From: Rubripirellula reticaptiva
GTDB lineage: Bacteria; Planctomycetota; Planctomycetia; Pirellulales; Pirellulaceae
Direction of reading: 5' to 3'
NCBI RefSeq assembly: GCF_007860175.1
Contig: NZ_SJPX01000003.1
Location: 631,380-695,379, forward strand
DNA: 64,000 nucleotides
Shown: piece by piece, positions 1 through 64,000 of the stretch
Layout: each line of letters begins with the position of its first letter
Numbering within the stretch: position 1 is the first letter of the stretch
Notes under the pieces: model-generated
The model's database searches: none
The model's input: only the letters and a program-made list of their open reading frames with translations
What the model was told of the DNA's origin: nothing
Program-made: the position numbers and the translations under genes

Positions 1-1176
1 GCTCACTTCCCCAAAGACTCGCATGGCTTGGCCAAGTTCGACGGCACGCCGTTGTATGAGCACGCCGACGTTCGTCAGGGTGAGCATCCGGATTGGGGCA
101 CGTTGATCCCGAACTATGGACGAAACGAAGTTCGAAACTTCTTCGTCGCCAACGCACTGTTTTGGTTGGACAAGTATCACATCGACGGTTTGCGAGTCGA
201 TGCGGTCGCTTCGATGTTGTACTTGGACTACAGTCGCGAAGACGGCGAGTGGGTGCCGAATGAACACGGTGGCCGCGAGAATCTAGGTGCTATCGATTTC
301 TTGCGTGAATTCAACATGGCGGTTCACGAAAAGTACCCAGGTGTTGTTACCGCCGCCGAAGAATCGACTGCTTGGCCAGGCGTATCGCGTCCCGTTCATG
401 ACGGAGGACTCGGTTTCACCTACAAGTGGAACATGGGCTGGATGAACGACTCGCTCCGTTACTTCCAAAACGAACCGATTCACCGTCAGTATCACCACAA
501 CGAATTGACGTTCAGCTTGATCTATGCGTTCACCGAAAACTTCATGTTGCCGCTATCGCATGATGAAGTGGTACACGGCAAAGGTTCGCTGCTGTCGCAA
601 ATGCCAGGCGACATGTGGCAGAAATTTGCGAACCTGCGTTTGCTGTATTCGTACATGTGGACTCACCCGGGCAAGAACTTGCTATTCATGGGGTGCGAGT
701 TCGGTATGTGGAATGAATGGAATCACGACGATGGTCCATCGTGGATGTTGTTGGACTTCGAGACTCACCGTGGCGTCCAACAATGTGTTGCCGATCTGAA
801 CAAAGTCGTGATCGAGAACAAGGCACTGCACGACTTGGACTTCTCGGGTGATGGCTTCGAGTGGGTTGATTGCATGAACAATCAAGACAGTGTGTTGGTT
901 TACCTGCGAAAAGGCTTGGATGATGCACCACCCGTCTTGGTGTGCTGTAACTTCACGCCTGTCGTTCGCCAACAGTACCGCGTTGGTGTGCCGAAGTCGG
1001 GTCATTGGAAAGAAATTTTCAACAGCGATTCGATTGCCTATGGCGGATCGAACCAAGGAAATGCCCCTGGTTTGAACACGATTGGCGCCGGTCACCACGG
1101 TCGTCCCGACAGCATCGAAATTACGATGCCGCCACTCGGCGTATCGATATTCCGGCTTGAATCGGACAGCGCATAG
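1..1176 (+). CDS. glgB: 1,4-alpha-glucan branching enzyme, C-terminal part (5' end outside window)
   Basis: Forms alpha-1,6 branches in glycogen by cutting an alpha-1,4 chain and re-attaching it (GH13 family, cytoplasm). The reading frame is open from base 1, so the gene begins before the window; the first TTG at base 28 is internal. The catalytic barrel is plain: the nucleophile Asp lies in DGLRVDAV (codon 199-201), the acid Glu in AEES (358-363) and the third acidic residue in [11 protein letters not shown] (562-564). The [14 protein letters not shown] segment is diagnostic for GlgB. The C-terminal beta domain ends in [10 protein letters not shown], as is usual. About half to two thirds of a normal GlgB is present. 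Identification is certain; the missing N-terminal part cannot be judged. Confidence 0.97.
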
Positions 1177-1193
1177 TTCTACCCGCCTCACGC

Positions 1194-1250
1194 GGAGGTC
1201 GTGCAGCTTTCCTTCACCCTCCTGTTCAAGGAGGGGCGGCTCTCCCTGAG
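1194..1250. repeat. Short dispersed hairpin repeat after glgB
   Basis: The sequence begins ggaggtcgtgca and contains CCCTCCT-gttca-AGGAGGG (1217-1235), a 7-bp hairpin. A closely related copy (ggaggtcgtgcg, then a CCTCCTT-ttc-AAGGAGG hairpin) lies at 38725-38775 upstream of the PEP-CTERM gene. Both sit between genes. It could act as a transcription terminator without a T-run, or be a small mobile repeat. Confidence 0.5.
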
Positions 1251-1408
1251 GATGAGTGGAGTAAACGCCTATGGAATAACACCTGAAAAACACCCGCCAT
1301 ACTTTGGCGGAGTGAGGGGAGGCAACGAGATTTGTACCGAGAAATGGTATACTGAAGCCAATACTCCACTGCACTTCTCTCTTTCAATTCACTGGCTACC
1401 CCAGCGTT

Positions 1409-1822
1409 ATGCCCGTCAAAATGCAACTTGCTCGGATCATCATTTCCGAGCTGACCGAGAATCAAGTCATCTACTTGCAAGAAGTCGATGGGCAGCGTGA
1501 ATTCCCGATTTTGATCGGAATCTTCGAAGCCACCAACATCGACCGACGCGTCAAAGATGACTACGAACCGCCACGTCCGCTGACTCATGATCTGATCGTC
1601 GCCGTTGCACAGTCGCTCGGGGCGACACTGCAAAGTGTCATCATCAGCGATCTGAACCAAGCGACTTATTACGCAAAGCTTGTCTTGCAAAAAGAGGACG
1701 GTGAAACCATCGAAATCGATTCTCGGCCGAGCGATGCGATCGCGATCGCTGTGACGTTCTCGCCGCCACTGCCGATCTTTGTGGCCGAACATGTGTTGGA
1801 CGAAGCGACCTCGTCGCTCTAG
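1409..1822 (+). CDS. Bifunctional nuclease (BFN, DUF151) domain protein
   Basis: A 137-residue single-domain protein of the BFN/DUF151 family. Family members are reported to have DNase and RNase activity or to act as stress-related regulators, and in many bacteria the domain stands alone, as here. Typical features are visible: the start VKMQLARIIISE, the central segment FPILIGIFEA, the RPLTHDL turn and the ending SRPSDAIAIAVTFSPPLPIFVAE, where SRPSDAIA is the most conserved block. Length is normal. Its stop is only 5 bases before panC, so the two are probably co-transcribed; a functional link with pantothenate synthesis is not implied. Confidence 0.9.
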   Translation: MPVKMQLARIIISELTENQVIYLQEVDGQREFPILIGIFEATNIDRRVKDDYEPPRPLTHDLIVAVAQSLGATLQSVIISDLNQATYYAKLVLQKEDGETIEIDSRPSDAIAIAVTFSPPLPIFVAEHVLDEATSSL

Positions 1823-1827
1823 ATCGC

Positions 1828-2664
1828 ATGCAAATCATCCACAGCGGCGATGAAGTCCGCCAATTGGTTTGGTCGATGCGTGGCCGTGGCAAAACCGTGG
1901 GCGTTGTTCCAACGATGGGCGCGCTGCACGATGGGCACGTGTCGTTGGTGCGCAAAAGTGTCGAACTGTGCGACCACACTATCGTCACCATCTTTGTGAA
2001 CCCAACCCAGTTCGCCGCTGGCGAAGACTTGGAAAAGTATCCACGAACGTTTGACGCTGATTGTCAGGCTGTGAAGGCCGCCGGCGCCGTCTGTGTGTTC
2101 TCGCCTTCGATCACAGAAATGTATCCGGACGGATGCAGTACGTTTGTCGATCCGCCTGCCGTTGCGTTGCCGCTTGAAGGTATCTCTCGACCAGAACACT
2201 TCCGCGGCGTCACAACAATCGTTGCCAAGCTGTTCAACCTGATTCCAGCGACGCATGCCGTCTTCGGCAGCAAGGACTACCAGCAATTGAAAGTGGTCGA
2301 AGCGATGGTCAGTGACCTGAATTTTGGTATTCAGATCGTCGCGGGCGGGATCATCCGCGAACCCGATGGTTTGGCGATGAGCAGCCGGAATCGATACCTT
2401 TCGCCAGCCGATCGAGCATCTGCGTTGTCATTGTCGGCTGCACTTCGCGGTGCGAAAGAACTTGCCCGTGGCGGTGAGACGGACATCGCAAAGCTCGAAG
2501 CCGCGATGCAGAAAAGTCTGGCCGGCGTCGACAAACTCGAATACGCGACTATCGTTGACGCCAACACGTTACAGCCAATGCAGACGCTTCGGTCGCCTGC
2601 CCAGGCTCTGATAGCTGCGCGTGTCGGGACTACACGGTTGATCGATAACGAGCGGATTTTGTAG
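1828..2664 (+). CDS. panC: Pantothenate synthetase (pantoate--beta-alanine ligase)
   Basis: Joins pantoate and beta-alanine with ATP to form pantothenate, the precursor of coenzyme A; a cytoplasmic member of the HIGH-motif nucleotidyltransferase superfamily. Seen directly: VPTMGALHDGH near residue 27 (the ATP-binding HxGH), FVNPTQFAAGEDLEKYPRT, the pantoate-loop segment PEHFRGVTTIV, FGSKDYQQL and the SSRNRYLS (KMSKS-like) motif. At 278 residues it has the usual length. It follows the BFN gene by 5 bases. No other pantothenate gene is nearby. Confidence 0.97.
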   Translation: MQIIHSGDEVRQLVWSMRGRGKTVGVVPTMGALHDGHVSLVRKSVELCDHTIVTIFVNPTQFAAGEDLEKYPRTFDADCQAVKAAGAVCVFSPSITEMYPDGCSTFVDPPAVALPLEGISRPEHFRGVTTIVAKLFNLIPATHAVFGSKDYQQLKVVEAMVSDLNFGIQIVAGGIIREPDGLAMSSRNRYLSPADRASALSLSAALRGAKELARGGETDIAKLEAAMQKSLAGVDKLEYATIVDANTLQPMQTLRSPAQALIAARVGTTRLIDNERIL

Positions 2665-2742
2665 GTTTCGTAAAACCGTTTCGTTCTAGGCTGCTCGTGA
2701 AGCCAGTGTTTGCGGAAGGCGACAATCCGTTACACTTCCGGC

Positions 2743-4062
2743 ATGTTCGGACTCTTTCAATCTCGCCCGCCGCTGTCGACTTTCGCTCGCGTCGATATCG
2801 AATTGCTGCTGCGCCGCTGTGTCGAAGTCATCGGTGCTGACGTGGTCGTCAGTGCGGAGGTCATCACCGACATCAAACAATTGGATCTGAACGCGGATTC
2901 GCCTGCAAACTTGATCGCGTCCGCAGCCGAGCAAGTTAGCCGTTGTTTGCAAGTGGATATTCGCGACATCCAGTTCCTGCACGACGACGATCCTGAATTT
3001 GCATTCGCGTCGACCTACGCCAATGGCACGATCAGGCTTCACCGCGAAGTCACCACGGACCCGCTGCGAACTGTGGTCGAGATCGCCAATCAACTGGCTC
3101 ACCATTTCTGGGTGCATCAGCCTGCACCACGGCCGCTCGATACTCATGCACGAACGACCACGTTGATGCCGATCGCGATGGGGCTGGGGGTATTGGCCAG
3201 CAAGGCGTCACTGCAAGAATCACACTGGAACGCGGCCGGATACAGCGGTTGGTCGATGTCGCGATGCGGCTACTATAGCGCTCTCGAAATCGGGTACGCG
3301 TTGGCATTGATGGCGAGGCTTCGCGGTGAGTCGTCGCCCGCCTGGCTTTCGAGTTTGCGATTGGATACTAAGAAGACATTCCAGGCTGCTCAGAAGTATT
3401 TTTCGAAACATGAATCCGCTGGCGGTGAGTTGCTCTTCGACGCCAGCCGCATTCCATCGAGCGACCGGGACGCCACCGAGTTGTCCAACTGGTTGGCAGG
3501 CAGCGATTCCACGTTTGCGATGGCGGCTGCCTATGCGCTTGCCAAGTTCGACCAAATTCCGAGTGTCGCGGCCGACGCCGCGCTTGCATTGACTCGTTCA
3601 AAGGATTCCGAGTTGGTGGTCTTGGCGACAAGACTGCTCGGAAAAACGTCTAACGAAGATTCGCGAATCAACCCGCAAATCTTGACTCTGGTTGCTCAGC
3701 GAATCAACCCGATTGCTTTAGCCGCTCTGCATTCGGCTAGCCAGCGTGGGATGCCGATGTTGGCGTTGAAGCCACAGATCGAAAAACTGCTGTCCGACCC
3801 CTCGCTCGACTTGATCCCAGTCGTCGATTTGATTCGTAAGCACGCCCGCGAACTATCTTCCTTATCGGCGGCTGTTTGCCAACAAACTGCTGCCGCGATT
3901 CGCTTCAAAGACGACGAAGCTACCGCGACGCTGTTGGAATGTCTTTCGCAAATGGTCGACGACCCAGTCTGCGAAGTTGAAAGACACATCCGCAACGCGG
4001 ATACTAGGGCCTTGGCGATCGAGAGACTGCAAGCGGGCAAAGCAAGCAAGATTGGCGATTGA
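2743..4062 (+). CDS. Conserved hypothetical protein, alpha-helical C-terminal half
   Basis: I do not recognise a named family. ATG 2743 is preferred over an upstream TTG (2710); it gives about 439 residues starting MFGLFQSRPP. The N-terminal 130 residues are mixed alpha/beta and contain VVEIANQLAHHFWVHQPAP, a helix with clustered histidines that recalls a metallopeptidase-like helix but lacks HExxH. The C-terminal part (roughly residues 225-430) is a run of Ala/Leu helices (AAAYALAKFD, AADAALALTRSKDSELVVLATRLLGK) resembling HEAT-type repeats. No signal peptide or membrane segment. The next gene starts 8 bases after its stop, suggesting an operon. Confidence 0.75.
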   Translation: MFGLFQSRPPLSTFARVDIELLLRRCVEVIGADVVVSAEVITDIKQLDLNADSPANLIASAAEQVSRCLQVDIRDIQFLHDDDPEFAFASTYANGTIRLHREVTTDPLRTVVEIANQLAHHFWVHQPAPRPLDTHARTTTLMPIAMGLGVLASKASLQESHWNAAGYSGWSMSRCGYYSALEIGYALALMARLRGESSPAWLSSLRLDTKKTFQAAQKYFSKHESAGGELLFDASRIPSSDRDATELSNWLAGSDSTFAMAAAYALAKFDQIPSVAADAALALTRSKDSELVVLATRLLGKTSNEDSRINPQILTLVAQRINPIALAALHSASQRGMPMLALKPQIEKLLSDPSLDLIPVVDLIRKHARELSSLSAAVCQQTAAAIRFKDDEATATLLECLSQMVDDPVCEVERHIRNADTRALAIERLQAGKASKIGD

Positions 4063-4070
4063 GAGAACCC

Positions 4071-5144
4071 ATGACCACTCAACCGATCAGCGAAACGGCT
4101 GAGCCAAATTTGGATCAGGCGGCGATTGCTGATTATTTTGCGTCGGAACAGTTCAAGCGGTCTTGTTCGACCAGGTTGTCGGAGGACGAAAAAGCGTTCC
4201 GCGACGAAGTTCGGTACGATCAGCGACGCGGCCGATTGCTGCGAGCTTGGACTCTTGAGTTGGAACGAGAAGACGGTCTCAGCATGGGGATCGCTTTCTA
4301 CGGATTGGGTTCCTGTTGGTTAGCGATTGCCATTTTTGTGCCGCACGGCGTTTGGATGCTGGGCGGGTTCACCAATCAAGTGTTCGGGTTCTGGATCACG
4401 CTGGTGCAGTTCACGTTCGCGCCGATGTTGATGTGTTTGGCGATGATCTCGGTCACGTCGTCGATGTGGTACGTCTCGCTAGCGAAGCGTTTTGCGACGG
4501 CGATCGCAATACTAACACCGGCGACGTTGATGCTGATCTTTGGACTCGTCCAGATGTCGTGGATCGAATGGAGTGACGTGTGGCCGCGAGTCCCATTCTT
4601 GGTGATCTCCTTCTGTGTGGCTTCGACCGCAGTGACACTGCCGCTGCAGATGTGGGGCGGATGGTCATTGTCGCAAGCTCGCGAGATGCCGCGGGAATTG
4701 CCTCGGCTTAGCACCTACCAGTTCCTAGAACTCACTGCGATTGCGTCCGTGATTTTCGCTGTCGGCGTATTCGTGCGGGATCGCAGCATTTGGTATGAAG
4801 GGCTCGCATGCACCCTCATTTCTCTGCTATGCACGTTGGCCGTCACCGCGATGATCGTCACTCGGTTGAATAAACTGCGACGTTACCGTTTCATCGGGTT
4901 TGTCATCGCATCGGTGTTTGGATTTACCGCGATGTTGATTGTCAGCTTGTTCGGGTTTTCCCGATTCGAAGAAACCATGTTCTGGAACAATCAAGCCGAG
5001 CAAACTTTCGCGATCTTGATTGCGTCCACGATCGGAGCCGCGATTTTCGTCGGGACTATGCAACTAGCCACATGGTGGCTGCATTTGTGCGGATGGCAAT
5101 GCGTCAAACTCAACAAAGTCGAGGGGGCGGCACCTTCCGATTGA
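4071..5144 (+). CDS. Multi-pass membrane protein of unknown function
   Basis: ATG 4071 (MTTQPISETAE) is favoured over the in-frame TTG 4059, which overlaps the previous stop. The product has about 357 residues. A charged cytoplasmic-type N-terminus of about 65 residues is followed by about eight hydrophobic segments in pairs: GIAFYGLGSCWLAIAIFV, VFGFWITLVQFTFAPMLM, FATAIAILTPATLMLIFGLV, VPFLVISFCVASTAVTLPL, LTAIASVIFAVGVFV, LACTLISLLCTLAVTAMIV, FIGFVIASVFGFTAMLIV and a last one near the C-terminus. No family motif is recognised. It is the last gene before the convergent sdhB and is probably co-transcribed with the gene at 2743. Confidence 0.8.
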   Translation: MTTQPISETAEPNLDQAAIADYFASEQFKRSCSTRLSEDEKAFRDEVRYDQRRGRLLRAWTLELEREDGLSMGIAFYGLGSCWLAIAIFVPHGVWMLGGFTNQVFGFWITLVQFTFAPMLMCLAMISVTSSMWYVSLAKRFATAIAILTPATLMLIFGLVQMSWIEWSDVWPRVPFLVISFCVASTAVTLPLQMWGGWSLSQAREMPRELPRLSTYQFLELTAIASVIFAVGVFVRDRSIWYEGLACTLISLLCTLAVTAMIVTRLNKLRRYRFIGFVIASVFGFTAMLIVSLFGFSRFEETMFWNNQAEQTFAILIASTIGAAIFVGTMQLATWWLHLCGWQCVKLNKVEGAAPSD

Positions 5145-5175
5145 AGGTCACGCGCCCCATCTCTAAGTGCCGATG

Positions 5176-6030
5176 TTATTTATTGAGCCACTTTGTGACC
5201 GCACGCACGGTCGTTGCGCGCCCGGCACGGGCGATCGATGTCGTCAGCGGAATTTCTTTGGGGCAAACCGAGACGCAGTTCTGTGCGTTGCCGCAGGCTG
5301 CCACACCGCCAGGACCCATCAACGTGTCCAATCGTTCGTTGGCAAGCGTTTTTCCGGTCGGATGGTTATTGAATAGCATCGACTGCGAGATTGCGTGAGC
5401 GCCGACGAAACCTTCGCTGAACTCAGCTTCTTTGCGAGCTTCGAACGCTTCGTCTGACTCGTCTGCTCCTTGCGTCAATTCGATCTTCGTGTATTGCGGG
5501 CACGCTTCCAAGCAACATCCACAGCTCATGCACTGGCTAAGCGGGTAGTTCTGCTCTTGCGTTTCGCGCGGAATCCGTTCGCCGGGTCCAAGGTTGTAAT
5601 AGCTGTCGACTGGTACCCAAGCTTGGACGCGTTTCAGGCCGCTGAACAAACGTTGGCGGTCAACCATCAAGTCACGTAGAACCGGAAACTTGCTCATTGG
5701 TTCGAGCACGATTTCGTCGGAATTCTCTTTCAACAGCTGGTCGACCAGTGCGCTGCAGCTTTGACGTACTCGTCCGTTGATTAGCATCGTGCAGGAACCG
5801 CAAACTTCTTCCAAGCAGCCGCAATCCCATGATACTGGGGCAACCGATTTGCCGTCCGACGTCTTCGCTTGCTGAGCGAGACGCATCAGAACAGTGATCA
5901 CGTTGAGCTCAGGCTCATATTTGATCTTATGCAATTCCCAATACGGCTCCTTCCCAGGACCATCTTGGCGACGCACGCGGACATTGATGAATTCAGGTCG
6001 TTTTTTGGTGCTGGGTTCGAGGGCAATCAT
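5176..6030 (-). CDS. sdhB: Succinate dehydrogenase iron-sulfur subunit
   Basis: Carries electrons from the flavoprotein to the quinone site of respiratory complex II. The N-terminal ferredoxin domain shows the [2Fe-2S] ligands CGCLEEVCGSC plus a later Cys (RQSC). The C-terminal domain carries CMSCGCCLEACP and CGNAQNCVSVCPKEI for the [4Fe-4S] and [3Fe-4S] clusters. The 284-residue length and the motif style match the Bacillus/epsilon-type (non-E. coli) enzyme. Gene order on the minus strand is sdhC-sdhA-sdhB; a 126-base gap separates it from sdhA. It is the last gene of the operon and converges with the membrane-protein gene at 4071. Confidence 0.96.
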   Translation of the reverse strand: MIALEPSTKKRPEFINVRVRRQDGPGKEPYWELHKIKYEPELNVITVLMRLAQQAKTSDGKSVAPVSWDCGCLEEVCGSCTMLINGRVRQSCSALVDQLLKENSDEIVLEPMSKFPVLRDLMVDRQRLFSGLKRVQAWVPVDSYYNLGPGERIPRETQEQNYPLSQCMSCGCCLEACPQYTKIELTQGADESDEAFEARKEAEFSEGFVGAHAISQSMLFNNHPTGKTLANERLDTLMGPGGVAACGNAQNCVSVCPKEIPLTTSIARAGRATTVRAVTKWLNK

Positions 6031-6156
6031 CCGTCGATCCTATCTGCGTTGGAATTAGAATTTGGATTGATGAAAATCTGTAGTCACGGTTAGGCAACCG
6101 CAGCCAAGTTCTGCGACGTAATTGAGTTTACGTCGCAATCAAGTCGTCGAGTGCGA

Positions 6157-8145
6157 TCAGGCGTTTACCGCAACCGCTTGCTGTTGTTGCTTCTTGGCCA
6201 ATGCCCGCTCATTCCAGACCTTTTCGATGTCTTCCGCTCCGACCAAACCATAAAGCCGAGGTCGTGGCGGTTGCAGCGAAGTGTCAACGTCTTCGTAGGT
6301 GATTTCGGGCATCATCGTGTCCTTGTTCCAGGTCGCAATCGAGCTCTTCAGGAACTTGCGATTGTTTTCCTCGAAGTCATCGCACCACTGTTCCGCCTGC
6401 TTCCGACGTTCAACCGGATCTTCGGAAGTCAACGATGGTTTCGCAAAGTCGGGTTTGAAGTGAGCACCGCGGCACTCATCTCGCATCAACGCGCCCTTGA
6501 GCAGCGTCTTCGCCAACGGGAACATGTCCTGTAGAGCTTTCGTGAAGATCACGTTCTGGTTGGACCAGGTGCCTGTATCTGACAATTTTGCCTTCATCGC
6601 ACGCTTGTGCAGCGCGTCGACTTTTTCAATCGCATCGGACAGTTGATCGTTCCGGCGAACGACGGTCGCGACCCGAGTCATGATGTCACCGAGTTCTTGG
6701 TGAATCAAATAGGGGTTCTCATCAGCCGAGGCATCGCCGTTGAGCAACGCGTCGTGACGGTCCTGTTCCTTCTTGACCGCCGCATCCGAAATCGCGGGCG
6801 ACAAATCTTTGTAGCCTTCTTTCTGGCTGGCCGCGTAGTTTTGAATGGACGTGCCCGTAAACAGGCCGGTGAAGATGCACGACAACAGCGAGTTCGCACC
6901 CAACCGGTTTGCACCGTGATAGTGGTAATCGCATTCGCCGATCGCGTACAAACCCGGGATGTTGGTCATATGATTTCGCGGGGCACCAGCTTCCATCCCG
7001 CCGCTGGAGCTCTTTACATAATCGGCCCACAATCCGCCCATGCTGTAGTGGACGGCCGGGAAGATTCGCATCGGCTCGATTCGTGGGTCAACGCCCTGGA
7101 ACTTTTCATAGATTTCCAAGATGCCACCGAGCTTGCGATCAAGTTCAGCTTTCGGAATGTGCGTCAGGTCCAAGTAAACTGACATGCGATCTGATTCGAT
7201 GCTGAGTCCTTCGTTGACACAGATATCGAAAATCTCTCGAGTCGCAATGTCCCGCGGCACCAAGTTGCCGTACGTCGGATAACGTTCCTCGAGGAAGTAA
7301 TATCGTTCGTTTTCTGGAATGTCATTCGGCTCGCGTGGGTCCTGCGGAGTCCGCGGCACCCATACTCGGCCGCCTTCGCCCCGAGCCGATTCGCTCATCA
7401 AACGCAGCTTGTCGCTGCCCGGGATTGCGGTCGGGTGGACCTGGATAAATTCGCCGTTACCGTACTTGGCACCCGCTTGGAAACAACGGCTCGCTGCACT
7501 ACCGGTGCAGAAAACGCTCATCGTGCTACGGCCATAGATCAGGCCACAACCGCCTGTTGCGACAACAATCGCATCCGCTGGAAAGGCTCGAATCTTCATC
7601 GACACCATGTCCTGAGCGACTGCACCGCGACAACGGCCTTCGTCATCCAAAATTGGTCCCAAAAAGTCCCAGAATTCGTACTTCTTGACCAGGCCTTCAC
7701 TTTCGCGGCGGCGCACTTGTTCGTCCAAGCCGTAAAGCAACTGCTGACCGGTGGTCGCACCCGCGAATGCGGTTCTCTTGTAAAGAGTGCCGCCAAAACG
7801 TCGGCGGTCCAAGAAACCTTCATCCGTGCGGTTAAAAGGAACACCCAAGCGGTCCATCAATTCGATGATCTTGGGGGCCCAGTCGGACATTTCTTTGACT
7901 GGCGGTTGATGGTTCAGGAAGTCACCGCCATAAACCGTATCGTCGAAGTGATTCCACTCGCTGTCGCCAAGCTGTCGAGTCTGATCATTGCAACTGTTGA
8001 TCCCGCCCTGCGCACAGACGCTGTGCGAGCGTTTTACAGGAGTCAGACTTAGCAGGTCGACCGCGACACCCAGTTCGGCCAATTTCATGGTCGATGCGAG
8101 GCCTGCCAAACCGCCACCGATAACCACTACGCGATGTTCTGACAT
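6157..8145 (-). CDS. sdhA: Succinate dehydrogenase flavoprotein subunit
   Basis: Oxidises succinate to fumarate with covalently bound FAD, linking the citric acid cycle to respiration. Seen in the 662-residue product: the FAD dinucleotide fold VVIGGGLAGLAS at residues 6-17, the flavin-linking His in RSHSVCAQGGIN, the second FAD segment DAIVVATGGCGLIYG, active-site elements FIQVHPTAIPG and ESARGEGGRVWVP, and HYSMGGLWADY. The long insert and C-terminus match the Bacillus-type SdhA. The start ATG is supported by the FAD fold beginning at once. It sits between sdhC and sdhB in one transcription unit. Confidence 0.97.
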   Translation of the reverse strand: MSEHRVVVIGGGLAGLASTMKLAELGVAVDLLSLTPVKRSHSVCAQGGINSCNDQTRQLGDSEWNHFDDTVYGGDFLNHQPPVKEMSDWAPKIIELMDRLGVPFNRTDEGFLDRRRFGGTLYKRTAFAGATTGQQLLYGLDEQVRRRESEGLVKKYEFWDFLGPILDDEGRCRGAVAQDMVSMKIRAFPADAIVVATGGCGLIYGRSTMSVFCTGSAASRCFQAGAKYGNGEFIQVHPTAIPGSDKLRLMSESARGEGGRVWVPRTPQDPREPNDIPENERYYFLEERYPTYGNLVPRDIATREIFDICVNEGLSIESDRMSVYLDLTHIPKAELDRKLGGILEIYEKFQGVDPRIEPMRIFPAVHYSMGGLWADYVKSSSGGMEAGAPRNHMTNIPGLYAIGECDYHYHGANRLGANSLLSCIFTGLFTGTSIQNYAASQKEGYKDLSPAISDAAVKKEQDRHDALLNGDASADENPYLIHQELGDIMTRVATVVRRNDQLSDAIEKVDALHKRAMKAKLSDTGTWSNQNVIFTKALQDMFPLAKTLLKGALMRDECRGAHFKPDFAKPSLTSEDPVERRKQAEQWCDDFEENNRKFLKSSIATWNKDTMMPEITYEDVDTSLQPPRPRLYGLVGAEDIEKVWNERALAKKQQQQAVAVNA

Positions 8146-8296
8146 GGGATGCTGTTCCTAACCGTTTTCAATATCTGACGTTGAGTTCAATTTTGCAGAC
8201 TTTGGATCTGCACGCTGTTGTTTTACTCGGTGATAACCGCGATTTTCGAGGCAAAATAACAGCCATCACCTGGCTGCTCTCTGACTTGCCAACCGG

Positions 8297-9151
8297 CTAC
8301 TCAGTCTCTACCAGTTCAATTTCGACGACTTCGCCACCCGTAATTTGGGTATCCCGTTTCGAGCGTTTTTCTTCGTTTTCGGGGATCCAACCAGACTCGA
8401 CCGAGGCTTCATACATGCGGTCTTCAATCTGTCGGTATTCGGCAATCTCTTTTTCACCCGGCGCGACTGCGGCCCACCAAGCTGTGGTCCCGATGAACGC
8501 TATCAGTACGCCAAACACCGTGCAGATTTTCGATGCACGAGCTTGTGCGTTTGGTGAAATCCAAAGTCCCCAAGTAATCCCGGCAGTCCACAAACCGTTG
8601 GCCAAGTGGTACACGCAGGCCAACATTCCGACCAGGTAAAACGCCGGCCATAGGTAGCCTTCCATCGCTTGAACCAATGAACTGGCGGCGTTGTAAGGCG
8701 AGAACGCACCGAAACCGATCGGCTGAATCACGCTCAACCAAACGTGAGCGTGCAGCCAACCGTGCAGGTGTAGAACGTGAAAAAACAGATACACAAGGGC
8801 GATGATGCCCGTCACCCGTTGCCAAACGTAGCGGCGGTTGTTGGTGAATTTGTAGTGGTCGCTATTGGAACGCCCCGTCTTGGCGATCCAAACTCCGATG
8901 ATCGCATGAAACAACAGCGGCAAGAATATTCCACCCCACTCAATTACCGGCAGCAATTGCCCCGGACTGTGGATCAAATACACGGCTCGTTGAAACATGT
9001 CGGACCCGCTGATCAAACTGGCGTTCGTCGTCAGGTGAACGCACATGTACAGACCAAGCGGAACGATGCCCAACAACGAATGAATGCGGCGAATCGCAAA
9101 CTCGTGTCGCATGAAAAAGCTGTGTGCCGATGGGGAGGCGGGCGCGCTCAT
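8297..9151 (-). CDS. sdhC: Succinate dehydrogenase cytochrome b558 subunit
   Basis: Membrane anchor and haem b protein of complex II. ATG 9151 (MSAPASPSAHSFF) is chosen; the open frame runs 47 codons further upstream but that part is not protein-like for this family. Five hydrophobic segments are visible (IHSLLGIVPLGLYMCVHL, WGGIFLPLLFHAIIGVWI, VTGIIALVYLFFHVLHL, AFYLVGMLACVYHLANGLW, ICTVFGVLIAFIGTTAWW), with His residues near membrane faces suitable as haem ligands. The single fused anchor explains why no sdhD is present, as in Bacillus. It is the first gene of the operon and is divergent from the gntP-family gene; the promoters must lie in 9152-9313. Confidence 0.93.
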   Translation of the reverse strand: MSAPASPSAHSFFMRHEFAIRRIHSLLGIVPLGLYMCVHLTTNASLISGSDMFQRAVYLIHSPGQLLPVIEWGGIFLPLLFHAIIGVWIAKTGRSNSDHYKFTNNRRYVWQRVTGIIALVYLFFHVLHLHGWLHAHVWLSVIQPIGFGAFSPYNAASSLVQAMEGYLWPAFYLVGMLACVYHLANGLWTAGITWGLWISPNAQARASKICTVFGVLIAFIGTTAWWAAVAPGEKEIAEYRQIEDRMYEASVESGWIPENEEKRSKRDTQITGGEVVEIELVETE

Positions 9152-9313
9152 GTGGTGAGATCGATTATGAGTGTTGAGACATTGCGAGTAGATGGTGCGA
9201 GTAAAGCACACGCTCACCTCGCTAAGCGTTAGGTTAATGCAAAAACCCTTCGAGGTGTGATGCCACCAAGGGTGGATAAGTTGTCGCAGCAAGTGCGATC
9301 TTGGAACTTTATT

Positions 9314-10753
9314 ATGAATATCTGGATCATTGTTTCGTCAGCCGTCGCCGTCGTGCTGGTCAGCATTTTGGTTTTTCGACTGCACGCGTTTCTGACGCTG
9401 CTGTTGGCCGGAATGTTGGTCGCTGTTCTAGCAACCGGCGAACCGATCACCCGGTTCACCGAATTTCAAGTCTCTGGCGGCCAAATGTCGTCCGTTGATG
9501 CATCCGCGATCTTGAAAATGTCGCCGTCCAGTCGGTTGGGGCAGGCGTTCGGAGAGACAGCCGGCAAAATCGGAATTCTGATCGCACTAGCCAGTGTCGT
9601 CGGCGGATGTTTGCTGGAATCGCGAGCGGCGTCGGTGATCGTCGATCGGATGCTCAAACTGGTGGGCCCCAAACGAGCCCCCGAGGCGATGGCGGTCAGC
9701 GCGTTTGTGTTGGCCATTCCTGTGTTTTTTGACACCGTTTTTTACTTGATGGTGCCGCTGGCTCGCAGCTTGCGCGAAAAAGTCGGCGCGAACTACGTGC
9801 TGTTCATCTTGGCGATTTTGGCGGGCGGTTCGATCGCACACTCGCTGGTTCCGCCCACACCCGGCCCTTTGCTGGTTGCCGGCATCATCGGTGTCGACGT
9901 TGGCACGATGATGATTGCTGGTTTGTCGATCGGCTTCGTCAGCAGCATCCTGTCGCTGTTTGCTGCCCGCGTCATCAACCACTTTGTTGACGTGCCGTTG
10001 CGGTCGATCGAAGAAACTCAAGGCGACTCAGCTGGCCCCGTGCGAACGGACGAAGAAAACGCGATGCCAATGCCCTCGCTGCTCGCCTCGCTGCTGCCGA
10101 TCGGAATTCCGGTTGTCTTGATCGCGATGGGGTCGATCGTTTCGTACCTGTTGAAATCCGGCAGAATCGAATCTTCGGTGGCCACGGACGTGCTGGGCAG
10201 TCTCGGTGATAAGAACATTGCGTTGGGAATCGCGGTCGTTTTCGCCTTTTCGTTGCTGCGCAATTGCCCGGCCCGCATTCGAGCGACGCTGGTCGGTCGA
10301 TCGCTGGCGTCAGCCGGCAACATCATTCTGATCACTTCCGCCGGCGGTGCGTTCGGTGCGATGCTGCGCCAGGCCGGAATCGAAGAAGCCGTCGGTGACC
10401 TTGCCGGCGGTGTTCCCGGATTGATGATCCTGCCCGTCGCGTTCTTGGTGACCGCAGCGATCCGAACGCTTCAGGGCTCGGCAACCGTCGCGATGATCAC
10501 GGCGGCCGGAGTCTTGCAGGGGCTGGCCCAAGCCGATTCGTTGCCGTTTCATCCGGTCTACTTGGCGATGGCGATCGGTGCGGGCAGCAAGCCGATTTCG
10601 TGGATGACCGACAGTGCATTTTGGATCATCACTCGAATGAGCGGCATGACGGAAAGCGAGGGACTGAAAACGATCTCGCCCATGAGCACCGCGCTGGGGT
10701 TCTCGGCCTTGACGGTCACAATGATCTTCGCGGCAATTTACCCGGCGGTCTGA
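9314..10753 (+). CDS. GntP-family permease (gluconate/organic acid:H+ symporter)
   Basis: A 479-residue polytopic inner-membrane transporter of the GntP family, which takes up gluconate or related sugar acids and hydroxy acids. ATG 9314 (MNIWIIVSSAVAV) is preferred to GTG 9257 because the hydrophobic first helix begins immediately. Family hallmarks visible: VFRLHAFLTLLLAGMLV, the gating region AIPVFFDTVFYLMVPLAR, SLVPPTPGPLLVAGIIGVDVG, and the C-terminal SATVAMITAAGVL and SKPISWMTDSAFW. The exact substrate cannot be read from sequence; no sugar-acid kinase or dehydrogenase is adjacent. It diverges from sdhC. Confidence 0.92.
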   Translation: MNIWIIVSSAVAVVLVSILVFRLHAFLTLLLAGMLVAVLATGEPITRFTEFQVSGGQMSSVDASAILKMSPSSRLGQAFGETAGKIGILIALASVVGGCLLESRAASVIVDRMLKLVGPKRAPEAMAVSAFVLAIPVFFDTVFYLMVPLARSLREKVGANYVLFILAILAGGSIAHSLVPPTPGPLLVAGIIGVDVGTMMIAGLSIGFVSSILSLFAARVINHFVDVPLRSIEETQGDSAGPVRTDEENAMPMPSLLASLLPIGIPVVLIAMGSIVSYLLKSGRIESSVATDVLGSLGDKNIALGIAVVFAFSLLRNCPARIRATLVGRSLASAGNIILITSAGGAFGAMLRQAGIEEAVGDLAGGVPGLMILPVAFLVTAAIRTLQGSATVAMITAAGVLQGLAQADSLPFHPVYLAMAIGAGSKPISWMTDSAFWIITRMSGMTESEGLKTISPMSTALGFSALTVTMIFAAIYPAV

Positions 10754-10880
10754 TCAAGTTCCTTTGATTTCGGTCGTCGCGTCCACTCCATCGCGGTTCC
10801 CGTCCACCCGTTGACGGCCCCGACCGGATCGCCAACCCTAAACGTCGTAAAAAACACGTAAACGGCAAGGGTAAACACTC

Positions 10881-11426
10881 ATGGGACTCGGAATCGCACT
10901 GAAAGCCTTCTCGGCTGCGCTCTTCGACGCACAAAAGTCCGATCAAATCGCCAAATTGCTCGCCGGGGAACCGATCGCGGCATCGAAACCCGCGGCGCTC
11001 GAATCGCCCAAGCAAGCCGAGCCGACGAAGCCGATTCTGCCTGCCAAGCCCGCACGCGACTCGGCCGTCACCTTGCTGGCCACGTTGCAGCGAGAAGCCC
11101 GTTTGATTGACCTGCTGCAGGAAGACCTCGGCAAGTACTCCGACGCTCAGGTCGGCGCCGCCGCTCGACCGTGTCTGCAACAGTGCGGTGGTACGCTGAG
11201 ACGGTTGTTTGAAATCAAGCCGCTTGTCGACGATGCTGAAGGATCGACCGTGGTAGTCGGCGACAGTCCTTCGCCGATGCGATACCAGTGGGTTGGCGAA
11301 GGAACGGCCGCCTCTGGCAAGCTGATCCATCCGGGGTGGCAAGCTGCCAAAGTCGAATTGCCCGAGTGGTCTGGCCAGGCCGCCGATGCGAACGTGATCG
11401 CGCCTGCTCAAGTGAAAGCAAATTAG
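10881..11426 (+). CDS. DUF2760 domain protein
   Basis: A 181-residue protein. After an Ala/Pro-rich N-terminal third comes the DUF2760 signature LLATLQREARLIDLLQEDLGKYSDAQVGAAAR and the C-terminal GKLIHPGWQAAKVELPEW. Its function is not known, but in many bacteria the gene lies just before two unusual Hsp70 genes, and here its stop is only 4 bases from the first of them. The three therefore look like one operon. I infer a cofactor or substrate-adaptor role for those Hsp70 proteins; nothing in the sequence proves it. Confidence 0.88.
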   Translation: MGLGIALKAFSAALFDAQKSDQIAKLLAGEPIAASKPAALESPKQAEPTKPILPAKPARDSAVTLLATLQREARLIDLLQEDLGKYSDAQVGAAARPCLQQCGGTLRRLFEIKPLVDDAEGSTVVVGDSPSPMRYQWVGEGTAASGKLIHPGWQAAKVELPEWSGQAADANVIAPAQVKAN

Positions 11427-11430
11427 TTTT

Positions 11431-13284
11431 ATGGCTGCAAAGTTTTCTGTCGGAATCGACCTTGGCACGACGAATTCGGTCGTTGCCTTTACGCCGATCG
11501 CCGGGTTACCAGCGGATTCACCAGAGTCGCAGGGCGCACCGAAGACGCCCGCAAGTGAGCCTTCGATCTCGCTATTGCCGATTCCCCAGCTCGTTGGTCC
11601 CGGTCAAGTCGAATCGCGATCGTCGCTGCCGTCGTTCCTGTATTTGCCTCGTGAAGGCGAAGTCGAATCGCTGAAGACGTCGCTGGTTGGCGATCCACAA
11701 AAAGGCATCGCCGGTCACTATGCCCGCGCTCAATCGGCCGACAATCCTCAGCGCGTGGTCGTGGCGGCCAAAAGCTGGTTGTGTCACGGCCGCGTGGGGC
11801 GGACCGAAGCGGTTTTGCCGTGGCAATCGCCGCCGGAAGTCACCAAAGTCTCGTCGCTCGATTGCACTCGCCGATTCTTGACGCACCTCGTCGCCGCTTG
11901 GCACGATGCACATCCGGACGCGCCGCTACGCGAACAGCAGGTCGTGTTGACCGTCCCGGCCTCGTTCGACCCAGCCGCTCGCGACTTGACTCGCCAAGCC
12001 GCGGTGGAATCCGGATTGCCCGCCGATTTCTTGTTGCTCGAAGAACCGCAGGCCGCGGTCTATCACTGGCTGGCGACGCATGCAGCCGATTGGCGACAAA
12101 CCCTCTCCGCCGGCGACGTGTTGCTGGTCATTGATGTCGGCGGCGGTACGACCGACCTGACGTTGGTGAACGTGGATGAAACCGATGGTGATCTGACTCT
12201 GAATCGATTGGCGGTTGGAAATCACTTGTTGCTCGGCGGCGACAACATGGATTTGGCGCTGGCGCACCATGTCGGCACTCGCATGCAAGCCGAGGGTCAC
12301 GACCTTGATCCATGGCAAAGCGTTTCTTTATGGCACGCCTGTCGTGATGCGAAAGAATCGCTGTTGTCGGACGACGGAAACGACGAGCAGACGATTTCCG
12401 TGCTCGGTCGTGGCAGTTCACTGATCGGCAACACGATCTCGGCCGCGATCACTCGCGACGATGCACGCGCTTTGATCGTTGACGGGTTCTTTCCTGTCTG
12501 CAGCAAAGGTGATCGGCCCCATCGAAATGTCGCTTCGGGGTTCCAAGACATCGGGCTGCCGTATGAAGCCGACCCGGCGATTACCAAGCAAGTCGCTGCG
12601 TTCTTGGCCGACCATGCGGACAACTCGACGGGTCTGACTCACTTGATCTTTAATGGCGGCGTTTTCCGCAGCGAAACGCTTCGTACTCGCATGCACGATG
12701 TTCTGGCCGGATGGTCCGATTCGTCGCCCACGGTGCTGGGCGGGTTGGACGAACTCGATGCCGCCGTCGCTCTCGGTGCAGCCTACTATGGTTGGTCGAA
12801 ACAGTCCGGTGGCATTCGCATTCGCGGCGGCACGGCACGGTCGTATTACATCGGCATCGAAACCGCTGGATTGGCAATCCCCGGCGCGCCGCGGCCACTG
12901 CGTGCGCTGTGCGTTGCTCCCCAAGGAATGGAAGAAGGCAGCGAAGCCGAAGTCGCTGCGTCACCGGGTAACAGCGGCGAAGTCGGACTAGGCGAAGTTG
13001 GACTGGTTATTGGACAACCCGCCCGCTTCCGTTTTTTCTCGTCGACGATGCGATCAACTGACACGGTCGGAAAGACGATTGATCGTTGGTCGCCCGACGA
13101 ACTGGTCGAAGGCCAACCGATCGAACTGACGTTGACCAGCGAATCGGCTGGCGATGATCCCTTCGTTCCGGTTCGATTCGTCAGCCGAGTGACGGAGCTT
13201 GGCATGTTCGAACTGTGGTGCCATTCCACTCGCAGTGACGACCAGTGGAAGATGGAATTCAACATCCGCGAAACCGGGGCCTGA
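11431..13284 (+). CDS. Hsp70-family protein (first of two)
   Basis: A 617-residue DnaK-like ATPase. The actin-like nucleotide-binding domain is complete: phosphate-1 loop VGIDLGTTNSVV at residues 7-18, VVLTVPASFDPAARDLTRQAA, the adenosine-side strand FLLLEEPQAAVYHW, the phosphate-2 loop DVGGGTTDLTLV, and GGDNMDLALAHH. The C-terminal part has a beta region ending WKMEFNIRETGA but no long helical lid, so it is not classical DnaK and lacks the usual substrate-binding lid and EEVD-like tail. It is preceded by DUF2760 (4 bases) and followed by a second Hsp70 gene starting 2 bases after its stop, so translational coupling is likely. Confidence 0.93.
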   Translation: MAAKFSVGIDLGTTNSVVAFTPIAGLPADSPESQGAPKTPASEPSISLLPIPQLVGPGQVESRSSLPSFLYLPREGEVESLKTSLVGDPQKGIAGHYARAQSADNPQRVVVAAKSWLCHGRVGRTEAVLPWQSPPEVTKVSSLDCTRRFLTHLVAAWHDAHPDAPLREQQVVLTVPASFDPAARDLTRQAAVESGLPADFLLLEEPQAAVYHWLATHAADWRQTLSAGDVLLVIDVGGGTTDLTLVNVDETDGDLTLNRLAVGNHLLLGGDNMDLALAHHVGTRMQAEGHDLDPWQSVSLWHACRDAKESLLSDDGNDEQTISVLGRGSSLIGNTISAAITRDDARALIVDGFFPVCSKGDRPHRNVASGFQDIGLPYEADPAITKQVAAFLADHADNSTGLTHLIFNGGVFRSETLRTRMHDVLAGWSDSSPTVLGGLDELDAAVALGAAYYGWSKQSGGIRIRGGTARSYYIGIETAGLAIPGAPRPLRALCVAPQGMEEGSEAEVAASPGNSGEVGLGEVGLVIGQPARFRFFSSTMRSTDTVGKTIDRWSPDELVEGQPIELTLTSESAGDDPFVPVRFVSRVTELGMFELWCHSTRSDDQWKMEFNIRETGA

Positions 13285-13285
13285 G

Positions 13286-16183
13286 GTGTCGAACGCAAAC
13301 GCGGGTTCCGAAGGCACGGCTCTGAATGATGCGGCTGCCAATGTTGCGACCTCGGATACTGACCAGCCATCACGCTTCGTCGTCGGAATCGACTTAGGAA
13401 CCACCAACTGCGCGATGGCGTTTGTCGATACAACGGTCAACGACTGGACGGTTGAAACGTTCCGAGTGCCCCAGTGGGTCGACGTTGGGCAAATCGAGTC
13501 TCGCGAAACGCTGCCGTCGTTCCACTACCAATGGACACCCGCCGAAACCACCGGCGCGACGTTGCCCTGGCAATCAACTGGTGACGTGCCAAGCAACTGC
13601 GTTGGCGTGATGGCGCGAGACGCCGGTTCACGTCACCCCGGCCGTCGAATTTCGTCAGCGAAGAGCTGGTTGTCGCACGACGGAGTCGATCGGTCGGCGG
13701 ATTTCTTGCCGTGGCACGGTGATGCGGACGTCGCTCGCATGTCACCTGTTACCGCATCGTCACGCTATCTGGATCATCTTCGCCGCGCGTGGAATCATGC
13801 GAATTTGAATGATCCGCTGGAACAACAAGATGTCGTGATCACCCTGCCCGCGTCGTTCGACGAAGTGGCTCGCGAGTTGACAATTCAAGCGGCGAAAGAA
13901 GCCGGGCTCGGGCGAGTCTATTTGATCGAGGAACCGCAGGCCGCGTTCTACGCCTGGATCGATCGTCATCGCGCCGATTGGACCGAATCGGTTCATCCTG
14001 GCCAACTGATTCTGGTCTGCGACATCGGCGGCGGAACGACCGACTTGACGTTAATCCGAGTCCAACCGGCAGGCGATAACCAAGACCAAGTTCAGTTTCA
14101 CCGCGTCGCCGTCGGACGCCACCTGATCCTGGGCGGCGACAACATGGATCTGGCGATCGCCAGGCTTGCCGAAAAGAAACTTGCGGAACAGAAACTTGCC
14201 GAGCAGTCTGGAGGCGAACATGCAGATGCACCGGAGCTGTCGCCCGGCCAGTGGGATCGCTTGATCCAGGCATCCCGTGCGGTCAAAGAGACGATGCTGG
14301 CGGGCGACCGTCCATCGTCCTACACGATTCACTTGGCCGCCGAAGGATCCAGCCTGCTAGCGGGCGCCGTCCAAGTGGAATTGTCGGCCGAAGAGGTCGA
14401 CGCGGCTCTCTTGGACGGTTTCTTTCCGGTTGCCGATCTGACCGATCGCCCCAGCAGCGTGCAAAGCGGTTTCCGCGAGTTCGGTTTGCCCTACGCTGCC
14501 GATCCTGGTGTGACCCGTCACTTGGCCGAGTTTTTGTCAAACCACCGTCGAAGCGGACTGGATGACGCCGACGTTGAATCGGCAGATCGTCCGGACTTGG
14601 TGCTGTTCAATGGCGGCGTGATGGTCTCGCCGGCCGTCCGAAATCGTGTCACCGTGTCTCTTAGTCGTTGGTTCGCCGGCCCCGGTGAAACGTGGCAGCC
14701 AACCGAACTCTCTGCGCCGCGACTCGACTTGGCCGTTGCCCACGGCGCTGCCTACTATGCGATGGTCCGCCGTGGCCAAGGAGTACGCATCGCGGCAAAC
14801 CTCGGCCGGTCGTACTACATGCAAGTCACCGGCGAAGACGCTTCCGCTGGCAAACCGGCAACTGCAATCTGTCTGATTCCGGGCAATGCCGAAGCTGGGC
14901 AGCGGTTCCGAGCGGACGAGCATCCATTGCAGTTACAAGTCGGTGCACCCGTGCAGTTTCCGCTGTGGGTCAGCAGCACTCGGTTGGCCGACCGCGTCGG
15001 TGAACTCGTCGACGTCGAACCCGCTCAGATGTCGCCGTTGCCCCCGATCTGCACGGCGCTAGTCCGCGGCCGACGACGCGATGAAGAACAACTCAGTGTG
15101 CTGATTGAATCTGAGCTCTCCGAGATCGGCACGGTCGGCATGTACTGTGTCGATGTCGTTCAAGGTAAACGTTGGAAGCTCGACTTCGATATCCGCAGCA
15201 CGCTCGAAACCGATCGGACGTCGCACGAAGGGGCCGGCGAATCAGCCGGCATCGTCGACTCGGACACGGTCATGGCTTGTGCCACCCAAATCGCACAGAC
15301 CTTTGGCGAAAACAGCTCGTTGAAGCCCAATCGCGTTGTCGACGAACTGCAAAAGCTGACCGAAACCGGTCGTAACGCTTGGCCACCTTCGCTTTTACGT
15401 GAGTTGTGGCAGTTTCTGGTCGACGATCAGGCTGGCCGTCGCAAATCGGCTGCCCACGAAGCCCGCTGGATCAATTTGGCCGGATTCTGTTTACGGCCCG
15501 GCTACGGCGTCGCTGTCGATGATTGGCGAGTCACGCAGACCTGGAAACTTTTGCACGGAAAGCTCGCCTTCGCCGCGCCCCAGTCGAGGACAGAATCACT
15601 GATTCTTTGGCGGCGAATTTCCGGCGGACTTACCGCCACCCAACAGCAACAATTGGCAGCTCCGCTGATCGCAAGCTTGCAAGGAAAGACAGGCAAACTT
15701 GAAACTCACGAAGCTGGCGAGATCTGGCGGCTACTTGGATCCCTGGAACGGCTTTCGGTCGCCGAAAAAATCCGTCTCGGGGACATCGCGATTGCAGAAT
15801 TGCCGCGAAAGAAGACCGAAAAGCTGCGTCCGGCGCTCCTGTGGGCGCTCGGACGACTAGGCAGTCGCCAGCCAATCTACGGCCCGCTCAACACAGCCGT
15901 TCCGTCCGCAAAAGTCGCCGACTGGATCGAGTCGTTGATCGCATTCGATCTGGATGAACCGTCAAGTCCACTGGCGATCGCACAGCTTGGTCGCAAAACG
16001 GGTGATCGCTACCGTGACCTTGATGAATCGGCCAGAACCAAGGCAGCGGACTACCTCGCAAAAAAGTCTGCCAACCCGCACTTCATCACTCTGCTAACCG
16101 AAGGCGGAAACCTCAATCGCGAAGAGGAAGCCGCCGTCTTCGGCGACTCATTGCCCTTAGGTATCCGGCTGGCCCGATCCTAG
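13286..16183 (+). CDS. Hsp70-family protein with long C-terminal extension (DUF3731-like)
   Basis: About 965 residues if the GTG at 13286 is used; the longer open frame overlaps the previous gene and is not needed. The Hsp70 core repeats the motifs of its neighbour (VGIDLGTTNCAMAF, DVVITLPASFDEVAREL, CDIGGGTTDLTLI, GGDNMDLAIARL), so the two arose by duplication. After WKLDFDIRST it has about 300 extra residues, largely helical (VVDELQKLTETGRNAWPPSLLRELWQ... LRPALLWALGRLGSRQPIYGP), the region assigned to DUF3731 in related proteins. This extension probably replaces the normal substrate-binding domain. It is third in the DUF2760-Hsp70-Hsp70 operon. Confidence 0.92.
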   Translation: MSNANAGSEGTALNDAAANVATSDTDQPSRFVVGIDLGTTNCAMAFVDTTVNDWTVETFRVPQWVDVGQIESRETLPSFHYQWTPAETTGATLPWQSTGDVPSNCVGVMARDAGSRHPGRRISSAKSWLSHDGVDRSADFLPWHGDADVARMSPVTASSRYLDHLRRAWNHANLNDPLEQQDVVITLPASFDEVARELTIQAAKEAGLGRVYLIEEPQAAFYAWIDRHRADWTESVHPGQLILVCDIGGGTTDLTLIRVQPAGDNQDQVQFHRVAVGRHLILGGDNMDLAIARLAEKKLAEQKLAEQSGGEHADAPELSPGQWDRLIQASRAVKETMLAGDRPSSYTIHLAAEGSSLLAGAVQVELSAEEVDAALLDGFFPVADLTDRPSSVQSGFREFGLPYAADPGVTRHLAEFLSNHRRSGLDDADVESADRPDLVLFNGGVMVSPAVRNRVTVSLSRWFAGPGETWQPTELSAPRLDLAVAHGAAYYAMVRRGQGVRIAANLGRSYYMQVTGEDASAGKPATAICLIPGNAEAGQRFRADEHPLQLQVGAPVQFPLWVSSTRLADRVGELVDVEPAQMSPLPPICTALVRGRRRDEEQLSVLIESELSEIGTVGMYCVDVVQGKRWKLDFDIRSTLETDRTSHEGAGESAGIVDSDTVMACATQIAQTFGENSSLKPNRVVDELQKLTETGRNAWPPSLLRELWQFLVDDQAGRRKSAAHEARWINLAGFCLRPGYGVAVDDWRVTQTWKLLHGKLAFAAPQSRTESLILWRRISGGLTATQQQQLAAPLIASLQGKTGKLETHEAGEIWRLLGSLERLSVAEKIRLGDIAIAELPRKKTEKLRPALLWALGRLGSRQPIYGPLNTAVPSAKVADWIESLIAFDLDEPSSPLAIAQLGRKTGDRYRDLDESARTKAADYLAKKSANPHFITLLTEGGNLNREEEAAVFGDSLPLGIRLARS

Positions 16184-16207
16184 TCCATACATGGACTCAC
16201 TCGACCG

Positions 16208-16567
16208 TCAAGGATTCGCGTCTTTCGGGTCGTCGCGTTCCAAAAAACGTTTTGCCTTTTCGCCTAGCGCTCGGATCGTTGCATCGGAGCTTTCGGTGGC
16301 CGTTTCGGACAACTTGTCCGCGTCCATCTTCCGGATCGCTTCGACTGCTTTGCCAGCGCCCGCACCGACCACCGGTTGGACGTCATCGGCGAACGACTGG
16401 AACCGAGCTTCCACACGTTCGGTTGTCGCTACTGCCCGTTCAAGTTTCGGCAGCATCAGGAAAACGATCGATGCCGCCAGCACCGTCATCACGACCAAAT
16501 TCGCGATACCTAGCCACACCAAACGCTGAATCCCAGCGGCAATGGAATCTTGTGATGATTCGCTCAA
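16208..16567 (-). CDS. Small membrane-anchored hypothetical protein
   Basis: A 119-residue protein with one strong N-terminal membrane helix (LVWLGIANLVVMTVLAASIVFLML, residues about 17-40) and a soluble, helical, Ala/Glu-rich remainder (LERAVATTERVEARFQSFADD), likely a coiled coil facing one side of the membrane. The start is a TTG at 16567, supported by an AAGGA ribosome-binding site seven bases upstream. It lies 14 bases after the stop of the beta-propeller gene on the same strand, so both are probably one transcript. No family recognised. Confidence 0.65.
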   Translation of the reverse strand: MSESSQDSIAAGIQRLVWLGIANLVVMTVLAASIVFLMLPKLERAVATTERVEARFQSFADDVQPVVGAGAGKAVEAIRKMDADKLSETATESSDATIRALGEKAKRFLERDDPKDANP

Positions 16568-16581
16568 CGACTATTCCTTAA

Positions 16582-17925
16582 TTATTCCTCAATCCGATAG
16601 ATCGCCGAGTCTGTTCGCAAAATCATCGCATCGTCAACGATCGCAGGTGATGCCATGATCTTGCCGTCGACTTCATTGACCGCCACGATATTCGCTTCTC
16701 GGCCCGGCTTCATGACTGTGACTTTGCCGTCGTGTGATCCAAAATAGATCAGGCCGCCGACCAAAGTAGGCGATGCCGAGTAGTCGCCGCCGATGCGTTC
16801 TTTCCAGAGCATTTCACCATCCTCGATGTCGAAACAGCTCGCCACACCGTTGTCCGAAACGACGTACAACAATCCATCATGCAACAGCGGTGACGGTCGG
16901 GCCGGAATGCCCGATGTCGACGTCCATTCGACGTGCGAATCCGTCACGTCGCCCGAACCGTCGACGCGAACCGCCCACAACTGAGGCTTTCCAAACCCCG
17001 TCGAAAAGAAAACCACGTCGTCATGAAACACTGGCCTTGGAACGACCGAGAAACCCTTGCCGTGATACAGACGCCAAATCTCTTTGCCGGTCTTTGATTC
17101 GTAAGCGACCATCCACTGCGCGCCCATACAGATCAGTTGGTGCCGGCCGGCTGAATCGTTGATCACAATCGGAGTGCAGTAGGACTTTGACGTGTCCGGT
17201 GTGGCATCCTTGAACTCGGGCCGCGGCGTCTCCCAAATCGTTTCGCCGGATTTCTTGTTCAGTCCAATCACATACTGCTGGTCCATGCCATCTTGGATCA
17301 GCACCAAAACGTCGCCGTCGACCACTGGCGAGCTGCCCGGTCCCACACCGTGCTCCAGCGGAAAGCGTCGCTGCCAAGCGATCTCGCCGCTTTTTCGATT
17401 CACACAGTAAGTGCCATAGGTCCCAAAGTGACAATACAGAAAGCCCCCATCGATCACGGGGGTGGGCGATGCGTAACTGTTCAGCGAATGAATCGCGTCC
17501 GGCTTTTCAATCGTCGCAAGCGGAATCGTCGACAGCACGTCGCCTGACTTTAAATCGAGCGAGATCAGCTTCAGCTCGATGGCTTTGGCAATCGCCAGTT
17601 GTTTCATTTTCTTGTCTTCGATGCCCGACTCGCGCATCATCGCAACGCGTTCTTCGTCCGTCGCCGTCCGCTCGACTGCCGACGTCACCCAGATCACATC
17701 ATCGGCGATCACCGGCGAAGACCAAGCCCGGCCAGGCAGCGGCGTTTTCCAGGTCACATGTTGGTTCTCGCTGAACTCAACCGGAACCGATTGGCCCGCG
17801 ACGATGCCGTCACCCGAAGCCCCGCGAAATTGCGGCCAAGATCCATCGGCCAGGACCGACTCAGATGCCATCAAACAGAGGCCCATCAGAACCCAAGCAC
17901 CACTGACCCATCGAAAACACAACAT
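16582..17925 (-). CDS. Secreted PQQ-like beta-propeller repeat protein
   Basis: ATG 17925 (MLCFRWVSGAWVLMGLCLMASESVLA) is chosen because it begins a good signal peptide; an in-frame TTG lies 45 bases further upstream. The mature part starts WPQFRGASGDGIVAG and continues as about seven blades of the PQQ-enzyme type (SWSSPVIADDVIWVTS-style strands; LYVVSDNGVASCFDIEDGEMLWKERIGGDYSASPTLVGG). No catalytic or PQQ-binding dehydrogenase motif is evident. Such proteins are abundant in planctomycetes and are thought to be periplasmic binding scaffolds. A paralogue lies at 32319-33602 with the same WKTPLPGRG opening. Confidence 0.85.
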   Translation of the reverse strand: MLCFRWVSGAWVLMGLCLMASESVLADGSWPQFRGASGDGIVAGQSVPVEFSENQHVTWKTPLPGRAWSSPVIADDVIWVTSAVERTATDEERVAMMRESGIEDKKMKQLAIAKAIELKLISLDLKSGDVLSTIPLATIEKPDAIHSLNSYASPTPVIDGGFLYCHFGTYGTYCVNRKSGEIAWQRRFPLEHGVGPGSSPVVDGDVLVLIQDGMDQQYVIGLNKKSGETIWETPRPEFKDATPDTSKSYCTPIVINDSAGRHQLICMGAQWMVAYESKTGKEIWRLYHGKGFSVVPRPVFHDDVVFFSTGFGKPQLWAVRVDGSGDVTDSHVEWTSTSGIPARPSPLLHDGLLYVVSDNGVASCFDIEDGEMLWKERIGGDYSASPTLVGGLIYFGSHDGKVTVMKPGREANIVAVNEVDGKIMASPAIVDDAMILRTDSAIYRIEE

Positions 17926-18157
17926 CGAAAGAAAATCCAAATTCAAGGCGGGCAAAACAGGGCAACACAAACCCTCGGCCCAATTCTAACTTACCCGAGG
18001 ACACCCGTTGCAATCGAAGCCCCAACCACCGCCAAAATCGGCTTAACTGAGCCCTCGAAGAAAAAAACAAAAACGAACCCTCCGAACCCACGCCTAAGCC
18101 CTGGCGTCCCCAACAAGATCTTGCTAAATTCCCACCAAGCGAGTCCAAAGCCCGCAT

Positions 18158-18231
<74 letters not shown>

Positions 18232-18257
18232 TTCGACTTACGTCGATTCTCCATTTG

Positions 18258-18290
18258 AAGTGTACCCAAGTTTTTTGGGTACACTTTTTT
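18258..18290 (+). terminator. Rho-independent terminator after tRNA-Arg
   Basis: AAGTGTACCCAA and TTGGGTACACTT form a perfect stem with a very short T-rich loop, followed by a run of T residues. It ends the tRNA transcript and, being symmetrical, could also stop transcription from the other side. Confidence 0.9.
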
Positions 18291-18883
18291 CTTGCCTGAG
18301 CAGTTTCAACGCCTGAATCTCGCTTGCTGACAGCTCGAAGTGCGGAGCCGTCGCGTGACATGCCGCATTAGCGAAAACGAACGACGGAGCAGTCGCGAGG
18401 AACTAGCGGTGCGTAGGAGGGAGTGGAGCGAGCGGCGCGTGTCGCGGCGGCGTAGCAGAATGGAGGCTTGGAGTGCAGGCTCACGGACAAGCACTGGTGG
18501 TAGCGAGGTACGAGCAAGCCGGGGTTTGTCGGTGAGGCAAGCTGAACCTCCACCGCCCGAGAAAAATGTTGCAGCGCTAAAACAGCTACACGCCATGCGA
18601 CAGAAACAACAGGCGTCGAGCAAGCGTTCGATCTAAACCAAGCTGGCAGCACGCCCGCAACGAATGTGTCCAGACTGATGAGCGGTGACCCCCCAATTGC
18701 TGGAGTCGTCAGGGTATGCACATTCGAACAGGTGCCGCCAAGTTGGTGAGAATTGCCATCCGTGGCAAGAACGTTGAGCTGCGGTGACTCCGGTGTCGGC
18801 CGCCGGTGCGCCAAAATAGCCCGTCGAAAGTCGCGTCGGTGTCTGACACCGCCTGCAGTTTGGCCTTTTCGTTCGACGCGGAA
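18291..18883. other. Gene-free stretch of unknown nature left of the IS4 element
   Basis: No convincing gene. The purine-rich part 18340-18636 is open in the plus frame (98 codons, Arg/Ser-rich: RRREWSERRVSRRRSR...) but has a composition more like a structured or repeated non-coding sequence than a protein. The rest, up to the IS4 target duplication, shows only short accidental frames. It may be decayed accessory DNA. Confidence 0.4.
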
Positions 18884-20445
18884 GTTGGTCCAACGAATGG
18901 CACGTAGATTTCTGTAAAGTGTTTGCCAGAAATGATATATGCAAAGAGGGCCTCGCTTGCGTAGATGGATTTGTCAAAGATTCATCAACGGCAAGGAGGC
19001 CCAAGGATGCGGTATTCTAGCGATCGTTCGTTTCGGCGTCAGTTCGAGTTTCTCAGGCGTCAGTTTCTTCAAGAAGGTGAGTTGCCGTTTGCCGACGTTT
19101 TATCTCGCGATACGGCTCAGCAGGCGCTGGATACGATCGAGGTTGCCTGGAACGAACGCATCTACACACCTCTCGTAACGCTTCGGATCTTTCTCGGTCA
19201 AGTCATCAGTGCTGATCATTCCTGTCGAGCTGCCGTTGCTCGATTTGTGGCTCATCGGATCTCCCGGGGTGAAAGTGCATGCTCTTCGCATACTGGTGCC
19301 TACTGCCAGGCACGGAAGCGGCTGCCAGAAAAGTTCTCCGCGCAAGTCGCTCGTGGAGTCGGGGCAGCACTCGATGAGAAGGCGAAATCTGACTGGCTAT
19401 GGAAGAACCGCAAGGTCTTCATGTTCGACGGCACAACGATCTCCATGCCAGATACGCCGAGTAATCAACAGGCGTATCCGCAGTCGAACAAGCAAAAACC
19501 CGGCATTGGTTTCCCGTTAGCTCGTATCGGCGCGATCTTCTCGTTGTCGTGCGGAGCGATCCTTGATCTTGCAGTCTCGGGGTACTCAGGCAAAGGCCAA
19601 GGCGAAGTTTCCCTCTTCCGCCAGCTCTGGGATCTCTTCGGGCCCGGCGACGTTGTTCTCACCGACGCTTTGATGTGCAACTGGCGAAACCTCTGTTCGC
19701 TGCAACAGCGGCAAGTCGATATGGTCACCCGGCTCAACAAAGCTTTGAGGAAGGCCGATTTTCGGCGTGGCAAGCGGCTTGGAAAGAATGACCACCTCGT
19801 TCGATGGGGCAAGCCAAGCATGCGCGATATCGATTGAGCAACCTATCGGTCGTTCCCGGATTACATCACCGTACGCGAGTGCAAATTCTATGTGGACCAA
19901 CCTGGCTTTCGCTCTCATGAAGTCATCATCGTCACGACCATCTTAGACCCGCGTGTTGCCTCGGTTGCCGAGTTGGCCGAACTCTATGGTCTGCGGTGGA
20001 ACAATGAAACGGATTTCTCTTCGTTGAAAGTGACTCTGCAAATGGACGTCTTGCGCTGCAAGACACCGGAGCTTGTTCGCAAAGAGATTTGGACTCACGT
20101 GCTTGCGTACAACCTGATCCGCACGATCATGGCTCAGTCTTGTTGCCGCGCAGGCATGCTGCCTAGAGAGATCAGCTTCAAAGCAACGGTGCAAACTCTG
20201 GAAGCCTTTCAGCCTTTTATCGCATCACCGAGCAACCGCAGTCTTTCCGATCGGCTGCTGCTGTATCAACAAATCATGGACGCAATCGCCGCTCACCAAG
20301 TTGGCAATCGACCAGGGCGCGTCGAACCTCGATTACGAAAACGCCGGTTCAAGAAGTACGACTACATGACGAAGCCACGGAAAGAGATCAAACTCCAACT
20401 GCTGAAATGACTTACGGAAAAGTATGTGACATTCGTTGGTCCAAC
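18884..20445 (+). mobile_element. IS4-family insertion sequence with 11-bp target duplications
   Basis: The element occupies about 18895-20434. It is flanked by the direct repeat GTTGGTCCAAC at 18884-18894 and 20435-20445, a target-site duplication of a length normal for IS4. The ends are imperfect inverted repeats: left GAATGGCACGTAGATTTCTG, right (reverse complement) GAATGTCACATACTTTTCCG. It contains one transposase frame. Intact target repeats indicate a fairly recent insertion, although the transposase is interrupted. Confidence 0.85.
18965..20410 (+). pseudogene. IS4-family transposase interrupted by an in-frame TGA
   Basis: Two parts in the same frame are separated by one TGA at 19835-19837. 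The first part (290 residues) holds the first catalytic Asp (KVFMFDGTTIS) and the second (VVLTDALM). The second part holds the IS4 YREK signature Y-GL-R-WNN-E-TDFSSL-K and the family block DVLRCKTPELVRKEIWTHVLAYNLIR. The reading around the stop (SMRDID-stop-ATYRSFPDYITVRE) runs straight on, so a single CGA-to-TGA change is the simplest explanation. The frame starts with TTG 18965 or the ATG just inside it. The element can move only if supplied in trans or if the stop is read through. Confidence 0.9.
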
Positions 20446-20858
20446 CGCCGCGAGTTGCGAGTGATCGAGCGGAGTTTCTTTGGGGCGACTTATGCGCCTT
20501 TAGCGTCCGCCAATTGAAACCGCATACCTTTCCGCCCAATGCAGTTAGAGGGCACCCTATCAGCAGCGCGCGCGCGAGTCACGCTCGTGGTTCAGTTCAA
20601 ACAGCCCGATGACTTCCGGCCGGCGGCGAGACGGCTTACTGCAACTCGTTGTGGAGTAGAAGGTTAGCGAGTTCAAATCCCGTCGCCAGGCTCGCTGCAA
20701 GCGACTGGCGACGATCAACTTCGTTTTGCATCGACCCGCAACCAAAATTGTTATGCCTCACCTCGCACGCTACGAGTTTGCTCGTGGGCCCTCGATGCCG
20801 TGAGGTCTCTACGTGCTCGACCGCCGAATCCATCGAGTCTCGAGGATTCGACGCCTCC
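20446..20858. other. Gene-free stretch between IS4 and the TetR gene
   Basis: No credible coding frame. It contains the tRNA-like remnant at 20622-20688 and, near 20755-20810, a short sequence rich in direct ctcacc/gagg motifs. The right end leads into the TetR promoter. Confidence 0.5.
20622..20688 (+). pseudogene. Decayed tRNA-like sequence
   Basis: A 67-nt segment. GGCGGCG at the 5' side can pair with CGTCGCC at the 3' side (seven pairs, one G-U), the 3' half contains a T-loop-like GAGTTCAAATCCC, and ACTC/GAGT could form part of an anticodon stem. The D-arm is not recognisable and the total is too short, so it is not a working tRNA. It may be a decayed tRNA or an attachment-site remnant left by integration. 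Confidence 0.35.
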
Positions 20859-20901
20859 TTGCGATTGTGACGTTACGTCAGTACAATCTGACGTCATGTC
20901 A
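20859..20901 (+). promoter_or_regulatory. Promoter with overlapping palindromic operator of the TetR gene
   Basis: TTGCGA (20859-20864), 17 bases, then TACAAT (20882-20887) form a sigma-70-type promoter. A palindrome ACGTCAG-TACAAT-CTGACGT (20875-20894) is centred on the -10 box; with imperfect flanks it extends over 20868-20901 (12 of 14 pairs). The gene's ATG (20896) lies within it, so transcription would start almost at the start codon. Binding of the repressor here would block RNA polymerase, as in TetR-type autoregulation. Confidence 0.75.
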
Positions 20902-21600
20902 GATTCCAAACAATCTCAGATTCGTCGCAGGAACGATCCCAGCCAGAGTTCGGCGTTGCGCAAGTCCGAAAGAACTCGGCAAGCGATTCTTGATAGTGCA
21001 TTGGATTTCCTGTGGACGCATCCCTTCCGTGAGTTGACGGTTGGTGAGTTAATGTCCCTCGCCGGCACCAGTCGGTCGGCGTTCTATCAGTATTTTGCTG
21101 ACCTTCATGAATTGATGGAGGCACTGCTGCGGGGAATTGAAGACGACATCTTTGCGGCTGCCACGCCCTGGTTCGAGGGAGCGGGCGACCCCATTCCGCT
21201 GCTCGAGGAAACGATGGCTGGGCTGGTAGGAGTTTGTTATCGGCAAGGGCCGATTTTGCGTGCCGTTTCTGACGCTGCTCCCATGGATGGCCGGTTGGAA
21301 AAAGCCTGGACGGGTTTTCTGCATGATTTCGACGTCGCTGTCACGGATCGGATCGAACAACATCAAGCCGCCGGCTTGATCAAGCAATTTGAGGCTCGCC
21401 CGATAGCCATTGCGCTCAACCGAATGGACGCTTATCTGCTGATTCACCATTTTGGACGCCGTCCGCGCGGGAACCAGGAATTGGTTCAGAAAGCGATCCT
21501 CCGAATCTGGATATCCACGCTCTATGGTGACGAGGCGCTGGCAGCATCCGACTCCGAAAATCGATCGAAGCGGCGAGTGCCAAAATCGAAGAATAAATAA
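20896..21600 (+). CDS. TetR/AcrR-family transcriptional regulator
   Basis: A 234-residue DNA-binding repressor. ATG 20896 is chosen since the upstream frame is non-protein-like and the operator overlaps it. The N-terminal helix-turn-helix is typical: RKSERTRQAILDSALDFLWTHPFRELTVGELMSLAGTSRSAFYQYFADLHEL (residues about 22-75), with SRSAFYQYF as the recognition helix. The C-terminal ligand-binding part (about 80-215) resembles that of regulators of detoxification or lipid genes but its ligand is unknown. It lies 29 bases before the first DUF1254 gene on the same strand and probably controls the whole four-gene unit. Confidence 0.9.
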   Translation: MSDSKQSQIRRRNDPSQSSALRKSERTRQAILDSALDFLWTHPFRELTVGELMSLAGTSRSAFYQYFADLHELMEALLRGIEDDIFAAATPWFEGAGDPIPLLEETMAGLVGVCYRQGPILRAVSDAAPMDGRLEKAWTGFLHDFDVAVTDRIEQHQAAGLIKQFEARPIAIALNRMDAYLLIHHFGRRPRGNQELVQKAILRIWISTLYGDEALAASDSENRSKRRVPKSKNK

Positions 21601-21629
21601 ATCTCCTGGACATATGGAAAGGCCATCTC

Positions 21630-23147
21630 ATGAAACTCAGAACAACCTTCGTATTAACACTTGGATTCGTCTTTGGATTAACGATGACTTCTGCCGGAAT
21701 TGCACAGGTACCCAAAATGAAAATGACCACAGAAACGCCGCCGGGGATTGCGACTCCGGACAAATTGGAAACGCGCCTGGGCACTTTGCGACTGTTCGAT
21801 GGAGTGCCCGACAAAGAGACGGCTCAAAGAGTCTATGACAACCTTGATTTTCAGCGCGGTGTGCAGGCCTATTTGAACAGTATTCAAATTGCCTCGATGG
21901 GCGGCATGCGAAAGGGCATCCTTGAATTTGGTCCGCCCAATACGACCGCGCTGCTATTCGAAGAACTCATGGATTCCACGACACTCTTTCTGACGCCAAA
22001 CACGACGTCTGTCTACATGGTCGCTTGGCTCGAAATGAAGGACGAGCCATACGTGATCGAAACTCCTCCGAATGTCCTTGGCATCATTGATAGCCATTGG
22101 TTTCACTATGTCGCTGATTTTGGCAACGCTGGACCGGACAAAGGCAAGGGTGGCAAGTTTCTGATCCTGCCGCCCGGCTTCAAGGGCGATGTGCCCGACG
22201 GCTATCACGTCGCCCAGTCTGACACCTACGGCAACTGGGTCATCTGGCGAGGTTTTCAGGTGGACGGCGATCCCAAGCCGGCTGTGGAGACAACCAAAAG
22301 GATCTTCCGCATGTATCCACTCTCACAGAAAGACAGTCCGCCGAAGATGAACTTCATCAATGTCTCGGGCAAGAAGTTCAATACGATCCATCGGACTGAC
22401 TATCAGATCTTCGAAGAGATCAACGACGTCGTTCAGGCCGAGCCGAGCGAAGGGCAAGATCCAGAGATACTGGGTCAACTGGCTTCGATCGGAATCAAGA
22501 AGGGACAGCCTTTCAAACCTGATGCCAGGATGCAAAAAATTCTCAAAGAGGCCGCTGATGTGGGTGCCGTGACGGTTCGTACGCTGACGGCGCGTCCCCG
22601 AGATGAAATGTTTTACTTCTACCCGGGCGAAGGTGTCTGGAGCACTCCATTTCCGGGCGGGAGTTATGAATTCCTGGACAACGGTGCTCGCGTGCTGGAC
22701 GCCCGCAGCTATTTCCACTTCTACGCGACGGGCATCACCCCGGCGATGACCATGAAGATGGTGGGCAAAGGCTCGCAATATGGCGTGGCCTACATGGACG
22801 CGGATGGCAATGCTCTCGACGGCAGCAAGACCTACAAAGTGCATCTGCCGCCCAACGTGCCAGCCAAGGATTTCTGGTCGTTCACGCTCTACGACAATCA
22901 GACTCGCTCCGAGCTCCAGACCGACCAGCGGTTTCCGGGCCTCGACAGCAACAAGAAAGGCCTGAAGCAAAACACCGATGGTTCCTTCGACATCTACTTC
23001 GGTCCCGAAGCACCGGAGGGACAAGAGAACAATTGGATTCAATCCGTTCCCGGTAAAGGTTGGAACATGCTAATCCGCCTCTACGGCCCGGAGCAACCGT
23101 GGTTCGACAAGACCTGGCGACCGGGTGATCCGGAGTTGGTTGACTAA
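21630..23147 (+). CDS. Secreted DUF1254/DUF1214 protein, paralogue 1
   Basis: 505 residues with a signal peptide (MKLRTTFVLTLGFVFGLTMTSAGIAQ). The N-terminal half is DUF1254 and the C-terminal half DUF1214. Shared landmarks are TPDKLETRLGTLRLFDGVP near residue 48, the central GPDKGKGGKFLILPPG, the YPLSQKDSPPKMNFINVSGK segment, KTYKVHLPPNVPAKDFWSFTLYD and the last YGPEQPWFDKTWRPGDPELV. The molecular function of the family is not known. A GAAAGG ribosome-binding site precedes ATG 21630. It is the first of three tandem paralogues behind the TetR gene. Confidence 0.9.
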   Translation: MKLRTTFVLTLGFVFGLTMTSAGIAQVPKMKMTTETPPGIATPDKLETRLGTLRLFDGVPDKETAQRVYDNLDFQRGVQAYLNSIQIASMGGMRKGILEFGPPNTTALLFEELMDSTTLFLTPNTTSVYMVAWLEMKDEPYVIETPPNVLGIIDSHWFHYVADFGNAGPDKGKGGKFLILPPGFKGDVPDGYHVAQSDTYGNWVIWRGFQVDGDPKPAVETTKRIFRMYPLSQKDSPPKMNFINVSGKKFNTIHRTDYQIFEEINDVVQAEPSEGQDPEILGQLASIGIKKGQPFKPDARMQKILKEAADVGAVTVRTLTARPRDEMFYFYPGEGVWSTPFPGGSYEFLDNGARVLDARSYFHFYATGITPAMTMKMVGKGSQYGVAYMDADGNALDGSKTYKVHLPPNVPAKDFWSFTLYDNQTRSELQTDQRFPGLDSNKKGLKQNTDGSFDIYFGPEAPEGQENNWIQSVPGKGWNMLIRLYGPEQPWFDKTWRPGDPELVD

Positions 23148-23238
23148 TTCATCGTAGCTCCGGGGCCTCTCCTGGCACACGCATCGCCGGGACAGGTCCT
23201 GGCCTACCTTTCTACAAACTAACGACAGAGAACCATCA

Positions 23239-24777
23239 ATGAAAACCAAACGAATAGTCGTGCGCGCAATTGTCGCGGTGTCCGTAACGCTGGCAGGAAT
23301 CAATTGCTGGGCGCAACCGCCGAAGCTGAAGATGACCACCGACATTCCGACGTCAATCACGGCTCCGGATAAGGTCGAAACTTCGATCGGTACGCTTGAG
23401 TATTTCGACGGTGTGCCGCAGCCGAAAACGGTCGAAACCGTTTACGACTATCTCGATCGCTCCAGGGCTGTGCAGGTGTTTCTCAACTCCATTCCGGCCA
23501 TGTCCGTCGCCACATTGCGTGAGGGCCAGGCGAGCGTCGGTGCGGACACCTGCAACAAGATTTGCATCTGGGATTCCCTGATGGATTCCGAGTCACTGCT
23601 GCTGACCGGGAACACTTCCACCATGTATGCCGTCGGTTTTCTCGATCTGCAGAAGGATGGCCCCTCGGTGATCGACCTTCCACCCGGCATGCTGGGCATC
23701 CTGGACGACATGGAATTTCATTACATGTCGGATCTTGGTGTGGCTGGCCCTGACAAAGGCAAGGGCGGGAAGTTTCTGGTGCTGCCCCCCGGCTACAAGG
23801 GCGACGTGCCTGAGGGCTACTTCGTAGTGCCGTCAAAGACAAGCGGCGTGTGGGTTTTCATGCGTGGCTATCTGGACAAGAGCCTGCCGCTGGAGCAAGC
23901 GATTCCAGCCGCCTCGGCCAACATTCGCAACAGCCTGAAGGTGTATCCGCTGGCGACGAAGGACAATCCGCCGGCGATGGAGTTCATCAACGTCTCCGGC
24001 AAGAACATGAACACGGTTTTGCCGAACGATGACAGCTTCTTTGAAAAGCTGCACGCTTTGATTCAAACAGAACCGGAGAGTTATCTCGGTCCTGAAGCGA
24101 AAGGCATGATGGCCGCCATCGGTATTGAAAAGGGAAAGCCATTCAATCCCGACGCGCGGATGAAAAAGATCCTCACCGATGCAGCCGCAGTCGGGAACGC
24201 TGCCGCTCGCGCCATCAGCTACTTCCCACGCGATCCAGGCAACCTGCTGTACGGCAAAGACAGCACGTGGGTCATGGCCTATGCCGACAAGGACACGTCC
24301 TTCACTCGCAATGGCGCCTATCGTCTTGATCCGCGCGTGCTCTTTCACTTCGGATACATCTGTGTGTCTCCGGCCATGGCTGTCACGGTTGCCGGCAAAG
24401 GTTCGGACTACGGTCTGAATATGCTCGACGCCAAAGGACAGGTGCTCGACGGTTCCAAGACCTACAAGCTGCATCTGCCGCCGAACCCGCCAGCCAAAGA
24501 CTTCTGGGCGGTCACGATGTACGACACGCAAACTCGTTCGCAACTGCAGACTGACCAGCAGTTCCCAACGCTTGGTAGCCAGGACAAAGGCATCAAGAAA
24601 AACGCCGACGGTTCGTACGACATCTACTTTGCACCCAATGCACCGCAAGGCCAGGAAGGCAACTGGCTGCAAACGATTCCCGGCAAGAGCTGGTGGATTG
24701 GTTTGAGAATGTACGGTCCACTGCAACCTTGGATCGACAAGACATGGCGACCGGGCGAGATCGAGCTGGTTCAGTAG
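23239..24777 (+). CDS. Secreted DUF1254/DUF1214 protein, paralogue 2
   Basis: 512 residues with a signal peptide ending INCWAQ. The mature start PPKLKMTTDIPTSITAPDKVETSIGTLEYFDGVP and later blocks (GPDKGKGGKFLVLPPGYKGDVPEGY, KTYKLHLPPNPPAKDFWAVTMYD, YGPLQPWIDKTWRPGEIELV) match paralogue 1 closely, so the two are the nearest relatives of the three. Spacing from paralogue 1 is 91 bases with no obvious terminator, consistent with one transcript. Function unknown. Confidence 0.9.
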   Translation: MKTKRIVVRAIVAVSVTLAGINCWAQPPKLKMTTDIPTSITAPDKVETSIGTLEYFDGVPQPKTVETVYDYLDRSRAVQVFLNSIPAMSVATLREGQASVGADTCNKICIWDSLMDSESLLLTGNTSTMYAVGFLDLQKDGPSVIDLPPGMLGILDDMEFHYMSDLGVAGPDKGKGGKFLVLPPGYKGDVPEGYFVVPSKTSGVWVFMRGYLDKSLPLEQAIPAASANIRNSLKVYPLATKDNPPAMEFINVSGKNMNTVLPNDDSFFEKLHALIQTEPESYLGPEAKGMMAAIGIEKGKPFNPDARMKKILTDAAAVGNAAARAISYFPRDPGNLLYGKDSTWVMAYADKDTSFTRNGAYRLDPRVLFHFGYICVSPAMAVTVAGKGSDYGLNMLDAKGQVLDGSKTYKLHLPPNPPAKDFWAVTMYDTQTRSQLQTDQQFPTLGSQDKGIKKNADGSYDIYFAPNAPQGQEGNWLQTIPGKSWWIGLRMYGPLQPWIDKTWRPGEIELVQ

Positions 24778-24851
24778 CATGCAACAGTATGTCTACGGAG
24801 GCAAATCCAGGCATTGATTCTCGAGACAGCATTCAACAACGGATAACCGAC

Positions 24852-26399
24852 ATGAAAATAACACGATGTGTTACAACAAGCTTGGCCGTGATGATGGCCC
24901 TTTGCCTGGTAGATCCCGCGTTGGCCCAACAGGCCGGGGATACGTCTGAAGAGACCGTGAACCTTTTTGAATCCGTGGGAAAGAAACAGACAGCCAGGGA
25001 TTTCAAACCGGCACCCGACAAGATGGAAACCAACTTTGGCACGCTGGAGTTTGAGGGCGGTTCGTTTCCGACAGAAGCGTCGACGCAAAAGATCTACGAT
25101 GAGATGGATCGGCAGCGCGCGACTCAGGCTTATATGGAATTCTATCCGGCGCTGTCGCTGTACTCGATCGTGAAGTCGCAGATTCGCGACTTCGGGTTCA
25201 AGTCCGCTTCGGACGTCGGCGTTATGGCCGATTTCATGACACCGAGTGAGAATTACTTGACTGGCAACAACATCACGGTCTACGCCTTTGCCTCCATCGA
25301 CTTGAAAGTGGACGGGCCCACCGTCGTGGAAATCCCGCCGGGAATGTATGGCAATGCCAACGACGCCGCTTTCAAATACCTCACCGACTTCGGCCCCACC
25401 GGACCGGACAAGGGCAAGGGCGGCAAGTACCTCTTTCTGCCTCCAGGTTACAAAGGCGAAACTCCAAAAGATCATTTTGTGTTCCGATCACCGGGCTACC
25501 GGATCTGGGCGATGATGCGTGGCTTCGGCGAAGTTGGTAATGGCGATCAGGCCGTAAAATGGTTCAAGGATCGCTTGAAGGTTTACCCCTTGGCCACGGG
25601 GCCCCGCGAACACACCGCCGTCAATTGCTCCGGAATCGGTGCCAATACTCTGCCTCCCGAAGACGGTTCAGTGTTCACGATGTTGAACGAGATCATCCAG
25701 TATGAGCCGACGGAATTGTTCGACAAGGAATTGTTGGGCCGACTCGCCACGCTGGGCATTGAAAAGGGCAAGGCCTTCAAGCCGGACCAGCGGATGCAAG
25801 GCATCTTCGACACGGCAGCCAAGCAGGGTGTCGCCATGTCGCGGGCAATCGTCTATGCATCGCGCGATCCGGATATCAACTATTGGCCGAATCGGCATTG
25901 GGAAAAAATGTTCATACGCAACACCGAGTTCGTCGCTGACGGCCACGACGACATCGACGCCCGGACCCTTTGGCACTATCAGGCCATTTGCGTTTCACCG
26001 AATCTGCTTTCTACGACAGCGGGCGTGGGCACGGCCTATCTCACCGCGTTTAGAGACAAAGACGGCGCCTATTTGCTCGGTGACAAAAACTATCGACTGC
26101 GCGTGCCGGCCAAGCCTCCTGTCAAACGCTTTTGGGCAGTGACTGCCTATGACCCAATCAGCCGAAGTCTGCTCGGTTCGGGAGGGAACATCAACGTCGG
26201 CAGCACGGGTAAACCCGACATCAATGCCGATGGCTCGGTGGACATCTACTTCGGCCCGAAAATGCCAGCAGGGAAAAAGGGCAACTGGATCAAGACAGAT
26301 CCTGACAAGGGCTTCTTCGTCGTCTTCAGATTCTATGGCCCACTCGAAGGCTACATCGAAAAGTCATGGGTCCTCAACGACTTCGAGCTGCTGAAGTAA
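24852..26399 (+). CDS. Secreted DUF1254/DUF1214 protein, paralogue 3
   Basis: ATG 24852 (MKITRCVTTSLAVMMALCLVDPALAQQ) gives a clear signal peptide and 515 residues; the longer open frame overlaps paralogue 2 and is rejected. It shares GPDKGKGGKYLFLPPGYKGETP and the C-terminal FYGPLEGYIEKSWVLNDFELL, but is more divergent from the first two, with an added segment after the signal peptide (GDTSEETVNLFESVGKKQTARDFKP). It is the last gene of the TetR unit; 74 bases separate it from paralogue 2. Confidence 0.9.
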   Translation: MKITRCVTTSLAVMMALCLVDPALAQQAGDTSEETVNLFESVGKKQTARDFKPAPDKMETNFGTLEFEGGSFPTEASTQKIYDEMDRQRATQAYMEFYPALSLYSIVKSQIRDFGFKSASDVGVMADFMTPSENYLTGNNITVYAFASIDLKVDGPTVVEIPPGMYGNANDAAFKYLTDFGPTGPDKGKGGKYLFLPPGYKGETPKDHFVFRSPGYRIWAMMRGFGEVGNGDQAVKWFKDRLKVYPLATGPREHTAVNCSGIGANTLPPEDGSVFTMLNEIIQYEPTELFDKELLGRLATLGIEKGKAFKPDQRMQGIFDTAAKQGVAMSRAIVYASRDPDINYWPNRHWEKMFIRNTEFVADGHDDIDARTLWHYQAICVSPNLLSTTAGVGTAYLTAFRDKDGAYLLGDKNYRLRVPAKPPVKRFWAVTAYDPISRSLLGSGGNINVGSTGKPDINADGSVDIYFGPKMPAGKKGNWIKTDPDKGFFVVFRFYGPLEGYIEKSWVLNDFELLK

Positions 26400-26972
26400 G
26401 TCAACTAAGACGGCGAGACCGTTGATATCTCGATGGATGCGCAGTTCGACACCGCGCAGGACAACGACTAGCAGAGTCTTTGATGGGTGTGCTCAACGGT
26501 CTCTACCAATTGCATATGAACATCCTGTCAGTCAATTGCACAAGTTGCGACGAACCAAAAGATATATCGTGAACAATGCCCCCGGTGTCTGAGCGTTGTG
26601 AACAGCTAAAGCAACAACCCCGTGTGGTCAAAATACTCAGCCGACACTCAAACAACGTGAAAAACGGGATTCCAAGCACGGCCCCGGTACGCATCTGAGC
26701 CGAGATCTCTTGCGAGTCAGCGTCGACTAGGTTCTCGTAATCAGTAAACCCGGAACAGGGTTGGCGTCACATCGCTCGGCGGCGTCCGCAGATGCCAAGG
26801 GAGCGAAAAAGGCCATTAGTACTCTTGGCAATTCGTCTCCTTGCGTGCCGAGGTTGCATCGACCGAACGCTCGAATTACATGGCGGAACTCGCATCGGTG
26901 TCTTTGAAGCCGGGACACCTCGGCGCCGAATCGCAGGCTGAGTTAGACGCTCCGGATTCATCGACCGGTAGA
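26400..26972. other. Gene-free stretch between the DUF1254 cluster and the integrase
   Basis: No supported gene on either strand; short frames have no family resemblance. No clear attachment site or tRNA fragment was recognised. It forms the 3' convergence of the DUF1254 operon and the integrase gene. Confidence 0.5.
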
Positions 26973-28016
26973 TCATCCGCCCGCGAACTTCCGCCGGCAG
27001 CAAGGGCATTCACCCTCGATTCCCTGTGGTAGAGCCATGAAAGCGGAAGGCTGAGGGATCGTCATGATTGCTTTGAATGCCAATGGATCTCGATGAGCAT
27101 AGTGCCGGTACGTGACGCCGCTCACAGAGTGACCGAGGATTTCGATGGAAGACTCAGGCAGGTGTTCGTCATAGTATGTCGCGCAGGTCTTGCGGAGGTC
27201 CTTCAGCAGCCAGTCTTTGGCAACGCCGGTTTCAATGTCGACTTTATCGCGAATCCCGGCGAGGGCGATCAACCGTTTGAAGACCGCGTTGGGTCTCGCA
27301 GTTCCACCCACGAAGATCGGTTCCTCCGGTACGAGCGTCGGAGGTTGAAGGCGACGCAAATGTGCGTGAACCGCTCGATTCATCGGCCGATAGAACGATT
27401 TGTTCGTTTTAACTCGTCGATAGAATATCCATCCATAGCGAGATCGAAGCTTCGATTGTCGATCGGGCGATTCACGGCTCCAGAAAACGTGCCGCCATAA
27501 GAGCGGTTCGTGAGTTGTTTTGGTCTTCCAGATGGTACCCGTGTCCAGGCCGTAGTTGAAAAAAAGAACGATTGCGGATCGCCAGTACTGGCCAAACGAG
27601 TGCGGTTGCTTCCACGCGCGTGGTCGGCGCATCTGGTACGTGGCAAAGTAGAGTGCGTTCAGTTCCGCCTTGCTCAGATACTGACGACCAGCGACATCGC
27701 GTTGCGGACGCGGCTTTGGGAATCGCGGAAGCGATTCAATGATGTCGTTTTCCCATGCCCATGCGGCGACAGCGCGGACATGATCACGTGCCTTGTTCGA
27801 TGTCCGCTCCGGATTCTCACCCCCTTGTTCAACCGCATCGTCGTAAACCCAATCCAGGAAATCTCGAATGCTTGATCGAGATAGCTGTTCCAGAGGAATC
27901 TCTTGCCCCCAACTGATCCACTTTCTCACGGTGGCTTTGTACTCGTCGCTTGTACCCTTCGAGTGCTTTTTGGCTTTGCAATAGCGTTGGACAGCGGATG
28001 GAAACTTTGTCGACAT
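26973..28016 (-). CDS. Tyrosine recombinase / phage-type integrase
   Basis: About 347 residues. ATG 28016 (MSTKFPSAVQRYCKAKKHSKGT) is preferred because AGGAG stands about ten bases before it; another ATG lies six codons upstream. The N-terminal half is a SAM-like core-binding domain (TSDEYKATVRKWISWG..PLEQLSRSSIRDFLDWVYDD). The catalytic domain shows KTNKSFYRPMN (beta-hairpin Lys), KDLRKTCATYYDEH (box II Arg, His replaced by Lys), LGHSVSGVTYRHYAH with the nucleophile Tyr. The usual first Arg is not visible in YGLDTGTIWK. It ends CPCCRRKF, a Cys-rich tail. It marks the adjacent DNA as integrated or mobile. Confidence 0.85.
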   Translation of the reverse strand: MSTKFPSAVQRYCKAKKHSKGTSDEYKATVRKWISWGQEIPLEQLSRSSIRDFLDWVYDDAVEQGGENPERTSNKARDHVRAVAAWAWENDIIESLPRFPKPRPQRDVAGRQYLSKAELNALYFATYQMRRPRAWKQPHSFGQYWRSAIVLFFNYGLDTGTIWKTKTTHEPLLWRHVFWSRESPDRQSKLRSRYGWIFYRRVKTNKSFYRPMNRAVHAHLRRLQPPTLVPEEPIFVGGTARPNAVFKRLIALAGIRDKVDIETGVAKDWLLKDLRKTCATYYDEHLPESSIEILGHSVSGVTYRHYAHRDPLAFKAIMTIPQPSAFMALPQGIEGECPCCRRKFAGG

Positions 28017-28348
28017 TTGGAGAATCTCCTGCATTGCCGTCGACTACCTCCAGTAGGCTCCGCTCGACGTGCTACGGGGCTGAGTGCTCCTTGCTCGACT
28101 TCCGAATCTGGGAATGGAAATGTGACTTTCCAGGATAGTTCGAGCAAACGCGACGGATCCAGGTCGATGAACCGGTGGATCGTTAGATCGTGCGTTGTAC
28201 TGGACTGTTGAGGTCACCGACACGCATCTTGTGGCCTGTCGCAGTCGTGGAACTGGCATATTCGCGCCCAGGCAATTGAGGAAGTGAGCCTGTCACAGGT
28301 GCATGCACGATTTATCGACCGAACGGACAAAACCAATCAGAGACCGCC
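28017..28348. other. Upstream region of the integrase gene, no gene seen
   Basis: No coding sequence with support. It separates the integrase from the divergent zinc-ribbon miniprotein and presumably contains both promoters. No tRNA or long repeat is visible. Confidence 0.4.
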
Positions 28349-28543
28349 ATGACCACTACCTGCCCTCGATGCAGACAGACGTTGCAGAGCGGAAGCGGAT
28401 TCTGCGTAGGTTGTGGTCTCACTTGCACGGACGTCGATTCGCGGAAGTTCAGATTAGAACAGGATGCACGAAGTCGAATTGACCGGGCAAGGCTACTTGG
28501 AAGGCTATTCCGATTCCTACGTTGGATACGATGGGTTCGCTGA
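28349..28543 (+). CDS. Small zinc-ribbon protein
   Basis: A possible 64-residue protein starting MTTTCPRCRQTLQ. CPRC and CVGCG, 12 residues apart, form a zinc-ribbon; the rest is Arg-rich and helical (RKFRLEQDARSRIDRARLLGRLFRFLRW), which would suit nucleic-acid or membrane-surface contact. Its reality rests on the paired CxxC motifs. It lies in the accessory block between the integrase and the HEPN gene. Confidence 0.45.
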   Translation: MTTTCPRCRQTLQSGSGFCVGCGLTCTDVDSRKFRLEQDARSRIDRARLLGRLFRFLRWIRWVR

Positions 28544-29111
28544 GAAATTCGTTGCTACCATCGTTTTGGCGCCCAGGCACCCTCTTTAGTTCCAATCACT
28601 ACGTCCGTACGATGAACCGGAGCAACCTCAGGCGTCGGCCACCGGACCAGCCAAGACTGCCGCCAAAATGCCACGAAAGAGTCCGCGTACCTTTTCCTCG
28701 TCCGCCCCCTTCCCCTTTTTCGATTCGTCACCCAAACGTGACCAGTGCACTGGCGACGAGCGCCAGAACGCACACGCATATCGGTCTCGGTTCTGTATAA
28801 TCACCCATCGTTTCATCAGCGGTATTCGATTCGTCGAAAAGTCATGGCATTCGACAACCCCGACGACCGGGGCAGAGCTTAGGGCCGTTCTTCAGTTCCG
28901 CTGCGCATCGGACAACTCGTCCTCTCGTTGGCTGATGAAAAGACAGTGCAATTTCTGGTGACTACTTCAGCACGGCCATGTAATGGCTGTCGAGGTCTGG
29001 GTAACAATTCAGGAAATCCGCTCCCCGAACCAAAACGCTAGGAACGCGTCATTGGTTTAGCGGGAATCGGCGATGAACGGCACAATTTCAATGAACAAAG
29101 AGAATTGACCA
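28544..29111. other. Gene-free stretch before the HEPN/nuclease pair
   Basis: Short frames on both strands are inconsistent with each other and resemble no family. The segment may be decayed DNA and should hold the promoter of the HEPN gene. Confidence 0.4.
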
Positions 29112-30272
29112 ATGGCAGCGGACGAATGGGAAGATTTGAGGACGAAGGTTAGATGCACGCTGGCGCCAATCAAAGAGGTCGACGCCAATACGCAAGCCGA
29201 AAAGGACTTCCTGTTCAAAGCTGAGGAGACGGTTGAGGGCCGACAACTGCCGCCGTACCAAATCGTTCACTTTCTTTTTTGCGATTTGCTCGGATTCCGG
29301 AACCTTGGCCGATTCGAGAAAATCGCGTGGTCAGTTCCGATCGACTTCGACGGTCGCGCATTTCTTATTGAGCATCGAAAGTTCGGACTGGGCTTGTTCG
29401 CACGCGACAAAGATACAGACAAGGATGACGCCCGGCAAATCGTAAAAAAGATTCGGAAGGCGTCGAAGGTCGCACGCCCGTACTTTGACTTTATTGCGAG
29501 TCGGGCGGTAGCTGCATCTGAAATAAGCGTTATGAACCGGTCGAATGAGCTTTTTGAACGATTCACTTTCTTTGTCGAACTGTATCGCGGCGAACGGGGC
29601 GAGGCTGAATCAAGGAAAGACGAAACGATCAAGACAGTCAATGGAAACAGCACGCTCATCCAATTTCCGCACAAGCAATTGGAACGCAACGCAAAGTGGC
29701 TGGCTATTTCTGCGATTGACGCATTTTACAGTTGGACAGAGCATTTGTTCGTACACATCGCGATCGTCCTTCGCGGGATTGACAGTGGCGAAGCGATTGC
29801 AGAGCTGACCGGCGTTGAGTGGGGAGATAAATTCAAAACGTCAATTGGCATCGACCAGCCCGTTGCGAAGAAATACTACGACGAATTGGTCATCGTTCGT
29901 CGACAGCTTCGCAATTTCTTGGCTCATGGCGCGTTCGGGAAGAACGGCCAGGCGTTTAATTTTCACTCCAGTGCCGGTGCCGTACCCGTCTTGATGCCAC
30001 ACGACAAGAGCAAAAGCCGTTTCGCTCTCGATGATAACTTGGCCTTCGAGGAAGACGCTGTGATTGAACTCCTGGAGAAGTTCGTGGACTTTCTTTGGAA
30101 AGGTGAAACAGAAACGGCAATGCATTATGTGCAGGAGAGCTATCTCCCCTCCATCCTGACACTTGCAAAAGACGGGACTTACGCCAAAGCAACAAACTCC
30201 CTTGAGGAAATGAATGAAATGATCGATCACCTTTCGGGGCAATTCGATCGCGCCGCAAACATGGACTGGTAG
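29112..30272 (+). CDS. HEPN-like putative RNase protein
   Basis: A 386-residue soluble protein that I cannot assign to a named family. The C-terminal half contains VIVRRQLRNFLAHGAFG, with Arg267 and His272 in the R-N-x3-H pattern of HEPN ribonuclease toxins, inside a helical context (YDELVIVRRQLRNFLAHG). An upstream helix AIDAFYSWTEHLFVHIAIVL fits the other half of a HEPN bundle. The N-terminal 200 residues have no recognised motif and could be a sensor. HEPN proteins often act as RNases in toxin-antitoxin, CRISPR and abortive-infection systems. The next gene, encoding a nuclease-like protein, starts 36 bases after its stop. Confidence 0.65.
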   Translation: MAADEWEDLRTKVRCTLAPIKEVDANTQAEKDFLFKAEETVEGRQLPPYQIVHFLFCDLLGFRNLGRFEKIAWSVPIDFDGRAFLIEHRKFGLGLFARDKDTDKDDARQIVKKIRKASKVARPYFDFIASRAVAASEISVMNRSNELFERFTFFVELYRGERGEAESRKDETIKTVNGNSTLIQFPHKQLERNAKWLAISAIDAFYSWTEHLFVHIAIVLRGIDSGEAIAELTGVEWGDKFKTSIGIDQPVAKKYYDELVIVRRQLRNFLAHGAFGKNGQAFNFHSSAGAVPVLMPHDKSKSRFALDDNLAFEEDAVIELLEKFVDFLWKGETETAMHYVQESYLPSILTLAKDGTYAKATNSLEEMNEMIDHLSGQFDRAANMDW

Positions 30273-30308
30273 CGCCGAGAGCCGACAAGTACTTAGAACC
30301 AAAATCAA

Positions 30309-31349
30309 ATGAACGACAAACCGGATATCGAGCGCATTCGCGTTCTACACGACGTGCAAACTCATTTTGAGTTGCCGAACGACGCAAGAAAGAACTTAGA
30401 ATCACAGCTCTCGTCAGTAGACCAAGACCGAGTCGAACGGTTTGTTTCAGGTTTCAAGATAGAAGACTGGTTCGAGTGGATTTTCTGTGCGATGCCGTGG
30501 GCTGTCCTGATCCATGGTCTCGATCAGCAACAGTTTCCAACGCGATCAAAATCTCTTTACCAGGTTCCGGACTTCCTGATGCTGGTTGAAACAACGGCAT
30601 TGACTCACCAGCCATTGCTCGTTGAGGTCAAACGAGTCCAGCGAGACAAAACGACGCTAAAACTGGCGTCGTCTCAGGTTTCCATCGCGGAGGCGTACGC
30701 GGAGAGTCTGGGGATGCCTATCGTGTATGTTGTATACTGGGAAAAGTTTAACGTCTGGACGGTCAACACGCCTGACACGTTGAATCGCAAGTCGTCAAGT
30801 GCGAAGCTGCCGCTGACCAGGGCACTCGAGTTTGATTGCAGTCTCATTCTCGGTGACGTTTCGTATTTCCTGCCACAGTCGCTCCAGCGGACGTCACTCT
30901 TCGACAAGTCCGCCACAATAACTGATTCGTCTGTACGACACACAGATCACGGAGCGATGGTTTGCGATTCAGCGAAGCTAGGAGATCGAACAGTCGAATT
31001 GGAAGGCTTCGAGTCAGCAGCAATCGATTGTGCGTTGTCCATGATAGAAAGAGACATCCGCACCTCCCCTGGCGGACAGGTACAAAGCAAATCAAGTCCC
31101 AGTGACAACTACATGATTAAGTTGAGTACTTGGATCACGCGGCATTTGGCGATATTCGACACTACTCCGAGTGAAACTCTCTCCAACGGGTCGGCGCACG
31201 CAATCACTGAATTGATGGAGAAGCTTGGGTGCCCCAAACTACAAATGTTCCCGACCGATCGATCATTCCAAATACAACAACTTGCGACCCTATTCATGAC
31301 TCCCGCGCAGGTTGAAGAAGTGGCGACTTCTGATTCGCATGCGTCCTAG
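30309..31349 (+). CDS. Putative PD-(D/E)xK nuclease partner of the HEPN protein
   Basis: 346 residues, no named family recognised. The segment VPDFLMLVETTALTHQPLLVEVKRVQ shows the PD-(D/E)xK nuclease core: Asp88 in PD, then Glu106 and Lys108 in EVK after a hydrophobic strand, followed by a helix (LASSQVSIAEAYAESLG) and strand (MPIVYVVYW), the fold order of restriction-like endonucleases. The C-terminal third is helical and may bind DNA or a partner. It immediately follows the HEPN gene, so the two probably form one defence or toxin module. Related possibility: a recombination or DNA-repair nuclease. Confidence 0.65.
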   Translation: MNDKPDIERIRVLHDVQTHFELPNDARKNLESQLSSVDQDRVERFVSGFKIEDWFEWIFCAMPWAVLIHGLDQQQFPTRSKSLYQVPDFLMLVETTALTHQPLLVEVKRVQRDKTTLKLASSQVSIAEAYAESLGMPIVYVVYWEKFNVWTVNTPDTLNRKSSSAKLPLTRALEFDCSLILGDVSYFLPQSLQRTSLFDKSATITDSSVRHTDHGAMVCDSAKLGDRTVELEGFESAAIDCALSMIERDIRTSPGGQVQSKSSPSDNYMIKLSTWITRHLAIFDTTPSETLSNGSAHAITELMEKLGCPKLQMFPTDRSFQIQQLATLFMTPAQVEEVATSDSHAS

Positions 31350-31865
31350 ACAATTCAGGTGAAATAGAAAAGGTTCCACGACTTGAAATTCGGTTCGCGG
31401 GTATACCTAATAGGTGACTAGATTGCGGAACATATCGCATGAGAGATAGGATTCTCTAACCGGCTCCGGTGGCCGACACCGAGTTCTTGTGACGCGTTCA
31501 GAATCAGGATGGTCAGTCAGTTGCGAAACACGTCTTTGCTAGGCCGTGGATATCATTTGAAACCTTGAGAGAAGTCCTGCTTCAAACGTCTGTCGACTCG
31601 CTTCCGTCAGCAGTCCGAACCGCTGTGGTAACAACCCATCAGCATCATCGTCATCACTTGGCTCTAGAGCGAGGACTGCCCTTTGGTGGTGCCAACTACT
31701 GGATCCCTGTTCCGGACGAAGCTTGGTCGATCCTGGTTTTCCGAATGCGTTCTACGAAGGTGGCGAAGCCGGCCACGTTGAGATTTGGGAAGAAGTGATC
31801 CGCATTCTTTCAGGGCTGCATCACCTCAAAGGAAATGAACTGATCGAGCAGATTGGGAATTGCCC
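31350..31865. other. Region with decayed coding traces
   Basis: Two overlapping plus-strand frames (31565-31798 and 31723-31971) look like pieces of one former protein shifted in frame: NYWIPVPDEAWSILVF in the first and DPGFPNAFYEGGEAGHVEIWEEVIRIL in the second. Neither has a known family. I treat it as a probable pseudogene remnant. Confidence 0.3.
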
Positions 31866-32156
31866 TTACGGGTTCCCCAATGCATCTGCCAGTTTGACGA
31901 CTTCGTTCCATTGCTCTTGGGATCGAGCAAGGACGAGCGTCTCGATCAGTCGATCCGATGGCTTCTCCTGATAGCCGTAGCGGCACGCAACCTCCACGGG
32001 CAAGCTACTCAGGATTCGGCGGTAGGTACGATTGCTCCTGTGCCTGAGTTCCTCATCGTCCTCGCCGGCATCGCTTGCCATCATCACCGCTGTAGTGAGG
32101 CTCGCATCATTCGCCACAAGTCGATTGAGATCTTCTCCAATTGAGATCTTCTCCAC
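31866..32156 (-). CDS. Hypothetical protein of about 96 residues
   Basis: Starts with GTG (32156) and reads MEKISIGEDLNRLVANDASLTTAVMM, an amphipathic, acidic, largely helical protein ending ADALGNP. The first codons contain a short tandem duplication (ggagaagatctcaat twice). No ribosome-binding site is obvious and no family is recognised; balanced composition makes it plausible as a real gene. It lies before the beta-propeller gene that is transcribed toward it. Confidence 0.35.
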   Translation of the reverse strand: MEKISIGEDLNRLVANDASLTTAVMMASDAGEDDEELRHRSNRTYRRILSSLPVEVACRYGYQEKPSDRLIETLVLARSQEQWNEVVKLADALGNP

Positions 32157-32318
32157 TCGCAGCGTACTGCAAGCCTGTCTCTCGGAAAACGTGAGGGTGG
32201 ATACCCAAACTCATCGCAAGTGAAGCCCCTTGCTGTCAGCCGAAGCTACGCTGACGCAAAGCAATGCCTTGCGCGGATTGACTGCCGTTCGTGCCGGACG
32301 CCGATTTGGCTGTTGGCC

Positions 32319-33602
32319 TCACTCTTGAGGGCCTAGTCGATAGAGAAATTGATCGCTTCGCAGGAGAACGCTTCCGTCACTGATCACCACGGGCGAAGCG
32401 TTGAAGATCGAATCATCTCCGTCTAGGTTCGTGTGAGAAAGCAACTTGAATTCGGGGGTTGCGGCGACCGTGAAGATGCCGTTCTTGCGACTGACATAAT
32501 ACAGCCGTCCGTCGGCGAGCAGTGGCGAGGCGTAAATCAAATCGCTGGACGGATTGAGTCGTTGCTCGTAATTCGTTTCACCAGTCGTGGCGTCAACGCA
32601 ATACACCAGTCCGCCTTTCTCACGTGCCCAATACACATGCCCTTCGTGATACACGGGTGACGATACGTTGGAACCTTGCACAATGTCCCAGATCTTGTGC
32701 GACTCGGTGACATCCCCAGACCCGCCACTGCGAATGGCAATCAGTCGGCTTCGTCGGCCACCACCGGCGTAGAGGATGCCGTCTTCAACGATAATGTTGG
32801 GACAAATGTAGTCGTCGATGCCAGCGCAGCTCCACAGTGGCTTGCCCGTGTTCGGATCGAAAGCCAAGATCTTTCCCTTGATCGACAACGCCAATTCGTC
32901 GCTGTTGGTCTGGCTTTTGTAAATGACTGGCGAATTCCATGACTCGCCGATACCACCCTGTCGCCAAACTTCACTGCCATCAGACTTTTTCAACGCAATC
33001 AAGTCACCGCTTTCGACACTTGCGTTGATGATCACGGTGCCCTTGTAAAGAACTGGTGAATTGCCCGAGCCGAAGCTATGGGTGTTGGATCCGCAATCGG
33101 CTTGCCAACGCTGGTTGCCATCGAAGTCGAACGCGATCAGTCCGGCTTCCGCGAAGTATACGTAGACTCCCGTCTCATCGACGGCAGGTGTGCTCGATGC
33201 GTAGCCGTGGACACCGACGCCCCAGTTGTTGTATTCGGCTTTGTGCGAGGGAGCCGGCACGTCTTTCTGCCAAACGATGCTTCCGTCGGACAAATTGATA
33301 CAGAATAGGTGCCGAACCAAATCACCGGGATTGCCAGGCGCATCATCGTTGATGCCGAAACCGGTGTACGCAGTGACGTAAGCACGATCTTTGAAAACGA
33401 CCGGACAGGAGCTTCCGCGCCCCGGAAGAGGAGTCTTCCAAGCTACGGCATCTGAGTTCCAAAGTTCGGCGACTTGTGACTCTGAGGTGCGACCAAAGTT
33501 CGAACCGCGGAACTGATTCCATTCTTCCGCCCGCAGTCCGACGGAATCGAAGGTGACAAGAGCAGCTGACAGAAGCAACGAATAAACTGAACGTCGAATC
33601 AC
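32319..33602 (-). CDS. Secreted PQQ-like beta-propeller repeat protein, paralogue
   Basis: A GTG at 33602 is preferred because a GGAGAG site lies about seven bases upstream and a signal peptide follows at once (IRRSVYSLLLSAALVTFDSVGLRA); an ATG at 33632 is the alternative. The mature part opens WNQFRGSNFGRTSESQ and repeats blade strands such as SSCPVVFKDRAYVTA and SSPVYHEGHVYWAREKGGLVYCVDATTGE. It is a periplasmic beta-propeller without recognised enzyme residues, and the second of its kind in the window (compare 16582-17925). Confidence 0.85.
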   Translation of the reverse strand: MIRRSVYSLLLSAALVTFDSVGLRAEEWNQFRGSNFGRTSESQVAELWNSDAVAWKTPLPGRGSSCPVVFKDRAYVTAYTGFGINDDAPGNPGDLVRHLFCINLSDGSIVWQKDVPAPSHKAEYNNWGVGVHGYASSTPAVDETGVYVYFAEAGLIAFDFDGNQRWQADCGSNTHSFGSGNSPVLYKGTVIINASVESGDLIALKKSDGSEVWRQGGIGESWNSPVIYKSQTNSDELALSIKGKILAFDPNTGKPLWSCAGIDDYICPNIIVEDGILYAGGGRRSRLIAIRSGGSGDVTESHKIWDIVQGSNVSSPVYHEGHVYWAREKGGLVYCVDATTGETNYEQRLNPSSDLIYASPLLADGRLYYVSRKNGIFTVAATPEFKLLSHTNLDGDDSIFNASPVVISDGSVLLRSDQFLYRLGPQE

Positions 33603-33749
33603 GATCTTCTCTCCGAGGAGTTTGGTAGTCATGGCTGGGTTGCAAGAAGCGTTCGGCTCGAGCACATGGGACTCGAACACATTGCTGAGTGTAGCTTCAT
33701 TGTTGTCCATGTCGAAGGCGACGCTGAAAACTCCAGTAATCGATACTTC

Positions 33750-34067
33750 TGTCAGTTGGCGCTCAAACAGCGCCAGTGATTGGCGCCTCAAACGGTACCA
33801 GTTGATCCCGCACCCTGGCCCCGCGTCCGGTGGTGGGTTTTCACATCCGAAAACCCACCGACGAGGGCCTCATGGCGAATCAACTGGCGATGGACAAGTC
33901 CCTTGCAATCAACAACTTACGGCGTGCCGGGTATTCCCAGCGACGCATCGCCAAGACCCTCGGTGTCTCTCGCGGGGCCGTGCGGAGGCAATTGGAGGCA
34001 GAAAGCTCAAACAGGACCATAGCGCCAACGGTTCCGATCCAGAAGCGAACTTTACAGAAGCTCTGTT
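33750..34067 (+). mobile_element. IS21-family left-end fragment with truncated transposase gene
   Basis: The fragment begins TGTCAGTTGGCGCTCAAAC; a related block TTGGCGCCTCAAAC recurs at 33780-33793, the kind of end repeat known from IS21. The start of an IstA-like transposase follows from about 33872 (MANQLAMDKSLAINNLRRAGYSQRRIAKTLGVSRGAVRRQLEAE), with a clear helix-turn-helix, but ends after about 65 residues, just before the blaI promoter. The rest of the element is missing, so this is a remnant. Confidence 0.7.
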
Positions 34068-34116
34068 GACAACTCGTACGAATGTACAAATAATGTTGAT
34101 TGTACATCTGTACGAG
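34066..34116 (+). promoter_or_regulatory. Promoter and BlaI-type operator
   Basis: TTGACA (34066-34071), 17 bases and AATAAT (34089-34094) form a strong promoter. A long inverted repeat covers it: CTCGTACGAATGTACAA (34073-34089) against TTGTACATCTGTACGAG (34100-34116), 15 of 17 pairs, with TGTACA-type half sites known for BlaI/MecI repressors. The adjacent gene encodes such a repressor, so autoregulation is very likely. An AGGAG site follows directly before the ATG at 34125. Confidence 0.85.
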
Positions 34117-34124
34117 GAGAGGTC

Positions 34125-34508
34125 ATGGTACGTAAGAAGAAAAATTTGCCGCCCGTCAGCCCAGCCGAGACGGAGATATTGCGGCTCGTGTGGAAACTTG
34201 GGACGGCAACCGTTCAGCAAGTCTGTGACGCGCTGTCGAAGAAGCCGCCTGCCAATTACGCCACCGTGCAAACGTTAATGCGACGATTGGAAAAGAAAGG
34301 CTATGTCGAGCACGAAGTTGACGGCAAGGCCCATGTGTTTACGGCTGCGGTGAAACAGGAGGACGTGATCAAACGCACGGTTGGCGATTTCGTTGACCGA
34401 CTCTTTGGTGGCGATCCTTTGCCGTTGATGCTTCATCTTGCCGATCAAAGCGAGCTTGGTGATGACGATATCAAGCGATTGAAGAAACTGATCGAAAAAC
34501 ACGGCTAG
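34125..34508 (+). CDS. BlaI/MecI-family repressor
   Basis: 127 residues with the winged-helix family pattern: SPAETEILRLVWKLGTATVQQVCDAL, NYATVQTLMRRLEKKGYVEHEVDGKAHVFTAAV, then a dimerisation helix ending LKKLIEKHG. It binds the dyad operator upstream and is normally inactivated when an M56 peptidase partner cleaves it. That partner is encoded 36 bases downstream, giving the usual blaI-blaR1-like pair. In planctomycetes these pairs control many envelope functions; beta-lactam sensing is not shown here, since no beta-lactamase or penicillin-binding domain is adjacent. Confidence 0.93.
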   Translation: MVRKKKNLPPVSPAETEILRLVWKLGTATVQQVCDALSKKPPANYATVQTLMRRLEKKGYVEHEVDGKAHVFTAAVKQEDVIKRTVGDFVDRLFGGDPLPLMLHLADQSELGDDDIKRLKKLIEKHG

Positions 34509-34544
34509 ATCGACGCGAACACTTACCGGGATGTGGAGAGAACC

Positions 34545-37500
34545 ATGGAAACTGTCTTTGATTGGGTTGCCGGATTTCTTGCCAATCAGAGTTGTCAGTT
34601 GATCGTTGTATTTGCGATCGCGGTGGTTGGCGCATGGTTGCTAAAAAATCAAAGCGCTCATTGGCGTTACCTGCTGTGGCTGCTGGTGATCGGCAAATGT
34701 TTGACTCCATCGCTGATCAGTGTTCCGGTGGGGGTATTGCCCGCGAGTTCGGATGCCGTTGTTTCAACGCTGACCATCCCGAGCATGGTTGTTGACGGAA
34801 GTGTTGCATCGAAACCAAGGGCGCAGAGTTTCCAACAAACTTCCGCTGCGACAGCACGCACAATTGCCTCCGTCGTTGACACGGATGTCGACACACAGGT
34901 CACCGCGCCGGTCTCGCTGCGCTTGGCGACTGTTAAGCCGAAAACAAGCATTAACATTTCGGCGTGGCTAGTCCTTGGTTGGATCGTGGGTACGACGGTT
35001 TTCTTGACGGTATTGTTCGGCAAGATGTTTGAGACTCAGTGGCGATTGAGACGTCTGCGTGTTCCAGCGGAAGAAGAAACGCAATCGTTCGTTGCCTCAA
35101 TCGCCGGTGCAATGTCACTTTGGCGAGCGCCTAAAGTCTACGTCGTTGCATCAAGCTCACAGCCATTCGTGTTTGGCTGGTTGCGAGGTGATGTCTATCT
35201 GCCGGCCGGCTTTAAGAATATCGAATCAGTCGCGCAGCGCCGGGCAATCTTGACTCACGAGTTAGCCCATGTTGGCAGATGGGATTTGGCGATCAATCTG
35301 GTTCAGATGTTCATTCAGGCCATTTTTTTCTTTCACCCAGCAGTCTGGTGGGCCAATCGAAAAGTTCGAGAAGAGCGGGAGAAATGTTGCGACGAATTCG
35401 TTTTATCGGACTCAAAGACTTCGCCAAAATTGTACTGTGAAGCCATTGTGCAATTGCTGGATCTCGAAAGAAACTTCGATGCGTTTCAGTCCGTGCTGGC
35501 GGTCGGCGGTTCGACGAAAAACATTGAGGATCGGATTTGCACGATGCTGTCTGGGACTCGCAAGTTCCGTCGGCGACCCTCGCTTGCAGCGCTCGTCGTC
35601 CTGGGAACCATCGCAGCGATTGCTTTGCCGTCTACGATCGTTGTCACGAATACCACTGCGGTCGCCGCGATGCCACAAGAAGCAACGAGTGAATCACCAG
35701 CAGATTCGCCAGAAACGACGACGGATCCGAAAGTCGACTGGGACAAAGGGCAGACGATGGAGTTTCGAGTGATCCACTCTGAAACGAAAGAGCCGATTCC
35801 TGATGTCGATCTGGAACTGCAGTACATGGGGAAAGGAATCGACTTTAACGATGTCAAAGTGCAAACGACCGATGCCGAGGGTAAGTCGATCATCACATTG
35901 CCAGACTTGCCAATCAAATCGATGCGAGTCTATCCAAGTAAGCCTGGCTTTGTGCCGCTGCGAGTTTACTGGGAATCTGAACCGACTCCCGTACTGCCAA
36001 AAACAATTTCGATTCCACTGGACCCCGGAAACACGATCGGCGGAACGATCGTGGACGAGGATGGTAAGCCCGTTGCCGGTGCTCGGGTCTCGATGCACTA
36101 TTGGGAAGAAAGCACGGGTAAAGCACTTGGCGACAGCCCACATGTCCGGGTCAATATTTGTGATTCCAATTACAACTGCAAAGGGATCGCGACCAGTGAC
36201 AAGGATGGTCGATGGAAGCTGGATATCTTGCCAAAGGAAATCGACAAGGACAGGTTTCACCTTTACTTTCAACATCCCAGCTTCATCAGTGACCACTCGG
36301 TTCGTGGATTGACTTCGAGGTCAATCTACGAAGCTCCCCCTTTGCAGAAACTGTTTGACTCGTCCGCTGTGGTGACGATGAAGAAAGGGAGACTTGTTCA
36401 GGGCATCATCACCAACGAAGACGGTCGGCCGGTTCCATCGGCAAAGATATTTGCCTTCCTTCACGATCACCGCATTGATGAACCGATTGCGACGACTGAA
36501 GGAGACGGCAAGTTCAAGTTCTCGGCTCAGGCGGTCGAAGTCGTTGGCGACCAAGCGTGGTCTGCCCGTTCGACTGAGGCGGAAAATTTCCTGGTCGAAG
36601 CAAAAGGTTATGCACCGGAACTATTTGGGCTCCAAGACGGCCCGCTGTTCATCAAATTAAAACCTGGAAAAACTCTTCGCGGTCGCGTCGTCGATGAACT
36701 CGGCAAGCCGTTAGAGAAGGCGACCGTTTGGGCTCAGAATTGGCGAGGCAAACGAGGCCGACTTCGTGTCGAGGCAAAAACTAACGCGGACGGAAGATTC
36801 GTGGTGGAGGACCTGCCTGCGGATGTCGTCGATTATGACGTCGGAAAACAGGGAAAGATGAGCATCGACGAAACCCCGATGATTGCCGGCGAGAAAGAGT
36901 ACACACTGACGCTGACGCCGCCACTTACCGTCAAGGTAAACGTCACTGACGCCGAGACTAGAATGCCAATCAAGGATTTAACCTACATGATGGGGTTCGA
37001 GTACGACGATGGCAGGGCACCAGACTGGCAACTCTATCCGAAACCACGCGTATTAACCGGGACGTTCGAAAAAGTATTCAGTCAGACGGGATTCCCGCAA
37101 CGCATTCGGGTGGAAGCGGACGGGTACGAGCCCGGAATATCACGAACGATTGAAGCAAAGCGAGATGATAAAAAGCACACGCTGTCAATCAATCTAAAAC
37201 TGAAAAAGGGGAACCCGGTGACGGGGTCAGTGAACGGCGTCGACGGGAAACCGTTAGCGAATGCCAAAGTGATCCTCGCGCGAACGCGTATCAACGTCAG
37301 CAAACGTGACGAGCAAGTCTATGACGGGGAAAACCCTGTAACGACCACAGATGGAGAGGGCAAGTTTCAGTTTCCACCCGAGACGGAGAAGTTTTCCGTC
37401 GTCGTCATTCACAAAAACGGCATTGGAATGGTCACCGAAAAGGATTTGGTTCCGGATACGCCGATTCAGATCGAGCCATGGGATGACAAGAATGAACAAA

Positions 37501-37631
37501 TGCAGATCATTCGTTTGCCAGCTGAAATGCAGCACAGCGACTTTCCAAAATATGACCCGTTCGAAGAAAGACGGAAACGGGAAAAAGCCAAACAGGAAGC
37601 TTCCCCGGCCAGCGACGTGCCGGCTTTCTGA
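34545..37631 (+). CDS. M56 BlaR1-like metallopeptidase with carboxypeptidase-regulatory-like repeats
   Basis: 1028 residues from ATG 34545, preceded by GGAGAG. The N-terminal 300 residues are the M56 domain: membrane helices, then the zinc motif HELAH at 238-242 (ILTHELAHVGRWD) with downstream FFHPAVWWANRKVREEREKCCDEFVL. A further membrane helix (LAALVVLGTIAAIALPSTIVV) leads to an extracytoplasmic part of about 650 residues made of carboxypeptidase-regulatory-like (CnaB/peptidase-associated) repeats: GNTIGGTIVDEDGKPVAGARV, GRLVQGIITNEDGRPVPSAKI, GKTLRGRVVDELGKPLEKATV and GNPVTGSVNGVDGKPLANAKV. It replaces the penicillin-binding sensor of BlaR1, so another signal is likely sensed. It forms a unit with the blaI gene. 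Confidence 0.9.
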   Translation: METVFDWVAGFLANQSCQLIVVFAIAVVGAWLLKNQSAHWRYLLWLLVIGKCLTPSLISVPVGVLPASSDAVVSTLTIPSMVVDGSVASKPRAQSFQQTSAATARTIASVVDTDVDTQVTAPVSLRLATVKPKTSINISAWLVLGWIVGTTVFLTVLFGKMFETQWRLRRLRVPAEEETQSFVASIAGAMSLWRAPKVYVVASSSQPFVFGWLRGDVYLPAGFKNIESVAQRRAILTHELAHVGRWDLAINLVQMFIQAIFFFHPAVWWANRKVREEREKCCDEFVLSDSKTSPKLYCEAIVQLLDLERNFDAFQSVLAVGGSTKNIEDRICTMLSGTRKFRRRPSLAALVVLGTIAAIALPSTIVVTNTTAVAAMPQEATSESPADSPETTTDPKVDWDKGQTMEFRVIHSETKEPIPDVDLELQYMGKGIDFNDVKVQTTDAEGKSIITLPDLPIKSMRVYPSKPGFVPLRVYWESEPTPVLPKTISIPLDPGNTIGGTIVDEDGKPVAGARVSMHYWEESTGKALGDSPHVRVNICDSNYNCKGIATSDKDGRWKLDILPKEIDKDRFHLYFQHPSFISDHSVRGLTSRSIYEAPPLQKLFDSSAVVTMKKGRLVQGIITNEDGRPVPSAKIFAFLHDHRIDEPIATTEGDGKFKFSAQAVEVVGDQAWSARSTEAENFLVEAKGYAPELFGLQDGPLFIKLKPGKTLRGRVVDELGKPLEKATVWAQNWRGKRGRLRVEAKTNADGRFVVEDLPADVVDYDVGKQGKMSIDETPMIAGEKEYTLTLTPPLTVKVNVTDAETRMPIKDLTYMMGFEYDDGRAPDWQLYPKPRVLTGTFEKVFSQTGFPQRIRVEADGYEPGISRTIEAKRDDKKHTLSINLKLKKGNPVTGSVNGVDGKPLANAKVILARTRINVSKRDEQVYDGENPVTTTDGEGKFQFPPETEKFSVVVIHKNGIGMVTEKDLVPDTPIQIEPWDDKNEQMQIIRLPAEMQHSDFPKYDPFEERRKREKAKQEASPASDVPAF

Positions 37632-37735
37632 TTCCCGCGAAGTCGCGAGACGGCGATGGCAATCGGGCACCTTGCGTCGACGTAGGGTGCGTCGCACGAC
37701 GAACGTCTAGTTCTTAAGCGAATGTGTTGTCCAGA

Positions 37736-37795
37736 CGTGCATCGATCAACCGTGCATCGATCAACCGTGCATCGATCAACCGTGCATCGATCAAC
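37736..37795. repeat. Four tandem 15-bp repeats
   Basis: The unit cgtgcatcgatcaac is repeated four times exactly (37736-37750, -37765, -37780, -37795). Each copy contains the palindrome ATCGAT. The last copy supplies the stop codon of the PEP-CTERM gene on the minus strand. The 15-bp period keeps reading frames open. Confidence 0.9.
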
Positions 37796-38696
37796 GCGTG
37801 GTCTGTCTGCGTTTTCGTCGAGTCATCGCAGCAGAAATGCAGATCGCCAGCGCGCCTGCGAATGATGGTTCCGGGACCGACACGGCGGGGAAAGCGGCAA
37901 TGAAGGTTGGGTAAATCGTGTTGCCGTTGCTGAAGTCGTCGTCCCAAATTCTTAACGAAGTAATCGTACCGCCATGTCCAATACCTAGATCGGTAAGATC
38001 GACTAGCTGCAGACTGGGACGTGGCGTTGCGTTGCTGGTGCCGAGGAATCCTGATGGCGTCGTGCTGTTGAGAAAGTCGGATGGATCCGCAATGGTATCA
38101 AAATACGTGAACATCGGCATGGAATTTACGGGCGATAGATCAAAGTCCGCGGACCGATTGACCATCAGCGGAGCCCCACCATCGGCCGAAAGCCAATAGG
38201 GACCTGGGCTTGTTTCGAACGATCCGAAATCAAATGTAATGAACGACAATAACAAGTCGCTGCCGACATCGTTGTAGACGGGTTGATTGAACGTGTACTG
38301 AGTGAATTCATCGCCAGGATTGAAAACGCCATCGCCAAGTCCGGGGTCTAGCAATCCGCGATTGAGTACTGGGCTGCTGAGAAATCCGTCTACCGCGCCT
38401 GCCGAAGGATAGCCATCGGCACTGATCACGGTCGCACTGGAAATGTTGACGGCAGTGACCGAACCCGTGATCCAATCGGATCCCCGATAGGCGTACTGTG
38501 TTCCGCCTCGATTCACACCAACTCGCTGCAGCGTTACCGCGTCGGTGAACGTCGAAAACGACGTGTCCACGAAAGTAATCTCGCCGATGGCTGGCGATTG
38601 AATTGCGAGCGAGACCGTGAGAAACGAAATGCACAAAAAGAAGCGGAGTCGACAATTCACGGTTGCAAGGCTCCAAAAGTTGAAAGGTGTGGGCAA
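37791..38696 (-). CDS. PEP-CTERM sorted secreted protein
   Basis: 301 residues. The N-terminus has a basic stretch and a hydrophobic signal (LRFFLCISFLTVSLAIQSPAIG), and the C-terminus ends with the PEP-CTERM signal: VPEPSFAGALAICISAAMTRRKRRQTTR, i.e. Val-Pro-Glu-Pro, a membrane helix, and an Arg-rich tail. The middle (FDFGSFETSPGPYWLSADGG, LGIGHGGTITSLRIWDDD) is a beta-rich extracellular domain of unknown role. Proteins of this type are sorted by an exosortase to the outer surface. The stop codon is inside the 15-bp tandem repeat. Confidence 0.85.
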   Translation of the reverse strand: MPTPFNFWSLATVNCRLRFFLCISFLTVSLAIQSPAIGEITFVDTSFSTFTDAVTLQRVGVNRGGTQYAYRGSDWITGSVTAVNISSATVISADGYPSAGAVDGFLSSPVLNRGLLDPGLGDGVFNPGDEFTQYTFNQPVYNDVGSDLLLSFITFDFGSFETSPGPYWLSADGGAPLMVNRSADFDLSPVNSMPMFTYFDTIADPSDFLNSTTPSGFLGTSNATPRPSLQLVDLTDLGIGHGGTITSLRIWDDDFSNGNTIYPTFIAAFPAVSVPEPSFAGALAICISAAMTRRKRRQTTR

Positions 38697-38724
38697 AGTC
38701 GCTTAGCGTTGCCGCCGCCTGCTT

Positions 38725-38778
38725 GGAGGTCGTGCGGTCTTTCTGCACCCTCCTTTTCAAGGAGGAGCTGAGCCTGAG
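38725..38778. repeat. Second copy of the dispersed hairpin repeat
   Basis: Contains ggaggtcgtgcg and the perfect hairpin CCTCCTT-ttc-AAGGAGG (38749-38765), related to the copy at 1194-1250. It sits directly upstream of the PEP-CTERM gene, where it could influence its expression. Confidence 0.5.
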
Positions 38779-38877
38779 CGCGGGGCGGATTCCAGCACTG
38801 AACCCTCTTGAATGGCGGCGTCTACCTGCCCTAGTTCTGGCATCTTTATAACCACCAAAGCCCCTGTCAAGAAAGTC

Positions 38878-39191
38878 AAGCACTCACGTTTCGCGAGCCA
38901 AGTGCGGGCCTGATCGTTCACAGCGATCGTGGCTCCCAGTTCGCAAGCGATCATTTTCGCAGGCGTTTAGTGGCCAGTGGGCTTGTTCAAAGCATGAGTC
39001 GTCGCGGGATCTGCTACGACAACGCACCGATGGCATCGTTCTTCAAGAGCTACAAGACCGAGGAAGCACAGCAAATTTACGACACGCACGAATACGCCAC
39101 ACGCGGCGTGTCTGACTACATCGAACGATTTTACAACCCTCATCGCCTGCACTCGTCGTTGGACTACCTCAGTCCAATCGACTTCGAGTAA
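38878..39191 (+). pseudogene. IS3-family transposase (OrfB) C-terminal fragment
   Basis: Only the end of the integrase-like transposase remains: LIVHSDRGSQFASDHF (second catalytic Asp), SMSRRGICYDNAPMASFFKSYK and ERFYNPHRLHSSLDYLSPIDFE, the normal IS3 ending. The catalytic Glu of the DDE triad, normally in MESFF, is Ala here (MASFF). The 5' part is absent. Sequence up to about 39290 (ending gggcaattcc) may hold the right end of the former element. Confidence 0.8.
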
Positions 39192-39530
39192 GCGATCAAA
39201 GAACCGTCACTCGTTGGTGAATCCTGATCCAAAGGACTCGCCTCTTACCCTTCCCTTAAGATCGGTCCACTGTCAACTTTTCGTGGGCAATTCCAAACCT
39301 CAAGATCAGTTCAGAGCACATGGTGAGCCGAACAGTATTGGGCCAGGACCCATCATGCGACAAGGACCGCACCAGGAAGCCCAGAAGTTGACCAAGACGG
39401 GGGCGGAGGAATGGGGCACAACGGCATCAAAATTGGCATCAGTCACGTGAATCGTGGACATGGTTGGGTTTCAAAATGGAGAAGACAGGAAGGGCGTGCT
39501 TTTTTGACGTCCCGTCCAAGCGATGTCTTA
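39192..39530. other. Gene-free stretch after the IS3 fragment
   Basis: No supported coding frame. The first 100 bases may be the right end of the IS3 element; the remainder shows nothing that I recognise. Confidence 0.35.
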
Positions 39531-39908
39531 CTAGAAAATCAGAAATGCCAGTTCCTTCTTCAATCGACCGCGTGCTCGCGACAAGCGACTGCGGACGGTT
39601 CCGACATTGATCCCCAGAATTTGGCCGATCGTGCGGTAGTCAAAGCAATCGAACTCGCGAAGCAAGAGAATCTTGCGATCGTGAGGCTTCAGCCGATTCA
39701 GCGCCACGCCAACCAACTCCCTCTGCTCGGACATTTCCAATCGATGCAATGTCCCCTCCGAAGCATTCACGACCGTTTCGCTGATGCGGCCGACCTCCTC
39801 GACGGATACCACCGCAGCGCCCAACCCAAGAAGATACTCAAGGGATGCGAACACAAACAACCGATTCACGCCGCTAGCAGCGCTGGAGAGTGAGCCGCTG
39901 CGTTGCAT
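39531..39908 (-). pseudogene. Truncated ECF-type RNA polymerase sigma factor
   Basis: The C-terminal half shows sigma region 4: LKPHDRKILLLREFDCFDYRTIGQILGINVGTVRSRLSRARGRLKKEL, with the DNA-binding helix-turn-helix. The N-terminal 70 residues (MQRSGSLSSAASGVNRLFVFASLEYLLG...) do not resemble region 2, the part that contacts core polymerase and the -10 box, so the protein is incomplete. It starts at ATG 39908. It may be a remnant, or a region-4-only regulator; remnant is the more likely reading. Confidence 0.65.
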
Positions 39909-40067
39909 AAACAAACAAAAGTGGGTCCCGCGAACGCTTGTTTAAGGGGCTAGTTGGTCAAAAGTGAGATCTCGCGGCGGAATTCTTGTTAATCTAGTCG
40001 GCGTCGTTGCGACGTTTTTCTCATTGAAGACAAACGACGCGGTCCCAAGCCACTCACGAGTCTGCTG

Positions 40068-42065
40068 ATGCCGTCAGATGCCACACGATCGACTCGGCGG
40101 TGTCCGGCGGTTTGGCTGCTCGCAATCATCGGCTTGTCGTTCGGTTCGATCGCCGCGTCGCTTTTCTACGCCGGCGGCCAGTGGGTTCGCAACGCTATGC
40201 TTTCGGCGTCGGACTTCTTGATGATTTCCGACACCGGGCCGCAGTTCGGAATGCGTTCCGATCCCACCGACATCGTGCTGATTCACTATGGACGTGCCAG
40301 CGCGGAGCGGTTGGGGACCAAGCCGACCGTGGAAACCGACCGCAAGTTGCTTGCGGAGTTGCTTGACGCCGGCGTGAACGCGATCGCCGACCCGCGACTG
40401 ATCGCGTCCTTGTTGCCCGAAGATTTTGAACCGGTCGCGCGACCGACGCTGGAGATGATGCGCGACCTGGAAGGCGGACGCGGTCGCATCGTTCGCGAAA
40501 TCATGCTCGGCAGCATGGTCGACTACGAAACCGTTCGCGGCTTCGACGACTTCATCCGGCACGAATCGATCAGCATGCGATCGCCGGCGGACTCGGAACG
40601 ACACAGCCGCATGTGTCCGATCGCGGACCACGACTTGTTTGTGATGCGTGAGACGATGGCGGTTTGGTTGATGCGAAGGTACGAGAATCTGGACATTTTG
40701 ATCGATGACGGCGTTGAGGATGCGATCAGCCAGTGCGGCATGGCGGGCGTCTGGCGAGACTTCTTTCCGCAAATGGAGAACCTGTTGTCGGAGTGCGATT
40801 TTGAGCCACCGATCTCGGACTACAAAATCGGCGATCGGATGGTCAGTTGGTTTTCGTACGAAGGTCAGTGGCCGCAGGTCGCGCCGTTCGCGTTTTGGAT
40901 CGACCACACGCAGCATGTCGAAGCATTCCAGCGGTTGGACTACGGCGATGTCGCGGAAGGCGACTTTGATGCCGAGCTTGTTCGCGGAAAACTGGTCGTG
41001 ATCGGTATGGATCCGGATTTTGTTCGGACCGACCAACGTTTTCGTGTCCCCGGCCAGCGCGAGCAAGTCGGCAACTCGGTGATGCTAGCGCTCGCCACAC
41101 AAACGCTGATTAACGGTCGATTCATGCGGGAGATGCCGCTTTGGATGTACATGGTCATTGCGATCGTATTTTCATGCGTAACCGCGATCCTGGTCGGACG
41201 GTTTCCACCACTAGCCGCGCTCGTCGGCGGCGTCGCGATTCTGGTTGTGTACTTTGGAATCGCGATTCTGGCTTACCGTTCCAATTGGTTTTCCGACATG
41301 GCGATCACGTCGGTGACGATTGCACTGGCGGGCATCGCCGCCGGGGTGACTCGTTACGGTTATGAAATTCGGTGGCGAAATCGCATGACGGATTTGTTCG
41401 GTCGCTACGTGCCCCGCGCGGTCGTCAGCGACTTGATTTCGAAGCGTTCGCTGCAAGCGATCTCGGTCGGCGGCACTCGACGGGATGTCACCGTGATGTT
41501 CGCGGACATCCGTGGCTTCACCCGGTTCACCGAGGGCAACGAACCCGAGGCAGTCTTGGATCGATTGAATGAGTTTCTGGGCATCATGGTCAATTGCACT
41601 TTTGAACAAGACGGAACGGTCGATAAGTTTATCGGAGACGCGATCCTGGTCCTGTTCAACGCTCCGACGGATCAACCCGATCACGCCCTTCGCGCGATCA
41701 AGGCGGCGTGGGCGATCCAGTCGCGGCTGGCCGATTTTTTGAAAGCCCAGGATTCCAAATCGGCCGCGTCAACCAGTAGATTGTCGATCGGCATCGGCAT
41801 TCACACCGGGGTCGCAATCGTGGGAACCGTCGGCACCCCGCAGCGGTTGGAGTACACCGCGATCGGCAGCACTGTGAACACGGCGTCACGTTTGTGTGAC
41901 AAAGCCGCCGGCGGAACGGTGGTGGTTTCCAGAGAAGTCGTCGACGCGATCGGCAATGCGTTTCGATTTCGCGAAAATGAACCGATGGAAGTCAAAGGCA
42001 TCGATCGACCTTTGATGACGGCAACCGTGATCGGCCCGGCCGAGACGAATGACTCGCCGGCTTAA
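40068..42065 (+). CDS. CHASE2-domain class III adenylate/guanylate cyclase
   Basis: 665 residues. An N-terminal membrane helix (VWLLAIIGLSFGSIAASLFYAGG) is followed by a large extracytoplasmic CHASE2 sensor (residues about 40-330), three membrane helices (MYMVIAIVFSCVTAILVG, LAALVGGVAILVVYFGIAILAY, MAITSVTIALAGIAAGVTRYGY) and a cytoplasmic class III cyclase domain. The cyclase shows both metal-binding aspartates (VTVMFADIRGFTRFTEG and VDKFIGDAILVLF) and the IGIGIHTGVAIVGTVGTPQRLEYTAIGSTVNTASRL block. It should make cAMP or cGMP in response to an external signal; the substrate cannot be read with certainty. No phosphodiesterase is adjacent. Confidence 0.93.
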   Translation: MPSDATRSTRRCPAVWLLAIIGLSFGSIAASLFYAGGQWVRNAMLSASDFLMISDTGPQFGMRSDPTDIVLIHYGRASAERLGTKPTVETDRKLLAELLDAGVNAIADPRLIASLLPEDFEPVARPTLEMMRDLEGGRGRIVREIMLGSMVDYETVRGFDDFIRHESISMRSPADSERHSRMCPIADHDLFVMRETMAVWLMRRYENLDILIDDGVEDAISQCGMAGVWRDFFPQMENLLSECDFEPPISDYKIGDRMVSWFSYEGQWPQVAPFAFWIDHTQHVEAFQRLDYGDVAEGDFDAELVRGKLVVIGMDPDFVRTDQRFRVPGQREQVGNSVMLALATQTLINGRFMREMPLWMYMVIAIVFSCVTAILVGRFPPLAALVGGVAILVVYFGIAILAYRSNWFSDMAITSVTIALAGIAAGVTRYGYEIRWRNRMTDLFGRYVPRAVVSDLISKRSLQAISVGGTRRDVTVMFADIRGFTRFTEGNEPEAVLDRLNEFLGIMVNCTFEQDGTVDKFIGDAILVLFNAPTDQPDHALRAIKAAWAIQSRLADFLKAQDSKSAASTSRLSIGIGIHTGVAIVGTVGTPQRLEYTAIGSTVNTASRLCDKAAGGTVVVSREVVDAIGNAFRFRENEPMEVKGIDRPLMTATVIGPAETNDSPA

Positions 42066-42099
42066 TTAAGACTCTTATCGATTGAATGATCAGAACAAG

Positions 42100-42462
42100 A
42101 TGAAAACATCGAATCCCAACGCTGAACCGGTCCTATTCAAAGGATCGATGAAAGTCGGTTACTTCAACGCGCAATTGTTCGTTGACATGGCCGTGACACC
42201 GCCGACGCTACTGCTTCGTGCTTCGCTGAAGTCGTTCCGCATTGATCGCGAGAACGTGTTAGGCATGGATGAACTATGGCTGTTCGGGTTCATCTGGCGA
42301 GGAATCCGCATTCGGCATTGTCAACCTGGTTTAGCCACGAAGGTTATCTTTCGTCCGTCGATGAAGCGTGAGACATTTTGGAGTCGTTTCGGTGAACTCG
42401 GCTGGTCATGGGGACCGAACGGCCATCCGGTCTCGGAACCGGAAACGAACGGGACGCCGTGA
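42100..42462 (+). CDS. Hypothetical protein
   Basis: About 120 residues from ATG 42100 (MKTSNPNAEPVLFKGSMKVGYFNAQLFVDMAV). Beta-rich, with two Trp-containing segments (MDELWLFGFIWRGIRIRHC and FWSRFGELGWSWGPNG). It could be a small PH-like or inhibitor domain, but I recognise no family. It begins 34 bases after the cyclase stop and may be co-transcribed with it. Confidence 0.6.
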   Translation: MKTSNPNAEPVLFKGSMKVGYFNAQLFVDMAVTPPTLLLRASLKSFRIDRENVLGMDELWLFGFIWRGIRIRHCQPGLATKVIFRPSMKRETFWSRFGELGWSWGPNGHPVSEPETNGTP

Positions 42463-42748
42463 GAAGGAACCGTTTTCGCTATCGGTAGCGAAGTTGGGCG
42501 CAGGGGGAAAAGCGGCGGGTTTTCCGTCGGGACGCATGGGACACCTTCGGTGATTTGCTTGGGGGAAGAATTGGGGTCAGCAATCCAACTTCGTCAGGCT
42601 GAATTGGCAGACCAATGCTGATACGTCGGAAATTCGGTGGTGGTGAAAGTATTTCTTTGCAGCTACGGTGCCCCCAACTTAGTCTAGGGCGGCTATCTCC
42701 CTGTTTTTGGTTTCGAAGGTCATCCTCTTTCAATTTCTCGGAACAACA
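42463..42748. other. Intergenic region with a gaagaattggggtc motif
   Basis: No gene. At 42565-42580 it contains gaagaattggggtcag, a motif also present twice at 53620-53650, where it accompanies a long hairpin. This looks like a dispersed REP-like element of planctomycetes. The promoter of the cytochrome-like gene should also lie here. Confidence 0.4.
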
Positions 42749-44935
42749 ATGCGGTTCTATTACTCGGCTCGCGTGCGGGCAGCGTTTCTCTTCTTTGCTT
42801 GGCTTTCGCCACAAACGATTCACGCAGATGACGCTGAAAAGTTAGCGGCCGAAGTCAAGAACATCTTTCGCGCGCGATGTGCTGAGTGTCACGGCAAGAC
42901 GCGGCGTGAAGCAGATATCGAAATCCTTGAAACGAGTAGTTTTGTCGGCGAGGACAACTTCGTGACGCCAGGAAGCGTCGACGATTCAAGTCTGTACGAC
43001 TACATCGTCAGCGAAGACGAAGGGTCAAGAATGCCAGAACCTCCGCTTCCGCCATTGGAATCGTTCGAAATCGAAACCGTTCGCAAGTGGATCGAAGCAG
43101 GCGCCCCCGCATTCCCGAAAGACATTCAACAACCGGATCAGCAAGATAGCGACTCAGCACTGTCCAACGTTGTCGGTGCAGAGTACGTGTTGACGCAAAT
43201 TCTGAAGCACGTCAAAGCAACCCCTCGCGATGATCGTCCGTTCTTGCGTTTCTTTAGCAGCAACCATTCTCTCGTCGAAGGAGCCACTGCGGCTGAACTA
43301 AAAGTCAACGGCCAAGCCCTTTCCAAAGCGATGAACCATTTGTCTTGGGAGCCAGCAATCGTCAAGCCCACGAAGGTTGACGAAATTGGATCGATCTACG
43401 CGGTCGATATTCGCAAACTCGGCTGGCACAAACGCCCCTTTCGCGTGGTCGATGCGGGGACCGAGACTGTCCCCAGTTCAACGGATCTGTACGACATGGT
43501 GTTGTTGGAGTATCCCTATGCGTTGGCGTTCGAGAATTCCGAGACTTTCGATGAACTTTGGGAAACTTACCTTCAGCCGGCTGAATTGATTCGCCCGATC
43601 CCGTTTGTCCGAATCGATTGGTTCGTGAGTGTTGCGACGCAGTTCCCGTTGTATGAAGATATGCTGCAAATCCCTTTTCAGTTGCATGATTTGGAAACAG
43701 AGCTCGGCGTTGACTCGGCTGAAAATATCGAAAACCACATCGCGAAACGCGCTGGGATGACCGTCTCGGGCGTGTCCCGAAACAACCGCGTCGTGGAACG
43801 CCATCCTGCTCGATATGGAGCGTACTGGAAAAGCTACGACTTCGAGACCAGCAAGGGTCAGCAGAATATGTTCGTCGACCCAATCGACTTTCATTTCGCG
43901 GGCGGTGAGATGATTTGGAACCTGCCAAATGGACTTCAGGGATACTTAATCACCGACAATCTTGGCAACCGAATCAATGCAGCGCCGACATCGATCGTCA
44001 CAGACAAGTTTGCTGAAGACAAAGTCGTTCGCAATGGCTTGGCGTGCATGCGTTGCCACGACCGCGGCATGAAACGGTTCAACGACAACATTCGTCCAGC
44101 ATTCGTCGCGCTTCCCGACAGCACGGGATTGGACAAACGCGACATCCTGCGAATGTATGTCGCGAAGGACGAGATGGACGAACTGCTTGATCGCGACGAA
44201 AAGAAATTCATGCGAGCGATGAACGACGCGTTGGGAGAACCACAAGACAAAGAGCCGCTGATCCCTCTGTCTCGACGATTCCTTGACTCGCCATTGGCGA
44301 TCTCGCAAGCCGCCGCAGAACTTGGGCTGCAAGACTCCGGTAATTTGCAGCAAGTCTTTCGGCTTCCGCAGTTCACCCGACTGGGACTAGCAGGTTTGTC
44401 GGCCGGCGGAGTCGTCCGTCGTGACACATGGGAAGACTATTTCGATCGGATCTCTCAACAACTGGGGCTTGGCGTTCCCATTTCACCCATTGATGGATTG
44501 ACGCGTCCCGATCACCTATCCGATGGCATCGCGTTTGATTTGAAACTGAAGACCAACAAACGCAGCAATATCTTTTCACCCGGTGATGACATGGTCATTC
44601 AGGTTGAAAACAAGACCGGTCAAAACTTGTTTGTCGAAATGATTGGAACCAGTTCGCGCGGGAGCACCGCCATCCTGACGGACGGCGTGATCTCTTTGCA
44701 GAATGGATCGACATTGCGCTTTCCTGAAAACGGCAGCATCAAAATCCGGCCGCAGCTAGGCATCGAGTTCATCACGATTTTTGCCAAGCCGACGAGATTC
44801 GAAGCGGGTGTGTTGCTGCGAGGCAAAGGAGTCGCTGATCGCTTCGTTCACCAGTTTTATGACTTCAACAATTCACATCTTAGCAACGTGCCCGAGCAAC
44901 TCATCAAGAAAACGATCAAAATCGAAACTCGCTGA
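42749..44935 (+). CDS. Secreted di-haem-motif protein with DUF4384-like C-terminus
   Basis: 729 residues from ATG 42749 with a signal peptide (YSARVRAAFLFFAWLSPQTIHA). A planctomycete-type cytochrome domain follows, with CAECH at residue 44 and GSRMPEPPLPPL; a second CMRCH motif is at residue 433. The segment from about residue 605 (FSPGDDMVIQVENKTGQNLFVEMIG... LRFPENGSIKIRPQLGIEFITIFA) resembles DUF4384, a domain often found with caspase-like proteins. It is the first of three co-directional secreted proteins ending in the CHAT protein, 86 bases before the next. Electron transfer or redox sensing is possible. Confidence 0.75.
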   Translation: MRFYYSARVRAAFLFFAWLSPQTIHADDAEKLAAEVKNIFRARCAECHGKTRREADIEILETSSFVGEDNFVTPGSVDDSSLYDYIVSEDEGSRMPEPPLPPLESFEIETVRKWIEAGAPAFPKDIQQPDQQDSDSALSNVVGAEYVLTQILKHVKATPRDDRPFLRFFSSNHSLVEGATAAELKVNGQALSKAMNHLSWEPAIVKPTKVDEIGSIYAVDIRKLGWHKRPFRVVDAGTETVPSSTDLYDMVLLEYPYALAFENSETFDELWETYLQPAELIRPIPFVRIDWFVSVATQFPLYEDMLQIPFQLHDLETELGVDSAENIENHIAKRAGMTVSGVSRNNRVVERHPARYGAYWKSYDFETSKGQQNMFVDPIDFHFAGGEMIWNLPNGLQGYLITDNLGNRINAAPTSIVTDKFAEDKVVRNGLACMRCHDRGMKRFNDNIRPAFVALPDSTGLDKRDILRMYVAKDEMDELLDRDEKKFMRAMNDALGEPQDKEPLIPLSRRFLDSPLAISQAAAELGLQDSGNLQQVFRLPQFTRLGLAGLSAGGVVRRDTWEDYFDRISQQLGLGVPISPIDGLTRPDHLSDGIAFDLKLKTNKRSNIFSPGDDMVIQVENKTGQNLFVEMIGTSSRGSTAILTDGVISLQNGSTLRFPENGSIKIRPQLGIEFITIFAKPTRFEAGVLLRGKGVADRFVHQFYDFNNSHLSNVPEQLIKKTIKIETR

Positions 44936-45021
44936 TCCACCCAAGCTTGCGAATTTATCCGCAAGGATCACTCGACTCGCACCCAATCGCCGCCCAGCTA
45001 GCACCGTTTAGGATTCAAGAA

Positions 45022-46380
45022 ATGGTAACTCGTCGACTCCAGTGTTTTCTTCTGACTGCATTCGTCGCATTCGGTGGAACCAAAGCTCTCGCCGAATCGA
45101 TCCACCAGCAACTTCAGAAACAAGTGCCCGCAGTGGTGGAGTACCTCGCCGGCAAAGACGTCAAAACGGTTGGGGTGTTAAAGTTTCGCGTTGCCAAGCC
45201 AGGCGAAAAATTGACCGACAGCGCCGGACCAGCAAACTCTTTGATCGCTGACCGATTGGAAGTGGGACTGATTTTGGCGAATTCCTTTGATGAGTCAAAG
45301 CAGCTGAAAATCATCAAGGACGCAAGCTCGCAAGTTGATAAAATCGAGGGAGCAACGCACCTGACGGCGGCTGGCCGCGAGGCCATTTTCGGGACCCGCT
45401 ACAAACTAGCCTGGGGTGGAGAATCCGTCACGGCCGATGCTTTTCTTACCGGCATCATCCAAGTTCATGAAGACAACAAGACCGCCAGTATTGGTTTGCT
45501 ATGCTTGCTCAAGAACGGACAGAAACTTGAACGCGCATGCGATGTGTTCGAAGCAGACTTGGATGCATCAACACTGAGCGAACTGGGCGAGAGTTTCTTG
45601 TTACGGGGTGCATTTGATGGAGGAACGAGTCAGCTTACCTTCGAAGATCGTCAGGAAGAACGCCAGCAGTTGGTCATTCAACAGGCACAGCAAGTCAAGA
45701 CACAGGCCGCGACGTTTCCGCTGAATGATTCTGCAGCGTCCTTGAAGATGGAAGTACTCTTTGATGGACGCTCCGTAGAGATCGAGACCCGACAAGGCCG
45801 TGCGTTCATCCCAGAGCCTGTCACTGGCCAAAACGTCGAGTTTGCCTTGACCTGTAATGGTGACTTATCGCAGCGACTCGGAGTCGTTTTGAAGGTCAAT
45901 GGCGAAAACACTTTGTACCGTCAAACATGCCGAGACATCGATTGCGCGAAGTGGATTCTCTCACCGCAGAATCCAAGCGTATTAGTCCGCGGTTACCAAT
46001 CATCCGATCGCACGACCGCCGAGAAATTTAAGGTGTTGTCCAGGTTCGAATCAGCAAAACGAGCGATGGACTATGGTCGCAATGTGGGCCAGATCCAACT
46101 GACCGTTTTTCAAGAGCTGACGGGGCCAAAACCAGAGCCCAAGCTGATCGGTGGGGACGAAGAAGACTTGATCGCCATGTTGAGAGGTATCCAGCCTGAA
46201 GAGACACCCATCAATCTGAGCGTCTTGAAGGGCCGACTTCGGAGCGCTGGCCGAGACGATCAGCAGACTCGCGGTTTGATCGTGCAGGGGGAAAAGACTG
46301 ACAATGCGGTTCAAGTGGTGACCTTCAATCCCGATCCGACTCCGGTCATGTCAGTCACGATCACGTACTACAAACCATAG
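45022..46380 (+). CDS. Secreted CsgG/LpoB-like hypothetical protein
   Basis: 452 residues from ATG 45022 with a signal peptide (RLQCFLLTAFVAFGGTKALA). The first half (YLAGKDVKTVGVLKFRV... NSLIADRLEVGLILANSF... IIKDAS) has the pattern of the CsgG/LpoB/FlgO periplasmic fold, where a strand, a name-giving helix over a multi-subunit assembly, and another strand alternate. The second half is beta-rich and ends SVTITYYKP. Function is inferred only from fold resemblance. It lies between the haem-motif protein and the CHAT protein, on the same strand. Confidence 0.6.
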   Translation: MVTRRLQCFLLTAFVAFGGTKALAESIHQQLQKQVPAVVEYLAGKDVKTVGVLKFRVAKPGEKLTDSAGPANSLIADRLEVGLILANSFDESKQLKIIKDASSQVDKIEGATHLTAAGREAIFGTRYKLAWGGESVTADAFLTGIIQVHEDNKTASIGLLCLLKNGQKLERACDVFEADLDASTLSELGESFLLRGAFDGGTSQLTFEDRQEERQQLVIQQAQQVKTQAATFPLNDSAASLKMEVLFDGRSVEIETRQGRAFIPEPVTGQNVEFALTCNGDLSQRLGVVLKVNGENTLYRQTCRDIDCAKWILSPQNPSVLVRGYQSSDRTTAEKFKVLSRFESAKRAMDYGRNVGQIQLTVFQELTGPKPEPKLIGGDEEDLIAMLRGIQPEETPINLSVLKGRLRSAGRDDQQTRGLIVQGEKTDNAVQVVTFNPDPTPVMSVTITYYKP

Positions 46381-46511
46381 TCGCGGCGAGCTGCTGTCAA
46401 TCGCGAACTGAGACAGCATGGCCGGATAAGCCGCTTTGTTTTTTGCATCGAGACTGTCACTCAGTTTCGTTCAAACCTGATGAATAGCGTTGTCCAATAA
46501 AAGAAACTTCA

Positions 46512-49500
46512 GTGAATCATCTCCGGCTATCACTTCTTCGCCCGATCGTTTTCGTGCTTTCCATTGCGCTGGCCGCTTTGCCTATTTGCATGGCCCAGAA
46601 TGGCCAGCAGCAGACCGCTCAACAGCAATACGTTGTCGTGACGGCGCCGATCGGTTATCTGACAACCGACCAGGGCGACATCATTGGTCGGCTGCCAACT
46701 TGGACCCACTTGCTGGTTGTGCGGTCCACCAAGACCGACTTTGTAGTGATCACGCCGACGGGCCAGCGAGGATCGATCCGACGCGAGCTCGTTCAGCACA
46801 ATCCGCTGACGAATGCAACATTGGCCGAATTGACCGCGGCCGAGTCGGCGGTCGTGATGCTGACCCAGGCCCATGAACAGATCGTGAAGCAAGACTACGC
46901 AGCCGCTTTGAATCTCAATAGGCAGGCGGGACGAACGGTCGAGGAAGCGATGGGACGCAGCAATCCGCTCTGGCCATGGATCATGAGCAGCGTCGCGCAT
47001 CTCCAGTTGGCCAATGAAGAAACGATTGGCGCAAAGCTGACCATGGACGCGGCGGAGGCAAGTTTGCAAGGGCTGAAAGAAAAAGGCCCCGCGGAAGCCG
47101 ACCTGCTGAATGTTCGCGCGATGTTGCTAGAACAGACTGGCGATCAAACTGGAGCAATCAGCACCTTTCGCAATGCCGTCGAGGCGGCAATCCGTCATGG
47201 TGGCGAGGCACATAGCGATGTTCGAGTCGTCATGTCAAACCTAGCGCATACACTTGGTGAGGCCCAGGAGTACAAAGAGGCAGCTCGTTTCCAAAAGACT
47301 GTCTACAACATTGGAAAAGACATTCTTCCCGATAGCACAACCGAGCAGGCGGACGCTGCGTTCGCCTTAGGCGTGTACTTAAGCATGGACGGACAAGAGG
47401 CCCAAGCCATTCCGTATTTCCGCGAGGCGCTGGCGGTCTATGAACGAACCAAGGCCAACGACGACCCCGATTTGGTTGCCACCCGTGAAATGCTTGCGGA
47501 AGTTTCTAAAGTCGCTGCACCGATCACGCCTAGTGTTGTTGTCAAACGTCAGCCCTATCAAACTTCGCAGGGTCGACTGCGCGTGATCTCAAAACACGCA
47601 TACATTCGTGACAATGCAGGACGCATTTTAAAGACACTGTTTCGACACTCGTCAGTCAAATTCCTCCGCGAAGTCGACGATAAGTACGAAGTGGAATATC
47701 GAAAAACTCAAGGATGGGTCCACGCTGGCCAACTTGTTCCCGATCCAACGTACGCGGTGGACGATCTTGAACGGGAAGTTCGTGATCAGGTGAACGAAGC
47801 AAGATTGTTGCACGAGGAAGCTCTTGTCTACCTTGAACGCGATCAGGACTTGGTTCGTGCGCTCAAGCATTTAGAACGGGCACACAAGATCGTGAGCCAG
47901 TTCGATGATCAAGCAACAACATCCTCGGTTTTGAAAGAGATTGCTTATTTGCATGCGATTCAAGGCGATGCTTCGTTGGCCAATCAAGAGCTCAGTCGTG
48001 CTAGGCAATTGCTCAGCGTAAGCAAGTTGGCACAAAACCCCATTCTGATTGCGGAGCTCGAAAACGCCCGGGGTCATAGTGCATTCAACGGATCTGATTT
48101 TGATACCGCGTTGACGAGTTATACACGGGCGCTCGAAGCACTGCGTTCGAACTTCGGCGACATGAACGCGGGGACGGCTGCACTTTATGGCAATGTCTGC
48201 AAAGCAACGTCCTACAAAGGAGATTTAGTCAACGCCAAGCCAATTGCTGAGAAATTCATCTCGACCATGCGAGCTGTGTTTGGCGATGACACCAATGAAC
48301 TGTCTTATGCGTACGCGACCTATTCCGAAGTACTCAGCGGCCTTGGGGATCACACGCAAGCTCAAAACTACTCAGCTCGCGCTTTAGCAATCCGAACGAA
48401 TTTGCTTGGGCCTGACGACATTCAAACCGGCAACGCGCATGCGGACTACGGTAGAATTCTCTGGTTTAGCGGTGACATCGACGAAGCCGAAAGACAGCTG
48501 GATCGCGCTTTGGAGATTTGCAAGCGAATTAACAGCCAACGGGCTGAATCGCTTGAGGTATCAACGCGGATGTCGCTCGTTGAAATGTTCAATGAAGCAA
48601 ACATGCCGCTGGATGCGTTGACCCATACGGGGTCACTGTTGGAGTTGATGAGAGCTTCGGATGGTGACTACAAGGACCAAATTGCGAAATACACCGCACT
48701 TGTGGAAAACCTCAAGGTGATTGCCAATCGACCGCAGGCAGCAGCTCAGCAGATGTTGATCGTGCTACGTGACGGTCGCATTCAGGACCAGACTCGCGTG
48801 GTGACAACGGTGCCGCCCGGAACGCGGTTGTGGTCTTTGAAGGAACAGGATGGATGGCACAGTGTCATCGTTAATGCCGACGGGGACAAACAGATCGCCG
48901 GATGGATCAAAGGGCAAACGGTCACAAGTGTTGAAGCGGAACTGTTTCAGCAGACCCAATCAAGCGACCTGCTTCAAAAACAACAAGTTGCCGCGAGGAT
49001 CGCTGGAGTCATGCAGGCGAATCAGGATCTGTTTAGCAATACCAACCCAACTCGCGAAGATTTGGTTCGAGCGGTTGGACTCGTCGATGACGTGGCTAGA
49101 GACGTCGAGTCCGTCGGGAACAATTTTATGCTGGCATCGATTCGCCAGATGTTGGCCGGAATTTACGATCAATTTGCCGAGTACGGGAAAGCGAGGAAGC
49201 ACTTAGAGTCGGCGTTGGAAACGCATATCGAGCACTTGGGCCGCAACCACCCGGTGACCGCGCAGGACCGACTCGGGCTGGCTCAAGTTCTGGTAAACAT
49301 CGGCGACACAGTGGGCGCCGAGCGTCAATTTCGTGAAGCAGTGCGGGTGATCAGCTCGACGACCGGCCAAACAAGTGAGATGGCTTCGGACGCAAATGCA
49401 AGACTTGCCCTTCACCTCATCAACAATGGTGCGATTACGGAAGGTGAGGCACTACTACGATTCGTTCAGAAAACCGAAGCTGCGGCTGGGCGCGATGATC

Positions 49501-51671
49501 GTCCCACGATGATCACGGTGCTCATCACTTTGTCCAGCTTGGCAATCAAGGCCAACAAACCGCAGGACGCGATCGCACTGCTTCAACAGGCTCAAAAAAT
49601 CCGCGAGTCGCAAGCAGCGACGGCTGATATCGTCACCGACATCATGCTGCAGACCCAACTTGGACTTGCTCAACTGCGAACAACGGAGCAGGAAGAGGCT
49701 TTGCGAAACTTGACGAGCGCGCATGAGCAAGCTGTTCGAGATCTCGGCCCGGCGCACTCCATCACGTCAAGTTGCCAGTCCATTTTTGGTTATGCAATGT
49801 CGCTCAATGGCGATTCGGATCAGGCATTGCAGTTGACTCAATCAGCCCTTGAAAATGTGATTAAAGCTACCGGACCGGAGCACATTCAAACGGTCGATGC
49901 GCTTGTCAGTGTCAGTGCGGTCCAATACCAAGCCGGGAACCTTCGGGAAACGCTCGATTTACTGGGACGCGCTCGAGCGGTGACAAACAAGTACGTAAGA
50001 GAAACCTTGGTCGAAATGCCGGCCCAGGCCCAAGTGCAGTTCTTGGAGAATAACGACCGTCGAAAACGTGACGCGGCTTTGTCACTTGTGTTGAAACACT
50101 CTGACGACCAAAACGTCGTCGACCAGACAGCCATTTGGATCCTAAACACGAAAGGACTGGCTGTCGAAACTGCCGTAGCACGCGGCTCACTGGAGAACTT
50201 TCTTAAGACCGAATTCAGCCGCAAGCAGTTTGAGTCTTGGCAAGAACTGCGTCGCCGGATCAGCACATTTCCCTTGGAAGGTGCCAATGAAAGTGTTCGC
50301 GAAACTCGCAGAGTAGAACTGCAGCAACTGAAAGAAGAAGAACAAGCGTTTCGCTCGAACATCGCCCCTGGCTTCGCCGAACAAGTCGCACGCCAACAAA
50401 GCGGCTTGGTCGATTTGAAATCCGTTCGCAATGAAATCGCGGATGACTCCATTTTGATCGAGCTTTTTCGTCTGAGACCCGTCGACCTACCAAGAATTAT
50501 CTCACCGGATGAACCGCAGCCCGCCAGATACATTGCATGGATTATCCCTCCCGCCGACGACGGCCCGGTTCAGTTTGTCGACCTGGGATTAGCAGAACCG
50601 ATTGACACACTCGTGGCGACGACGCAGGAGCAGATCAATGCGTCGGGAGCGCTGATCAATGGACTTGGTTCCATCGAATCCACCGAGCGGCTTTACGAAG
50701 CGATGCGACCACTGACGACGGCCGTTTGGGAACCGATTCGAAAGACGATTGGCAATTCAAAGAAACTCATCATTAGTCCCGATGCCAACTTGTGGTTGAT
50801 TCCGTGGGCCGCGATTCCTGTTGGCGACAAACGCTACCTTGTCGAGGACTTTGAAGTTCAGTTACTCAACACCGGACGCGATCTAGTTCGCCCGATCAAT
50901 CCGGCGGATGAACTTAACGGTCCGGTCATCATCGCGGACCCTGCGTTCGACTCGGATGCCAGAGAAATCGAAGACACCGTAAGGGCTATGGAACTTGACA
51001 CACTTCGCACCCGATCAGCCGTTCCATTCAATCGAAATTTCGCTGAAAAACGTCTGCCGGGAACTCGTAGTGAAGCGATGATCATTCAGCCGAGTTTACA
51101 GATCAGCGATGGCGAGGCTCCGGAAACATACATGGGCGAACAAGCTGCTGAAGCGGTTTTCAAATCGCTGCAGCGCCCCCGAGCTCTGTTGGTGGGAACC
51201 CATGGTTTCGTGTTTCAGGCCGAACAATCTGATGCGTCCAATCCATTGGCACGATGCGGGCTGTTGCTGGCTGGCTGTAATAACAGTGCTGAGAATCTTC
51301 GCACCACCGGCGAAGACGGCGTTCTGACCGGATCCGAAATTGTGGGAACGGATTTGCGTGGAACCCAACTGGTAGTGCTCAGCGCTTGCCAGACCGGGTT
51401 GGGCACCGTCCAAGATGGTGAAGGAGTTGCGGGACTGCGTCAAGCTTTTCAGCTTGCCGGTGCCGAGTCCGTCGTGGCAACGTTGTGGTCGATCCCAGAC
51501 CAAGCAACCACGGCGTTGATTGTGAGCCTATTTGACAACCTTGCGTTAAAAATGACCAAACCCGCTGCGATTCGCGCAGCGCAGATCGAAAGCATTCACC
51601 GACTGCGAGAACGCGAAGGTGCGGCGCATCCATTTTTCTGGGCCGCTTTCACCCTGACGGGCCAACAGTAA
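46512..51671 (+). CDS. Secreted SH3-TPR-CHAT caspase-like protein (1719 residues)
   Basis: A GTG start (46512) precedes a signal peptide (RPIVFVLSIALAALPICMA). Then come a bacterial-SH3-like N-terminal domain (VVTAPIGYLTTDQGDIIGRLPTWTHLLVV), tetratricopeptide repeats, further SH3-like domains (LRVISKHAYIRDNAGRILKTLFRHS... TQGWVHAGQLVPD; a third near residue 750), a second long TPR array, and at the C-terminus a CHAT domain. The CHAT protease dyad is intact: His1564 in VGTHGFVF and Cys1626 in LSACQTGLG, with GEGVAGLRQAFQLAGAESVVATLW following. CHAT domains are caspase-like cysteine proteases often used in prokaryotic defence and cell-death systems. Here it is exported, last in a run of three secreted proteins. 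Confidence 0.92.
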   Translation: MNHLRLSLLRPIVFVLSIALAALPICMAQNGQQQTAQQQYVVVTAPIGYLTTDQGDIIGRLPTWTHLLVVRSTKTDFVVITPTGQRGSIRRELVQHNPLTNATLAELTAAESAVVMLTQAHEQIVKQDYAAALNLNRQAGRTVEEAMGRSNPLWPWIMSSVAHLQLANEETIGAKLTMDAAEASLQGLKEKGPAEADLLNVRAMLLEQTGDQTGAISTFRNAVEAAIRHGGEAHSDVRVVMSNLAHTLGEAQEYKEAARFQKTVYNIGKDILPDSTTEQADAAFALGVYLSMDGQEAQAIPYFREALAVYERTKANDDPDLVATREMLAEVSKVAAPITPSVVVKRQPYQTSQGRLRVISKHAYIRDNAGRILKTLFRHSSVKFLREVDDKYEVEYRKTQGWVHAGQLVPDPTYAVDDLEREVRDQVNEARLLHEEALVYLERDQDLVRALKHLERAHKIVSQFDDQATTSSVLKEIAYLHAIQGDASLANQELSRARQLLSVSKLAQNPILIAELENARGHSAFNGSDFDTALTSYTRALEALRSNFGDMNAGTAALYGNVCKATSYKGDLVNAKPIAEKFISTMRAVFGDDTNELSYAYATYSEVLSGLGDHTQAQNYSARALAIRTNLLGPDDIQTGNAHADYGRILWFSGDIDEAERQLDRALEICKRINSQRAESLEVSTRMSLVEMFNEANMPLDALTHTGSLLELMRASDGDYKDQIAKYTALVENLKVIANRPQAAAQQMLIVLRDGRIQDQTRVVTTVPPGTRLWSLKEQDGWHSVIVNADGDKQIAGWIKGQTVTSVEAELFQQTQSSDLLQKQQVAARIAGVMQANQDLFSNTNPTREDLVRAVGLVDDVARDVESVGNNFMLASIRQMLAGIYDQFAEYGKARKHLESALETHIEHLGRNHPVTAQDRLGLAQVLVNIGDTVGAERQFREAVRVISSTTGQTSEMASDANARLALHLINNGAITEGEALLRFVQKTEAAAGRDDRPTMITVLITLSSLAIKANKPQDAIALLQQAQKIRESQAATADIVTDIMLQTQLGLAQLRTTEQEEALRNLTSAHEQAVRDLGPAHSITSSCQSIFGYAMSLNGDSDQALQLTQSALENVIKATGPEHIQTVDALVSVSAVQYQAGNLRETLDLLGRARAVTNKYVRETLVEMPAQAQVQFLENNDRRKRDAALSLVLKHSDDQNVVDQTAIWILNTKGLAVETAVARGSLENFLKTEFSRKQFESWQELRRRISTFPLEGANESVRETRRVELQQLKEEEQAFRSNIAPGFAEQVARQQSGLVDLKSVRNEIADDSILIELFRLRPVDLPRIISPDEPQPARYIAWIIPPADDGPVQFVDLGLAEPIDTLVATTQEQINASGALINGLGSIESTERLYEAMRPLTTAVWEPIRKTIGNSKKLIISPDANLWLIPWAAIPVGDKRYLVEDFEVQLLNTGRDLVRPINPADELNGPVIIADPAFDSDAREIEDTVRAMELDTLRTRSAVPFNRNFAEKRLPGTRSEAMIIQPSLQISDGEAPETYMGEQAAEAVFKSLQRPRALLVGTHGFVFQAEQSDASNPLARCGLLLAGCNNSAENLRTTGEDGVLTGSEIVGTDLRGTQLVVLSACQTGLGTVQDGEGVAGLRQAFQLAGAESVVATLWSIPDQATTALIVSLFDNLALKMTKPAAIRAAQIESIHRLREREGAAHPFFWAAFTLTGQQ

Positions 51672-51719
51672 TTGTATTATCGGGTAGGCCTGGTTCCGAA
51701 TGGTCCTTGCTCCACGTTT

Positions 51720-52844
51720 TTACCAGGGTCGCTTCGGTCGCGTTCCGTTGGCGATATCACGGAGTTGATCTTCGTCATACGGTGACCGCATGACTTCGGC
51801 CGACAAGTGTTGCGTGCGAAATAGGTTGACGATGTATCTCATTCGTTCACGCAGAATCGTCCAATCGTTCGCTCTGGTGTTCAACAAGCCATCACGCTGC
51901 ACGTCGTACCCTTCGTCCCCGTTAAGAAACTCTCGCAGTTCGGGCAAATCAATCTCCTGCAGAGTCTTAGGAAAGGGTTCGTCGCCTAGTGGAGGCACAT
52001 CGTCGTGAACCGCCAATTGTCGCTCGCCAACACTGTAGGTCATCAGTCGCTGGGTCACGCACTTGCTAATCAGGAACGGCAGAGAATCGCGAATGATAGG
52101 TTGCAACCGAATGTGCTCGTGCAAGACAGCCAAGCAATTTGCAAAGAAATTTGCCTCATGCTGAACCTTTTCGACGCGAGAGCATCTTGCCATTTCGTAG
52201 GCGGAAAATGCTTGCTTCAAAAGGTCTTGGCCATCGTTTTCCGTTGGAGCGGGGCGAAGTGAATGAATGAAAGTGGCAAAAGCAGATTGCTGTTCACTTC
52301 GATCGATCGCATCAAGGGTCTGGTCAGCGTTCTCATTCGTTGGCGGTCCAATTTGGGCGACGTAATCCAGGTATCGAGCAGAGACCAATCCGATATCCTC
52401 CAAAACGATTCTGTTCCCGTGGAGGATAAGCTTTGCGGCGCGGGAACGTGTGTAGCCAGCAAGCAGGAATCCGCTGAATCCGCCTGCGATCGCTCCGGTC
52501 ACAGCCCACGCAGTCATCGCGCTGGGCAGGGACCATTGCATCGTCCCATGCAATCCGAATCCGACAGCCAAACCAACTAGCGTACCGACGATGCCCGCTA
52601 CAATGGTTCCGTCGCGAGAAGCTTGATCGCGGTCTTCTTGTCGGACGGTAACCCCTGCCTTGCGTGAACCCCACACGGCCCAACTGTGGAAATTGGCTCC
52701 CGCTTCGTGTCCGATTGCATCAAGCAACGCCTGCGACAACAGCAAATGCACTCGAGTGATCCGCAAATTCGACAGAGTATAGTCGTCCGTTCGGATCGCC
52801 TCGTCGATCATCGTCTTCCACTCTTCAAGTGTTCTCGTCGTCAT
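51720..52844 (-). CDS. Membrane-associated hypothetical protein
   Basis: 374 residues. Two close membrane helices (GTIVAGIVGTLVGLAVGFGL and AMTAWAVTGAIAGGFSGFLLAGY, residues about 79-132) are the only membrane part; the N-terminus looks soluble and helical. The C-terminal half contains VEKVQHEANFFANCLAVLHEHIRLQPIIRDSLPFL, a helix pair with His residues that recalls helical oxygenase-like proteins but has no proven metal site. No family recognised. It converges with the CHAT gene and diverges from the cupin gene; the promoters lie in 52845-52957. Confidence 0.75.
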   Translation of the reverse strand: MTTRTLEEWKTMIDEAIRTDDYTLSNLRITRVHLLLSQALLDAIGHEAGANFHSWAVWGSRKAGVTVRQEDRDQASRDGTIVAGIVGTLVGLAVGFGLHGTMQWSLPSAMTAWAVTGAIAGGFSGFLLAGYTRSRAAKLILHGNRIVLEDIGLVSARYLDYVAQIGPPTNENADQTLDAIDRSEQQSAFATFIHSLRPAPTENDGQDLLKQAFSAYEMARCSRVEKVQHEANFFANCLAVLHEHIRLQPIIRDSLPFLISKCVTQRLMTYSVGERQLAVHDDVPPLGDEPFPKTLQEIDLPELREFLNGDEGYDVQRDGLLNTRANDWTILRERMRYIVNLFRTQHLSAEVMRSPYDEDQLRDIANGTRPKRPW

Positions 52845-52957
52845 TTGCTGCTCCCATGTATCCTCAGTTTCGGTCGATTCTTGGCTCTCGCCTACGGGCG
52901 TAGCGCGAGCTGCTACTCTATAGCGCCATCACATCAACTGTTCAAGGAACCCCATTG

Positions 52958-53416
52958 ATGATTCTAGAGCGAAAGTTTGTTTTGCCGGGCGAGGGCACTC
53001 GTTACGACGTCTTGGGTGGTGACCAAGTCACGATCAAAGTAACTTCGCGGGACACCGGAGGCGAGATGACGGTGTTGGAAACGGTCGTTCCTGCCGGGGC
53101 CGGTCCGCCACGTCACGTCCATACACGCGAGTCTGAAACGTTCTATGTTTTGGAAGGCGACTTTGAGTTTGAAGTCGACGGTGAAAGAACGAATGCGTCG
53201 GCAGGTGCATTTTTGATCGCGCCGCCGAACCTTCCGCACTCGTTTCGGAATGTTTCGAACAAACCAGGGAAGCTACTGGTTGTGGTCCAACCCGGCGGCT
53301 TCGAGGAATTCATCGAAAAGTTCGCCTCCCTGCCGACGGACCAACCGCCAGACATGTCCAAGATGGCGCAAATGGGCGCGGAGCACGGCGTGACTTTTTT
53401 GCCGCCCGCACAGTGA
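52958..53416 (+). CDS. Cupin-domain protein
   Basis: 152 residues from ATG 52958 (an in-frame TTG lies three bases earlier). The single cupin-2 barrel shows motif 1 PPRHVHTRESETFYVLEGDFEFEVDG, with two His and a Glu for metal binding, and motif 2 LIAPPNLPHSFRNVSNKPG with the third His. C-terminal residues 110-152 are an extra helical segment. Such small cupins act as isomerases, dioxygenases or sensors; the substrate is unknown. It lies alone between divergent and decayed genes. Confidence 0.88.
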   Translation: MILERKFVLPGEGTRYDVLGGDQVTIKVTSRDTGGEMTVLETVVPAGAGPPRHVHTRESETFYVLEGDFEFEVDGERTNASAGAFLIAPPNLPHSFRNVSNKPGKLLVVVQPGGFEEFIEKFASLPTDQPPDMSKMAQMGAEHGVTFLPPAQ

Positions 53417-53729
53417 TGCGGGACGCAGCGCTGTTCTCGTCACCTGATCCGGTACGACGTGCGGGACAGTGAAGCGGGAGCGACGTTTTCAATTCGGACG
53501 CTTCACAGCGAATATCGAATAGGTGTCCGGTACGAATCGCACAAGATTACCAGCGTGTTGATTTTCACTGTCCGGGCGCAATTCGATGCAGGCAACGCTT
53601 GGAGACTTTGTGGGTGGGAAGAATTGGGGTCTGGCGAAGAATTGGGGTCCGACTAGCGATTCGGGTTTCGGGATTCAGCTCTCCTTCAATCCCGAAACCC
53701 GAGTCTGACCCCTGGCGAAAGCCCCCAAG
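53417..53729. other. Intergenic region with REP-like hairpin
   Basis: No gene. It carries the large hairpin at 53644-53712 described separately. The rest shows nothing recognisable. Confidence 0.5.
53644..53712. repeat. REP-like long hairpin
   Basis: Arms at 53658-53675 (gattcgggtttcgggatt) and 53688-53705 pair with one mismatch around a 12-base loop. Outside them GGGGTC (53644-53649) and GACCCC (53707-53712) continue the inverted symmetry. The preceding gaagaattggggtc motif occurs twice here and once at 42565. The pattern resembles REP elements spread by Y1-type (RAYT) transposases; no such transposase is in the window. Confidence 0.7.
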
Positions 53730-53897
53730 CTAGTAACCCGAAGCGTGTGTGGCTTCGACCTCGATCGCGGGAAGTCCCAGACGCTTGCGGGCTTGGCCCA
53801 TCATTTCTGCGGTCCGGCTAGCACCGCAACGCGTCACTCCCAGATCGCGCACCGCAAGCAGCGCGTCCAGATCTCGCACTCCGCCGGCCGCTTTGAC
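53730..53897 (-). pseudogene. deoC: deoC C-terminal fragment
   Basis: The 56 codons VKAAGGVRDLDALLAVRDLGVTRCGASRTAEMM... match the end of deoxyribose-phosphate aldolase, including the KAAGG segment after the Schiff-base region and the GxTRxGAS phosphate-binding part. The N-terminal three quarters, with the catalytic Lys, are missing. Upstream of residue 33 the frame switches into an antitoxin-like sequence, so a deletion has joined two unrelated genes. Confidence 0.75.
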
Positions 53898-54075
53898 TTG
53901 GAATGTCAGCGATGCGATTGGCAATCTCATCTGACCAAGACTCGCGAATCTCTGACGATTCGTGGCCTTTAGATTCGCCTTCCAAACTGGCAAGAATGGC
54001 GCTGGCGATCACTGCTCGATCCGCGGGAGCAAGTTGCAACGCAGAAGCGATCAATTGTTGAGCTGTTTCGGATAT
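53898..54075 (-). pseudogene. Truncated addiction-module antitoxin gene
   Basis: In this frame the sequence ETAQQLIASALQLAPADRAVIASAILASL...DEIANRIADI is the N-terminal two thirds of a putative addiction-module antitoxin, of the same family as the intact one at 55546-55806. Where ATG is expected (54073-54075) an ATA stands, so the start may be lost. After NRIADI the frame runs into deoC DNA, and no toxin gene follows. Confidence 0.65.
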
Positions 54076-54309
54076 GAACGAATCTCACTGAACGGTGGTG
54101 ACGATCTAATTATTTTATCAGGCGTCGATCATGAAATTGAAGCCCGACTTTTGACGATCGTTTGAACGATGTCTTTCGTTGCTTGGTCCAGAAAGGACCA
54201 CGACCGCACCATGTCGCGTAGAGCAGCGTCTTGGCTGAGTGCTTCGCCTTCTGCTTCGGGTACCCCGAAAACCTCGCTAAACGGCCGTGTTTTCGTGGAT
54301 GTTTCACAT

Positions 54310-54506
54310 CCTCTGGGGTGAATTGAAACCCGCATCTGACTTCTTCTAGAGACGTCGGATACGGGTTTTTTTTGTGGTTATTCGGTCGCCGAAGTGTCTC
54401 TTGGGTGCCAATTCATGTGTTTCGGTCGCGGGGAACATTTTCGTGAGTTTGATCGCTGCGGAGCGTGGATCTCGGCGGAGCGTGGATCTCCGCGCCAGTG
54501 ACGGCT
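54310..54506. repeat. Long direct repeat, copy 1
   Basis: Nearly identical to 56056-56268. It starts cctctggggtg and ends ccagtgacggct. Inside are a terminator-like hairpin and two copies of cggagcgtggatc. The two copies enclose an unknown gene and a toxin-antitoxin pair. Confidence 0.9.
54327..54373 (+). terminator. Terminator-like hairpin in repeat copy 1
   Basis: AACCCGCATCTGAC (54327-54340) pairs with GTCGGATACGGGTT (54354-54367), 12 of 14 pairs, followed by an eight-T run. The same structure stands at 56073-56118 in copy 2. Confidence 0.7.
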
Positions 54507-54509
54507 TGT

Positions 54510-55094
54510 ATGTGCGCCATTCAACCGGAAGTGTTTGTCGAGACTATTGCTATGTTTGCAAAGAGTGATGCCAACGAATACCGATTTGATCCGGCCGTTG
54601 AGGAGAACCAAGATCGGGCACGTCGATGCCATGAGTTGCTGAGAAGCGTTGTTTCATTTCCTGGCTACGGAGCAGCCGAAGAGCTTGGTGGCGTGAATTA
54701 TTGCGCGGCATTGTGGGTGGAACAGGTTTTGGAACATGCGAATACTGAACAGTTTCAATGTGAGGTCGTGGATCAGCTGGCGGAAATTTTCACTCGCGGA
54801 GCGGTTGCCGAAATTGAAGACTGGCCTAGTGACACACTTGCGTCCGCGATCAACCTAGTTGATACCGAGGCTGGAAGGTCACACTTGGTTCGATCTTTGC
54901 AGAATGACCGGGGCATGCACTACGTAGATCACACAGGCAACACGAATCGAGAGATCGCAGCGCGATTCCGGAGTCGAGCAACAGTTGTGCAAGAATATTG
55001 CCCGGCCGCCGCCGAAGCAATTAGCGGCTACGCGATAATGATTGAACGCGAAGCAAAACGCTTGGTAGAGGAAAGCCGATGGGGAAGGGACTGA
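54510..55094 (+). CDS. Hypothetical protein inside the repeat-bounded cassette
   Basis: About 195 residues from ATG 54510 (MCAIQPEVFVETIAMFAKSD), although ATG 54552 is also possible; neither has an obvious ribosome-binding site. The upstream frame is within the repeat and is non-genic. The protein is acidic, soluble and helical (ENQDRARRCHELLRSVVSF, VDQLAEIFTRGAVAEIEDW, REIAARFRSRATVVQEYCPAAAEAISGYAIMIEREAKRL). I recognise no family. It starts four bases after repeat copy 1, so it may be cargo. Confidence 0.6.
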   Translation: MCAIQPEVFVETIAMFAKSDANEYRFDPAVEENQDRARRCHELLRSVVSFPGYGAAEELGGVNYCAALWVEQVLEHANTEQFQCEVVDQLAEIFTRGAVAEIEDWPSDTLASAINLVDTEAGRSHLVRSLQNDRGMHYVDHTGNTNREIAARFRSRATVVQEYCPAAAEAISGYAIMIEREAKRLVEESRWGRD

Positions 55095-55259
55095 ATGTTA
55101 TGTTTGTCGCTTTGAGACGTTCTGATGATCGTCGCCGTACCAGTGCAGTCGGTCTTGATTTGCCAACAAACTGTTTAACTTCTTGCTCTGAAGTTGTGGC
55201 AGTGAATCGGTAATTGATGGAAGGATGCTTGGTAGAAGGTGTCCTCGATCCGATCGCAA

Positions 55260-55559
55260 CTATCTCGACAAACGGTCGCGCCAATATCCAGGCCGTCTTC
55301 GCGTGTGAGCGACGGCGATCACGATGATTCGTTCGTCGCGAACGATAAAGGCCATGACGAAAGGGAAACCACGGAATCGGAAGCCTTGCGTTCCATGGAA
55401 GTACGGTCCCCAGGATTCGGGCGACCGATGAACCAGTTCTTCCGCTCGATCAAGTTCGAGTTTGAATCGTTCGCCTACGTCAGGATTGACGCTGGAGTAC
55501 CAGTCAAAAGCGTCGGCGATTTCATCGGATGCGGCGGGATGGTACTCAAGTTCGGCCAC
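55260..55559 (-). CDS. RelE/ParE-family toxin
   Basis: 99 residues, GTG start at 55559, overlapping the antitoxin gene by 14 bases. The fold pattern is ParE/RelE: AELEYHPAASDEIADAFDWYSSVNPDVGERFKLELDRAEELVHRSPE, then FRFRGFPFVMAFIVRDERIIVIAVAHTRRRPGYWRDRL. The closing AVAHTRRRPGYW is the conserved region. Such proteins inhibit translation (RelE) or gyrase (ParE); which one applies is not readable from the sequence. The antitoxin lies directly upstream on the same strand. Confidence 0.9.
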   Translation of the reverse strand: MAELEYHPAASDEIADAFDWYSSVNPDVGERFKLELDRAEELVHRSPESWGPYFHGTQGFRFRGFPFVMAFIVRDERIIVIAVAHTRRRPGYWRDRLSR

Positions 55560-55806
55560 TGGGTTTTCCGCCGATTCGTTTCCATACTTCCGACGAAGGC
55601 ACCGTCTTTACCCGACCGCTGTCGATGTCGTCGATGCGCCGGCCAATCTCCGTGTCCCAAGCGGCGTCAATCTCTTCCTGGGTCGCTTCCGAATCGGCGG
55701 CCGAATCAATGCTGTTCAACATTGCATTGGCAAGCGCGACACGCTCGGAAAGCGGCATCTGCATCGCGGTCGCGATCAGGTCATTAGCGTTGGGCATTTC
55801 GGGCAT
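55546..55806 (-). CDS. Addiction-module antitoxin
   Basis: 86 residues of the putative addiction-module component family: NDLIATAMQMPLSERVALANAMLNSIDS, then EEIDAAWDTEIGRRIDDIDSGRVKTVPSSEVWKRI, whose second part folds against the toxin. It starts at ATG 55806 and its end overlaps the toxin start by 14 bases, ensuring coupled translation. The decayed relative at 53898-54075 shows that such modules were repeatedly present here. Confidence 0.88.
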   Translation of the reverse strand: MPEMPNANDLIATAMQMPLSERVALANAMLNSIDSAADSEATQEEIDAAWDTEIGRRIDDIDSGRVKTVPSSEVWKRIGGKPSGRT

Positions 55807-56055
55807 CGAGCAAAATCCAAAACGAAAGCGAAACCGACAATACGATTGTAACCAAGAACCATCATTGGGTCGAAGAACCGTTCTTTACGAGAATTAAGAT
55901 AGCGGATCGGATTGCATCATTAAGCGTCGGCCAACATCGCACCAAGTCAGCAAGCTGCTCGGCGTCCGTGCTGGTGATTGCTGGTGTCACTGCATTTTGC
56001 ACCGCGTTTTCCGACAAGTTTTGTTTCGTCGCAACGTCGCAATCGGGCTTCCCTA

Positions 56056-56268
56056 CCTCTGGGGTGTATTGAAACCCGCATCTGACTTCTTCTAGAGACG
56101 TCGGATACGGGTTTTTTTGTGGTTATTCGGTCGCCGAAGTGTCTCTTGGGTGCCAATTCAAGTGTTTCGGTCGCGGGGAACATTTTCGTGAGTTTGATCG
56201 CTGCGGAGCGTGGATCTCGGCGGAGCGTGGATCGCTGCGGAGCGTGGATCTCCGCGCCAGTGACGGCT
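56056..56268. repeat. Long direct repeat, copy 2
   Basis: Same sequence as copy 1 with one extra 17-base internal duplication (three instead of two cggagcgtggatc units) and one T fewer in the T-run. The close similarity points to recent duplication or transposition. Confidence 0.9.
56073..56118 (+). terminator. Terminator-like hairpin in repeat copy 2
   Basis: Same stem as in copy 1: AACCCGCATCTGAC (56073-56086) against GTCGGATACGGGTT (56100-56113), followed by a run of T. Confidence 0.7.
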
Positions 56269-56624
56269 CGTAGAGAGGCTGCCTCCGAGCACGCTTTATC
56301 GAACTGAGCGCTGCATTCATGGTGGCGCGTGATCGATTGAGGTGCGAACCGACGAGACGATCACGAAAGAAGCCGACCGCTGCAACGTCAAAACAACAAT
56401 CCTAAGAGTCTATCCCGGCGGCTTCGCAAACTGTGATCAGCTGCACCGGCTCCGCGGCGAGATGCATTGAAAGAGTTCGGGAATCGTCCGATTCGGGTTG
56501 CCTTTGCCGCCATTTCGGTACTTACCCTTTTCGCTTTTGATTTTCTTACCGTCCGTGTTTCAGAACACGCGAAAAGGTGAGTGTGTCGGCATGGCGCGAG
56601 AGGGCTGGTGGACGATTTGGATCT
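56269..56624. other. Gene-free stretch between repeat copy 2 and the DUF1552 gene
   Basis: No supported gene. Frames are short and unlike known families; it is the downstream flank of the DUF1552 gene. Confidence 0.45.
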
Positions 56625-57971
56625 CTAAGCCATCAACGATTTCACGGTGCCGGTGCTGTCGGCGAAACGTTCGATGTCGAGTCCCAGCATTCGTGCTTGG
56701 GTTAGCCACAGGTTTGCCAGTGGCGTCCCGTCGGGCAGATTGATGTGTTGTCCTGACTGCACTCGCGAACCGCCACCGGCGACGATGATCGGTAGGTCGT
56801 TGTATTGATGCGTCGATCCGTCGCCCAGCCCAGATCCGTAGGTGAACAAGGTGTTGTCCAGTAAGGTGGATCCGTCAGCTTGTTCGATGGAATCCAGTTG
56901 GCTGACGATGTATGCAAACTGCTGCATGTGGAATCGGTCCACCTTCAGTAGGTCATCAATCATTTTGGTCTGATTGTGAGACATCTGATGATGGCTGCGT
57001 GGTTTGTCGAAAAGTGTCTCGAACTTGTACGGCGTGTCCCATCGCTCAGGCCCGACCATAAACGTGGTGACATTTGTCAGACCGGTTTGCAGCGCCACGA
57101 CCATCAGGTCGGCCATCAAACGAATATACTCGCCGCGCGGCAAATAAGCTTCGGGCGGTTCGTCCATGGTCACTAACGCCAATTCCGATCGCATTTTTTC
57201 GAGACGATTCATTTGCGTCTCGATGGTCCGTATTGAATCAAAGTATTCAGCGAATTTGTGCCGGTCGGCGTAACCGAGTTCACGACGCAGCGTACTGGCG
57301 TCTTCGAGTACGAGGTCGGTGATGTCTCGGTAGCGGTCCGTTTCGTCGGTCGAAAACAGGCGATGGTACATCTTTCGCGGATCTCGAATCGACGGCGCCA
57401 AATGCCCGGTGCCGTACCACGAGATATTGTCGAAGTAAATTGATTCCTTGTTGTCGAGGTGGCTGTTGCAGCTGAACTCCAGCGTCGGAAACGGAGTCGC
57501 GGTGCCGATCTGATCGGCGACCAAATGATCGAGCGTGCGGTCCAGCGGCCAGGCGGTGCCTTCAATGGTGTAGGGAGGTGCGCTGCTGAGGTAACATGAC
57601 GCGCACTGGGCGTGCACGTCGGTGCCTTGCTGGAACGTGCGGTCCATTCCTGTGATCAGGTTGATCTTATCACGGTGTGGTTCCAGCGGTTGCATTGTTG
57701 GCGTCAGCTCAGTCAGTGGTGTGACGCTGAATCTTGGGTTCTGTTTCCCGAGTGACTTCATCACTCCCCCCAGATTTCCTTTGGGGATGATGTGTTCTGC
57801 CTCGCCAGGAAAAAAGCCTCGACGCACGACTCCGATTGGCACGTAGAAATGAGCCATCCGCATCGGAACGGCTTTCGCGGCGGCTGCCGTAGCCACGCTT
57901 TCCATCCACGGCAGTGCCAGCGATGCGGCACCCATACCGCGCAGAAACGATCGTCGTGTCGTGATTGGCAT
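56625..57971 (-). CDS. DUF1552-domain secreted protein with Tat signal
   Basis: 448 residues from ATG 57971; a GTG 18 codons upstream is possible but less likely. The N-terminus carries a twin-arginine signal (ITTRRSFLRGMGAASLALPWMESVATAAAA), so it is exported folded. The family sequence MRMAHFYVPIGVVRRGFFP... GTDVHAQCASCYLSS... FTYGSGLGDGSTHQYNDLPIIVAGGGS is plain. DUF1552 is related to the sulfatase-like/alkaline phosphatase fold; its chemistry is not established. It always pairs in planctomycetes with a DUF1592 cytochrome protein, here immediately upstream. Confidence 0.93.
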   Translation of the reverse strand: MPITTRRSFLRGMGAASLALPWMESVATAAAAKAVPMRMAHFYVPIGVVRRGFFPGEAEHIIPKGNLGGVMKSLGKQNPRFSVTPLTELTPTMQPLEPHRDKINLITGMDRTFQQGTDVHAQCASCYLSSAPPYTIEGTAWPLDRTLDHLVADQIGTATPFPTLEFSCNSHLDNKESIYFDNISWYGTGHLAPSIRDPRKMYHRLFSTDETDRYRDITDLVLEDASTLRRELGYADRHKFAEYFDSIRTIETQMNRLEKMRSELALVTMDEPPEAYLPRGEYIRLMADLMVVALQTGLTNVTTFMVGPERWDTPYKFETLFDKPRSHHQMSHNQTKMIDDLLKVDRFHMQQFAYIVSQLDSIEQADGSTLLDNTLFTYGSGLGDGSTHQYNDLPIIVAGGGSRVQSGQHINLPDGTPLANLWLTQARMLGLDIERFADSTGTVKSLMA

Positions 57972-58036
57972 TGCGAGTTTCAGGTGGGGCGAAGGGGTGG
58001 TGGGAGCGGTCAGGATCGCTGACACGCTGGATGACG

Positions 58037-60133
58037 CTACGGAGCAACGGGGGAATTTGCGGGCGTCGATTTCGTTTGAAATGGAGCACTCATGATAACC
58101 ATTTTCAGCAACGTTTGGATCTTGTAATCGTCGTCGATTGTCGCGCCCGTGATTTCGTCGAGAGTGATCTGGTCGGCAGGGCCCAGTTGGCGGGCCAAGG
58201 CGAACGACAGCAGGTGGCCGGCGAGTGCACGGGTGAAGCGGTCTTTTTCGACTAGGATTGCGTCTTTGAACTGCACAACATCGTTGAATTCATGCTGCCG
58301 CATCAGTGTGCCGGCCATGTCGACGTCGCGACCGTTCTCGTATTGGTCACGCCATTGTCCGATCGCATCGAAGTTCTCTAGTGCGAACCCCAGTGGATCG
58401 ATTTGCTCGTGACATCCCTTGCAGTCGCTGCGCTGGCGGTGCAGCGATAGGCGTTCTCTCAGCGTCAGATTTTCTTCGCCGTCAGCTGGCTTTTCTCCGA
58501 GTGCTGGCACGTCAGCCGGCGGTGGATCGGGCGGGTTGTTGAAGATCACGGTGGCGACCCATGCGCCACGCGTTATCGGATGGCTTCGGTCTGGTCCCGA
58601 AGTCATCGTCATCACGGCGGCATTGGTGATCACGCCGCCGGTCCGCCGATCCGCAAGCGGGATGCGGTGAAACTTCAGCACGGTCGGGGCGCCGCCACCG
58701 CCCTTTGTCATGGGTGATTCGCTCCGCAGGTCACCATAGGCATCCTCAAGTGTGACCGACCGATAGCTAAAATCAGAATCGATCAGTTGGGTGATCGGCA
58801 GATTTTCGATCAAGACGGTTTCAAACAACAGCAGCGGCTCCAGCATCATGTGCATGCTGTCCCGATACTTCGCGAAATAGAACTTCGGGAACCGTTGTTC
58901 GTCAGGAACCGACGAGATGATCCGTTCCAGTTGCAGCCACTGGGCGGGAAAACTGTCGCAAAAGCGTTTCAATTTACGGTCATTGACCATCCGGTCAAAT
59001 TGTCGGTCCAAGACGTCAGGACGCTTTAGTATTCCGCGGCCGGCCAGGTCCAACAGCTGTTCGTCCGGCAGACTTCCCCAAAGAAAGAATGACAATCGCG
59101 AAGCGAGTTCAAAATCGTCGAGAGCACCAGTCGGTTGTTCGCCACTCGACTTGTCGTACAGATACAGAAAATTCGGAGACGCGATGGTTGCCGCGGCGAC
59201 AGATTTCATCGCGTCGGTGAAAGAGGCTCCGCGGGCTAGTCGTGCGTCGACAAACGAAGCGTATCGTTCCAGCTGTTCAGGCGTCACCGAGCGGCGAAAA
59301 GCTTTTGTTAGGAAAGGCTCTAGCCGGCGACGGACTTCGTTGCCGACGCCATCGGTATTGTCAGGCGGTGCAAAGAACGATTGCCAGATGCCGACGCGGC
59401 TCGCCACGAAGTCGGGGCTTTGGGTGATTGATTGACCGAGCTTCAGAAACGATTCCATCAACAGAGGTGATAGCGATAAGTGGTCGCCGCGATTGTCGTA
59501 TCCGTGTTCGGCTCGTAAGTCCTGTGGGAACGCCGCAACGCCGGCCAGTCGCGGTTCGATCATCTGTGATTTGCCCAGCGGCCGGCTGCCGACGTTGACC
59601 AGATCCGCCATCTTTCCAGTTTCCGGCCGGAAATAGTTCTTGTGATCACGCATCATTCGTTCGGGCAGCGTGAACACGATGCAGTCTAAGCCGAACAGGT
59701 CGATCACTGCGTTGTTGTACTGGAACCGATTCATGCGGCGAATTGGCGTCGCGGCAAATCTGTCCTGGGTGGTAACGCTCGTATGAAGAATTGATTTCAG
59801 CTCTGTGACCAGATTCTGTCGGCTTTCTGGATCGAGTGCTTGATCGGCATTCGGTGGCATCTCTTGTAAGTCGAGGACGTCGATCAAATTGGCGACGAGC
59901 TCTGGCGAGTTGCTTAATCGAGACAAGTTCAGGTCGCTCAAGTCGACGTCGCCTTCGATCGTGTCACCGTCGCCATGGCATTCGACGCAGTGCCGACGGA
60001 ACGCGGACGCGATCAGGTCGCTTGGAACTGATTCATCCGCGGTTGCATTGCCGCAAGTTGTGGCGACCAGAGAAATAGTCAACGCAGTGATTATCAGCGA
60101 TTGACAGGAATGCACTATCAAACGTTGCGTCAT
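58037..60133 (-). CDS. Planctomycete cytochrome-type DUF1592/1588/1585 protein
   Basis: 698 residues with a signal peptide (SCQSLIITALTISLVATTCG). Domain order: PSCyt-type haem motif CVECH at residues about 49-53; DUF1587 (RRMNRFQYNNAVIDLFGLD); DUF1595; DUF1592 (LDDFELASRLSFFLWGSLPDEQLL); DUF1588 (ITRGAWVATVIFNNPPDPPPADVPAL) with CKGCH; and DUF1585 (FALARQLGPADQITLDEI). The composite is typical of planctomycetes and is always next to a DUF1552 gene. It probably transfers electrons in the periplasm. The DUF1552 gene starts 65 bases after its stop, so the pair forms one operon. Confidence 0.95.
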   Translation of the reverse strand: MTQRLIVHSCQSLIITALTISLVATTCGNATADESVPSDLIASAFRRHCVECHGDGDTIEGDVDLSDLNLSRLSNSPELVANLIDVLDLQEMPPNADQALDPESRQNLVTELKSILHTSVTTQDRFAATPIRRMNRFQYNNAVIDLFGLDCIVFTLPERMMRDHKNYFRPETGKMADLVNVGSRPLGKSQMIEPRLAGVAAFPQDLRAEHGYDNRGDHLSLSPLLMESFLKLGQSITQSPDFVASRVGIWQSFFAPPDNTDGVGNEVRRRLEPFLTKAFRRSVTPEQLERYASFVDARLARGASFTDAMKSVAAATIASPNFLYLYDKSSGEQPTGALDDFELASRLSFFLWGSLPDEQLLDLAGRGILKRPDVLDRQFDRMVNDRKLKRFCDSFPAQWLQLERIISSVPDEQRFPKFYFAKYRDSMHMMLEPLLLFETVLIENLPITQLIDSDFSYRSVTLEDAYGDLRSESPMTKGGGGAPTVLKFHRIPLADRRTGGVITNAAVMTMTSGPDRSHPITRGAWVATVIFNNPPDPPPADVPALGEKPADGEENLTLRERLSLHRQRSDCKGCHEQIDPLGFALENFDAIGQWRDQYENGRDVDMAGTLMRQHEFNDVVQFKDAILVEKDRFTRALAGHLLSFALARQLGPADQITLDEITGATIDDDYKIQTLLKMVIMSAPFQTKSTPANSPVAP

Positions 60134-60565
60134 GAGGATTGTCGCCGATGATCGATTGCAATGAAGGTCACTACGAAGTCCAGTTCCGTTGCAATCGGTG
60201 AGCGGCTAGAACGGCCGGTAGCGGGGGCCATCAGTGTATTCGTGGTGGATGCCTGAATCAACTTACTTGCCGGCTTGCCTACGTGATACTTCGATTCGCT
60301 TTCTGTGACGGCGGGCACGTCATTGACTGGCAAAACTGCGTTTGTACTGCAATGGTTTGAAGAACGAACCCGTGAAGATATCCAGATTGCAATCAAGATT
60401 GTCGGTGATGCCGTTCGCGGTCATATCGATGAACTCGTACGATCGATGGTGGAGGACACCTTGAACAAGCTGCTTGATGCCGAAGAACTCTTCGCAGGCG
60501 AACTCAAAACACATCGCTGAAGCGTTCGCCGGACAGAAAGACTTTGGCATTGAAGATTAGCGATC
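60134..60565. other. Gene-free stretch with an IS256-like trace
   Basis: A 71-codon plus frame (60305-60520) contains HIDELVRSMVEDTLNKLLDAEE, resembling the N-terminus of IS256-family transposases (ELVR.LVEDTLN.LLDAE). It stops soon after and nothing else of such an element is seen. I regard this as a possible remnant. Confidence 0.3.
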
Positions 60566-60838
60566 GTGCAATATCGCTCGTTGATCGGACGCAATAAGTC
60601 GCGACCAAACGGGCACGTTGGCGATTGGATGTCCACCGATTTCCCGCCAGACCACCGAGCTCTTGTTTCCGCCGCTTCCGATGGCAAATTGCGTTTTTGG
60701 TACCTGAACCTGTGCGGGCCAGCGATTCGATTGGATGCACATAGCGGACACATTCACTGCGTCGTATCTTAACCCGGCGGCAACTAAGGTGCCTCAGGAA
60801 GCGGGGATCGAAACGTCAAGCTTTGGTCGAGAGATTGA
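60566..60838 (+). pseudogene. WD40-repeat pseudogene fragment
   Basis: In one frame the sequence reads HRALVSAASDGKLRFWYLN... HSGHIHCVVS, TAA, PGGN, TAA, GASGSGDRNVKLWSRD, stop. This is the pattern of WD40 blades (GHIxCVxFSPDGNxVASGSxDxxVKLW), broken by two TAA codons. Only the last two blades remain. The end (SGDRNVKLWSRD) looks like a natural C-terminus. Confidence 0.75.
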
Positions 60839-60852
60839 CGTTGCCAATCGGT

Positions 60853-61389
60853 CTATTCGACGTCCACGAGTTCAACGACGAAGTGAAGATCCGAGTGTGC
60901 AGGGATGGAGCCTGGCGAACCGGCTTCGCCGTAGCCGAGCCTTGAAGGCACCCACAATTCGATCATTCCACCTTGGCCGATGAGTTGCATGCCTTCGGTC
61001 CAGCCGGCGATAACATTTCGCAAGGGAAAAGTTGTTGGTTCACCTCGCTCGTAGGAACTATCGAACACTTTTCCACCATCGAGCCAGCCGCGATAGTTGA
61101 CGGTTACCGTGTCGCTGGCCGTCGGTTTCTTAGCTTCGGAGTTTCGCAGAACGCGATACTTCAGTCCTGAATCCGTTGCCGAGAACTCTGACGCGATTTC
61201 CGCATCCATCGGCCCCGCGCCGGCTTGAAGTTCGGGCGCGTCGGTAAACGTGGTCGGTTTCCATTGGGCGGATGGAGCAAACGCGGATGCCGCCGTGGGA
61301 GTTTGGTCCGGGCCGAATTTCGCGGCGGAGCGACATCCCGGAACCATCATCAGGATGCTCAATAGACACCACGGCAAACAACTCTTCAT
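60853..61389 (-). CDS. FKBP-type peptidyl-prolyl isomerase lipoprotein
   Basis: 178 residues. A lipoprotein signal ends in MVPGC, followed by a flexible linker and the FKBP domain: SDTVTVNYRGWLDGGKVFDSSYERGEPTTFPLRNVIAGWTEGMQLIGQGGMIELWVPSRLGYGEAGSPGSIPAHSDLHFVVELVDV. The Tyr, Asp, Phe and Trp pocket residues of active FKBPs are present. It catalyses proline cis-trans isomerisation of exported proteins and is anchored in a membrane. It is preceded by a WD40 remnant and followed on the same strand by nothing closely linked. Confidence 0.93.
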   Translation of the reverse strand: MKSCLPWCLLSILMMVPGCRSAAKFGPDQTPTAASAFAPSAQWKPTTFTDAPELQAGAGPMDAEIASEFSATDSGLKYRVLRNSEAKKPTASDTVTVNYRGWLDGGKVFDSSYERGEPTTFPLRNVIAGWTEGMQLIGQGGMIELWVPSRLGYGEAGSPGSIPAHSDLHFVVELVDVE

Positions 61390-61575
61390 CGCTGTTTCAA
61401 CGCTCCAGTCTCGTGTTCCGCATCAATCCAATGCGCCCATCGGAGGCGAACCTTGCCGCCACCCTCGCAGCGGAGACTACTGAATTCTGGCCTTCACTGA
61501 AAGTCCTTCTTTGGTCCAGCGTTGCGTTCCCGCCCAAAGCACTCGGCGGGCGGCAATCAAGCTGCGGCGGGAGTG

Positions 61576-61896
61576 CTAAGCCGGGTCGGCAAGGATCTTC
61601 CCCGTTCGGTCGTCCACTCGGTGTAGGCGAGTGGCCACTCCCATCGCACTGTCGCCGGGTTTTAGGGATACCAACCAATAGGGATCGGCAGGCACATTCG
61701 CGTCGACCATTGCCCGCAGGATCTCACGATCATGCACGCCGTTCTCGCTGTATAGCTTCGCGTAGAAATCCTTTTCCCGGCGAATTCTCTCGGTGTCGAA
61801 GAATACCGCGGAACACTTCGTGCCCGGCGGAATGTCATCGAAGTGTTCGATGACAATCATGATCGCCGCCTTCTGGTCGATTTCTCGTTTCGTCAA
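61576..61896 (-). CDS. Hypothetical protein of 106 residues
   Basis: A TTG start at 61896 is supported by an AGGAG site about seven bases upstream; ATG 61860 is the alternative. The product is a mixed alpha/beta protein (IMIVIEHFDDIPPGTKCSAVFFDTERIRREKDFYAKLYSENG... DPYWLVSLKPG) with no recognised family. No signal peptide. It is a single gene between the FKBP and esterase genes, both on the same strand. Confidence 0.7.
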   Translation of the reverse strand: MTKREIDQKAAIMIVIEHFDDIPPGTKCSAVFFDTERIRREKDFYAKLYSENGVHDREILRAMVDANVPADPYWLVSLKPGDSAMGVATRLHRVDDRTGKILADPA

Positions 61897-61994
61897 CGCT
61901 TGCTCCTAATCCTTGCAACTTGCATCACGGAAAATGGCAGGATGGATGCCCATCCTGCAGCGCGGTGGTTTACCTTCCCCGAGAATCCATTGAG

Positions 61995-63824
61995 CTAGAG
62001 TCTCGGTTTCGGCGGCACAACCGCGGGTTGCCAAGGGGCAATTCCATCGAGCTTGGTCTTTCGGGAAAACACCTTGCTGCCGCAAGTGACGTACAACGTC
62101 GACATCTCTTCGCCGGCGAGCACACAGTTGGATAGCTTACCGGACAAGCTGGGCCGTGAAAGAATCAGGTGAACACGTCCGGGCGGGTCAATGATCTGAA
62201 TGCCCAGTTTGGTTGCCACCAATAGCGAGCCGTCCTTCGTCATCGTGACTCCGTCGGCGCCGCCGATCATGTCGTCTTGTGGCGTGTGCACGTAACTGTA
62301 GGGTTGGCCGTGCAACAGTTCGCCCGACTGCGAGTCGATCTTGTACGACCAAACGTATCGGCCTTCCGCATCCACGACCATCAGGAAACGCCGGTCGGGA
62401 GTGACGATCAATCCGTTGGGTTTCTTGGGGCCCGCGCCGACATTGATCGGTTTGCCATCGCCGCGAGGATTACCGTTCGCGTCGATCGGCAAGTACCAAA
62501 CCGCTTGCTCGGTCGGTCCCGTGAAATAGATGCCGTGATCGAGCACCACCAAGTCGTTGCAGGAAACGCCAGAACACAAGTCGGTGCGACCGCCATCGGG
62601 GTCGATTCGTGTCACGGTCAGAGCTGTATTGCGAGCACAATAGAGACGACCTTCCGCATCGAACATCAACGCGCTGACTCCGGGCAAGTCGTCGACAAAC
62701 TTGGTCGCGTGATCGGTGCCGGAAGCAATCTTCCAAATTTCGCCTCGTGGCCCATCAATAAAATACACGTCTCCGTTGGGTGCGACCGCGGGGCCTTCGG
62801 TGTATTTGTGGCCGTCACTGATCAGCTTCCACGATTCACCTTCAATCAGCCGATCTTTGAGTTCAGGGTGGTTCGAAACGTCCGACTCGATCGGCTGGTC
62901 AAAGTCTTGCCATAGCCAACGCATCGCATCGGGAAAGATCGCAGCGCCGTGTTTGCCGTTATGGCCGCCCTCGCCCCATACATTTTTGACTTGGTAACTG
63001 GCCCACTGCAGTGATGCGAGCATCGATTGATTCGCGTGCCACCAACTGCCGCCATAGATGTTCAAATCGTTGCTGCCGTCCTGCAAAAAGATCCTTAGCG
63101 GTTTGGGTTCGTACTTGCGAACCAGGGTCGCGTATTCGTTGCCGCCTCGCAGTCCTACGAATGTGCCGACCGTGCTGAACACGCGGCGGAATTGATCGCT
63201 GCGGTGCCAAGCAACGCCAAACGCCGCGATGGCGCCGCTACTGCTACCGCCGATGGCTCGCAGATTAGGATCATCGGTGATCGCGTAGGACTTGCGGACT
63301 TCGGGAATTAGTTCATCGATCAGGAACGACGCATACCGATCGCTGACCGTGTCGTATTCAAAGCTGCGATTGAATCGATCCTGAGCACCGTTGCCGCCGG
63401 GCACAACACCGGGGTTTACACAGATGGCAATCGTGACCGGCATTTCACCGCGATGGATCAGATTGTCAAAGACATGGTGGATTCGATATTCGCCTTTGTC
63501 TTGGACGTACTTTGCGCCGTCCTGGAAAACCATCAACGCGGCCGGCGACGACTTGTCGTACTGTGCAGGAACGTAAACAAAGTAGTCTCGCTCGGTGCCA
63601 GGATAAACCGTGCTGTCGGTGAATCGATGCGCTGTCACCACGCCCTGCGGAACTCCGTCTTTGGCCACCGTGTCGGGGTGAACGGGGTAGCTCTCCTGAG
63701 CAAACACCACAAGTGCTGGCAACAGGAACATGACAGCAAAAACGTGAACGCCGGTACGCGTTAGGCTTGCGGTCAAAGATCCAGCAAGCCGAAGTCTCGG
63801 GCACTGGTGAATCGCTGTGTTCAT
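61995..63824 (-). CDS. Secreted esterase and SMP-30/gluconolactonase fusion protein
   Basis: 609 residues with a signal peptide (RTGVHVFAVMFLLPALVVFAQ). The first part (about residues 60-310) is an esterase-D-type alpha/beta-hydrolase: YFVYVPAQYDKSSPAALMVFQDG, the nucleophile elbow AIGGSSSGAIAAFG, and GGHNGKHGAAIFPDAMRWLW with the His. The second part (about 335-600) is a six-bladed SMP-30/gluconolactonase propeller: KYTEGPAVAPNGDVYFIDGPRGEIW, GIYFTGPTEQAVWYL, KKPNGLIVTPDRRFLMVVDA. Both parts act on sugar esters or lactones in the periplasm, so it may degrade algal polysaccharide or a sugar-acid ester. Confidence 0.9.
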   Translation of the reverse strand: MNTAIHQCPRLRLAGSLTASLTRTGVHVFAVMFLLPALVVFAQESYPVHPDTVAKDGVPQGVVTAHRFTDSTVYPGTERDYFVYVPAQYDKSSPAALMVFQDGAKYVQDKGEYRIHHVFDNLIHRGEMPVTIAICVNPGVVPGGNGAQDRFNRSFEYDTVSDRYASFLIDELIPEVRKSYAITDDPNLRAIGGSSSGAIAAFGVAWHRSDQFRRVFSTVGTFVGLRGGNEYATLVRKYEPKPLRIFLQDGSNDLNIYGGSWWHANQSMLASLQWASYQVKNVWGEGGHNGKHGAAIFPDAMRWLWQDFDQPIESDVSNHPELKDRLIEGESWKLISDGHKYTEGPAVAPNGDVYFIDGPRGEIWKIASGTDHATKFVDDLPGVSALMFDAEGRLYCARNTALTVTRIDPDGGRTDLCSGVSCNDLVVLDHGIYFTGPTEQAVWYLPIDANGNPRGDGKPINVGAGPKKPNGLIVTPDRRFLMVVDAEGRYVWSYKIDSQSGELLHGQPYSYVHTPQDDMIGGADGVTMTKDGSLLVATKLGIQIIDPPGRVHLILSRPSLSGKLSNCVLAGEEMSTLYVTCGSKVFSRKTKLDGIAPWQPAVVPPKPRL

Positions 63825-64000
63825 ATCAAATCGCTTGGAGAGTGTGTGAATACTCGGAAGGCTTGGTGTGTGGGTCGGTCAACAAGATAGTCGAAAAGCA
63901 ACGCGTCCGAGTCGCAATTCATCGCCCTGGTTCTTCACCGACAACTCAATCGAAACCAACGGCCACTCACTCAACGCCGATAGTTGGGCGTTCACGGGCG
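63825..64000. other. Upstream region of the fusion-protein gene
   Basis: No gene is visible up to the window edge. The region should hold its promoter. Confidence 0.4.

Follow-up and report, generated by a model that had tools for sequence, protein, structure and literature searches.

The window analysed here is a stretch of 64,000 nucleotides from Rubripirellula reticaptiva. Two ORFs, gene 1 and gene 2, lie next to each other on its forward strand, separated by 36 bases exactly as the original prediction had it (Table 1), and may be co-transcribed across this gap. Both have a G+C content of 0.507, against 0.52-0.57 in the six flanking genes measured. The pair diverges from a recombinase gene, whose assignment is weak: its SAM-like domain is just above the Pfam cut-off (Phage_int_SAM_1, 23.2 bits with a cut-off of 22.3), while Phage_integrase remains below it (20.4 bits, cut-off 27.1). 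No other match to this recombinase was found in its own genome at E 1e-5. The repeats around the patch are short and imperfect, none of them defensible as an attachment site; promoter-like (0) and terminator-like (4) sites did not exceed those of shuffles, and Rfam gave no match. The part of the recombinase gene that encodes its C-terminus (26988-27020) is 76% complementary over 33 bases to a segment on the right of gene 2 (32213-32245), possibly the remnant of a second, opposite-facing recombinase flanking the patch, or a chance similarity. The ORF-poor stretch between the recombinase and gene 1 holds a 64-aa ORF (28349-28543, plus strand) with two zinc-ribbon-like CxxC pairs.

Table 1. Features of the locus (positions in the window).
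Feature	Position	Strand	Basis
Diverged tyrosine recombinase/integrase	26973..28034	-	Divergent from the pair; Pfam Phage_int_SAM_1, Phage_integrase
Gene 1, candidate HEPN-type ribonuclease, 386 aa	29112..30272	+	ORF, structure model, 67-row family alignment
Gene 1, candidate HEPN catalytic motif R267-N268-x3-H272	29910..29927	+	72/72 full-length rows
Gene 2, PD-(D/E)xK nuclease-like protein, 346 aa	30309..31349	+	ORF, model, relatives
Gene 2, predicted Hjc-like nuclease core, residues 49-184	30453..30860	+	E52, D72, D88, K108 invariant; E106 nearly

The product of gene 1 is predicted to consist of a mixed, family-specific N-terminal domain (residues ~1-135) and, after it, a helical HEPN-type domain (~141-329). 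RN-x3-H occurs once in the protein, as R267-N268-F-L-A-H272; protein 2 carries D88 and E106-V-K108. By themselves such motifs are weak evidence, as shuffles show: RN-x3-H appears in 2.2% of the composition shuffles of protein 1 and the loose form R-x4-6-H in 86%, and PD-x8-30-[DE]xK in 13% of those of protein 2. Relatives were therefore gathered, and it is their conservation that carries the weight.

For gene 1, one scan of genomes with an alignment of five rows yielded 88 confirmed relatives, the best 80 of which were kept, corresponding to 79 distinct loci. Seven plasmid records matched gene 1 at E up to 1; H14-H17 were retrieved, H16 being the same plasmid as L078. Two viral contigs (L100 and L101) carry a relative. 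In a 392-genome sample of the phylum three matches were found besides the window's own genome, two strong, one of which (L005) duplicates the gene of L084, and one marginal (E 0.009). The window and 85 loci together yielded 91 profile-matched ORFs; 72 of them span the full length (340-440 aa), and the other 19, from 14 loci, were excluded, 13 of these loci holding an RN-x3-H piece and one (L004) lacking the C-terminal part. R267, N268 and H272 are conserved in all 72 full-length rows, some of which are identical or the same gene, a conservation partly ascertained in that one of the two scan patterns included RN..AHG. The motif is also present in all the relatives found without this pattern (plasmid H14-H17, viral L100 and L101). 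Equally invariant are K90 and G92 in the N-terminal domain, N142 just beyond it, and S207, E210, H211, W237, K240 and G273. Gene 1 thus shows the HEPN signature, R-x4-6-H with a polar residue after the R, in every full-length row; as for the second conserved acidic residue, which according to PMC3710099 typically stands in E-x3-[KR], E210 is invariant in 72/72 rows and the window protein has E-x3-V.

The structure model of gene 1 (pLDDT 90.7) is consistent with this assignment. Its best four alignments are all with HEPN entries, by a small margin over unrelated ones, and the helical bundle aligns best with HepT and the sacsin HEPN; the earlier guess of an HEPN RNase-like protein is thereby supported, as far as a predicted fold and family conservation allow. 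At E 0.001 Foldseek matched the model to nothing in PDB or BFVD, and the N-terminal domain, seen in the full-length model, has no convincing fold match, which is not evidence of a new fold. A few of the 67 aligned members weakly match the HEPN models of Csx1, Csm6 and Swt1 (best 0.016 in one comparison); in a second comparison the best value was 1e-4, to a Csx1/Csm6 model, with one to three members per match. Gene 1 reached no Pfam or NCBIfam family at its cut-off, and the window protein had no match in PHROGs (0.01) or PADLOC. A literature search found no name for the family; it covered few subscription papers and no supplements, and we do not claim that the family is unpublished.

The nuclease-like nature proposed for gene 2 is also supported by its predicted structure and its relatives. 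An alignment of nine gene-2 rows proved too divergent to scan with. In the 18-row family, which is partly ascertained, D88 and K108 are present in 18/18 rows and E106 in 17/18, with one D. The predicted structure has the alpha-beta core typical of PD-(D/E)xK enzymes, in which the D and the (D/E)xK motif occupy neighbouring strands; the region of D88 is weakly modelled, and the model is unreliable in the C-terminal half. Model residues 49-184 resemble the ~110-120-residue core of Hjc (PDB 2wcw, 2wiw) and of the SPARDA nuclease subunit (9qcc), from which gene 2 differs in additional N- and C-terminal parts and an identity of ~14%. Its sequence gives weak matches to TnsA-like and Hjc nucleases, but the Hjc family model remains unmatched: against the NCBIfam Hjc model (cut-off 70 bits) the window protein gave no match and a relative, P0007, scored 16.1 bits. 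Unlike SPARDA, gene 2 has no Argonaute partner among the scanned window proteins.

The original prediction had suggested that the two genes could form one RNA- and DNA-degrading defence module, and had named a consistent lack of paired homologues as one outcome that would refute it. Within the loci and genomes searched, this is what the comparison found. With gene-2 profiles of 9 and 18 rows, no gene-2 relative was found in 87 gene-1 loci translated in six frames, and with the gene-1 profile no gene-1 relative was found in 20 gene-2 loci; as positive controls, the two profiles recovered their own families in 87/87 and 20/20 loci. Nor was a gene-2 relative found anywhere in the 39 gene-1 genomes searched, out of 79, both positive-control genomes being matched. 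The 87 loci include two duplicates, and of the 79 from genomes, 49 extend at least 5 kb to each side; the 20 gene-2 loci are partly short, and three repeat others (L103; L104/L105, which equal L099/L098). The pair in the window is the sole pairing among everything searched, and the module claim fails for this reason. A true two-component system, so far restricted to this lineage and in which one gene may restrain or trigger the other, would fit the common strand, the short gap, the equal G+C distinct from that of the flanking genes, and the joint absence of both genes from eight other same-family genomes, as expected of joint arrival; against the missing partners we consider it quite unlikely. 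The two are probably separate candidate phage-defence genes and not one new two-part system.

The distribution of the gene-1 family is patchy and covers nine phylum labels. In a tree of 67 rows the window copy falls in a starred set of 16 rows, 13 of them from Bacteroidota, and does not group with the other planctomycete copy (L084); long branches and open forks make its exact placement uncertain. The eight other same-family genomes matched neither gene 1 nor gene 2. Tree placement and absence from these genomes fit a horizontal transfer into an accessory patch adjoining the recombinase. No relative was found in a phage collection scan, in a scan of viral contigs with single gene-1 and gene-2 proteins, or in one with the gene-2 relative P0006 as single query, and the E. 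coli genomes searched held no DNA match to the Tenebrionibacter relative of gene 1 (L081, Enterobacteriaceae). Several copies are split in two ORFs (L015, L062, L072, L079, L091), which suggests decay of a costly gene. In L004, from a distantly related genome of this phylum, all that remains of the family is ~125 N-terminal residues (1453-1929, 52% identical), and a following ORF (1926-2807), by eye an Mrr-type restriction nuclease, overlaps this remnant by 4 bases; the gene has either been truncated or its sensor domain put to use with a different nuclease.

The neighbourhoods of relatives lend indirect support to the proposed role in defence, for each family separately and more so for gene 1, but not for the pair as such. 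The two nearest ORFs on each side of gene 1 were taken from 74 loci (269 ORFs), of which 239 were scanned after 30 short, overlapping or near-duplicate ones were removed by hand. At 1e-10, a set of 117 of these ORFs gave matches to 200 PADLOC models and the set of the other 122 to 183; among the 25 matches listed for each set are AbiEi, AbiD, Shedu SduA, Gabija GajA/GajB, PARIS AriA, Septu PtuA, Old and a type I REase, and clearly metabolic genes are also neighbours. The control ORFs, 115 of 134 (19 removed by hand), came from 19 stretches covering bases 3001-12000 of contig 1 in gene-1 genomes, one stretch being of 1.6 kb, and matched 7 models, AriA included; in a twentieth genome chosen, the contig was too short. 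The ratio is rough because control places are non-random and the counts are of models rather than proteins.

Mobile settings recur in both families. On viral contig L101 the gene-1 relative follows an integrase; on L100, which has tail-like genes by eye, an AAA ATPase, a Cthe_2314-like HEPN gene (below the Pfam cut-off) and the gene-1 relative are consecutive (1773-6451). Relatives of gene 2 are found on plasmids and viral contigs; in L108 one adjoins an integrase, and in phage contig L102 one lies between portal and replication genes. We read the L102 phage as P2-like, and in PMC9122126 the portal-replication interval of P2-like phages is described as a hotspot of anti-phage genes. Two more genes of no assigned function are present in the same interval (7251-9029); for one of them (7251-8072) neither Pfam nor PHROGs gave a match at 0.01.

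Some neighbourhoods would suit a toxin-antitoxin pair with gene 1 as the toxin; the antitoxin would be gene 2 or, in relatives, an Xre-type gene. In L007 a DUF2384 (Xre-like) gene immediately precedes the gene-1 relative and overlaps it by 4 bases (6606-8146), and in L020, L023 and L024 a gene of the same family stands two genes ahead of the relative (~6675-9161); moreover, among 117 neighbours two match Pfam RES and two Xre/MbcA. We judge this reading improbable, since the DUF2384 gene is present in just 4 of 86 sources (85 loci plus the window), no such gene is among the ORFs seen in the window, and the conserved nuclease active site of gene 2 is unlike an antitoxin. Between the DUF2384 gene and the gene-1 relative, L020, L023 and L024 carry a 238-aa gene that probably encodes a RES toxin, and the four arrangements look as if gene 1 had been added to a RES-Xre toxin-antitoxin pair. 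That gene 1 encodes an RNA-binding HEPN-like protein, non-catalytic or housekeeping in nature, its neighbourhood reflecting island drift only, is likewise improbable: the split copies would suit a dispensable gene, but R267, N268, H272, S207, E210, H211, W237 and K240 are all invariant, and the defence-gene neighbourhood and the spread over nine phylum labels argue against it.

Among the closest known systems is Tha, a tail-activated HEPN system of Staphylococcus aureus prophages, for which PMC11087260 describes a lone prophage protein carrying R-N-x3-H and acting once a phage tail protein appears. As in gene 1, this is a single protein of 300-400 aa with a C-terminal HEPN and R-N-x3-H (R265NSIMH270 in Tha-1), and Tha resembles the gene-1 family in prophage carriage near an integrase. 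The two show no homology beyond the motif (hhalign probability 0.1 for the gene-1 family versus one Tha sequence, 80alpha gp03, taken as Tha-1 because it has 301 aa and contains RNSIMH), and the N-terminal domain is confidently predicted in gene 1, whereas low confidence is reported for that of Tha in the same text. With the HEPN superfamily (PMC3710099) gene 1 shares R-x4-H with a polar residue after the R, and its predicted bundle aligns best with those of HepT and sacsin. It differs from Csx1/Csm6, which it matches weakly at profile level, in that no CRISPR partner is among the window proteins scanned, and from MNT-HEPN/HepT in that no nucleotidyltransferase is adjacent (none was matched in a Pfam scan of eight window proteins); gene 2 has a nuclease core instead.

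We therefore favour, as the likely explanation, that gene 1 is a stand-alone HEPN ribonuclease acting as an abortive-infection effector, and gene 2 an independent Hjc-like nuclease carried as cargo, both in a small accessory patch beside the integrase. HEPN domains are reported to act typically as dimers (PMC11087260), and their R and H to serve in a metal-independent RNase (Anantharaman et al. 2013, PMC3710099). The N-terminal domain of gene 1, or contact through it, would hold or sense the trigger; upon infection an HEPN dimer would cut RNA without metal through R267, N268 and H272, and this cutting would stop the cell. Gene 1 would then function like Tha though without homology to it, and gene 2 would probably act on DNA as a separate nuclease. 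More tentatively, the gene-1 family may be an undescribed single-gene anti-phage system, prophage- and plasmid-borne, in which the family-specific N-terminal domain detects infection directly and activates the HEPN RNase at the C-terminus; the HEPN-less copy of L004 overlapping the Mrr-like gene would then make this domain a swappable sensor. Gene 1 is easy to test because it is one gene with a clear candidate active site.

A neat two-gene pairing, drawn from a single genome, dissolved when relatives were compared, and the comparison guards against naming a false system. If our interpretation is right, it adds an HEPN ribonuclease family that is modelled by none of the four profile libraries used, is present across nine phylum labels, and occupies defence-rich places and viral contigs.
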